Below, one piece after another: positions 1 through 36,763 of a DNA stretch of 36,763 nucleotides. Location: positions 1-36,763 of the forward strand of contig ONVK01000023.1 of NCBI GenBank assembly GCA_900321255.1, read 5' to 3'. Under the pieces are notes generated by a model. The model worked only from the letters and a program-made list of their open reading frames with translations. It had not been told where the DNA came from and made no database searches. Positions within the stretch are counted from its first letter, which is position 1. Every line of letters starts with the position of its first letter. The DNA is from an uncultured Lentisphaerota bacterium (GTDB taxonomy: Bacteria > Verrucomicrobiota > Kiritimatiellia > RFP12 > UBA1067). The position numbers and the translations under genes were made by a program.

Positions 1-451
1 TGATGAGCATCCAGCCGTCGTAGAAGAAAGTGTGCGTCGCGGCGGGCGTGATCTTCTGCACGCGCCGGTCGAGGTGGTCGTAGCGGTTGGAGACGACGAG
101 CCCGAAGTCGGTCGAGCCACAGGCACGACTCGACGCGGACGTCAGGCGCGACTTGGCGTCGTAAGTGTAGTTCCAGGTGTCGATCGGCTCATTTGGATAG
201 TATGGCGCCGAGTGGACGAGCGAGCCGTTCGCGTCAAACGTATGCATTGCAGTGCCTACGCCGCTAACGCCGTTATACATCATCTGGTTCAGCTCGTTCG
301 CGCCGTAGTATATGGCATGGTTGTCAATCTCGGAATAATGAGGATTGCCAGCCGCGTCCCATGTGTAGCCGTCCGACACACCGGACGAAGGCTGTCCGAC
401 GCGGCGCCAGTTCACGCCATTCTGACTGCATATATGTACCACTCTGCGCAT
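1..451 (-). pseudogene. Orphan Rhs/YD-repeat core fragment, runs off the left edge
   Basis: Read leftwards from an ATG at 451, just after an in-frame TAG at 452-454, this frame stays open to the window edge and encodes YD-type repeats, e.g. TWDAAGN, TYDAKSRL and SNRYDHLDRR, ending in THTFFYDGWML. The last part is the same as in the large rhs gene: 4-99 is identical to 2304-2399 over 96 bases; further upstream the two only resemble each other. No good ribosome binding site precedes the ATG. The fragment lies just downstream of the rhs gene and its small follower gene, which is where orphan Rhs-CT modules (a truncated core joined to an alternative C-terminal domain) are found in other bacteria. 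Whether a toxin domain follows cannot be seen. Alternative: the 5' end of a second, separately expressed Rhs gene. Confidence 0.75.
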
Positions 452-509
452 CTATCGGCTACAAGATTCCTTCTGTGGGCCAAATCTCATACCAAACGAT
501 CTGTCACTA

Positions 510-1244
510 CTACCGGGATTGTCCATCCGGCTTCCATAACAGCCCGACAAATACCCGTTCATAGCCTTTAGCAGCAATCATGTCGATAAAATCAAGTAAC
601 AAGCCAACCTTCATGGTAACCAGGCATCTTATGTCCACAAATGGACAGGCGGCTGGCACTTGGTATGGAAGTTCGGGGCTTTTTCGACACACTGCCAACA
701 TGCGATCAATTCCATCAATAAATCCTTCTTGCTCGGTTACACGCACCGATTCATCCCATCTTGAAAAAGGTTTGTCATCGCAAAGCACAAAAGAATAATA
801 AGCACCATCCTTTTTGTCAACAGCTCGATAACACCAACTCGCCTCAAGAGGTATCGCATGCACTGCTATATTGTGCATATTTTCATTCCTCCTGTACATC
901 TTAAAAGGACCACAGGTAAAACCCATCATGCATGTATGAAACTCCATGTGCGTCATTTCACGATCCGCATCAATGAAAAACCTTGTTTTATCCTTGTCAT
1001 ATTTCTGCAAGTCATGTTCGATCCTTGCAAATTCAGACTCATCTCCCCAGGCCCCATAGACATGATTGGAAAGGTTGTATTTCTTCCCCGCGAGCCACAC
1101 GATGCACCCCCTTTGAAACACGACCGTCACTTCCTCGTCCTTGCCGCTAATCCCACGGTCTCGCTGACATGATGCGGAGACCGTAAGCAAGACAATTCCG
1201 CACATGATTGCCTTAATGATTCTGCATGCTCTTGAAATGCTCAT
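510..1244 (-). CDS. Small exported protein, candidate immunity partner of the Rhs C-terminal domain
   Basis: Protein of 244 residues of no family I recognise. The start at 1244 is chosen because AAGGAG sits 7 nt before it; an upstream ATG at 1286 has no such site. The N-terminus (MSISRACRIIKAIMCGIVLLTVSASC) has a basic part, a hydrophobic core and a Cys, so it is a signal peptide or an atypical lipoprotein signal (Ser at -3 is not standard). Two stretches, around RFFIDADREMTHMEFHTC and near the C-terminus LLLDFIDMIAAKGYERVFVG, faintly recall the beta-alpha-beta unit of ExbD/TolR periplasmic domains. It overlaps the end of rhs by 32 nt, the position usually held by immunity genes, and like the rhs 3' end it is AT-richer than its surroundings. 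The immunity role is inferred from position only. Confidence 0.7.
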   Translation of the reverse strand: MSISRACRIIKAIMCGIVLLTVSASCQRDRGISGKDEEVTVVFQRGCIVWLAGKKYNLSNHVYGAWGDESEFARIEHDLQKYDKDKTRFFIDADREMTHMEFHTCMMGFTCGPFKMYRRNENMHNIAVHAIPLEASWCYRAVDKKDGAYYSFVLCDDKPFSRWDESVRVTEQEGFIDGIDRMLAVCRKSPELPYQVPAACPFVDIRCLVTMKVGLLLDFIDMIAAKGYERVFVGLLWKPDGQSR

Positions 1245-4200
1245 CAATAATCTCCTTATAAAAATTTTCATCCCTGACCGGGCCATACCAAAGGCCTTCG
1301 GCAGTTGTCATCTCTTCGAGTCCAGCCTCCCCCTCATAGACAATGATTTTGCGAGGACACAGTCCGGTCTTCTGCGGTGAAGAGTAAACATCTTTGAGTC
1401 TTGATAGCATGGCCGTATACATTGGTATGAAATCATCTGCTCTTGCGTATGTAAGGCGATTTTGTGCATCATATTTAGTCACACGAGGAGAGACAAAACA
1501 CCCAAATGTGTTTTTTCGATCCAATTTCTGCCCAAGGGCATCAAGTCGCAACATACGACCGGCATTGTTTACATCATACATGACAACTGCATCGTCGTCG
1601 CGCTTGCGCGTATATGTCTCTTCGACAGAATATCTCTTTCCACTTACATCGACCGTCCCATGCGCAATGAAATACACATCAGACCCATATTTATCGACAT
1701 CTGCTCTCACTGAACTAAACGCTGCAATCGCCAGGTCCTTTATCTCTACATCATACAATTTATTTCCGTCTGGACCTTTCTTGTCTTTAAGTTCCTTTAA
1801 AAATCGCAGGATATCACGTGCTTCCTTTTCGCCCCCCAACCCCCACACATCGGTTAACGTCACTATTGCCCGCGTAAGCATTCTCGCCAACCCATGTTTA
1901 TCAAAACTAAAGATTGGATTATTTTTGCACATCGCATAAAGATTCACCCCACCTTCTTCCCCTATCGGATCCCTGGTGATCCATCGCATCAGCTCGGGTG
2001 AGTAGTAACGGTAGCCATAGTAATAGAATCCTGTCTCGGGATCGAAGTATTTTGTGGAGTAGCGGATGGAGAAGATGTTTGCCATTGAACCGGACAACGC
2101 GATCAACTTCCCGAAGGCGTCGTATGTGTACTGCGCGACGACGTTGCCTTGCGCGTCCCAGTAGCCCATGACATTGCCGTAGGCGTCGTAGAATGGAATG
2201 TAAAGTTGGCGAGTGGAGGAGTTGGGAGTGGAGGAGTTGGAAATGGCGAGGTACAGCAAGCCGCCGACACCACCAGCGCCGCCGATTGTCCCCGACAAGT
2301 CCTTGAGCATCCAGCCGTCGTAGAAGAAAGTGTGCGTCGCGGCGGGCGTGATCTTCTGCACGCGCCGGTCGAGGTGGTCGTAGCGGTTGGAGACGACGAA
2401 CTCGAAGCTATAGAGCTCGTCATAGTCGGTGAAGTCACCAGCATAATATCTTTCCTCGTCAAAGACCCACACACCGGCGCAGACAAGGCGCGATTTTGCG
2501 TCATAGAGGAAGCCACGCTCGCCGAAACGCGTCACCTCTCCGTTCTCTGAATGCTCAAGCCACGCGTCGTCGTCCGCCGCCCAGATGGATTCGTACTGGT
2601 TAAGGCTGTTTGCGTAGTAGGATGTTGCGACCGCAGGGAGTCCGCCAGTCGCGACCGAGGACTCCGAGAGGTTGCCTATGCCGTCGTAGGCGTAGGCGGA
2701 CGCATTCGCCGCGATCGTCGCATTCGTCACCTCGCCGCGACTGTTGTATGCAAACGTGTCGCCGCTGCGCGAAACTGGTCGATTCAAAGCATCGTAGGCA
2801 TAGGCAAATGAGTTCGTTGCGACTGGCGATGCGTTATGAACGGCGTAGACGTTTTCCCGTAGATAGTTTCCGCTATGGATTAGTTCGCGCGTGAACTGCA
2901 TCCCTCCCGTAAGAGTCAGATTGTAACCAGCGTCAAGCAGGTCGCCAGTGTAGGAATATGCAACATACGCCTCGTCATTTGAGATCGACGCCATCCTGCC
3001 GATAGACGAGTCGTAGGTTATAGTATCCGCAATACCATCGCGCAAGAGCGACACGATGCGCCCGTATGGATCGATGGAGCGGAAAATGTCGAGCGACAAT
3101 GCGCCAACCGTCGCCATCTCGTTTGTCACGACTCCTTGATTCGCAAGCGAATACGCATAACGCGCGACAGCGTTAGACGCCGCGACGGTGCGCCCGAAAG
3201 AATCGAGTGAAAGACCGTAGACACAAGATGGGTCGCTAGATGCCAGTCCAGTCTTGCGCCTATTGGAGTCGTACATATTCTCCGTCCAGCAACCGTCGGA
3301 TCGCGTTTCGCGAAGTGAAAGCCCGTCCGCCGTCCAGGTGTTCGTGATGGTCGAGCCGTCGGCAAATGTCTTTGAGATGCAACGCCCAGTTGCGGCGTCG
3401 AACTCCCAACGCGTCTCGTCCCAGTCCTCGCCGTAGCGAGTTGTCCGAAGCGACGTGCGGCGTCCAGCCGAATCATAGCCGAGGCGCAAAGGATAGGCGT
3501 CGCCGTCTTCCGAAACAACGCGCCCCTCCGCGTCATACACACGAGCGACGGCCTCACCAAGTTCATTGGTCTCCGCGACGCGGTTTCCGCGCGCGTCATA
3601 GCCATATTGTCTCCAGCGGACCGATTGGAGCGACGTCCCCGCGCACTCCCCTTCTCCGCCAAGATCCCCGTTCTCGGTGGGCACCCTGACCCAGAAGTCC
3701 CTCGCTACACCGCCGACCATTGCGCGCATCGCATAAAACGGCCATCCATAGAAATCGTAGTACGTCCAGACTGTTCCTGCGGACGAGGTCTCCTCAATGA
3801 CACGTCCAAAACGGCTCTTGCGCACCGACGTGCCGCCTGTCGCGGACACAAACGTCTCGGTCAGATCGAGCGACACATTGTCGAAGGACGATTCGCTACT
3901 CTCCGCAAGAACGCCGTTCGCATAGCGCAACAACCTCGACCTGAGAGCGTCGGAAAGTCCAGTCAGCTGAACCCACAATTCCTCTGTCTCGTTGGTGGCG
4001 GTTCCATGCGCCAGCGATTGGCCGTCGATACGCCACCATGCCCCGTCCGACTGCACATAGCGTGTCCATGATTCATCAAGGACTCCGCAAGAAGCGGCAC
4101 CAACATGCTCGCCCATCGCGTCGTACATGTTAGTCGCGACAATGCCAGAGGCAACGTCGAACGACGATGCTACGCGCGACGAGGCGCCGACGTAGGAATT

Positions 4201-7200
4201 AGAGACGCACGAAACTGGTGTTTGGACAAGGATCGTCCTTCCGAGGAAGTCACATGCAGTTTCAGAATTAGTGACAGCGCCGCAGTCGCCAGATTCCGTG
4301 ACGGAATATCCTCGCCTCGTGCCGTCCGCGCCATACACCGAGAGATTGCGGTTTGTGACAACATGCCCAGACGACGCTCTGACCGTGACGCTTCCGCCGC
4401 CGCGATACGACATATTGGTCGTCACGACATCAGGGGCTTCCGCTTCAGGAATCCACTCCGACGAGATCGTCGTTCGTGCCGATTGCGTCTCCATTTCACG
4501 CACAATCGTCCTCGCTCCCCGCACATCTACGGTTTCATAGATACCATTAAGGCCGCACGGCCGCGACGTGGACGATGTCATCACGTAGCTATAGCTATCA
4601 GAGGGATTCATGTCGTTGTACGACGCCTCTTGGTTCCTTGAGTGCCTGACGACTGTATTCGTCTCGTTGCCAAACACATCAAGAAAGTACCTTGTCACCC
4701 TGAACGAGTTCTTGAATGCCGTATGAGTGCCAGTATCATAATAATACTTGTCACCACTCGGCAGCTGCGCGAGGTAGACCTCTTCCTCGGCGTGGTAGAG
4801 CTTTTCCGTCTCCGGCGTCGAGCAGTAGAGCGTTTTGGCGCCATTGCGGTCGATGCGGAAGAGGAGCCGGCAGCAGTCGTATGCGTTCGTCTCCGAGGAC
4901 CCATCGTCGTACTGCGTGAACCTGAGACGATGGCGCGAGTCGTATGTGTGGCGTCTCCAGCCGAACTCGACGCCAGGGTCGGCCGTGAGTTGAGTTGCCT
5001 CGTAAAGCGTCAATCCATAGGCGAGATTGCGCTCCGTGACTGCGCGCGTCTTCGCCTCGTGAGCGCCCTTAGTGCGAAAGACAACGGTGCGGACGACCGA
5101 ATTCGAGAGGATCGTGTGGGAATGCGTCTCGGTCACGCCGTCCTCGTCCGTCTCGGAAATCGTCTCGCCGCGCATGAGATACGGCACGAGCGAAGACTCG
5201 TCGTCATAGCGAACGACCGTGGAGACGGCATTGCCCGGGTCGTCGATCGCGGCGGACTGCGAGCAGGCGCGGATCGTCGTCTCGGAGACAGTCGGCCAGC
5301 CGTTCGCCGCGACGCCGCGAACGTACCGCGTCCAGGTACGGGCAATCAACGTCGCCGTTCCGTCCGAGACGACATAGCGCGAGACGGTGCGCGGCTTGTC
5401 CCAGTCGTCCGCATGGCACGAGTCGCCCGCGCAGGGCGCGTAGTCCGTAACCGTCGCAAACGCGTCGCAGCTGGGGAGATCGCCAATCGAGTACGGGCCC
5501 CATTCGTCTGGCGCGGCAGATCCGTCGCGCTGGTCGAGGCGAAAGACTTCGCGCCCAAGTTCATCGTAGTCGACCCAGCTCCACGCGCGGTCGTCGCCCC
5601 ATACCATACGCAGTTGTCCGTTGCGTCGCGTGCCGCCGTCATCCCAGTAGGAGGCGTACGATGTCTTCCATGTCCCCCCGGCGCACTTCTCGCTGCGCTC
5701 GACCTCGCGAAGAACGGCATCATCACCCCAGCCAACGACAGCAGAAGTGACGCGGACATGGCTTCCCGTCACAGGACCACAGACCGAGACCGTTTCGACC
5801 GTGCGCGAATAGTCATTGCCATTGGAGAGCGTCTTCCCGGTGGAGATGGTGACATCCTCGCGTCCAGAGGTATTGTCCGCAACGGTCCATGTTCCGCCGG
5901 AAGGAGAGTACGAGACGTCGGACATGAGGCTTCCGCCCGCGTTGAACTTCCTGAAGCGCATTGCGCCGCCCTCGCGAGTGATCTCCCACGAGCGATCGTT
6001 CCTGCCCGTCGATGTGAAAGTGACCACGATTCGGACGCCGCCTGTAATCGGCGAGAGCGAGAGAGTCCGCCCGCCGCTGTCCGAGCAGGCGACCGTCCGC
6101 GTTCCGCTATCGGTCGCGTCGGAAACATGCGCATCTGGACGCTTGAGAAGCGAGAACGACGACAGCGATGGCTGGAAGACCGCGTCGCGGTCGAACCAGA
6201 GAAAGCCAGACACGAGGCCGTCCGCGGGGGAGCCGAGCGAGATGCGGAACCTCACAGAACCCAAGGACGGGCCGTCGAACACGTCGCAGTCGCCAGACGC
6301 GCATGAGCCGCATGACGAGCATCCATCGTTGGAGAGGAAGTCAGAACGGCCGCCAGACGGCCAGTAGCGGGCGTGCTCGCACGAGTTCGACCAGACAAGC
6401 GTTTGCCCAAGGAAGACCTTCGCAACGGCAATGCCGTCCACGACCTCCACGACGTTCGTTATCTCGGCAAAGGCCGAGACGTCCGTGCCGAAGGAGAACT
6501 CCGGCCTGCACGTGCATCCAATGGACGAATTTGTCCCGACGTGCCAACCTTCCCAGAGACAGGGCTCGTCGAGCGGATAGACCGAAAGGACAGAATATGA
6601 ATCATACGCCTCGTCGTAGCCGAGTGAATCGCCGGCGTAGGCGTGTGGCGTCCCAAAGGAGAGCGACGGCGCAAGCACGACAAGCTCGTCGCCAGTCGCG
6701 AGCTCAAACGAGCCAGGGCCGGTCGTGCCAACGGTCTCGTTCGTTGGATCGTAGTCAACCCCATCGACGTGCGCGAAAGGATCCACGGCGAAGTCGGGGT
6801 CGTATGGCGTGAATTCAGGCGGGCGCGACGACCGCTCCACGGAAACCGACACGGGAGCGGCTGTCGTCGAAACGGAAAGCCTTCTACCCGTTGCCGAGTT
6901 AACAATCGTCGGGAGACCCGGGAATGTGATGGCAAGCGAATCTCCGTAGAGAGCTTTGAAAGCCGCTGGCGGATGCCCGTTGGTGAGCGCCAGCGTGTCG
7001 CAGAGGTTCGTCTGGCCGAGGCCGACGATATACTCGCGCACGGGGCACCAGGCGTTAGTAAGGGAGAACTGCCTTTCGTGGAGTTCTATGCGCGAGCCAT
7101 ACGGGAGAATTGACTCAGGCCAGCCCACGGCGAAAACCTCGTTGCTCGGCGTAACCGAATACGCCGTAAACACGAGGTTCGTCGGGCCTTCGCCCATCCC

Positions 7201-7488
7201 GATGTCGCACGGCACATGGACCGCGCCATGCAAATCACTTCCGCCCTCGCAGCGATCAAGCCTATTGCTCGTCTTGTCCGCATTCGTCGGAAAACTGTTG
7301 ATCGTCATTGCGACCGAGAAGCCAGCAAACACAGCAATTCTGCCGACGTTCGAAGCGAGACGAGCAGAGCCAATCCTTCGCCTAACATACACAAAAAGCA
7401 AGGCGACAAATGGGAGCACAAAGAGACCTGTCAAACATGCCACCATCATGACATATTTAAAGCACTCGCTGTACTCAGTGAAATTCAT
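1213..7488 (-). CDS. Large Rhs/YD-repeat protein with variable C-terminal domain
   Basis: Protein of 2091 residues. The N-terminus has two hydrophobic segments (about 11-33 and 48-64), then about 550 residues of non-repeat sequence with a Cys-rich patch (CSSCGSCASGDC). From roughly residue 600 YD-type repeats (YDxxGR, YDANGR-like) continue to the diagnostic Rhs core end, FYYYGYRYYSPELMRW and RDPIGEEGGVNLYAM (Arg at 1839). After DKHGLA (His 1865) the sequence changes to a domain of about 224 residues that is AT-richer and lacks repeats. Rhs proteins are encapsulating shells that carry polymorphic toxins; that part is family knowledge. The C-terminal domain contains YFIAHG (His1943) and FGCFV (Cys1997), a spacing that would fit a caspase-like His/Cys pair, but this is inference. 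The start has AGGAAAAG 4-5 nt upstream. A repeat block at 2210-2250 encodes SNSSTPNSSTRQL inside the core. The following gene overlaps the stop. Confidence 0.93.
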   Translation of the reverse strand: MNFTEYSECFKYVMMVACLTGLFVLPFVALLFVYVRRRIGSARLASNVGRIAVFAGFSVAMTINSFPTNADKTSNRLDRCEGGSDLHGAVHVPCDIGMGEGPTNLVFTAYSVTPSNEVFAVGWPESILPYGSRIELHERQFSLTNAWCPVREYIVGLGQTNLCDTLALTNGHPPAAFKALYGDSLAITFPGLPTIVNSATGRRLSVSTTAAPVSVSVERSSRPPEFTPYDPDFAVDPFAHVDGVDYDPTNETVGTTGPGSFELATGDELVVLAPSLSFGTPHAYAGDSLGYDEAYDSYSVLSVYPLDEPCLWEGWHVGTNSSIGCTCRPEFSFGTDVSAFAEITNVVEVVDGIAVAKVFLGQTLVWSNSCEHARYWPSGGRSDFLSNDGCSSCGSCASGDCDVFDGPSLGSVRFRISLGSPADGLVSGFLWFDRDAVFQPSLSSFSLLKRPDAHVSDATDSGTRTVACSDSGGRTLSLSPITGGVRIVVTFTSTGRNDRSWEITREGGAMRFRKFNAGGSLMSDVSYSPSGGTWTVADNTSGREDVTISTGKTLSNGNDYSRTVETVSVCGPVTGSHVRVTSAVVGWGDDAVLREVERSEKCAGGTWKTSYASYWDDGGTRRNGQLRMVWGDDRAWSWVDYDELGREVFRLDQRDGSAAPDEWGPYSIGDLPSCDAFATVTDYAPCAGDSCHADDWDKPRTVSRYVVSDGTATLIARTWTRYVRGVAANGWPTVSETTIRACSQSAAIDDPGNAVSTVVRYDDESSLVPYLMRGETISETDEDGVTETHSHTILSNSVVRTVVFRTKGAHEAKTRAVTERNLAYGLTLYEATQLTADPGVEFGWRRHTYDSRHRLRFTQYDDGSSETNAYDCCRLLFRIDRNGAKTLYCSTPETEKLYHAEEEVYLAQLPSGDKYYYDTGTHTAFKNSFRVTRYFLDVFGNETNTVVRHSRNQEASYNDMNPSDSYSYVMTSSTSRPCGLNGIYETVDVRGARTIVREMETQSARTTISSEWIPEAEAPDVVTTNMSYRGGGSVTVRASSGHVVTNRNLSVYGADGTRRGYSVTESGDCGAVTNSETACDFLGRTILVQTPVSCVSNSYVGASSRVASSFDVASGIVATNMYDAMGEHVGAASCGVLDESWTRYVQSDGAWWRIDGQSLAHGTATNETEELWVQLTGLSDALRSRLLRYANGVLAESSESSFDNVSLDLTETFVSATGGTSVRKSRFGRVIEETSSAGTVWTYYDFYGWPFYAMRAMVGGVARDFWVRVPTENGDLGGEGECAGTSLQSVRWRQYGYDARGNRVAETNELGEAVARVYDAEGRVVSEDGDAYPLRLGYDSAGRRTSLRTTRYGEDWDETRWEFDAATGRCISKTFADGSTITNTWTADGLSLRETRSDGCWTENMYDSNRRKTGLASSDPSCVYGLSLDSFGRTVAASNAVARYAYSLANQGVVTNEMATVGALSLDIFRSIDPYGRIVSLLRDGIADTITYDSSIGRMASISNDEAYVAYSYTGDLLDAGYNLTLTGGMQFTRELIHSGNYLRENVYAVHNASPVATNSFAYAYDALNRPVSRSGDTFAYNSRGEVTNATIAANASAYAYDGIGNLSESSVATGGLPAVATSYYANSLNQYESIWAADDDAWLEHSENGEVTRFGERGFLYDAKSRLVCAGVWVFDEERYYAGDFTDYDELYSFEFVVSNRYDHLDRRVQKITPAATHTFFYDGWMLKDLSGTIGGAGGVGGLLYLAISNSSTPNSSTRQLYIPFYDAYGNVMGYWDAQGNVVAQYTYDAFGKLIALSGSMANIFSIRYSTKYFDPETGFYYYGYRYYSPELMRWITRDPIGEEGGVNLYAMCKNNPIFSFDKHGLARMLTRAIVTLTDVWGLGGEKEARDILRFLKELKDKKGPDGNKLYDVEIKDLAIAAFSSVRADVDKYGSDVYFIAHGTVDVSGKRYSVEETYTRKRDDDAVVMYDVNNAGRMLRLDALGQKLDRKNTFGCFVSPRVTKYDAQNRLTYARADDFIPMYTAMLSRLKDVYSSPQKTGLCPRKIIVYEGEAGLEEMTTAEGLWYGPVRDENFYKEIIDEHFKSMQNH
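2210..2250. repeat. In-frame GGAGGAGTTGG tandem repeat inside rhs
   Basis: GAGTGGAGGAGTTGG occurs twice in tandem and is read in the rhs frame as SNSSTPNSST, interrupting the otherwise conserved core between a LYLA strand and RQLYIPFYDAYGN. The unit resembles the block in folC at 15041-15087. Confidence 0.7.
2304..2399. repeat. 96-bp perfect direct repeat, copy 2 (copy 1 at 4-99)
   Basis: Bases 2304-2399 are identical to 4-99, in the same orientation and about 2.3 kb apart. Both encode SNRYDHLDRR and THTFFYDGWML of the Rhs core. The sequence diverges sharply at both ends. Confidence 0.9.
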
Positions 7489-7513
7489 ATTCTTTTCCTA
7501 CCTAACAAAAGAA

Positions 7514-7546
7514 AAATGCAAGACGCCGTGGTGGTGTCTTGCATTT
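7514..7546 (-). terminator. Hairpin terminator between the PEP-CTERM gene and rhs
   Basis: AAATGCAAGAC (7514-7524) and GTCTTGCATTT (7536-7546) form an 11-bp perfect stem with an 11-nt loop. On the minus strand it is followed by a T-rich tract (TTTCTTTTG). It lies 24 nt after the stop of the PEP-CTERM gene and 25 nt before the rhs start, so it should end the secreted-protein transcript. Confidence 0.85.
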
Positions 7547-7569
7547 CGCTTTTCATGAGCAGCAGTTGC

Positions 7570-8052
7570 TCAGACCTGCTGGCGACGGCGCTTCAGACCG
7601 AGCAGCATCCCGCCAATGAGGAACAGCAACCCGCTCGTCGGTTCCGGGACGTTGTAGGAGGTAGTGCCACCGCCAAAACCAGCCATGCCTGAGGGAGTTG
7701 GCGTACTCATACCGGGAGAGAGAATGTAGCCATTGCGCTTGGCCGTCGCGTAATCCATCTCCTGCGTCCGGCTACCATTCCAAAGCTCCACAAAGTAGGA
7801 ATAGCCCTCACCAGTATAGCCGCCCAAGGACGTGTCAAAGCTCCCTGGGTAATAATCGGCAACATCATTACCCGTAACAACTTCAAGTTCGTGAGCCGAA
7901 CCTTGATACACATAGTACAATGTCGCAGCGGTGCCGCTACCTTGAGCCTCGGCATCAGTGACATATTTGTCGCCGACCATCCAGTAGAGGACATCACCAT
8001 GGGCAAGCCCTGCTCCAATAATCAGCGCTAATATCAACGAGAGTTTTTTCAT
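7570..8052 (-). CDS. Secreted protein with PEP-CTERM sorting signal
   Basis: Protein of 160 residues starting MKKLSLILALIIGAGLAHG, a clear signal peptide. The start at 8052 is preferred over an upstream ATG at 8121 because the signal peptide starts here and AGGTGA precedes it. The C-terminus has the full PEP-CTERM layout: VPEPTSG, a hydrophobic helix (LLFLIGGMLLGL) and a basic tail KRRRQQV. Such tails are recognised by exosortase-type transpeptidases and are linked to surface or matrix proteins. The middle is rich in Tyr, Gly and Thr and matches no family I know. It is last in a row of four exported proteins, may also have its own promoter at 8063-8092, and is followed by a terminator. Confidence 0.9.
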   Translation of the reverse strand: MKKLSLILALIIGAGLAHGDVLYWMVGDKYVTDAEAQGSGTAATLYYVYQGSAHELEVVTGNDVADYYPGSFDTSLGGYTGEGYSYFVELWNGSRTQEMDYATAKRNGYILSPGMSTPTPSGMAGFGGGTTSYNVPEPTSGLLFLIGGMLLGLKRRRQQV

Positions 8053-8062
8053 AACGTCACCT

Positions 8063-8092
8063 ATTATATCATTATTTTGGCCTAACGGACAA
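8063..8092 (-). promoter_or_regulatory. Probable promoter of the PEP-CTERM gene
   Basis: On the minus strand TTGTCC (8087-8092), an 18-nt spacer and TATAAT (8063-8068) precede the start codon at 8052. The -10 box ends 11 nt before the ATG, so a transcript from it would have a leader of only a few bases; the AGGTGA site would then serve read-through mRNA. Confidence 0.55.
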
Positions 8093-8102
8093 GCGGGGAT
8101 CA

Positions 8103-8813
8103 TTACTGCGCCGCCGTCCAAGTAATAGTGGCACCATTCGACGCTGTAGTCGGGACATACCAGAAGCCCTGACCCATCGCGAATGTCGGGAGCTGAGTAG
8201 CCACCCTGCTCTTCTTCCAGACAGGTGTATCACCTGCAGTCGTGCAGAGATAGCGATCGGGGTCGGTCGAATCTCCAGTGGGAACGAGGATGACATCGCC
8301 CTTGGTCAGACCCGTAATCGAGATTGTCGCGCTTGACTGAAGCGGATTCGCCACAAGCGTCGAGACGTCTTTAGCGGCAGTGCTCGTCGTCACAGCAGGG
8401 GACGGATAAGCACCATAGACGTAGATGTCACACGATTCTGCAGTATCTGCGTCAGGACGAACAATCCAGACCGCGCCGCCAGCCGCAAGCTTTGCAGACT
8501 CTCCACCAGCCGCAGCGTTGATGCCGTCCTTCGTCACCTTGGTCGTACCTGTCCAAACTCCGGAGCCAAGAACCCACGCCGAATACCCCGACCCGTCGTA
8601 AACGTACAGGGTCGTTCCATCAATGAGCCCATCCGGATTGACGAGTTGGGCGACAGGAATATCCCCACCATCGCTCAACGCCTTGAACGCCACGGGGATG
8701 ATCGTATCCTTGTTTGTCGTCGTGATCTTCGTCACGCCAACGCTGACTGGTGTGTAGGCGGCAATCGCCGAAACCGCGAGGGAGGCAGCCGCAATCGAGA
8801 GAAGTTTTTTCAT
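8103..8813 (-). CDS. Exported protein of unknown function
   Basis: Protein of 236 residues beginning MKKLLSIAAASLAVSAIAAY, a signal peptide with likely cleavage after AIA. A strong ribosome binding site AGGAGGTAA lies 8 nt upstream of the ATG. The mature part is rich in Thr, Ala, Gly and Val, with beta-type segments such as GTTLYVYDGSGYSAWVLGSG, a run GQGFWYVPT near the end, and no Cys-pair or catalytic motif that I can point to. It lies between two other exported proteins, with 50 nt before the next gene and 18 nt after the previous one, so it is probably cotranscribed with them. An extracellular or outer-surface structural role is plausible, but no family is recognised. Confidence 0.85.
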   Translation of the reverse strand: MKKLLSIAAASLAVSAIAAYTPVSVGVTKITTTNKDTIIPVAFKALSDGGDIPVAQLVNPDGLIDGTTLYVYDGSGYSAWVLGSGVWTGTTKVTKDGINAAAGGESAKLAAGGAVWIVRPDADTAESCDIYVYGAYPSPAVTTSTAAKDVSTLVANPLQSSATISITGLTKGDVILVPTGDSTDPDRYLCTTAGDTPVWKKSRVATQLPTFAMGQGFWYVPTTASNGATITWTAAQ

Positions 8814-8831
8814 TTTGAGTTACCTCCTAAA

Positions 8832-9530
8832 TCACTTGATGGTGGAAACCTTGAAGAACTGCGCGCCGTCCTTCTTGGGAGTCACGAGGTTGATTTCCTT
8901 TGCAGCATCGCCGCTGACGCTCGCAGTGTCCGCAGGAACCGCGAAGTTGGAGACATCGCTTCCGGACTGAAGCGTGTAGCCGACGAAGGGGCGAGTGTTC
9001 GCCACTGTGACAACAACATTCGCACCCACAATCTTGATGCCAGTCACCTTCGGCTGAGGAACATCCGTGAGGTCGTAAGCACCAGCCGCAACGCCCACCT
9101 GCGCAGATGCAGAATTGAAGCCGCCCGAGCTGGCGATTCCATCCTCGACGGAAGCCTTCACGTTGACGACCTTGGGCTGCCCAGCCTCGTCAACCCCCGA
9201 CAAGGTTTTGCCCGACGGATCCTTTGCGAAGTCGCGCGTATCAAGGAGGTAGACGCCCCATGTTCCACCCTGGTAGTTCGCAACGTCCGCCTCGTCAATC
9301 GAGAAGAGGACTGGCGGGCACTTGCCATCCTTTGCGCCAGGAAATGTCAAGACCGTCTCCTGCACATCACCCTTTGTATAGACAAGCGCGTAGCATTCGT
9401 TGTCAAGGACCTGCGTACCGTCGGCATACTTGTCGGGACCAGGCGTAGAGAACATGACCAAAAGGTCGTTTATTCCACCAAACGCGGCAACCGTGAGTCC
9501 CGCGAAAAGAGCTGCAATCGTCTTTTTCAT
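8832..9530 (-). CDS. Exported protein of unknown function
   Basis: Protein of 232 residues starting MKKTIAALFAGLTVAAFGG, a signal peptide. The start at 9530 is chosen over an upstream ATG at 9650 because AAGGAG lies 8 nt before it and the signal peptide begins there. The mature part has segments such as YALVYTKGD and LFSIDEADVANYQGGTWGVYLLDTRDF and a C-terminal stretch (VTGIKIVGANVVVTVANTRPFVGYTLQSG) that looks like a small beta-sandwich ending in FFKVS. That shape is common in secreted proteins of this group, where it gives a computed attribute a numeric or text form, but I cannot name the family. It is second in the row of four exported proteins, starting 22 nt after the upstream gene ends. 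Confidence 0.85.
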   Translation of the reverse strand: MKKTIAALFAGLTVAAFGGINDLLVMFSTPGPDKYADGTQVLDNECYALVYTKGDVQETVLTFPGAKDGKCPPVLFSIDEADVANYQGGTWGVYLLDTRDFAKDPSGKTLSGVDEAGQPKVVNVKASVEDGIASSGGFNSASAQVGVAAGAYDLTDVPQPKVTGIKIVGANVVVTVANTRPFVGYTLQSGSDVSNFAVPADTASVSGDAAKEINLVTPKKDGAQFFKVSTIK

Positions 9531-9552
9531 TGTTATGCTCCTTGTTTTAGAA

Positions 9553-10605
9553 TTACTGAGCGACTTCGACATCTGCGGGTTCAACTGTATAGACGCCCGT
9601 GCCACTCGACAACGGAATCTTGATTGCATTGGAATTGCAGAGCTCGCCAACCTGAGAGCCGTTCTTCTTAACAGCGAACTTTACGGCCAGTCCAGCCTCC
9701 ACAGATTGGTTAGCATCCATCGCGAGTGTGATGTTGTTCGCATCACCATCATTCGCGACAGGGAGAACTTTGATCGTCGCAGGATCCGCGGCCGTCGTGT
9801 CAATGCCAAGCGCCTTGCAGACCGCAACAGGGAGTCCGCACGCAGCCGCCGTTCCTGTTGCGATTTCACCCGACGAAGTCACGTCCTGTATAGACGATGC
9901 ATCGCCACCAGCCGTAATCGCATCTGCAACGGAGCCGTACTTATTGCTATTGTAAGCAACGACCGCAACTTCGTAGCCAGAATTGATCGTGGAAATCGAA
10001 CCCGAACCGAACGCATCAATGCTCACAAGGCTATCCGTGCCATCGGCGAAGTCAAACGAAGTCGCACCGCCCGTTGCCGCAGACAGTACCGCACCATCAA
10101 CTAAGAACTGAACCTTGTGCGTGCGGTAATCAAGAATAATCGTAAACGTCGTCGCCTGGCCGTCTGCCGGAGGCGTGCCAGTGAGTTTCGTCCAACTCTG
10201 CGCGTTTGCCGCCCCAGCAAAGCCATAGAAGTTGGTGTCAACACCACTGTTGCTGACACCAACGGCAAGCCCTGCCTTGGCACTGGTGAGGCCATCAGTC
10301 GTAAGGTCATTTTCATCGCTTGGCGTCAATACGGCAGTCGCCGTGATTGAAACAACGCCGTCGCTCATATTCGTTGAGGCGAACGAAGCATCTGGCGTGA
10401 ACACAAGCCTATTATCAATGCTGTTGTCGATAGTGAACTTACTATCCGCAACAGTATAATCGCCGGAAACGGCGACGTTGCTTAGACTCGGAGTGCTTCC
10501 GGATGCACTCGCCGCAAACCATGCATTAGTCGTATTAGCAAGAGCGGAAAGTGAAACGCACGCGCCCGCGCACGCAATCATTCCCATCAGTTTCTTTGCT
10601 TTCAT
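9553..10605 (-). CDS. Exported protein with a LamG-like region
   Basis: Protein of 350 residues with an N-terminal signal peptide (MKAKKLMGMIACAGACVSLSALA). It is preceded by a strong ribosome binding site, GGGAGG, 6 nt before the ATG. Residues of about 30-210 resemble a concanavalin/LamG-type beta-sandwich: IDNRLVFTPDASF, then TTFTIILDYRTHKVQFLVDG, the usual strand pair of such domains. The C-terminal 130 residues (CGLPVAVCKALGIDTTAADP onward) form a second region ending VYTVEPADVEVAQ. The fold is judged by eye only. It is first in the four-gene run of exported proteins and sits directly behind the strongest promoter in the window. Confidence 0.85.
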   Translation of the reverse strand: MKAKKLMGMIACAGACVSLSALANTTNAWFAASASGSTPSLSNVAVSGDYTVADSKFTIDNSIDNRLVFTPDASFASTNMSDGVVSITATAVLTPSDENDLTTDGLTSAKAGLAVGVSNSGVDTNFYGFAGAANAQSWTKLTGTPPADGQATTFTIILDYRTHKVQFLVDGAVLSAATGGATSFDFADGTDSLVSIDAFGSGSISTINSGYEVAVVAYNSNKYGSVADAITAGGDASSIQDVTSSGEIATGTAAACGLPVAVCKALGIDTTAADPATIKVLPVANDGDANNITLAMDANQSVEAGLAVKFAVKKNGSQVGELCNSNAIKIPLSSGTGVYTVEPADVEVAQ

Positions 10606-10637
10606 CTAATCCTCCCTTGAAAAAGTTTATGCGCATA

Positions 10638-10666
10638 TTATACCCCATATGGGGGAAGACGTCAAG
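10638..10666 (-). promoter_or_regulatory. Near-consensus sigma-70 promoter with a palindromic spacer
   Basis: On the minus strand TTGACG (10661-10666), a spacer of exactly 17 nt and TATAAT (10638-10643). The -10-proximal 12 nt of the spacer are the perfect palindrome CCCCATATGGGG (10644-10655), a possible operator. The leader to the ATG at 10605 is about 25 nt and holds the GGGAGG site. Confidence 0.9.
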
Positions 10667-10704
10667 GGGGCGGCCGAAAAAAAATCAAAATTTCCAGAAT
10701 GAAC

Positions 10705-11685
10705 TTACGCCCCAAGAAACACCGTTTCCATTGGTACAAGCGGGCGGCCGCGGCAGAACGCGCCGCCATCCATGCACGACGACCCCTCGGGCTTGACTTC
10801 GAGAAGCTGGAGGGCCGTGTCGTGGCAGCGCACCACGGGACCAGTCTTGTCGATCTTCACGACAGTGCCGGGAGCCGCGTCTTTCCACGCCGGGTCGAGC
10901 TTGGCCACGCGTGCGCGCAGGACTACGAGACGCCCCGTCGTACCGCGCTTTCGCATGCTTTCCGGGAGGAAAGTGTAGCAGCACGGCCACGGATTGTAGG
11001 CGCGTATCCTGCGCTCGATCTCGATTACCGGGCGATCCCAGTCAATGAGGCCATCGGTCTTCTTGAGCTTCCTCGCATAAGTCGCGGAAGCTTCGTCCTG
11101 CGCGACTTCCGGCGGAAGCGAGTTCGAGCCGAGAAGCCGAAGCGCCTTTGCGAGCGTGACGCCACCGGCGATCGCAAGGTCGTCCATGAGCTGGCCGCCC
11201 GTCGTGTCGGGGTATATCGGCTCGAAGCTCTGCAGCATGATCGGGCCGTCGTCAAGCCCAACGCCCATCTTCATGACGGTGACACCCGTCATCCGCTCGC
11301 CCGCCTCGAGCGCCGCGACGACAGGCGCAGCGCCTCGGTACTTCGGGAGAAGCGAAAAGTGGCAGTTGACGCAGCCAAAGAGAGGAAGATCAAGAAGCGG
11401 CTTCTTCAGTATCTGGCCGAACGCGACCACGACCACAACGTCGGGCTTCCACGCGCGGATCCTCTCCATCGGCTCAGGGTCGTTCACGCGCTCGGGCTTG
11501 ATGATATCCTTAAGCCCCTTCTCCGCGGCGTACTTCGCGAGGGCGCACGGCGACATGACCTTGCCGCGACCGGTCGGGCGGTCTGGCTGCGTCACGACGC
11601 CGACGATCTCGAACTCTCTTTCGCGCAGAAGCGCGTGGAGACATTCGGCCGACGCCGGAGAAGAACCCATGAAGACGATTCGCAT
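10705..11685 (-). CDS. fmt: Methionyl-tRNA formyltransferase
   Basis: Protein of 326 residues, close to the usual length for Fmt, which formylates Met-tRNA for initiation using 10-formyltetrahydrofolate. The N-terminal Rossmann domain begins MRIVFMGSSPASAECL. The catalytic signature is complete: Asn107 and His109 in NCHFSLLPKYRGAAPV, and Asp145 in GVGLDDGPIM. The C-terminal OB-like domain includes RAYNPWPCCYTFL. No ribosome binding site is seen before the ATG, but TATAAT ends 12 nt upstream, suggesting a very short leader. It is separated from the HAD-like gene upstream by 183 nt. The peptide deformylase that often accompanies fmt is not in the window. Confidence 0.97.
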   Translation of the reverse strand: MRIVFMGSSPASAECLHALLREREFEIVGVVTQPDRPTGRGKVMSPCALAKYAAEKGLKDIIKPERVNDPEPMERIRAWKPDVVVVVAFGQILKKPLLDLPLFGCVNCHFSLLPKYRGAAPVVAALEAGERMTGVTVMKMGVGLDDGPIMLQSFEPIYPDTTGGQLMDDLAIAGGVTLAKALRLLGSNSLPPEVAQDEASATYARKLKKTDGLIDWDRPVIEIERRIRAYNPWPCCYTFLPESMRKRGTTGRLVVLRARVAKLDPAWKDAAPGTVVKIDKTGPVVRCHDTALQLLEVKPEGSSCMDGGAFCRGRPLVPMETVFLGA

Positions 11686-11696
11686 AGTTGCGGGAT

Positions 11697-11702
11697 ATTA
11701 TA
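11697..11702 (-). promoter_or_regulatory. -10 box upstream of fmt
   Basis: GATATAAT on the minus strand with TATAAT at 11697-11702, ending 12 nt before the fmt ATG. No good -35 box is visible at the usual distance. Confidence 0.5.
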
Positions 11703-11745
11703 TCATATCTCGCCTGTGCTCTGTCGCATGCGTGGCGATGAGCAT

Positions 11746-11790
11746 GAGACGGCGGAGCGCGAGGCGGCGGAGCGTGAGGCGGCGGAGCGA
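11746..11790. repeat. Three 15-bp tandem repeats in the fmt-HAD gap
   Basis: Three near-identical units GAGGCGGCGGAGCGN stand in tandem within the 183-nt gap 11686-11868. The rest of the gap holds the fmt -10 box and a weak 7-bp hairpin (AGGCTCC/GGAGCCT, about 11824-11844) without a T-run. No gene is seen in it. Confidence 0.8.
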
Positions 11791-11868
11791 AGGTCCGAGC
11801 GAATGGATACGGCGTATTCGCCGAGGCTCCATGAGGAGGAGCCTTCGGACGCCACCTCACAACTCAAC

Positions 11869-12804
11869 TTAGAATCCTGGCAAATTCAGCTGCCCGGAAA
11901 CGCAGACCTTGCGACCTTTGCTGAGCGTTCTGTCGGAAGTGTCGTACACGACGAACTTGATTCCCTCGAAGCGCTTCGAAAGCTCCGAGCGGATGTAGTC
12001 GGAAACACACTTCACGTTTCCCTTGTCGTCGTCGGAAAAGCCGATCGAGACGGGCCTGTCGGCCGTGCCGTTGCGGCGGATCATGTGGAATATGTGCTCG
12101 ACGAAGTCGCGTATCGCGAACTCCTTCGCAAGCTCCGGCTTCGCGGCGGTCGGCGCGACGGCGAGCTTCTCCTGGTATATCGGATCGCGCTCCATGCGCT
12201 CCTTGAAGCCCTGGAAAGTCACGGCCGAGTAGCGGCACATGCCGAGATAGTAGTCGAGCTCCTCCGCGTCCGTGCCGAACTCGCCGTCGCCAACGCCGTC
12301 TATCCACTGGCGGTAGCCGCGCAGGTTGGACATCATGATCTCGCGCTCCTCCTCGGTCAGCACGTACTTGATGAACACCCTGACCGCCCGCTCTATCGTC
12401 TCAGGCGCATGGCCGCGCGCCGTCACGATGGCGAATATGCGCCCTTCAGTCAATGTCTTCTTGAACGTGTAGAAGCTCGGCGACGGCTTTTCGCCGTGCT
12501 CGATCTTCTCAAGCGCGGCAATCGTGTCCTCGATGAAGTTGTCGCGCCCAGGCGCGTCCTCGAAGTTCCTGAACGCATCGGCCCACACTCCGCCGGGGGC
12601 GCGGTAGTGCTCCTCGTCGCCGCGAACAAGGGCGAATGTCGCCGTTGAGACCTCGACGGGCTTCCACGGATCGTCAACGCTGTCGCGGTGCTCCATCTTG
12701 ATGCGCGTCGGCATGTGCAGGATGTTGTCGTCCCAGTCGAAGATGTAGTACTTGAAGTCGCGGTTCGCGACCTCTTCGTTGATGTATGGAATCTGGCGCG
12801 TCAT
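11869..12804 (-). CDS. HAD-superfamily phosphatase-like protein
   Basis: Protein of 311 residues. HAD motif I is present as FDWDDNIL (Asp23, Asp25), motif II as IVTARG, and a motif-IV-like acidic stretch as GFSDDDKGN near residue 265. The long middle part (about 45-240) acts as a cap and includes a region with many aromatic and acidic residues. It is a haloacid dehalogenase-type hydrolase by motif; the substrate is unknown. The start codon shares its A-T with the rimO stop (TGATG), so translation is probably coupled to rimO. It is the last gene of the overlapping run from 20.65 kb. Confidence 0.8.
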   Translation of the reverse strand: MTRQIPYINEEVANRDFKYYIFDWDDNILHMPTRIKMEHRDSVDDPWKPVEVSTATFALVRGDEEHYRAPGGVWADAFRNFEDAPGRDNFIEDTIAALEKIEHGEKPSPSFYTFKKTLTEGRIFAIVTARGHAPETIERAVRVFIKYVLTEEEREIMMSNLRGYRQWIDGVGDGEFGTDAEELDYYLGMCRYSAVTFQGFKERMERDPIYQEKLAVAPTAAKPELAKEFAIRDFVEHIFHMIRRNGTADRPVSIGFSDDDKGNVKCVSDYIRSELSKRFEGIKFVVYDTSDRTLSKGRKVCVSGQLNLPGF

Positions 12805-14081
12805 CAGCTAACCACTTCACCTACAAAGTCAAAGCCCTCGACCTTCGCGATCCTGACGTTTACGAATTCGCCGATACGCACGTCCTCCGTTCGGTCGCCT
12901 CGGAGAGGCGCCCCTACCAACTTGCCGCCACGATCAATATAGGTCACTCCGTCGACATCGGGCGCCTGCGACTCCATGCGGGCGACGCCAGGCGCCACGA
13001 CAAGCGCACGGAACGTCTCGCCGACAAGCCGCTTAGAGCGCACCTTCCATATCGACTTCGCGAGATCCATCACCGACTTCTCCCTCGCGAGCGCGACGGC
13101 GCGCGAAGGCCTCCCGCCGAGCGCCGCGCCCTTCGTGCCCTTCTCCGGGGAGTAGGCGAAGCAGCCGAGATGGTCGAACTGCATGCGCCGCAAATCGGAC
13201 ATGAGCTTTCTGAAACGCACCTCGGTCTCGCCTGGGAAGCCGGTCATTATCGTCGTCCTAAGCGTAATCCCGGGAACGACATCGCGCAGGAACTCGGCCG
13301 CTGCGAGAGAGTCGGCTATCGCGGCCGCGCGGTTCATCTTCTCGAGGACTTCGGGAACGGTGTGCTGGAGCGGCACGTCGATATAGCGGACGGCATGCTT
13401 CGACGAGAGCATCCAGACGAGGAAGTCCTCTGATATCTCGCTCGGGTAGCTGTAGAGGACGCGCACCCAGAAGTCGCCGGGAATCTTGTCGAGCGCCCAG
13501 AGGAGATCGGGAAGCGTCTTCGCGCCGTCGCGCCACAGCATAGGATCCTGCGCGATGACGTTAAGCTCGCGGCAGCCCGTCGCGACGAGCACGCGGGCCT
13601 CCTTGAGAATCGACTTGAGCGGGCGAGAGCGGTACTTGCCGCGGATGAGCGGAATAGCGCAGTAGGAGCAGCGGTGGGCGCACCCTTCGGCGATCTTGAG
13701 GTACGCGAACGCCTTTCCGGTGAGGCGAAGCGCGGGCATCTTCGGCTCGATCCAGTCCTTGGGAACGCCGCCCCATTCGTCAACGCCCGGAAACGCACCC
13801 TTCAGCTCGGGATATCTCTGCGGATAGCACCCCGCTACGACGACCTTGCCGTAGCGACCCAGCTTCTTGAGCTCGACGGCCCTCAGTATCTCGGCCTCCG
13901 CCTCCTCGCGCGCCGACGCGATGAAAGAGCAGGTGTTGACGATCACGACGTCGGCGCAGTCTGGATCGGGGGAGAGAGACCAGCCCTCCTTGAGGAGATT
14001 GCCGGTCATGACCTGCAAGTCGACTGCGTTCTTAGCGCAGCCGAGCGATACGAGTGCAAGCGTTCCTCTCTTCTTTTTCAT
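12804..14081 (-). CDS. rimO: Ribosomal protein S12 methylthiotransferase
   Basis: Protein of 425 residues, the usual length. RimO is a radical-SAM enzyme with two 4Fe-4S clusters that methylthiolates an Asp of ribosomal protein S12. The N-terminal UPF0004 domain gives three cluster Cys (15 in SLGCAKN, 51 in NTCSF, 85 in AGCYPQRY). The radical-SAM motif CAHRCSYC gives Cys134, 138 and 141. A TRAM-type C-terminal domain ends the protein (VTYIDRGGKLVGA to FVGEVVS). SLGCAKNAVD matches the RimO branch better than MiaB. It follows folC by 14 nt and overlaps the next gene by one base. A TATAAT 9 nt upstream may give a leaderless message. Confidence 0.95.
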   Translation of the reverse strand: MKKKRGTLALVSLGCAKNAVDLQVMTGNLLKEGWSLSPDPDCADVVIVNTCSFIASAREEAEAEILRAVELKKLGRYGKVVVAGCYPQRYPELKGAFPGVDEWGGVPKDWIEPKMPALRLTGKAFAYLKIAEGCAHRCSYCAIPLIRGKYRSRPLKSILKEARVLVATGCRELNVIAQDPMLWRDGAKTLPDLLWALDKIPGDFWVRVLYSYPSEISEDFLVWMLSSKHAVRYIDVPLQHTVPEVLEKMNRAAAIADSLAAAEFLRDVVPGITLRTTIMTGFPGETEVRFRKLMSDLRRMQFDHLGCFAYSPEKGTKGAALGGRPSRAVALAREKSVMDLAKSIWKVRSKRLVGETFRALVVAPGVARMESQAPDVDGVTYIDRGGKLVGAPLRGDRTEDVRIGEFVNVRIAKVEGFDFVGEVVS

Positions 14082-14089
14082 CGCCGTAG

Positions 14090-14095
14090 ATTATA
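14090..14095 (-). promoter_or_regulatory. -10 box immediately upstream of rimO
   Basis: GATATAAT on the minus strand, with TATAAT at 14090-14095 ending 9 nt before the rimO ATG. It overlaps the end of folC. No clear -35 box. Confidence 0.5.
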
Positions 14096-15397
14096 TCAAA
14101 CCTTAAGGATTTCTGCCGCATCGAAACGGTCTGTCTGCCACGGGAAGGCGCCAAGTGCGGCAAGTGCCTCGCCAGCGAGAAAGAGCGAACCGCAAATCAG
14201 CACATCAACCGCTTCACATTTAGGGACAGACCCCGTTTTTTTGGGGACAGACCCCAATTTTTCCAGCGCTAACTGAACAGAATCGCAAGAAATTGCCGAA
14301 ATTCCCGCGGATTCCATTTTCCGTGCAAGTTCCGCGGGGTCAAGCGAACGTGGATTGTTCGTGCGGACGGCTATTCCCTTTTTGACGAACGGGGCGAGAA
14401 TCCGCAGCGTCTCGTCGACATCTTTGTCGCCGCAGAAGCCGGCGACGAGCGTGGGGACAGACCCCGCGAAAGGCGCGTATTTACGGAGCGCGGCGGCAAG
14501 GGCGCGCGCAGCCGGGGGGTTGTGAGCGCCGTCTATGATGAATCGCCCTACCCTCTGGAACCGCCCCGGCCAGACGACATTTCCGAGTCCGTCCGCCATC
14601 CCCTTCGTCAAGCCAAGCGTCTTGAGCGCGGCAATTGCCGTGACCGCGTTCTCGCGGTTGAAGGATCCGACCAGCGAAAAGCCACCTGGGATCTCCGACT
14701 CGTCCGCGACATCCGGCGCGTAGACGAACGGAGCGCCGACTTCGCTCGCGCGCGCCTTCACGACATCAACAACAGCAGGGTCGTTATTCCCGAGGACGAT
14801 CGGCACGCCCTTCTTTATTATCCCCGCCTTCTCCGCGGCGATTTTTTCAACCGTGTCGCCAAGCCAGTCGCAGTGGTCGAGCCCGATCTTCGTGATGACG
14901 CAGAGCTCCGGCCTGCATACGTTCGTCGCGTCAAGCCGGCCGCCGAGCCCCGTCTCGAGAACGGCATAATCTACCTTCGCCTCGGCATAGACGAGAAACG
15001 CGACGGCAGTAAGCGCCTCGAAGAAGGTGAGACCGTAGATGGAGTTGGAGGAGGAGTTGGAGTTGGAGGAGGAGTTGGAGGAAGAGTCTGCGTGAAAGAC
15101 CTTGTCCGCCGCACGTTCCAGCACCTCGTCTGCAATCGGAGCGCCGTCGAGGAAAAACCGCTCGTTGATGCGGACGAGATGCGGCGACGTATAGCGGCCG
15201 ATCCTGAGACCATCCGCACGGAGGCACGCGTCCAAGATGGCGCACACCGCCCCCTTCCCGTTCGTCCCCGCGACGTGTATCGCCCTGAACTTCAGCTGCG
15301 GGTCGCCCAGCGCGGCACATATGCCGCGGATTGCGTCGAGGGACGGCCTCATTCCAAACCGCCGCTTTGCCGCGAGCCTGTCGAGGAAGTCGCTCAT
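14096..15397 (-). CDS. folC: Bifunctional folylpolyglutamate/dihydrofolate synthase
   Basis: Protein of 433 residues of the Mur-ligase-like FolC family, which adds glutamate to (dihydro)folate. The start at 15397 (MSDFLDRLAAKRRFGMRPS) overlaps the upstream stop as TGATG. The P-loop GTNGKGA is at 44-50, followed by YTSPHLVRINER, ETGLGGRLDATN and ITKIGLDHCDWLGDT, all diagnostic. Three repeat families are carried in frame: a Ser/Asn tract (SSSNSSSNSNSSSNS, about 104-119) from a GGAGGAGTTGG repeat, GSVPKKTGSVPK near 382-393 from two GGGGACAGACCCC copies, and one more copy encoding AGSVPT. All sit between conserved blocks, so the enzyme is probably active. It is adjacent to rimO and the prenyltransferase gene. 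Confidence 0.95.
   Translation of the reverse strand: MSDFLDRLAAKRRFGMRPSLDAIRGICAALGDPQLKFRAIHVAGTNGKGAVCAILDACLRADGLRIGRYTSPHLVRINERFFLDGAPIADEVLERAADKVFHADSSSNSSSNSNSSSNSIYGLTFFEALTAVAFLVYAEAKVDYAVLETGLGGRLDATNVCRPELCVITKIGLDHCDWLGDTVEKIAAEKAGIIKKGVPIVLGNNDPAVVDVVKARASEVGAPFVYAPDVADESEIPGGFSLVGSFNRENAVTAIAALKTLGLTKGMADGLGNVVWPGRFQRVGRFIIDGAHNPPAARALAAALRKYAPFAGSVPTLVAGFCGDKDVDETLRILAPFVKKGIAVRTNNPRSLDPAELARKMESAGISAISCDSVQLALEKLGSVPKKTGSVPKCEAVDVLICGSLFLAGEALAALGAFPWQTDRFDAAEILKV
14222..14255. repeat. Two copies of GGGGACAGACCCC in folC
   Basis: 14222-14234 (first base A) and 14243-14255 carry the 13-mer palindromic-type unit, read as GSVP in the folC frame. A third copy is at 14453-14465. 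Confidence 0.85.
14453..14465. repeat. Third GGGGACAGACCCC copy in folC
   Basis: Exact copy of the 13-mer, read as GSVPT in the folC frame. Confidence 0.85.
15041..15087. repeat. GGAGGAGTTGG-type tandem repeat in folC
   Basis: GGAGTTGGAGGA units repeat here and encode the Ser/Asn tract of FolC. The unit resembles the rhs block at 2210-2250. Confidence 0.85.
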
Positions 15398-16329
15398 CAG
15401 GCCCCTGAAGCGGTGACGACGTAGCGAAGGAGAACCGCGAGGACGGCAGAAGCGCCGTAGAGCGCAAGTATGATCCACATCGGCCAGTCGGAAAGGAGAA
15501 TCTTCTCCGGGCGTCCGACATCGGCTTTCGAGTAGACGAGGTGGATGTACCGAGCGAGACCGAGCGCCACAAAGGCGGCGGTGACGACAAGATAGCGAGT
15601 TCCGAAGCGCGACACCGTGTCGGGCGAAAGCGTGTACCACGTGTAGACGACAAGCGTCGCAAGAGCCGAGGCGAACATCAAGACGTCGAGCGCAACAGGA
15701 TGGTAGCCCTTGAGCGCTGCGCGCGACTCGATTGCCACTGACATTTCGTGGCGGCGCTTCGCGAGCGCAATAAAGAGCGAAAGCGCAAACGCGCAGGCAA
15801 GAAGCCACGGCGAGATTCGCACGTTCATCGCCGCAGCACCGGCAACCGCGCGAAGGACGAAGCCCGCCGCGATAACCACGACGTCGATGTATGGAATGCG
15901 CTTCAGGAACCCGGAATACGCGCACTGCATCACGGAATAGATCAGGATTACCGCAAAGCCCCATGTGCGGTCGGGATGGCGGAATACGAGATAGCACGGG
16001 AACATCAGCGCGATCGCGAAGAGCGAAAGCGCGACCCTGACCGCGTCGATGCGCGACACGAGCCCAGCCGCCACGGGCCGCAGGCGCTTTACCGGATGAA
16101 GACGGTCGGCCTCGAAGTCGGCGACGTCGTTGAGCAGGTAGAACGCGCTCGAAACGAGGCAGAACGCAGTAGCCATGGCCGCAACGAGGATGAAGGGCCT
16201 TATCCCGCGCGCCATCGCCGCCTGAGACGGGTCGGCGACAGCGAAGAACCAGGCGAGGAACACGATGCCGTTCTTCGTCCACTGGTTGACCCTCAGCGCC
16301 CTCAGCCACGTGTGGATCGACTTCTTCAC
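15397..16329 (-). CDS. UbiA-family phosphoribosyltransferase (decaprenyl-phosphate type)
   Basis: Polytopic membrane protein of 310 residues. The first aspartate motif NDVADFEADRLHPVKRLRP (67 onward) and the second region YSGFLKRIPYIDVVVIAAGF match the decaprenyl-phosphate phosphoribosyltransferase branch of the UbiA prenyltransferases, which moves phosphoribose from PRPP onto a polyprenyl phosphate, the first step to lipid-linked arabinose-type donors. About nine hydrophobic segments are visible. The start is a GTG at 16329 overlapping the upstream stop as GTGA, with GGAGG 8 nt before it; longer frames would run into the neighbouring gene. It ends one base into folC. The partner oxidoreductases (DprE1/2 type) are not in this window, so the actual product is uncertain. 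Confidence 0.85.
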   Translation of the reverse strand: MKKSIHTWLRALRVNQWTKNGIVFLAWFFAVADPSQAAMARGIRPFILVAAMATAFCLVSSAFYLLNDVADFEADRLHPVKRLRPVAAGLVSRIDAVRVALSLFAIALMFPCYLVFRHPDRTWGFAVILIYSVMQCAYSGFLKRIPYIDVVVIAAGFVLRAVAGAAAMNVRISPWLLACAFALSLFIALAKRRHEMSVAIESRAALKGYHPVALDVLMFASALATLVVYTWYTLSPDTVSRFGTRYLVVTAAFVALGLARYIHLVYSKADVGRPEKILLSDWPMWIILALYGASAVLAVLLRYVVTASGA

Positions 16330-17459
16330 TTGAGCGTCCTCCACCTTATGATTCCCCAAAGCAGCGAATGGTATGTGCAGACGGGATTGGACTCGCTCTC
16401 GTAGAGCGTCCAGAACTTCGACCAGTTGCGGTCTACAGCAGGAACCCAACGTATCGGGAAGAGCGAGAGGAACCTGGAACGCGTGACGTCGTCTTTCGTC
16501 TCGGACTCCCAGAAAGGCCACAGGCGGAAGTACCCGCCGTCCTTCCTGCTCGTCCAGAACGGGAACACGCGCGTCTCGTCGTCGTAGAGCTCGACGAGCT
16601 TCCAGCCGAAGCGCGTCACAGACCCCGCGCCGTCGCCTTTGGAGTACGTCCGCCAGTCGACGCGCTCGTATAGCGGCCATATCGAAAGCCGCTCCCTGCG
16701 GGCGTTCGACTCCCACTCGAAGATCGGCCAGGGACAGCGCAGGCGCATCTCGGGAGCGGAATTCATGTGGGCCGACCAGGATTTCGAATAGGTCTCGGTC
16801 CACGAGAAGAACGGCGGGAGGAAAAGGTCCTGCCTCTCGCGCTCGCGGCGAACCTGGCCGTATAGAGGCCAGAACATCCACGAACTTCCAGCCCCGCCCG
16901 TGTCGCGGTCCTCGCGGTAGTTCGCCCAGGTCACTATCGGCCACAATGCGTACTGGTGGTCGCTCTCGCGCTGGTGGTTTATTCCGTAGAAAGGCCAGAA
17001 GCTCCATGCGCCGTCGTCGCGCCAGCTGAAGAACGGGAAGAGCACCGTGTTAGTCGTAAGCCACTTCCCCTCGGAAGGACGCGGCATCCTGTAGCGCGTC
17101 CAGACAGGCCACAGCGCAAAGTCGAGGTCATACATCAAAAGCACATGCGGATGGTGGCCGTAGATCGGGAACAGCCCCCAGTAGTCCTCCGCGGCACCTT
17201 CGCCGCGGGCCGGCTTGTGCCCGCTGAACCATAACGGGAGGAATTCGAACTGCCAGCCGCCGTCGTCCTGCGACTGGTAGTGCATGAGGAAGCAGAACCG
17301 CCACCAGTCGCGGTGGGACGTGAAGACCGGCCAGAGGACGTCATCCGCCTCCCCCTCGCAGGCGTAGAACGGACGAACTGCGTAATAGTCCTCGGCGGGC
17401 CGCTGCTCGTAGAACGGCCCGACCTGGAAGGCGGCGGCAAGAAGAAGGTCAGCGAACAC
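16326..17459 (-). CDS. Protein with repeated WP-aromatic motifs, function unknown
   Basis: Protein of 377 residues, very rich in Trp, Phe and Tyr. Short units of the type LWPVF, LFPIYG, LWPVW, LFPFFSW, FWPFYG, LWPIV, FWPLYG, LFLPPFFSW and IWPLYERVDW recur about every 25-35 residues through its whole length. The N-terminus (MFADLLLAAAFQVGPF) may be a short signal segment. Regular alternation of aromatic strands suggests a beta-rich, perhaps membrane-embedded or outer-membrane protein, but I know of no function. The start is a GTG overlapping the upstream TPR gene by 11 nt, with GGAG 10 nt upstream; it overlaps the next gene by 4 nt, so it sits firmly inside the run. Confidence 0.8.
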   Translation of the reverse strand: MFADLLLAAAFQVGPFYEQRPAEDYYAVRPFYACEGEADDVLWPVFTSHRDWWRFCFLMHYQSQDDGGWQFEFLPLWFSGHKPARGEGAAEDYWGLFPIYGHHPHVLLMYDLDFALWPVWTRYRMPRPSEGKWLTTNTVLFPFFSWRDDGAWSFWPFYGINHQRESDHQYALWPIVTWANYREDRDTGGAGSSWMFWPLYGQVRRERERQDLFLPPFFSWTETYSKSWSAHMNSAPEMRLRCPWPIFEWESNARRERLSIWPLYERVDWRTYSKGDGAGSVTRFGWKLVELYDDETRVFPFWTSRKDGGYFRLWPFWESETKDDVTRSRFLSLFPIRWVPAVDRNWSKFWTLYESESNPVCTYHSLLWGIIRWRTLK

Positions 17460-20400
17460 TCTTGCTGAGCTCCTCGAATTCGCCGCGCTCGAAGTCGGAC
17501 AGCTCCTTCACGCGGCCCTTGACCTTGCGGAGCGTCATGTTCGCGCGCTGGCGGTCGCCCTTCGCGATCTGAACGCGGGCGAGCGAGACGAGCATGCGCA
17601 CGTCGGCCTCTTTACCCGACTCGGACTTGGAAAGTTCGCACGCCTTGACGATGCACTGCTCCGCCTCGTTGAGGTCTCCGTTCGCGTCGAGCAGAATCGC
17701 CCCGAGCGTCTCCCACGCGACATAGAGCTCGGGAGCGGTGCGCACGGCGAGTCGGGCATAGCGCTCGGCCTCCTCGAAGCGCTTCGTGCGCCTCAGGACC
17801 TCGGCGAGGTCGTTCTGCGCGAGCACGACGGGGCGCGTCGTCTCGCAGGCCCTCCTGAGGTACATCTCCGCCTCCTCGTTCTTGCCCTTCTGGAGCGCAA
17901 GCGAGCCCATGACGTAGTTTGCGAGAGGCGCCTTGCGGTTGCGCCTCAGCACTTCCTTGGCGTGATACTCGGCGTCAACCGTGTCGTTGAGGGAGATGTC
18001 GAGACCGAGCACGATGTCCTGCGTCGCCTGGACGTCGGGCCTCGACTTGATCGCCGCGGCAAACATGTCGCGCGCGGCCTTGCGCTTCTCGTTGCCCTGG
18101 CGCAGCATCAGGAACGCGCGAGTGGACTGGATGTTGTAGTCGTTCGCGTCCTTCGCGTTCTTCTCCATCTCCGGGAGGATGACGTTCTCGACGCTCTTGA
18201 GGAGCGCCGCCTTTTCGGCGGGATCCTTCGACGTGTCGAACTGCTGCATGGCGACGGCGGCGAGGAGCGACCACGCCTGGAGGTTCGCGGGATCGAGGTC
18301 GGTCGCCCTCGTGAGCAACGCCTTCGCCTCGCCGAACTCGTTCTTCATGAAGTGGAGCATCGCCACCTCGACTGCCACGCGCGGATCGTCCTGCGCCGCC
18401 TTCGTGGCGCGCTCCAAGTACTCGATCGCCCGCGCGCTGTTCCCCTCGAGGAGCTCGAGGCGCATAAGGCCGACGAGCGCATCGTGGTTCTCGGCGTCCC
18501 TGGAAAGGACCTCTTCGTAGGTCGCCCTCGACTTCTTCACGTCGCTGTCGCTCGCGTAGAGCGCGGCCATCATGTTGAGAAGGCTCGAGCGGCGCTCGGT
18601 CGGGACGAAGTCTATGGCGCGGCGTATCTGGTTGAGCGCCTCGCCCGGGCGGCCCGACTTCGCCCACGAATAGCCGAGGCGGACGAATATCTCGGGGTTC
18701 CTTATGTAGCCGTATACGTTGGCGAGCTTCCACAGGACATAGCGGCGGGACTTGTCTTCGACGATCGCCTTAAACGCCTTCTCGATGTCGTGCTTCCTGC
18801 GCTCGGCCTTCGGGTGGCCGGCACGCGCCATCTCGAACTCGTTGAAGAGCGCGCAGACGTTGTCGCTGTCGATGGAGTTCAGGACAAGCTCGTACATCTC
18901 GAACGCACCGTCATCGTCACCTGCGTCCTGAAGCCACACGCCGCGGTCGTTCGCGACGAGGCCGACGTGCCGGCGCAGCCTGAGGCGCGCCATCTCGATC
19001 GGGTCGCTCTCCTTCCAGAGCCGGTAGCTGCCCCAGTTCTTCACGCCCTTCGGGGGCGCAAGGACCTTGTCGAAATCGTTCCACGCGCTCCAGTCGGGCT
19101 TGCGCTCCGGATCGGCGCCGAAGAAGAGGAATTCCGGAACCGCCTTTATCCCGGCTGCGTACCAGAGGTCGGGGGCCCCGAATATGGCGGCCTTCTTCGC
19201 GATGTCGGGATCGGCCGCGAACCAGTCCTGGACGAACGCGAGGACGCCGAGGGAAAGCGATATCGAAAGCTCCTTGTTCTTCTCTCCGCCGACGCCCTTC
19301 TCCTCGACGAGCTTCGAGAGCTCACCGAGATAGCGCTCGTCGAGATCGCGCTGGAGGCAGACGAGATTGAGCTCGCGGCCGGCCTTGGCCGCGGCGAGCC
19401 TGAGGTGGTCGTCGAGAAGCCCGTCGGTGATGAACCAAGTGCGGTCGCCGAGATCGGCGATCAGCTTCTCCGCCGTGCGGTCGGCGAAATCGCCGCGCGA
19501 GCGGTCGAACGAGAAGAGGTTCAGGAGGACGGTGATGACCATCACGAGGGAGAGGACGGGCAGGACGGCGAGGGCGAGCGTGCGACCCTTCATCGCCACC
19601 GGCTCGGCGTCAAGCGACTCGTTCTTGCGGACCTTAGCGACGGCGAGAAGCCACCAGTAAGTCACGAGATAGGCGACAGTGAACGCGGCAAACGCGCACG
19701 GCACAACCGGGAGAAGCCCATAGGGGCGCATGAGCGGCGACGGCGCGAGTGGCGTCGAGACGGCGAGGATCGCCACGAAGCTCATGGCGACGTGGTATAT
19801 CCACTGCGAAAGGCCGCTCTCGCGGTTGTACGCGACATAGCTCGAGAAGAGCGCGACGAGGAACGGCAGCACGGCGAACGCGCCGACGAGGAACCAGCCG
19901 TCGACGGTAAGCCACGTCTTCGCCTCGCTCCAGTGGGTGCGCATGTGCTCTGTGAAGTCGCCCGATGCGCCGGGGGCGTAGACAAAGAGAGTGACGATCG
20001 CGACGAGCAGGAATATGAACGCCGCGCCGTAGGGCTTGCCGCCGCGCTTCCCGGAGACAGCCCACACGCAGCAGAAATACACAGGCGCGAGCAGGCCGAA
20101 CAGCGGCGAATCGGCGAACCCGAGGCCGGCGAAGACGCCGATGAGGAGAAGACAGATCCAGCCCGTGCGCCTGCCGGCGCGTGCGTAGGGAATCAGGAGC
20201 GACGCCGTGACAAGCGCCCATGCCGCGTCGAACGAGAACGAGCTCAAGTGGGTGAACGACTGGTGGACAGCCGGGGTCGCCATGAATACGACCGCAGCGA
20301 CAATGCCAGCCATGCGCGCTGTCCCGTCGGCGTACTGCAGGAGCATTTCGCCGCCGATCCGCTCCCGCACGAAGAACGAGGTCAGGTGGTACATGGCGAG

Positions 20401-20652
20401 AACCGACACGATTCCGCACAGCGGGCCGAGGATGTTGGAGCACCCGAACAGCCGCGCAAACGACGCCATGAGCGGATGGGTGTTCACCGCGGCCGAGTCA
20501 AGCCCCTTCCACAGCGTCATCAGATGCGCGCCCTCGCCGGGATAGGCGCACGACGCCATTGTGCAGAAGTAGAGAACCGCAGCTACGCCGCCAAGCGCAA
20601 GCGCGATCAACCAGTCAATTCTGCGAGTGTCGGCATTCTTGAATCCTGCCAT
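17449..20652 (-). CDS. DUF2723-type polytopic membrane protein with TPR domain
   Basis: Protein of 1067 residues. Residues 1-400 have about ten hydrophobic segments, starting WLIALALGGVAAVLYFC, and an early loop (CAYPGEGAHLMTLWKGLDS...NTHPLM) like the first loop of DUF2723/GT-C proteins, which are thought to act as membrane glycosyltransferases. From about 560 to the end there are many TPR-like helical pairs, e.g. GRPGEALNQIRRAIDFVP, AENHDALVGLMRLELLEG and EEAEMYLRRACETTRP. GGAGAGG lies about 10 nt before the ATG. Together with the lipid phosphoribosyltransferase it suggests sugar transfer at the membrane, an inference. First gene of the overlapping run. Confidence 0.85.
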   Translation of the reverse strand: MAGFKNADTRRIDWLIALALGGVAAVLYFCTMASCAYPGEGAHLMTLWKGLDSAAVNTHPLMASFARLFGCSNILGPLCGIVSVLAMYHLTSFFVRERIGGEMLLQYADGTARMAGIVAAVVFMATPAVHQSFTHLSSFSFDAAWALVTASLLIPYARAGRRTGWICLLLIGVFAGLGFADSPLFGLLAPVYFCCVWAVSGKRGGKPYGAAFIFLLVAIVTLFVYAPGASGDFTEHMRTHWSEAKTWLTVDGWFLVGAFAVLPFLVALFSSYVAYNRESGLSQWIYHVAMSFVAILAVSTPLAPSPLMRPYGLLPVVPCAFAAFTVAYLVTYWWLLAVAKVRKNESLDAEPVAMKGRTLALAVLPVLSLVMVITVLLNLFSFDRSRGDFADRTAEKLIADLGDRTWFITDGLLDDHLRLAAAKAGRELNLVCLQRDLDERYLGELSKLVEEKGVGGEKNKELSISLSLGVLAFVQDWFAADPDIAKKAAIFGAPDLWYAAGIKAVPEFLFFGADPERKPDWSAWNDFDKVLAPPKGVKNWGSYRLWKESDPIEMARLRLRRHVGLVANDRGVWLQDAGDDDGAFEMYELVLNSIDSDNVCALFNEFEMARAGHPKAERRKHDIEKAFKAIVEDKSRRYVLWKLANVYGYIRNPEIFVRLGYSWAKSGRPGEALNQIRRAIDFVPTERRSSLLNMMAALYASDSDVKKSRATYEEVLSRDAENHDALVGLMRLELLEGNSARAIEYLERATKAAQDDPRVAVEVAMLHFMKNEFGEAKALLTRATDLDPANLQAWSLLAAVAMQQFDTSKDPAEKAALLKSVENVILPEMEKNAKDANDYNIQSTRAFLMLRQGNEKRKAARDMFAAAIKSRPDVQATQDIVLGLDISLNDTVDAEYHAKEVLRRNRKAPLANYVMGSLALQKGKNEEAEMYLRRACETTRPVVLAQNDLAEVLRRTKRFEEAERYARLAVRTAPELYVAWETLGAILLDANGDLNEAEQCIVKACELSKSESGKEADVRMLVSLARVQIAKGDRQRANMTLRKVKGRVKELSDFERGEFEELSKSVR

Positions 20653-20677
20653 AGGGCGAATCCTCTCCGTTCTTCTT

Positions 20678-20715
20678 GACTTTAGACTTTAGACAACAGA
20701 CTTCAAACCTTGAAC
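20678..20715. repeat. GACTTTA-type tandem repeat in the gap before the TPR gene
   Basis: GACTTTAGACTTTAGAC followed by degenerate units (AACAGACTTCAAACC). It fills most of the 72-nt gap between the metY stop and the DUF2723/TPR start. Confidence 0.7.
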
Positions 20716-20724
20716 TTTTTTACC

Positions 20725-21999
20725 TCACACCTTCGCCAGCGCCTGCTTGAGGTCGGCGATGAGGTCGTCCGGATCCTCGAGGCCCACCGAGAGGCGAATC
20801 AGGTCCGGCGGGATGCCTGCCGCCTTGAGCTGCGCGTCCGTAAGCTGGCGGTGCGTATGCGACGCCGGGTGCAGGACGCAGCTCCAGGCGTCCGCGACGT
20901 GCGTCACGATGCCGATGAGCTTCAGAGAATCCATGAACTTGATCGACGCCTTGCGGCCGCCCTTGATGCCGAACGTCATCACGCCGCACGGCGAGTTGCC
21001 GCTGAACTGCTTCTTGACGAGCTTGTGGTACTTCGAGCCGGGGAGCCCGGCGAAGTTGACCCACGCGACCTTCTTCTGGGTCTTGAGCCACTTGGCGACC
21101 TTGAGCGCGCTCTCCGCGTGGCGGCGGATCCTGAGGTGCAGAGACTCGAGGCCGAGGTTAAGGAGAAACGCATTGAAAGGCGAGGGGATCGAGCCGAAGT
21201 CGCGCATAAGGTGCGCGGTGCACTTCACGATGTAGGCCATCTTGCCGAACGCCTTCACATAGCTGAGGCCGTGGTACGAGGCGTCGGGCTCGACGAGGCC
21301 GGGGAACTTGTCGGCGTGCTTCGACCAGTCGAAGTTGCCGGAGTCGACGATGCAGCCGCCGACCTGGCTGGAGTGGCCGTCCATGTACTTCGTCGTCGCG
21401 TGGGTGACGATGTCGCAGCCGAACTCGAACGGACGGCAGAGGATCGGCGTCGGGAAAGTGTTGTCGACGATAAGCGGCACGCCGTTCTTGTGCGCGACCT
21501 TCGCGAACTTCGCGATGTCGAGTACGCAGCCCGAGGGGTTCGCGACCGTCTCGCCGAAGACGCACTTAGTGTTCGGGCGGAAGGCCTTCTGTATCTCCGC
21601 GGGCGTCGCATCCGGGTCGACGAACGTGAATTCGATGCCGAGCTTCTTGAGGGAGACGGCGAAGAGGTTGAACGTGCCGCCGTAGATCTGGGCGGACGAG
21701 ACGACATGGTCGCCGGCATTGCAGAGATTGAGGACGGCGAACGTAGAGGCCGCCTGGCCGGAGCTCGTGAGAATAGCCGCGACGCCGCCTTCGAGGGCCG
21801 CGATCTTCTTCGCGACCGCGTCGTTCGTCGGGTTCGCGAGGCGAGTGTAGAAATATCCTGGCGCCTTGAGGTCGAAGAGGTCGGCCATGTGCTGCGTCGT
21901 GTCGTACTTGAACGTCGTCGATGAATACACGGGAAGCTGGCGCGGCTCCCCGCACTTCGGGTACCACCCGCCCTGAACGCATAGTGTGTCAATCTTCAC
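20725..21999 (-). CDS. metY: O-acetylhomoserine aminocarboxypropyltransferase (sulfhydrylase)
   Basis: Protein of 424 residues, the normal length for this PLP enzyme, which makes homocysteine (or cysteine) from O-acetyl-L-homoserine and sulfide. The PLP lysine is Lys204 in THATTKYMDGHS. Other family blocks are YSSTTFKYDTTQHMADLF, YFYTRLANPTND, LTSSGQAA, YGGTFNLF and VDNTFPTP. The start is a GTG with AAAGGA 8 nt upstream; a TATAAT with a TG extension lies at 22029-22034. It is not overlapped by its neighbours, so it looks like a single transcription unit for methionine synthesis. Homologous cystathionine gamma-synthase is less likely given the length and motifs. Confidence 0.95.
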   Translation of the reverse strand: MKIDTLCVQGGWYPKCGEPRQLPVYSSTTFKYDTTQHMADLFDLKAPGYFYTRLANPTNDAVAKKIAALEGGVAAILTSSGQAASTFAVLNLCNAGDHVVSSAQIYGGTFNLFAVSLKKLGIEFTFVDPDATPAEIQKAFRPNTKCVFGETVANPSGCVLDIAKFAKVAHKNGVPLIVDNTFPTPILCRPFEFGCDIVTHATTKYMDGHSSQVGGCIVDSGNFDWSKHADKFPGLVEPDASYHGLSYVKAFGKMAYIVKCTAHLMRDFGSIPSPFNAFLLNLGLESLHLRIRRHAESALKVAKWLKTQKKVAWVNFAGLPGSKYHKLVKKQFSGNSPCGVMTFGIKGGRKASIKFMDSLKLIGIVTHVADAWSCVLHPASHTHRQLTDAQLKAAGIPPDLIRLSVGLEDPDDLIADLKQALAKV

Positions 22000-22028
22000 T
22001 TGTCTTGTCCTTTCGGTGTGAAATGCAA

Positions 22029-22037
22029 ATTATACCA
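22029..22037 (-). promoter_or_regulatory. Extended -10 promoter element of metY
   Basis: On the minus strand TGGTATAAT (TATAAT at 22029-22034), a TG-extended -10 box, about 29 nt before the GTG start. No good -35 box. Confidence 0.6.
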
Positions 22038-22062
22038 AAAATACGCCGTCCGTTGTTGGATA

Positions 22063-23202
22063 TTAGAGGCGGCACGCGAAGTCGGCGTAGCCGAAGCGGC
22101 GGACGAGCACTTCAGAGCCGTCGATATGGCGGAGAACTATGTCCGGCAGGTTGAGGCCATTGAACGTGTTGTTCTTGACCATCGTGTAGATCGCCATGTC
22201 GCCAAAGACAACCGTGTCGCCCTCGCACAGCTTGTGCTTGAACGAATAGACGCCTATCTCGTCACCCGCAAGGCACGTCGGCCCGCCGAAACGGTAGGCG
22301 TATGGTCCGCCAGCCCCCTTCTCGGCGCCGACGAGCGGCGGGGTATATGGCATCTCGATGACGTCGGGCATGTGGCAGGCGGCGCTCGTGTCGAGAATCG
22401 CGTTGGAAACGCCGTCCGCGCCCTTCGGCTGTATTTCAAGCACGCGCGATTCGAGCGTCCCGGCGTTGAGCGCAATCGCCTCGCCCGGCTCAAGGTAGAC
22501 CTCAAGATGCGGATGACGCGTGCGGAAGTCATTGAGGAGCGCGACAAGCCCCTCGACGTCGTAGCCCTCGCGCGTGATGTGGTGCCCGCCACCAAAGTTC
22601 ACCCACTTCATCAGCGGGAGAAGTTCGCCGAACTTCTCCTCAAACCCCGCAAGGACCTTTCTGAGCTCATCAAGCCCCTGCTCGCAAAGGCAGTGAAAAT
22701 GCAGACCATCAACCTTTGCGCTCTTTGCGTCCTTTGCGGCCAAGAAAAATCCCGACTCATCCAGCACCGCGCGCGTCGTGCCGAGACGCGACGAGGGGCG
22801 GCACGGATCATACGCGGGCGTCGTTGCGACGGAGACTTCAGGATTGACCCTGAGCCCGGCCGAGACGCCGCGCTTGCGCGCCCTTTCGCCGTAGAGCGCA
22901 ACCTGGCGCGGCGAATTGAAGACGATGTGGTCGACGAGCCCCAAGAGCTCGTCCATCTCCTCGGGAATAAACGCCGGCGCAAAGACGTGCGTCTCGCCGC
23001 CGAAGTTGTCGTGCCCGTGCTTCGCCTCGAAGAGCGAACTCGCCGTAGTGCCGGCGAGATACTCCGCGCAGAGCGGATATACGGCTGTGCACGAAAACGC
23101 CTTCTGCGCAAGGAGTATCTTGACGCCCGTCCTGTCGGAGACTCCCTTGAGGACCTCCAGGTTGCGCTTCAGCGCCGACTCGTCGATGATGTATCTCGGC
23201 AT
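22063..23202 (-). CDS. nspC: Carboxynorspermidine/carboxyspermidine decarboxylase
   Basis: Protein of 379 residues of the fold-III PLP decarboxylases (alanine-racemase fold), which releases CO2 from carboxy(nor)spermidine to give (nor)spermidine. The PLP lysine is Lys34 in LAQKAFS; further blocks are SRLGTTRAVL, LHFHCLCEQG, VNFGGGHHIT, LEPGEAIALN and SAACHMPDVIEMP. The start overlaps the dehydrogenase stop as TGATG, with AAGG 7 nt upstream, so the two are coupled. A short insertion AAKDAKSAKVDG (22712-22738) comes from CTTTGCG repeats. Together with the next gene it makes the alternative polyamine pathway used by many gut bacteria. Confidence 0.96.
   Translation of the reverse strand: MPRYIIDESALKRNLEVLKGVSDRTGVKILLAQKAFSCTAVYPLCAEYLAGTTASSLFEAKHGHDNFGGETHVFAPAFIPEEMDELLGLVDHIVFNSPRQVALYGERARKRGVSAGLRVNPEVSVATTPAYDPCRPSSRLGTTRAVLDESGFFLAAKDAKSAKVDGLHFHCLCEQGLDELRKVLAGFEEKFGELLPLMKWVNFGGGHHITREGYDVEGLVALLNDFRTRHPHLEVYLEPGEAIALNAGTLESRVLEIQPKGADGVSNAILDTSAACHMPDVIEMPYTPPLVGAEKGAGGPYAYRFGGPTCLAGDEIGVYSFKHKLCEGDTVVFGDMAIYTMVKNNTFNGLNLPDIVLRHIDGSEVLVRRFGYADFACRL
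22712..22738. repeat. CTTTGCG tandem repeat inside nspC
   Basis: Three 8-9-nt units (CCTTTGCG, CTCTTTGCG, TCCTTTGCG) in tandem, read in the nspC frame as AAKDAKSAK. In the other strand it reads CGCAAAGG. Confidence 0.85.
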
Positions 23203-24485
23203 CAGGGAACCTTCACGGGGTCAAACGTCTCCTTCCACGGAAGGCCCTGCTTGTTGAGCTCGGCCATGAACGGATCGGGATCGAACTCCTCGCAAGTGTG
23301 GACGCCCTTGGCCGTCCACTTGCCCTCGAGGAACATCTTGGCGCCGATCATCGCGGGGACACCCGTCGTGTAGCTGATCGCCTGCGAGCCAACCTCGGCG
23401 TAGCACTCCTGGTGGTCGCACACGTTGTACACGTAGTAGTCGACCGGCTTGCCGTCCTTCATTCCGTGGAAGATGCAGCCGATGTTCGTCTTGCCCTTCG
23501 TGCGGGGGCCAAGCGTCGCGGGGTCCGGAAGAAGCGCCTTCAGAAACTCGATCGGAACGATCTTCTGGCCCTTGAAGTCAATCGGGTCGATGCGCGTCAT
23601 CCCGACGTTCTCAAGACACTTCAAATGCGTCAGGTAGCTCTGCCCGAAAGTCATGAAGAAGCGGATTCGCTTGATGCCCTTCAGGTTGCAGCCAAGCGAC
23701 TCAAGCTCCTCGTGGTGGAGAAGGTACATATCCTTCTTTCCGACCTGGTCGAAGTCATATTCGCGCTTGATTGCCATCGGCGCGGTCTCGACCCAGTATC
23801 CCTTGTCGAACGCCTTCTTGTTCTCAACCGCGACTTCGGGCTTGTCGTCCTTCGGATCCGCGACCCAGTAGCTGCCCTTCGCCGCCACCTCGCGGATGTT
23901 GATCTCGGGGTTGAAGTTCGTCGCGAAAGGATACCCGTGGTCGCCGCCGTTGCAGTCGAGGATGTCGAGCGTCTCGATTGTGTCGAAATAGTGCTTCTGC
24001 GCATAGGCGGAAAAGACCTGCGTGACGCCGGGGTCGAAGCCGCAGCCGAGGATCGCGGTAAGCCCCGCCTTCTCGAACCTCTCGCGGTACGCCCACTGCC
24101 AGGAGTACTCGAAGTGCGCCTCGTCCGGCGGCTCGTAGTTCGCGGTGTCGAGATAGGACACCCCCGCCTCGAGGCACGCGTCCATGATTGCGAGATCCTG
24201 ATAGGGAAGCGCGATGTTCATGACGAGGTCCGGCTTGAACTCGCGGATCATCGCGACGAGGCGCGGCGTGTCCATCGCGTCGATCTGCGCCGTCGTGATC
24301 TTCGTCGAGACTCCCTTCTCCGCGAACCACGGGCGCTTCTCGACGTCCGCCTTGATCGCGTCGCAGCGCGCCTTCGTGCGCGAGGCGATAAGAAGTTCGC
24401 CGAAGACTTCGGGATTGCGGGCCATCTTTGCGGCCGCCACTCCGGCTACTCCGCCGGCTCCAATGAGCATCACTTTCTTCGCCAT
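23202..24485 (-). CDS. Carboxynorspermidine dehydrogenase (saccharopine dehydrogenase family)
   Basis: Protein of 427 residues of the Lys1/saccharopine reductase family, which condenses a polyamine precursor (putrescine or diaminopropane) with aspartate semialdehyde using NADPH to form carboxy(nor)spermidine. The Rossmann motif is IGAGGVAGVAAAK near residue 8, followed by MNIALPYQDL, YLDTANYEPPDE and ILGCGFDPGVTQ, typical for this branch. The start at 24485 is chosen because GGAAAG precedes it and the dinucleotide motif follows at once; an ATG at 24590 would add a poor-looking tail. It overlaps nspC by one base. The upstream 97-nt stretch to the end of the glycosyltransferase frame shows nothing else. 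Confidence 0.95.
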   Translation of the reverse strand: MAKKVMLIGAGGVAGVAAAKMARNPEVFGELLIASRTKARCDAIKADVEKRPWFAEKGVSTKITTAQIDAMDTPRLVAMIREFKPDLVMNIALPYQDLAIMDACLEAGVSYLDTANYEPPDEAHFEYSWQWAYRERFEKAGLTAILGCGFDPGVTQVFSAYAQKHYFDTIETLDILDCNGGDHGYPFATNFNPEINIREVAAKGSYWVADPKDDKPEVAVENKKAFDKGYWVETAPMAIKREYDFDQVGKKDMYLLHHEELESLGCNLKGIKRIRFFMTFGQSYLTHLKCLENVGMTRIDPIDFKGQKIVPIEFLKALLPDPATLGPRTKGKTNIGCIFHGMKDGKPVDYYVYNVCDHQECYAEVGSQAISYTTGVPAMIGAKMFLEGKWTAKGVHTCEEFDPDPFMAELNKQGLPWKETFDPVKVP

Positions 24486-24616
24486 GTCGCTTTCCTTTCT
24501 TGATGTGTTTCGCCTCTCGTCGATGAGACGCTGAAAATGCCGCAGCTCCGCTTCGCGCGGGCCTCGCCGTTCATACATTCCATCAGCCATAAGGTGATCT
24601 CTCTTCGCTCGGACTT

Positions 24617-25414
24617 CTATTTACCAGATACACGATTCCGACGGCAACGCGCTCGAAATACATAACGGCCGCGAGAATGGGATGGCGCAGAAGTCTCTTC
24701 CACTTCCCCTTCTCGACGAACACACCGACGAAACGATACCACGGCGAGAACTGCCTCTTTCTTTACCGCCGGATGGCCCTTCCACTTCGCCTGGTACGCG
24801 GCAAAGCTCTTGGTGTAATATGCCTTCTTCTCAAGCATCTTCTTGAGCGTCAGGCGCTTCTCGTTGTGTATCAAATGGTTCTTGAGGACTTCGCACTTCG
24901 CGCCTGTCTCGAGGACACGGATATCGAGTTCCCAGTCCTCCGGGCCCGCGATAAGATTCTCGTCGTAGCCGCCGGTCTTCTCAAGAACTTCCTTCGAGAA
25001 AAACCTCAGCGCGTCTATGCAGGTGCCGTCGTAGAACGATCTCTCGAAGTTGCGCGCCTTGACGCGGATTCCATCACCCGTCCTCACAATCCAGTAGGCT
25101 GCGATTCCGTCGCCGCGCGAAGCGCAGGCAAGCATTTCCTCAATCGTCTCGCGCGGCATTATCATGTCGGCGTCGAGTATCACAACCCACGGCGCAACGG
25201 CCGTGCGCCAGCCGAGATTCCGCTGGGCGCTGCGCTCTGGCCCCTTGTCAAAGACCTTCGCGCCAAGCGACGCGGCTATCGCCTTCGTGTCGTCGGTGGA
25301 AGCGTTGTCGACGACGATGATCTCGACGTCCTTGCGAAAACCGTCAAATGCACGGATGCAGTTCGCGATGTTCGCGGATTCGTTCCGCGTCGTGATGACG
25401 ACGGAGAGGGTCAT
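24617..25414 (-). CDS. GT2 family glycosyltransferase, probably frameshifted near its end
   Basis: As read, 265 residues. The GT-A fold of family 2 is clear: SVVITTRNESANI, VDNASTDDTK and the metal-binding DxD at Asp81/Asp83 in ILDADMIMP, then GPEDWELDIR. After KGHPAVKKEA the frame turns into Arg/Ser-rich text. Shifting by one base at about 24754-24766 (AAAGAAAGAGG on the minus strand) restores a typical membrane-proximal tail (FSPWYRFVGVFVEKGKWKRL and HPILAAVMYFERVAVG), ending at a TGA at 24583-24585. So an extra base, in the gene or in the assembly, is likely. The start has no ribosome binding site and lies in a GAGTTGA-type repeat that also covers the end of parA. Confidence 0.85.
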   Translation of the reverse strand: MTLSVVITTRNESANIANCIRAFDGFRKDVEIIVVDNASTDDTKAIAASLGAKVFDKGPERSAQRNLGWRTAVAPWVVILDADMIMPRETIEEMLACASRGDGIAAYWIVRTGDGIRVKARNFERSFYDGTCIDALRFFSKEVLEKTGGYDENLIAGPEDWELDIRVLETGAKCEVLKNHLIHNEKRLTLKKMLEKKAYYTKSFAAYQAKWKGHPAVKKEAVLAVVSFRRCVRREGEVEETSAPSHSRGRYVFRARCRRNRVSGK

Positions 25415-25421
25415 GGAAAGT

Positions 25422-25476
25422 TAAGAGTTGATGAGTTGAGAGTGGGGGAGTTGAGAGTTATGAGTTTAAGAGTTGG
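25422..25476. repeat. Degenerate GAGTTGAGAG repeat between the glycosyltransferase and parA
   Basis: Units such as AAGAGTTGATGAGTTGAGAG and GGAGTTGAGAGTTATGAG recur. It spans the 51-nt gap and overlaps the last codons of parA. Same family as the 7-mer repeats in folP. Confidence 0.8.
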
Positions 25477-26338
25477 CTGGCGCGTCGCTTGGCGCTAGCG
25501 GCGCACTTGAAAACTGCTCGCCGCCAGTGCTTTGCACCTTTGCAGGAGCAGTATCGAAGCGCGTCGGGTTCTTCGCCATGAACTCCCACGCGAAGGCCCT
25601 GTACGCCTCGGCGCCCTTGGAGCGCGGATCGAGGAACACGACGGGAGTTCCCATCGACGGCGCCTCGGAGACGCGAACGTTGCGGGGAATGAGAGTCTCG
25701 TAGACCTTGTCGCCGAAATGCCCCCTGACCTCGCTTATCACGTCCTGCGTCAGCTTGGCGACGGAATTCACCATCGTGAAGACGATGCCGTTGAGTTCGA
25801 GCGCGGGATTCGCAGCAATACGGATTCTCTCTATCGAGCCCGTAATGAGGGCGAGGCCGTCCATCGCGAGAAACTCGGCCTGAATCGGAATAAGAACGCC
25901 GTCGGACGCGACGAGCGAGCTCGTCATCACGATCCCAAGAGACGGCGGGCAGTCGAGGATGATGTAGTCGAACGCGCCAGACTCCTTCACAGGCGCGAGC
26001 GCGTTCCTGATGATCTCAAGCCGGTCTTCGCGCATCGAAAGCTCAAGCTCCGCGCCTGCGAGGTCGACCTCAGAGGGAATGACGTTGAGGCAGCTCCACT
26101 TCGTCGGCTGGATAACGTCCGCAATCTGCTTCTCGCCGAGAAGGACAGGATAGAGCGACACTCCTTGGCATTTCTCAAGCCCAAGGCCGAGTGTCGCGTG
26201 CGCCTGCGGATCAAGGTCAACTACGAGCACAGTGCGCTTGCGCGCCGAGAGGGCAGCCGCGAGATTCACGACCGTTGTCGTCTTCCCTACGCCGCCCTTC
26301 TGATTCGCAATCGCTATTATCTTCGTTCTTCTTTCCAT
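25466..26338 (-). CDS. parA: ParA/Soj-type partition ATPase
   Basis: Protein of 290 residues. The deviant Walker A KGGVGKT at 14-20, the switch VVDLDPQAHATLG and Walker B YIILDCPPSLG define the ParA/MinD family. It ends with a Ser/Pro-rich tail (SSAPLAPSDAPANS) that is partly encoded by the downstream repeat. The start at 26338 is chosen because GGAGG lies 5 nt before it; longer frames would begin inside the neighbouring gene. ParA works with ParB on centromere sites; parB is not in the window, so this may be the chromosomal gene separated from its partner, or an orphan. It starts 17 nt after the unknown gene upstream. Confidence 0.93.
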   Translation of the reverse strand: MERRTKIIAIANQKGGVGKTTTVVNLAAALSARKRTVLVVDLDPQAHATLGLGLEKCQGVSLYPVLLGEKQIADVIQPTKWSCLNVIPSEVDLAGAELELSMREDRLEIIRNALAPVKESGAFDYIILDCPPSLGIVMTSSLVASDGVLIPIQAEFLAMDGLALITGSIERIRIAANPALELNGIVFTMVNSVAKLTQDVISEVRGHFGDKVYETLIPRNVRVSEAPSMGTPVVFLDPRSKGAEAYRAFAWEFMAKNPTRFDTAPAKVQSTGGEQFSSAPLAPSDAPANS

Positions 26339-26355
26339 AGCCGCCTCCATGTTCC

Positions 26356-26841
26356 CTAAAACAGCTTTCCGTTTTCGTCGAGTTCCTTGACGTTCTTTGA
26401 AAAGCTCTTGTCCACCTCGCGCCGCCACAACTCGACGAGCGCGACGTCCCACGGCTCGTCAACACCCTGCAGCACCGCGGCAAATCCGTCACGCGACGCC
26501 ACGACCTCGCTCTTCACGCGCTCGGTGACGGCAGCAAGCGAATCTGTGACGATCTGCTCGGAAAAGTTATCCGTCTTAAGGCAATATCCGTAGCGGAGTA
26601 TCCTCATGCTCTCCTCGTTTGCCTTGAGCCACTCGACGTATGCCTTCGCCTCGTCGCTGAAGCCCTCGGTCGTAACTTCTGCGAAATGCGGCGCAATCAC
26701 GAGCGGCTGATGGGCCTCGAGCCGTCCTTCGCGGATGCGTATCTTACCGGGGTAGTCGTCGAGCTCGGATATGAGATGGTAGTTCACGAGCGTGTTGCCG
26801 AACGTCTCGAGACGATGCGACGGCGAAAGGAGTATGCGCAC
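26356..26841 (-). CDS. Conserved protein of unknown function
   Basis: Protein of 161 residues, starting with a GTG at 26841 (VRILLSPSHRLETFGNTLVN). It is mixed alpha/beta, soluble, with no transmembrane segment, and has acidic and Arg-rich stretches and two Cys-free halves. I do not recognise the family. The GTG overlaps the 3' part of the HAD gene upstream by 98 nt, which is long for a real overlap, so either the HAD frame is over-extended by a frameshift or this start is too far upstream. Continuous reading and position between the HAD gene and parA with a 17-nt gap make it a real gene. Confidence 0.75.
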   Translation of the reverse strand: MRILLSPSHRLETFGNTLVNYHLISELDDYPGKIRIREGRLEAHQPLVIAPHFAEVTTEGFSDEAKAYVEWLKANEESMRILRYGYCLKTDNFSEQIVTDSLAAVTERVKSEVVASRDGFAAVLQGVDEPWDVALVELWRREVDKSFSKNVKELDENGKLF

Positions 26842-27454
26842 CTTCCGCGCGCTCGCCGCCGTAGGTCTGCGGCACAAGCGCCGCGCGGTCAAGCGCAATC
26901 ACCTTCATGCCGGCCGCGACGCCCGCCTTTACGCCGACAGTCGAGTCTTCTACGACAACGCAGTCGGCAGGCGCGACCTTTAAAAGCTCAGCCGCCTTCA
27001 GGAATCCGCTCGGGCTTGGCTTCCCGGCGTCATACTCTCCCGCGCCGAGCACGAGCGAGAGCCGGTCGTCTATGCCGCAGAGCTTCGCCGCGGCAACCAC
27101 GTCGTCGTGCGGCGAACCCGAGACTATCGCGCACGGCGCGATCTCGGAGACGGCGCGGAAAAACGCAATCGAGCCGTCGATGCGCATGGACGACGGATTC
27201 GTCGCGTACACGTCGTAGAACCTTCGGAGCTCAACCGCGTCCTCCATCGCCGACGACTCGCCGATCTCGGGGAAGCGTTCGTGGAGCGAGCGGTCTATGT
27301 CGAGCCAGTTGCGCCCGATCACCGTCGGCAGAATCTCCTCGTAAGTCGTCCTCCCTCCGCGCGAGACGACGAAATCGACTATGGCCTTCGTCCAGAGATC
27401 CTCTGTGTCGACCAAGGTCCCGTCGAGATCGAAGAGAAACGCCGCCGGCTTCAA
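26744..27454 (-). CDS. HAD-superfamily phosphatase/phosphoglucomutase-like hydrolase
   Basis: Protein of 236 residues as read. Motif I FDLDGTLVDTE (Asp9, Asp11), motif II IVSGSPHDD, the lysine of AGKPSPSGF and motif IV VVVEDSTVGVKAG are all present, placing it with the beta-phosphoglucomutase-like HADs; the substrate is not known. The usual end comes about 10 residues after ALDRAALVPQTY; instead the frame runs on for about 45 residues of low-complexity, basic text through the next gene. This may be a frameshift or a true overlap. The start is TTG directly after the upstream stop, with AGGGA 8 nt before it. Confidence 0.85.
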   Translation of the reverse strand: MKPAAFLFDLDGTLVDTEDLWTKAIVDFVVSRGGRTTYEEILPTVIGRNWLDIDRSLHERFPEIGESSAMEDAVELRRFYDVYATNPSSMRIDGSIAFFRAVSEIAPCAIVSGSPHDDVVAAAKLCGIDDRLSLVLGAGEYDAGKPSPSGFLKAAELLKVAPADCVVVEDSTVGVKAGVAAGMKVIALDRAALVPQTYGGERAEGAHTPFAVASSRDVRQHARELPSHIRARRLPR

Positions 27455-27455
27455 T

Positions 27456-27959
27456 TCACTTGTCCCTGCCGCAGCACTTCTTGTACTTCTTACCCGAGCC
27501 GCACGGACACGGGTCGTTGCGCCCGATCTTCGGCTCCTCGCGCACGGTCGGCGTCTCGCCTACGAGCTCGCCGTCCGCGAACTTCCATTCACCGCCCTGG
27601 CGCACGAACTTCGATACTTCGTGGTGGTTGCAGAACTCGCCGTTGGCAGTGTAGAGGGCGCGGAACTCGACGATCCCCTCGTCGTCCTTCGGCCCGCCCT
27701 TCTCGGTCGATATGATCTCGAGGCCGTGCCATTCGGCGGCCGCAGACCACGCCTTGGAAGCGTTCTCGTCGAACTCGGCCTGGACTTCCTCGGTGGCGCT
27801 CGACTTCAAGAACAGCACGTCGCCGGTAACGTACGACGAATACCGCGCGCGCATAAGCGCCTCGGGAGTCTCGGCCTTCTTTTCGCCGGATATGATAGGA
27901 CCGCAGCATTCCCCAAAGGTCTTGCCGCTCTTACATGGACAGGTATCTTCGTTTTTCAT
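27456..27959 (-). CDS. YchJ-like protein with two SEC-C motifs
   Basis: Protein of 167 residues. A SEC-C-type zinc motif lies at the N-terminus ([15 protein letters not shown]) and another at the C-terminus ([17 protein letters not shown]), framing an NTF2-like domain with [12 protein letters not shown]. That is the arrangement of YchJ/UPF0225 proteins; SEC-C motifs are known from SecA, where they bind SecB and ribosomes. The function of YchJ is not established. AGGGA lies 8 nt before the ATG. It overlaps the end of lnt by 29 nt and ends 1 nt before the HAD start codon. Confidence 0.93.
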
Positions 27960-29619
27960 AGGTGTCCCTATATTTTACCAAAACCATCGATAGGATGAGA
28001 AGTGCAAATGAGACGGAGAGCGGAATGTCGCCGACCAACGTGTAAGGCGTCAGGAACGGTGGCAGCCTCTGCTCCGGGCTGTACGGCACTTCGTTCTTGA
28101 GTAGAACAGATTCGCACATTGTACCGCGCACGTCGACGAGAGGACGCCCGTCTGCACCGACAAGCCAGTTCGCCACGCCGCGCGGCGAAATCGTCCCCGT
28201 CACCCCGGAGTTCCCGACGCGGACGACGGAAAGCCCCGTCTCGACCGCTCGCGCGACAGACTGCCAGGCATGCTGCTCCGCCTCAATGGAATCGGAGAAC
28301 CAGCTGTCGTTCGTAATGAACACGAGGCACTGCGCGTCCATCCGCGCAAGGGCGCGCATCTGCGCGGAGTCCGTGTCCTCGAAGCAGATTGCGACGCCAT
28401 AGCGGTCAAGGAGCTTCAGCTTGCCAGGCGTGCAACTCCCGACAGGCGCGAGCTTCTGGAGAGCCGTAATCCACTTGTCGCCTGGAATGAACTCGCCGAA
28501 CGGAACGAGGTGGACTTTGTCGTAGATTCTGGTAACTGGCAATGGGGAAGGTGAAATTGGCAGGGGCGCATCTCCGAGGCGCCCGCTCGGCCCGCCAAGA
28601 CCAGAAAACAATATCGCAGAGTTGTATTCCTTGCCGTCCGCGAACCGCCCGCCGCCGGCGATCACCTCGCGTGCGCCCGTCAGCTTCGAGACCCACCTCG
28701 CAAACGCGAGCGAACGCGGCGAATCTGCCGCGCCGAACTCGCTCAGCGCGCTCTCCGCCAGCACCACGAGATCTGGACGCGTGTAGGCGACGTTCGCGAG
28801 CAAGTTGGAGTAGACGGCAATCGGGTCCTCGCGCTCCGCCGGCTTGAAGACGCACGGGAAATTTCTCTGGACCATCGCGACATGCAGCTCATTGGAGCCA
28901 TCAGCAAATGGCGCGGAACAAAAAACCGCGCCTTCCCCAAGCGCGTACAGCCCCAAGACGAGCAGAAACGGAATGAGCGTTTCAAGCGACGCCCAGCGTG
29001 TCGTGCGCCTCATCATGCGCTCGGCAATGCCAGCAATCGTGCCATTGACAAGGATGACGACTGCGCTTACGAGATATACGCCGCCCAGGGCCGCAGGCGA
29101 GCCAAGGTTGGCGTTGACGAGCGGCAGTCCGAGGTGGTTCCACGAGAAGCCGCCGAAAAGACGCGAGCGAAGAAGCTCAAGCCCACACCACAAAAGCGGC
29201 TCTGCGACGAGAATTGCAAAAAGCCGGCGTCCATACGGGAACCGCGGCGGCTTGCGCCACGCAGTGCCTTCGTCTTTCACCCACGCCCAGACTTTTGAAG
29301 ATAACCAGCCGAACGCGCCGAAGTAGAGCGCACAGTACGCCGCGAGCGCGCCCCAGCCGAGGACGACGAGCGGCCACGGCCCGCCGTTCTTGACGATGGC
29401 CGGCATCCACGAAAGCGTCGCGAACCAGAAGACGAACCCGTTCACAAACCACTTTTTGAAGCTCGTCTTTGCGTCCCTGTTACGCGCGAGCCACAGGAGC
29501 GGCGCAAGCGCAAACACGCAGTCGGTCTTCTCCGCCACCGGCGGAAACGACGCCCAGAGAAGCAATCCCGGCAGAAGCCAGAACACCTTGACGAGCTTTT
29601 TCAAGAAATCCGCAATCAT
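27931..29619 (-). CDS. lnt: Apolipoprotein N-acyltransferase
   Basis: Protein of 562 residues, in the normal range. Lnt adds the third acyl chain to lipoproteins in the inner membrane. The N-terminal half has about eight hydrophobic segments; the C-terminal half is a nitrilase-like periplasmic domain with the catalytic triad Glu289 (VLAESAL), Lys368 ([11 protein letters not shown]) and Cys412 (ICFEDTD). GGFSWNHLG matches the conserved membrane loop. The start at 29619 has GGGAG 7 nt upstream. A repeat-derived stretch ([14 protein letters not shown], 350-363) sits just before YDKV. It follows folP by 19 nt and overlaps ychJ by 29 nt. Confidence 0.95.
28531..28566. repeat. TTGGCAATGGGG-type repeat inside lnt
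   Basis: GGTAACTGGCAATGGGG and a second imperfect unit GAAATTGGCAGGGG encode [12 protein letters not shown] in the lnt frame. The complement contains CCCCATTGCC, which resembles the heptanucleotide repeats (STRR) known from filamentous cyanobacteria. Confidence 0.7.
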
Positions 29620-29638
29620 CTGCCGACTCCCGACCAAG

Positions 29639-30382
29639 TCATGAACGCGCGGAGGCAAGCGCAGAAAGGACCTTCAGCGCCTGCACCGTCTCGCGGACGT
29701 CGTGAACCCTGACGACGCTTGCGCCCTGAAGCGCTGCCCAGACCGCAATCGTAAGATTGCCGGCGAGGTCCTTGCCCGGCACCTTCTCCCCCGTGAGGCG
29801 TTTGACAATGCGCTTGCGGCTCGCGCCGATGAGGACACGCCCCTTCTTTGCAAGCTCTGGGATTGTCCGCAAAATCTCAAGGTCTTCCTCGCGCGTCGTC
29901 CCGAACCCGATCATCGGGTCAAGATAGAGGCGAGAGTGAAAAGTTGAGAGCTGAGAGTTGAGAGTCGAGAGTCGAGAGTCGATCACCGAAGATGGAACGA
30001 CGAGTTCGACATCGGGATTGCGCTCGAGGATCGCGAGCATCTCGGGAATCGGCTCTGCGTACACGCAGTTGATTATCGTCGCGCCAAGCCGGACGGCGCG
30101 TTCAGCCGTCTCGGGATGATAGGTGTCTACCGAGAGTTGAAAGTTGAGAGTTGAGAGTTGAGAGTTTAACCCCGCGAGGACGGGCTCAATTCTCGTCCAC
30201 TCCTCTTCCCACGATATAGGCGTAGCGCCAGGGCGCGTCGACTCGCCGCCGATGTCGATGATGTCCGCGCCTTCCTCGGCAAGGTTCCTGGCGCGGCGGA
30301 TCGCCTCCTCGGGGGTGTTGAACTTTCCGCCGTCGGAGAACGAGTCCGGCGTGACGTTGACGATGCCCATCACCTTGCACAT
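29639..30382 (-). CDS. folP: Dihydropteroate synthase with two repeat-derived insertions
   Basis: Protein of 247 residues. It forms dihydropteroate from p-aminobenzoate and hydroxymethyldihydropterin pyrophosphate. MGIVNVTPDSFSDGG, DIGGESTRPGA, SVDTYHP, LDPMIGFG, GASRKRIVKRLTG and VRVHDV give the TIM-barrel motifs in order. Two insertions, NSQLSTLNFQLS (72-84) and DSRLSTLNSQLSTFHSRL (about 135-151), are the translation of 7-mer repeats at 30132-30166 and 29932-29980. Two odd points: the usual IND is INC (Cys106), and GFGK is GFGT, so one lysine-type contact is changed. Divergence may be lineage-specific. The start is an ATG 4 nt after the thioredoxin stop. Confidence 0.93.
   Translation of the reverse strand: MCKVMGIVNVTPDSFSDGGKFNTPEEAIRRARNLAEEGADIIDIGGESTRPGATPISWEEEWTRIEPVLAGLNSQLSTLNFQLSVDTYHPETAERAVRLGATIINCVYAEPIPEMLAILERNPDVELVVPSSVIDSRLSTLNSQLSTFHSRLYLDPMIGFGTTREEDLEILRTIPELAKKGRVLIGASRKRIVKRLTGEKVPGKDLAGNLTIAVWAALQGASVVRVHDVRETVQALKVLSALASARS
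29932..29980. repeat. Seven tandem 7-mers (GAGAGTT type) in folP
   Basis: Seven consecutive 7-nt units: GAGAGTG, AAAAGTT, GAGAGCT, GAGAGTT and three GAGAGTC. Because the unit is 7 nt, all three frames are used; in folP it reads DSRLSTLNSQLSTFHS. Confidence 0.9.
30132..30166. repeat. Five tandem 7-mers (GAGAGTT type) in folP
   Basis: GAGAGTT, GAAAGTT and three GAGAGTT units, read in folP as NSQLSTLNFQLS. Same family as 29932-29980. Confidence 0.9.
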
Positions 30383-30386
30383 GGCA

Positions 30387-31208
30387 CTATTTCTCGCTCT
30401 TCTTCTCCGCGTGCTCCTTGAGCGCCTTGCGCAACATGTCGAATCGCTTTTCCTCTCCCTCGATGAGTTCCTTCTTGCGCTCTTCCAGGGTCTCGGGGAC
30501 CTTCATCGCCTTCGCCTCGGCAAAGCACTTCTCGATAAGCGGCACGTACTTTGGGTATACTTCCTCGAACATGATCTTCTGGGCGTAGGCCATGGCATCC
30601 TGCTGGTACTTCTGCCGTTCGGACTTCGACATCTTCTTGTCGGGCCTCGGGAACTTCGCCTTGACCTTCTCCATCGCCGCGTCGGAGTCTTTCCTCATCT
30701 GCTCGTCGTGGCGGTTCAAGACGTCCTCGATCGGCTTGATGTACTTCTTTATCTCCGGGGCGAAGCGAATCTCCTCGTCGAGCATCTTGAGGTACTTCTC
30801 GGGACCGCCCGCCTGGTAGCCGGTCCTCAGCACTTCCTCGCCCTTCGAATCGAGCACGACGACAGTCGGGTAGCCCTCGATGCCAAACTTCTTCACGAGC
30901 TTCGGGTTGTTCTTCGCGGCCTCGGGCGTGAGAAGCGCCTTGTCGCGCGGAGAGTCGACCATGAGAAGAACGTATTTCTCCGCGGCGCCCTTGCGGAACT
31001 CTTCGGTCGCGAACACCTCCTTGTCCAAGCGCTTGCACCATCCGCACCAGTCGCTTCCCGAGAAGTCGACGACGACATGCTTGTTCTCGACGGCGGCCTT
31101 CTTTAGCGCGGCGTCGTAGTCGTCGAGCCATCCTTCGGGAGTCGAGGTCTTGGCGAACGCAGCCAGCGCAAAGAACGCGGCGCACAGCATCGGGATCGTA
31201 TTCTTCAT
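30387..31208 (-). CDS. Exported thioredoxin-like protein
   Basis: Protein of 273 residues. A signal peptide (MKNTIPMLCAAFFALAAFA) is followed by a thioredoxin fold with the redox motif SDWCGWCKRL (Cys55 and Cys58) and the cis-proline strand EGYPTVVVLDSKGEE. The C-terminal 120 residues are a Lys/Glu-rich helical extension not usual for small thioredoxins. It should act in the periplasm in disulfide or thiol exchange; the partner is unknown. AAGGAG lies 6 nt before the ATG and a GATATAAT box at 31232-31239 lies 26 nt upstream. The end is 4 nt before folP. Confidence 0.9.
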   Translation of the reverse strand: MKNTIPMLCAAFFALAAFAKTSTPEGWLDDYDAALKKAAVENKHVVVDFSGSDWCGWCKRLDKEVFATEEFRKGAAEKYVLLMVDSPRDKALLTPEAAKNNPKLVKKFGIEGYPTVVVLDSKGEEVLRTGYQAGGPEKYLKMLDEEIRFAPEIKKYIKPIEDVLNRHDEQMRKDSDAAMEKVKAKFPRPDKKMSKSERQKYQQDAMAYAQKIMFEEVYPKYVPLIEKCFAEAKAMKVPETLEERKKELIEGEEKRFDMLRKALKEHAEKKSEK

Positions 31209-31233
31209 TTAGGCTCCTTTGGTGTTAGATTGT

Positions 31234-31239
31234 ATTATA
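31234..31239 (-). promoter_or_regulatory. -10 box upstream of the thioredoxin gene
   Basis: GATATAAT on the minus strand, TATAAT at 31234-31239, 26 nt before the ATG; overlaps the end of rnhB. No clear -35 box. Confidence 0.5.
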
Positions 31240-31848
31240 TCAAATAACTTCGGCCACAGGGCCGAAACTCCTGCGGTGTTCGGGACACGGGCCGAGCCGC
31301 GAAAGCGCCTCCATGTGGTCTTTCGTCGGATAGCCCTTGTGCTTTGCAAAGCCGTAGCCGGGATAGAGCGCCTCAAGCCGAAGGCAGTCGGCGTCTCGCG
31401 CCGTCTTCGCGAGAATCGACGCCGCCGCGATGAGGAGAGACTCGGCGTCGCCCTTCACGACGTTCACTGCGTGCGGCAGCGTCTTCACGGGAAGTCCGTC
31501 GACGAGAACATGCTCCGCGCCGACTTCGTCCGCCGCCCTTCGCATCGCGAGGTGCGTCGCGTTCAGGATGTTCAGCTCGTCGATCTCCTTCGGGCTCGCG
31601 CTCGCGACCGCCCACCTGCATCCGTCCGTCGACTTGATCACCGCCGCAAGGCGCTCGCGCTTCTTCTCCGTCAGCTTCTTCGAATCGTTTATCTCGCTCC
31701 ACGCGCCGACGAGCAGCTGCTCCGCGAGCGCAAGCGGAACAGACACGGCCGCGGCATATACGCCGCCGGCGAGAGGGCCGCGCCCCGCCTCGTCGATCCC
31801 CATCACGGGATCGCCTACCGCCTTCTCCAACTCAAGCGAAACTGCCAT
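31240..31848 (-). CDS. rnhB: Ribonuclease HII
   Basis: Protein of 202 residues. RNase HII nicks RNA in RNA-DNA hybrids, for example at misincorporated ribonucleotides. The signature GIDEAGRGPLAGGV carries Asp19 and Glu20; INDSKKLTEKKRE, VLVDGLPVKTLPH, VKGDAESLLIAAASILAKTARD and the C-terminal PGYGFAKHKGYPT with HRRSFGPV are all typical. A GAG-only binding site precedes the ATG. Its stop touches the -10 box of the thioredoxin gene. It lies 79 nt downstream of the RRM gene, past that gene's terminator. Confidence 0.96.
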   Translation of the reverse strand: MAVSLELEKAVGDPVMGIDEAGRGPLAGGVYAAAVSVPLALAEQLLVGAWSEINDSKKLTEKKRERLAAVIKSTDGCRWAVASASPKEIDELNILNATHLAMRRAADEVGAEHVLVDGLPVKTLPHAVNVVKGDAESLLIAAASILAKTARDADCLRLEALYPGYGFAKHKGYPTKDHMEALSRLGPCPEHRRSFGPVAEVI

Positions 31849-31873
31849 GTCGTCTCATGCACCTGAAAACAAA

Positions 31874-31897
31874 AAGCGCGGCGAAGGGGCCGCGCTT
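31874..31897 (-). terminator. Rho-independent terminator of the RRM gene
   Basis: AAGCGCGGC (31874-31882) and GCCGCGCTT (31889-31897) form a 9-bp GC-rich stem with a 6-nt loop; on the minus strand TTTTTGTTTTC follows. Just after the RRM gene stop at 31928. Confidence 0.92.
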
Positions 31898-31927
31898 CCC
31901 GTTTGAATGGAATCGACGAACCATCGA

Positions 31928-32308
31928 TTACCAGCGTGTCTCGCGACGAGGGCCGCGATCACCATAACCACCGCGGTCACCATAGCCGCCGCGATCGCCG
32001 TAGCCGCCGCGTCCGCCGCCGTAGCCGCCGCGTCCGCCGCCGAAACCGCCGCGACGCTCTTCGCGAGGCTTTGGCTGCGACTCATTGACGCGGACCGTGC
32101 GTCCGTCGAGTTCGTGTCCGTTGAGGGCGTCGATCGCGGCCTGCGCCTGGGCGGCGTCGGGCATCGTGACGAAGCCGAATCCCTTGCTGCGACCGGTCAT
32201 GCGATCGGTCACGACACGAACAGCGGTAACTTCGCCAAACTGCGCGAACGCCGCCTTGAGCCCATCGTCGGTCGTCGCGTACGCGAGGTTACCAACATAG
32301 ATTTCCAT
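31928..32308 (-). CDS. RRM RNA-binding protein with Gly/Arg-rich tail
   Basis: Protein of 126 residues. One RNA-recognition motif (about 1-80) has RNP2 IYVGNL (3-8) and RNP1 KGFGFVTM (42-49). The tail is made of GGYGDRGG and GRGGYGG units, an RGG-type box that binds RNA and may aid condensation. Small RRM proteins of this kind occur in cyanobacteria and the PVC group, often cold-induced. A promoter at 32378-32407 and a 63-nt leader precede it; a strong terminator follows. GGAAAG lies 7 nt before the ATG. Confidence 0.95.
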   Translation of the reverse strand: MEIYVGNLAYATTDDGLKAAFAQFGEVTAVRVVTDRMTGRSKGFGFVTMPDAAQAQAAIDALNGHELDGRTVRVNESQPKPREERRGGFGGGRGGYGGGRGGYGDRGGYGDRGGYGDRGPRRETRW

Positions 32309-32377
32309 CTTGATTCTTTCCTTCTTGTGTTCAGTCTCACCGGGAAGACACGCGCCTTCGCCGCTTCGACACCGCAG

Positions 32378-32407
32378 ATTCTACCAATTTTGCCGTCGCC
32401 GCGTCAA
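32378..32407 (-). promoter_or_regulatory. Promoter of the RRM gene
   Basis: TTGACG (32402-32407), an 18-nt spacer and TAGAAT (32378-32383) on the minus strand. The message would have a leader of about 60 nt, the longest apparent leader in this window, leaving room for regulation. The rest of the 118-nt gap to 32427 shows nothing else. Confidence 0.75.
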
Positions 32408-32426
32408 TGCCCAAGAAAGAGAATTT

Positions 32427-33686
32427 TCACTCCCCCACTGAAACGGGCGTGCGTTCGTCCCCGTCGTTCGACGGCCATATGAGAGTCACCATGACCGACT
32501 TCGGCGCGATCTCCCTGCCCGCAAACGCGATGAGCGAATACGACGCGGCAACGCGCCCGCCGGACTCCGCGGCCACTTCGCAGCGATATCCCTCGACGAC
32601 GTCGGAGTCGAACATCACCGTCACCTTCGCCCCGTCAACCGCGTCGCACGCGATCTCGAGCGTCGCCGCGGAACCGGCGGCGTCTCCCTTCCTCATCACG
32701 CAGTCGATCTTCGGCGGCGCGTCGAGGGGCCGCGCGCACGCCGCATAGGAGAACGCGCCGCCCTGCGCGACCGCGGCGGATGCGCCGCGCCCTGCGCCAG
32801 ACGAAAGGAACACCACGTCCATCGGCGCGGCGAGGGGAGACTTGTACCCTTCGTCCCTGAGGCGGAACCTCGCGATTCCCTCCGGGACCTTCGGCCCCTT
32901 GACGTCGGCAAACCGCGGCTGTCTGAACACCTCGGGCGCGGGGCCGTTCCATGTCGCCGCCTTCGGCGTGAAGTCGATGTCGACCTCCGCGACCTCCACC
33001 GGGGCCTCGCGCACTTCGTGGGCATCCGCAAGCTCGATCACCGGCTCTTCCGCCGCTATGTCGACTGACCTGAAGCTGTCGCGCCAGTCGCGGACGATCT
33101 GGCGGCCGGAATCCATCATAAGGACATACCACGCCGCGAGGCATACGGCGAGCGAAGCCGCGATCTTCATCGCGGGCGTAAGCCACGCAAAGCGCGGCGC
33201 CTCCGCCGCGCGCGAAGCCGCGAACGGGACAAGCGTCCCCTCGCCGACAAGGAACTCGCGCTCGTACTTCGCCTGCACGCCGTCGCCGGCGGTGACCCGG
33301 CCGGGGTTCGCCGCGGCGATTGCGCCGCGAACAACGGCGAGATCGTCCGCCCCGAGCTCGTCCACTCTCCAGCCGCGCGAGGCGAAGCGGCGCGAGACGA
33401 CCGTCGCGTTCCATAGCTGGAAGACGCGTTCGCCGACCATGAGCTCGCGATCGGACGCCGGCGCGCAGAACGGCGAGACTGGAACGATGCGCCATCCCGA
33501 AAGTTTCCTGTCCTCGACGATGAGCGCGACGAGCGGGCGGTTCGTGTCGGCGAATATCCTTATCTCACCGGCAGACACTTCCTCATCGAACGCGGAATCG
33601 GTCTTCGGCGCAAGCCCGACAAGCGGTGGGCGCTGCGCACCCCTCCGATAGAGCTGCCATTCGTTCATGAACGCCGCGTTCATCAT
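32427..33686 (-). CDS. Single-pass membrane protein, possible partner of the sigma-like gene
   Basis: Protein of 419 residues. A soluble N-terminal part of about 170 residues is followed by one hydrophobic segment (AMKIAASLAVCLAAWYVLMM, 172-191) and an outside part of 230 residues ending in a beta-rich domain (VTVMFDSDVVEGYRCEVAAE... to MVTLIWPSND). The order inside-helix-outside is that of anti-sigma factors and FecR-like sensors. The start codon is shared with the upstream stop as ATGA, so the two proteins are translated together. No family recognised; the regulatory role is inferred from layout and partner. Confidence 0.8.
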   Translation of the reverse strand: MMNAAFMNEWQLYRRGAQRPPLVGLAPKTDSAFDEEVSAGEIRIFADTNRPLVALIVEDRKLSGWRIVPVSPFCAPASDRELMVGERVFQLWNATVVSRRFASRGWRVDELGADDLAVVRGAIAAANPGRVTAGDGVQAKYEREFLVGEGTLVPFAASRAAEAPRFAWLTPAMKIAASLAVCLAAWYVLMMDSGRQIVRDWRDSFRSVDIAAEEPVIELADAHEVREAPVEVAEVDIDFTPKAATWNGPAPEVFRQPRFADVKGPKVPEGIARFRLRDEGYKSPLAAPMDVVFLSSGAGRGASAAVAQGGAFSYAACARPLDAPPKIDCVMRKGDAAGSAATLEIACDAVDGAKVTVMFDSDVVEGYRCEVAAESGGRVAASYSLIAFAGREIAPKSVMVTLIWPSNDGDERTPVSVGE

Positions 33687-34501
33687 TCCACCCCCAGTTC
33701 ACCGCGAAGCGCGCGCGGCAGATGCGCCGCGGCGGACGCGACGAGAATCCTCGCGAAAAGCGGCGTGTCGGCAAGCTCGACGCCGCGCAGCTCCCGTTCA
33801 AGCGCATTCACCGCCTTTTCCCTCCATGCGTATGCCTGCGACTTTCCCGCGCCGAGCGCGGCGAGAATGCACGGCTCGGTGAGCGCGATGTCGTGCGAAG
33901 TCGCATAGACGATAAGCGCGACCGCTGCGGAAGCGAGGCGCGTGCGGCGCGCGACCGCCGCGAGCACCTGCTCCGCGTCGGCGCGAAGCGGCTCCTCGTC
34001 GAGAAAATCGAACGACTCCGGTTCCTCCGCCTGTTCGACGGCGGCAAGGCTCTCGTCGCCGGCGTTCTCCCACACGAGGCGACGGCTGCCGTCTTCTCCG
34101 GCGACGGTGCGGGGCTTCCAGCCCTTGATGACCGCGATCCAGTCGAGGACGATGTCGCGAACGCGCCCTGAGCCGGAGCCGAAGAGGGTGCCGCACACGA
34201 AATCGACCATCGCGATCCCCTCGTCCTTGATGCGGTGGGCGAAGTAGAGCTTGAGGGGCTTGCCCTTCTCGCGCGATCCCTTGAGCTTGAAGTAGGCGTC
34301 GAAAAAGGCGACAGGATCGTCGCCCGCGTCTTCGCGCGGGATTCCGGCGCGGGCGAGACGGGCGTACATAGCGGAGGAAATCTGCTCGCGCAGGCGCGAA
34401 GCGAACGCAGGGCGGCACCCGGCGACCGAACAGATCTCAAACCATTCGGCCCAGGCATCGTCACCGGCATACCGGTCGTTCCATGCGAACTCTTCACCCA
34501 T
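33683..34501 (-). CDS. Divergent sigma-factor-like/HTH protein
   Basis: Protein of 272 residues from the ATG at 34501; a GTG at 34504 adds one residue. The C-terminal part has a predicted helix-turn-helix (LAALGAGKSQAYAWREKAVNALERELRG) in the position and style of sigma region 4. An earlier stretch (DPVAFFDAYFKLKGSREKGK, LYFAHRIKDEG) may correspond to a region-2-type helix, but I do not see a clean ECF signature. A TATAAT 9 nt upstream suggests a leaderless message. It overlaps the membrane-protein gene by 4 nt (ATGA), which supports a regulator/anti-regulator pair. Confidence in the sigma call is moderate. Confidence 0.75.
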   Translation of the reverse strand: MGEEFAWNDRYAGDDAWAEWFEICSVAGCRPAFASRLREQISSAMYARLARAGIPREDAGDDPVAFFDAYFKLKGSREKGKPLKLYFAHRIKDEGIAMVDFVCGTLFGSGSGRVRDIVLDWIAVIKGWKPRTVAGEDGSRRLVWENAGDESLAAVEQAEEPESFDFLDEEPLRADAEQVLAAVARRTRLASAAVALIVYATSHDIALTEPCILAALGAGKSQAYAWREKAVNALERELRGVELADTPLFARILVASAAAHLPRALRGELGVE

Positions 34502-34509
34502 CACCCCTC

Positions 34510-34515
34510 ATTATA
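34510..34515 (-). promoter_or_regulatory. -10 box next to the sigma-like gene
   Basis: TATAAT on the minus strand at 34510-34515, ending 9 nt before the ATG (6 nt before the GTG). No clear -35 box. Confidence 0.45.
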
Positions 34516-34551
34516 GCATATTGACCCGATTCACGCCCTTCAAACGTGTAA

Positions 34552-34686
34552 AGGAGCGCGAACGACTCTTTTTCCGGAAAAAATTTCGCTGAGTTTGGAT
34601 ATGTCCCCATCAGGTCGCTTGAACCCGTGCCCATGCATCCGCTCGATCCCGAACACGCGAACGGCATCTTCAGGAAGTGGCTGTAA
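34552..34686 (+). pseudogene. Possible 3' remnant of an unknown gene
   Basis: Open without a start for 44 codons, between TAA at 34549 and TAA at 34684-34686. The text (FAEFGYVPIRSLEPVPMHPL to HANGIFRKWL) reads like a genuine protein C-terminus and not like random sequence. No family recognised. Confidence 0.35.
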
Positions 34687-34773
34687 CGGCGTCTAACGGC
34701 TCCGGGCTCGAGGTTGCGGATTCGCATTCGCGCGAATGACAAGTCGCAGATGGCGTGATGGAGGGCTGAGAAA

Positions 34774-34884
34774 ATGAAAGAGATATTGATTGCGTTATGG
34801 TGCGACCGGTGGCGATGGGCCATCACAAGTGCTCTTCAAAGTAGGACAGCCTCGCAGCGCAAAACGCAAGACAATGTAAAATGA
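34774..34884 (+). other. Small ORF with ribosome binding site, possibly a decayed gene start
   Basis: ATG at 34774 has GGAGGG 7 nt upstream and opens for 36 codons (MKEILIALWCDRWRWAITSA...). It ends at TGA 34882-34884, 18 nt before the short-chain dehydrogenase remnant. It may be a real small protein or the cut 5' end of a longer gene. Confidence 0.3.
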
Positions 34885-34902
34885 ACTGCGGGAGGGTATG
34901 AA

Positions 34903-34968
34903 ATGACGTTCAAGGACAAAGTGGTTGTTGTCACTGGCGGGGCGCAGGGAATCGGCAAGTGCATCATC
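34903..34968 (+). pseudogene. 5' remnant of a short-chain dehydrogenase gene
   Basis: A good ribosome binding site (GGGAGGG) and ATG are followed by MTFKDKVVVVTGGAQGIGKC, the start of a short-chain dehydrogenase/reductase with its TGGxxGIG cofactor motif. After about 22 codons the homology stops and the frame runs into the promoter of the toxin-antitoxin pair. So the rest of the gene has been lost or displaced. Confidence 0.85.
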
Positions 34969-34974
34969 TGGCGC

Positions 34975-35004
34975 TTGACCTTTTCGCCCCTGACGGTGTA
35001 TAAT
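34975..35004 (+). promoter_or_regulatory. Promoter of the first toxin-antitoxin pair
   Basis: TTGACC (34975-34980), an 18-nt spacer and TATAAT (34999-35004). The leader is about 26 nt with AAGGAG 5 nt before the ATG at 35037. It starts right where the dehydrogenase homology ends. Confidence 0.85.
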
Positions 35005-35036
35005 ATTTACAAAAACAATGTGCATAAGGAGTTGCA

Positions 35037-35300
35037 ATGGCAGCGACTAGACTCGCATTGAGCATGGATGAAAGCGTTGTTGAGCGGGCTCGCAGATTGG
35101 CAGAGCGCCGCAACACAAGCATTTCAAAGTTGTTCGTTTCGTTTATTTGCATAATGGAGCAGCAGAAGAACACTGAATTGCATGCGCTTCCACCGCTCAC
35201 GAAACGAGCGCTGGGGCTTGCTAAAGTAGACGTTCCAGACAATTGGGACTACAAGGATTTGCTTGCCGACGAGCTCATTGGAAAGTACGGTGAGCCATGA
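35037..35300 (+). CDS. Ribbon-helix-helix-type antitoxin (DUF6364-like)
   Basis: Protein of 87 residues. The N-terminal half (MAATRLALSMDESVVERARRL, then RRNTSISKLF) is the beta strand and two helices of a small ribbon-helix-helix DNA-binding domain, as in DUF6364 antitoxins; the C-terminal half (from about residue 50) would bind the toxin. It would repress its own promoter with the toxin. The stop overlaps the next start as ATGA. AAGGAG lies 5 nt before the start. Confidence 0.88.
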   Translation: MAATRLALSMDESVVERARRLAERRNTSISKLFVSFICIMEQQKNTELHALPPLTKRALGLAKVDVPDNWDYKDLLADELIGKYGEP

Positions 35301-35707
35301 AGAAGCGAATCTTTGTGGACACAAACATCCTCTTGGATGTGCTGCTTGAACGCGAGGGTTACTACTATGACGCCCTTAAGATCTGGGCGAATGCGGAGAA
35401 TGGCAATGTCGAGGCCTGCATCGCCGCGATATCCCTGAACAACATCCATTATGTCATGCGCAAGCTGAAGAGCGAAACGACTGCGATGATTGCCGTCAAG
35501 ATACTTCTTCGAATCTTCAAGGTCATCCCCGTGGACGCCGACATCCTCGGCCTTGCGGTGGATTTCCACGACAAGGACTTCGAAGACGACATTCAGCTGC
35601 AATGCGCACTCAAGGCAAAATGCTCCCAACTCTTCACGCGCCACCCAAACCACTACGACCACTCCGCCATCGCGGTGGTCCCCCCATCGTCGTTTACCGT
35701 GGACTAG
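35297..35707 (+). CDS. PIN-domain toxin (VapC-like RNase)
   Basis: Protein of 136 residues. PIN-domain acidic residues are placed as expected: the first in FVDTNILLDVLLE and the later pair in DFEDDIQLQCA, a Mg-dependent RNase centre. Helices between them (NIHYVMRKLKSETTAM) fit the fold. It is coupled by a 4-nt overlap to the antitoxin. Together they form a type II toxin-antitoxin module that appears to have landed in a dehydrogenase gene. Confidence 0.9.
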   Translation: MKKRIFVDTNILLDVLLEREGYYYDALKIWANAENGNVEACIAAISLNNIHYVMRKLKSETTAMIAVKILLRIFKVIPVDADILGLAVDFHDKDFEDDIQLQCALKAKCSQLFTRHPNHYDHSAIAVVPPSSFTVD

Positions 35708-35711
35708 CAAT

Positions 35712-36200
35712 ATGACGCATAGCTTTTCAATCGTCCTCCTGCGTCCTGAAATCCCGCACAACACTGGGGCGATAGGCCGACTCTGCGTGGGGCTGGGCGT
35801 GCCGCTTCATCTCGTAAGGCCCCTCGGCTTCGCCCTCGACGACCGCTACGTCGCCCGCGCAGGTCTCGACTACTGGCCGCATCTCGACGTCGTGCTTCAC
35901 GACACTTGGGATGAGTATCTTGCGGCGGCAAAGCCCAAGCGACTCTTCTTCCTCTCGACGCACGGAGAGAAGTCACTATACGAATGCCGTTTTTCCGAAG
36001 GCGACGCGCTTGTGTTCGGCAACGAATCGTCAGGACTTCCAAAGGACTTCTACGACCGCTACAACGAATCGCTATTCAAGATCCCCATGCCCGGCGAACA
36101 CGCGCGAAGCATCAACCTTGCAAACGCCGTCTCAATCGCCGCGTACGAGTGCTACAGGCAACTAACCCATTGCCCCCTTGCACAAAGCAACTGCATGTGA
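35712..36200 (+). CDS. trmL: tRNA (cytidine(34)-2'-O)-methyltransferase
   Basis: Protein of 162 residues of the SPOUT class, which 2'-O-methylates the wobble base of leucine tRNAs. The trefoil-knot motifs are RPEIPHNTGAIGRLC, LVFGNESSGLP and IPMPGEHARSINLANAVSIA, in order and spacing. The start at 35712 is the first ATG after the toxin stop, 4 nt away; no ribosome binding site is visible, so translation may be coupled. It ends in the -35/-10 region of the next pair. Confidence 0.95.
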   Translation: MTHSFSIVLLRPEIPHNTGAIGRLCVGLGVPLHLVRPLGFALDDRYVARAGLDYWPHLDVVLHDTWDEYLAAAKPKRLFFLSTHGEKSLYECRFSEGDALVFGNESSGLPKDFYDRYNESLFKIPMPGEHARSINLANAVSIAAYECYRQLTHCPLAQSNCM

Positions 36201-36206
36201 TACAAT
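36178..36206 (+). promoter_or_regulatory. Possible promoter of the second toxin-antitoxin pair
   Basis: TTGCAC (36178-36183), a 17-nt spacer and TACAAT (36201-36206), overlapping the end of trmL. The -35 box is poor. Confidence 0.4.
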
Positions 36207-36240
36207 ATGCACAGTTTAAATGAGCATATTGGAGCAAAAG

Positions 36241-36489
36241 ATGAATGCCACAATGCTTGACTTCAGAAGGCGCATGCCCGAAATCCAAGGCGCGATCTCT
36301 CGGCGCGAGCGCGTCACCGTCTCTTCACACGGACGCCCCTGGGCAGTAATGGTCGCATGGGAAGACGCGAAGCCGAATACGCCGTCCGCAAGGGATTGCG
36401 CAGCTGCCGGAATGTGGGCGGACCGCGACGACCTTACGTCGCCGACCGAGTATGTCCGCAATCTCCGTGCGCGGCGGAGGTTCGCATGA
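36241..36489 (+). CDS. Small antitoxin of a VapC-type pair (Phd-like)
   Basis: Protein of 82 residues starting MNATMLDFRRRMPEIQGAIS. The start at 36241 is chosen because GGAG lies 7 nt before it; an ATG at 36220 has no such site. The first half (RRRMPEIQGAISRRERVTVSSHGRPWAVMV) has the layout of Phd/YefM-type antitoxins, DNA-binding helix first and then the strand with a small HGRP turn. The stop overlaps the toxin start (ATGA). The toxin is cut by the window. Confidence 0.8.
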   Translation: MNATMLDFRRRMPEIQGAISRRERVTVSSHGRPWAVMVAWEDAKPNTPSARDCAAAGMWADRDDLTSPTEYVRNLRARRRFA

Positions 36490-36763
36490 TCTTCGACACC
36501 GACGTGATGATATGGGCTTTTCGCGGCAACGGCAAGGCACTTGATGCGATAGACGAGGCGACAACGCGCTCTATATCCTCCGTCACCTACATGGAGCTTC
36601 TGCAAGGCGTCAGGAACAAGGCGGAAATGCTTTCAATGAAGCGCTTCCTTTCGACACTCGGCTTCGCTACATTGCCCGTGACTGCGGAAATCTCAACCCG
36701 CGCGATTTCCATAATGGAGTCCACGGCGCTGAAAAGCGACCTCGGCGTATGCGACGCGCTGAT
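36486..36763 (+). CDS. PIN-domain toxin (VapC-like), 3' end outside the window
   Basis: At least 92 codons: MIFDTDVMIWAFRGNGKALD at the start has the first PIN aspartates (Asp4 and Asp6), SSVTYMELLQGVRNK has the Glu of the active site, and LGVCDAL near the right edge is the usual second-aspartate block. It overlaps the antitoxin by 4 nt. The final aspartates lie past the edge. Different in sequence from the toxin at 35297-35707. Confidence 0.88.
   Translation, partial: MIFDTDVMIWAFRGNGKALDAIDEATTRSISSVTYMELLQGVRNKAEMLSMKRFLSTLGFATLPVTAEISTRAISIMESTALKSDLGVCDAL

Follow-up and report, generated by a model that had tools for sequence, protein, structure and literature searches.

A Candidate Rhs Toxin Tip Family with an Invariant Histidine–Cysteine Pair and Predicted Exported Partner Proteins

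Introduction

Some polymorphic toxins are described as carrying caspase-like C-terminal tips (Zhang et al. 2012, PMC3482391). Like the tip described herein, the Tox-Caspase domains of that collection are the C-terminal-most domains of their proteins, carry a His followed by a Cys, and have Rhs proteins among their listed carriers. However, our tip has no detected similarity to the caspase and CHAT models and proteins that we tested. Tox-Caspase is also listed with Imm36 and Imm57, whereas the partner proteins found here are predicted to be exported and belong to no Pfam family, and its lineage list contains no verrucomicrobial lineages (PMC3482391).

Two other systems offer functional comparisons. 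The C-terminal domain of VgrG2b and its immunity protein PA0261 from Pseudomonas aeruginosa provide an example of a periplasm-acting, peptidase-family toxin paired with an immunity protein, but VgrG2b is a zinc metallopeptidase on a T6SS spike and thus is neither an Rhs tip nor a cysteine enzyme (PMC6899460). Similarly, Cpe1 and Cpi1 from Escherichia coli constitute an interbacterial cysteine protease toxin and its immunity protein, but Cpe1 is papain-like and cleaves GyrB and ParE (PMC12136450). The tip reported here represents a new family, whereas polymorphic Rhs toxin tips as a kind are already known.

Results and Discussion

An Rhs Protein with an AT-Rich Variable Tip

The DNA analyzed (the window) is a stretch of 36,763 nucleotides from the draft genome of an uncultured Lentisphaerota bacterium (assembly GCA_900321255.1, contig ONVK01000023.1). 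The Rhs features at its beginning are as follows.

1213-7488, minus strand: ORF for an Rhs/YD-repeat protein of 2091 amino acids
1888..7488, minus strand: residues 1-1867, including an N-terminal hydrophobic segment (residues ~9-37), the repeat shell and the Rhs-associated core
1960..1974, minus strand: RDPIG core-end motif, residues 1839-1843
1213..1893, minus strand: variable C-terminal tip, the predicted toxin domain, residues ~1866-2091
2..451, minus strand: second Rhs core fragment, downstream and cut by the contig end (PF05593, E 1.8e-5)

An RDPIG-type motif usually marks the boundary region that precedes an Rhs tip. Two hallmarks of an Rhs polymorphic toxin, repeats and a core ending in a DPxG motif, are both present in the 2091-residue protein, with YD/RHS repeats recognized by Pfam (PF05593, E 5.8e-13) and an Rhs-associated core recognized by NCBIfam at residues 1789-1867 (TIGR03696, E 1.4e-24). 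The original observation that an AT-richer domain begins after the RDPIG core end is borne out by the GC content, which is 0.449 (45%) for the tip and 0.590 (59%) for the core.

The draft genome carries eight Rhs core ends with mostly unlike tips, and a short ORF lies behind each of them. Two of the eight (on contigs C72 and C67) bear the tip examined here, and at several of the others the short ORF encodes a signal peptide. The core fragment at 2-451 ends in FFYDGWML, and contig C67, which bears a second tip of the family, begins (at L002:1) with KDLSGTIGG. This fragment resembles the beginning of an orphan tip cassette, and we infer its join to C67; the interruption between window positions 1-451 and C67 is probably an assembly break in a repeated core. 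At a related locus (L016), a core fragment with a different tip likewise lies behind the toxin and partner genes in an orphan-cassette layout. The tip of that fragment (L016:7321-8628) resembles an alpha/beta hydrolase of the Lipase_3 type.

Invariant Residues in a Rare, Lineage-Restricted Family

Whole-genome searches identified five relatives of the tip, all in Kiritimatiellae-type genomes of a single order. One is the second copy in the source genome (contig C67), three are in genomes G027, G098 and G151, and a truncated copy is in G111. A class-wide search of 346 genomes matched the same five genomes, and a search of a 387-genome sample of the phylum matched three of these five and no others, such that neither search added a genome to the order-level results. 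Relatives were also sought in phages, plasmids and viral contigs, and none were found. Thus, among the genomes searched, the family is rare and confined to one lineage.

Several weaker matches were rejected. One candidate (L008, E 0.009) is an unrelated 591-residue ORF that lacks the FGC motif and reads like a glycoside hydrolase. Ten weak matches from the class and phylum searches were inspected and attributed to chance, including metallophosphatases, SctU-like proteins and beta-rich proteins. SctU/FlhB-like export gate genes (L027, L030 and L036) lie in genomes of the same family, which may carry a flagellar or type III secretion system.

Four of the five relatives are carried on Rhs proteins. 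The fifth (L007:1500-1971) is truncated, lacks both an Rhs core and the strand bearing the YEGE motif, and is probably a remnant. Over the aligned parts, identity between the window tip and its four full-length relatives is 29-32%, and full-length pairs overall range from 29 to 50%, the upper value being that of L006 and L012. An alignment of all six copies (A4), with tip columns numbered from residue 1864, has invariant columns A27, L37, G45, D55, A79, H80, G81, N130, C134, S137, K142 and C181, the last of which is not meaningful in the truncated copy. Columns H80, C134 and C181 correspond to His1943, Cys1997 and Cys2044, which lie among the following tip features.

1657..1677, minus strand: VYFIAHG with His1943-Gly1944, invariant in 6/6 copies
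1495..1506, minus strand: FGCF with Cys1997, invariant in 6/6 copies, 51-54 residues after the His
1357..1359, minus strand: Cys2044, the second cysteine, kept in 5/5 full-length copies
1324..1335, minus strand: YEGE, residues 2052-2055, present as [YF]EGE in 5/5 full-length copies

A His in YFIAHG and a Cys in FGCFV had been noted 54 residues apart in the window tip, and their positions, within VYFIAHG and TFGCF, are exactly as claimed. Their conservation among homologs, proposed as a check, is complete across the six copies. The His blocks read VYFIAHG, VYLIAHG, VFVIAHG, VYIIAHG, TYFIAHG and VYIVAHG, and the Cys blocks read NTFGCFVSP, NVYACYLSP, NLFGCYMSP, NVFGCYISA, NVFGCFLSP and NLFGCYISP. 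In each copy, the histidine (in IAHG or VAHG) and the cysteine (in C[FY]xS) both follow a hydrophobic stretch. This invariance and the near-fixed spacing support a functional role for both residues, as judged from sequence. Cys2044, which was absent from the earlier account, is the only other cysteine of the window tip. Its conservation permits a disulfide, and it could pair with Cys1997.

The bare pattern of HG followed by Cys 30-80 residues later is weak evidence by itself because it appears in 9% of shuffled versions of the window tip. A stricter pattern (three hydrophobic residues, a small residue and HG, then a later hydrophobic stretch ending in [AGSQ]C) was absent from all 20,000 shuffles, but this pattern was chosen after the motif had been seen. 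The invariance of the pair across all six copies is stronger evidence than the shuffle statistics.

Other Rhs tips of the source genome also have HG and Cys motifs. The tip at L048 (contig C142) and its two relatives L055 and L056 form another undescribed Rhs tip family with no Pfam or NCBIfam match. These proteins have an invariant HG and Cys, in which GHG or AHG is followed by FVTCRSG, FATCESG or FVICGAG, and these motifs are closer to textbook caspase/CHAT patterns than are those of the tip studied here. The tip at L051 (contig C151) carries VSGHG and then LDMCYVGNG, and its HG and Cys region aligns weakly with that of the L048 family (hhalign E 0.0041, probability 8%). The L049 tip (contig C142) also has an HG-then-Cys pattern (YVAHG...YWGCG).

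Family Searches and Predicted Fold

Comparison of the tip with Pfam, NCBIfam and PDB sequences yielded no match above noise, including none among the Pfam caspase, CHAT and other peptidase models. Peptidase_C14 (PF00656) and CHAT (PF12770) were listed by Pfam for none of the six members at E values up to 10, and a PDB profile search returned only matches of E 0.37 or worse. A Peptidase_S3 match (Pfam, E 0.076) appeared for one member only and was dismissed as chance. Alignment by hhalign to three other Rhs tips of the source genome and to the A8 family gave nothing significant. The same was true for one CHAT protein and for a C14 alignment built from five sequences of related genomes, but this is a low-power test that says little because it also failed to connect a more typical-looking HG/Cys tip family to C14. 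The tip could not be placed in a toxin family in the earlier account, and no clear match to another such family emerged here.

Structure prediction was conducted with AlphaFold using alignment A4 (pLDDT 75.3, pTM 0.77) and again with L006 as the first sequence (pLDDT 84.0, pTM 0.84). Both models include a helix at approximately 24-38, a strand at 48-55, a helix at 60-74, a strand leading into HG, hairpin strands, a short helix, a short strand preceding the Cys, a helix at 156-172 and a strand at 181-189. The expected first strand (GxARML...) is of low confidence in both. This order of helices and strands is that of a caspase-like domain, and the predicted element order of the tip therefore fits the caspase plan.

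Fold searches were less informative. Foldseek comparison with the PDB found no significant match for either model, and a BFVD search produced nothing significant. For the first model, the top VIA row was murine caspase-11 (Z 3.5, rmsd 4.4, 119 aligned), a weak match followed by protein tyrosine phosphatases at Z 2.8 and below. The modeled similarity to caspase-11, lying within one Z unit of the phosphatases, is in the range of common arrangements. For the second model, guanylate kinase was the top row (Z 3.0, rmsd 3.5, 91 residues) and no caspase row was present, an absence that is not evidence for a different fold.

A resemblance to C14 and CHAT peptidases lies in the local motifs, where a hydrophobic strand precedes HG and a later hydrophobic strand precedes a small residue and the Cys. 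In contrast, members of the C14 and CHAT families in related genomes continue from the Cys with xSG or xTG, whereas the tip continues with [FY]xS[PA]. The original interpretation as a whole is partly supported. For its caspase/CHAT-type domain, the motif order and spacing of the tip are compatible, and structure prediction, one of the checks suggested for it, gave a caspase-like order of elements. The fold and profile searches (Foldseek, Pfam and hhalign) returned no match that would establish it. We regard this model-based reading as plausible but not proved. Our leading and still tentative assignment, which we place a little short of an even chance, is that the tip is a thiol hydrolase, such as a cysteine peptidase, built on a caspase-like plan.

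The most serious competitor, which we consider unlikely but worth weighing, is that the tip adopts another or a new alpha/beta fold. In such a domain, catalysis would depend on the invariant His and on the conserved YEGE glutamate, perhaps together with the invariant Asp55 (tip numbering), and Cys1997 and Cys2044 would form a structural disulfide. A bond of this type would suit an exported domain, and the partner proteins of these tips are predicted to be exported. Retention of YEGE and of both tip cysteines in every full-length copy, together with the lack of a significant fold match for either model, is consistent with this alternative. However, the surroundings of Cys1997 are themselves conserved and resemble the hydrophobic strand, small residue and Cys of clan CD, and the order of predicted elements fits the caspase plan.

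Partner Genes and the Case for a Toxin

Each of the five intact loci has an ORF whose start lies at the toxin stop or inside it, and this position alone marks it as a candidate immunity gene. The representative in the window is listed below.

510..1244, minus strand: probable cognate immunity protein of 244 amino acids with a signal peptide and a lipobox-like end, TVSASC

With its start placed at 1244, this ORF reaches 32 bases into the toxin gene and is preceded by AAGGAG at 1252-1257; its longest ORF starts at 1286. The two genes overlap by four bases at L006 and L015, where the partner ATG meets the toxin stop, and by 16 bases at L002. The longest partner ORF at L016 (on the same contig as L005) starts with TTG two bases after the stop, and an internal ATG is possible. 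Inspection by eye revealed that all five partner N-termini are signal-peptide-like and that four have a lipobox-like Cys. The window partner has no Pfam match, and the partners have no detectable similarity to each other (L016 was compared in an alignment only), indicating that they may be unrelated or fast-evolving. Based on these sequence features, the ORF at the toxin stop is likely to encode an immunity protein that is predicted to be exported, and the window representative is probably a lipoprotein. Imm65, the only lipoprotein immunity protein in the 2012 collection, likewise has a lipobox, but it pairs with Tox-JAB-1 (PMC3482391).

The partner at L015:2813-4708 is a secreted protein of 631 amino acids and is far larger than the others. 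Part of it weakly resembles ExbD/TolR (E 0.037, below the cut-off), a match that serves as a lead only.

Three observations argue that the tip very probably serves a polymorphic Rhs system as its toxin domain: its polymorphic position, the orphan-cassette layout, and the coupling of the toxin gene to a gene for a predicted exported partner. The proposal of an Rhs shell tipped with a toxin is well supported by these same features. It is improbable that the tip is instead a degenerate or non-toxic domain beside an unrelated secreted protein. The truncated copy without an Rhs core and the dissimilar partner sequences speak for this reading, but five full-length open frames share the invariant residues and every one of these loci has the coupled ORF.

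Less Probable Activities

We judge it still more doubtful that the tip is an ADP-ribosyltransferase-type toxin that uses the His of HGT/HGG, an FGxY-like motif and the YEGE glutamate. A transferase class with an HG[ST],Y,K,E signature does exist (Zhang et al., PMC3482391), and the HGT of the window copy, the FGCF/FGCY motif and the late ExE are superficially alike. However, only the window copy has HG[ST], whereas the other copies have HGG, and the aromatic residue after the Cys is either F or Y. The helix-strand alternation predicted before HG is also unlike the transferase plan, and no transferase row appears in the family or fold lists.

A self-processing peptidase that releases a toxin, the role stated for most caspase-like domains of polymorphic toxins (PMC3482391), is the least probable identity because only ~36 residues remain beyond the final predicted strand, which leaves no further toxin to release, and the partner gene comes directly after the tip.

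Proposed Mechanism and Implications

If the tip is a cysteine peptidase or related thiol hydrolase, as we tentatively favor, the Rhs shell would carry it out of the cell and the Rhs core would cleave it free. His1943, which follows a hydrophobic strand (IAHG), and Cys1997, which follows a later strand (FGC), would form a catalytic dyad. Because export of the partners is predicted, the periplasm is most likely where the toxin acts or is intercepted. The partner protein would protect kin by binding the toxin in that compartment, and neighboring bacteria would be the targets of the system.

We also speculate, as a more ambitious and rather unlikely extension, that these bacteria possess lineage-restricted His/Cys tips whose caspase-like plan is too diverged for current models. 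Such tips would operate in the periplasm and be countered by exported immunity proteins that are fast-changing or unrelated, and at least one further tip family of the same genome (with GHG...C) might belong to the same radiation.

These findings bring to light an undescribed toxin tip, together with candidate immunity pairs, in a group of bacteria that is little studied and largely uncultured. They also indicate exported antidotes, which Zhang et al. found in 2012 to be rare among immunity proteins (PMC3482391). If the caspase-like reading is true, then the tip would provide a testable example of a caspase-plan enzyme serving as an interbacterial weapon outside the cytosol.
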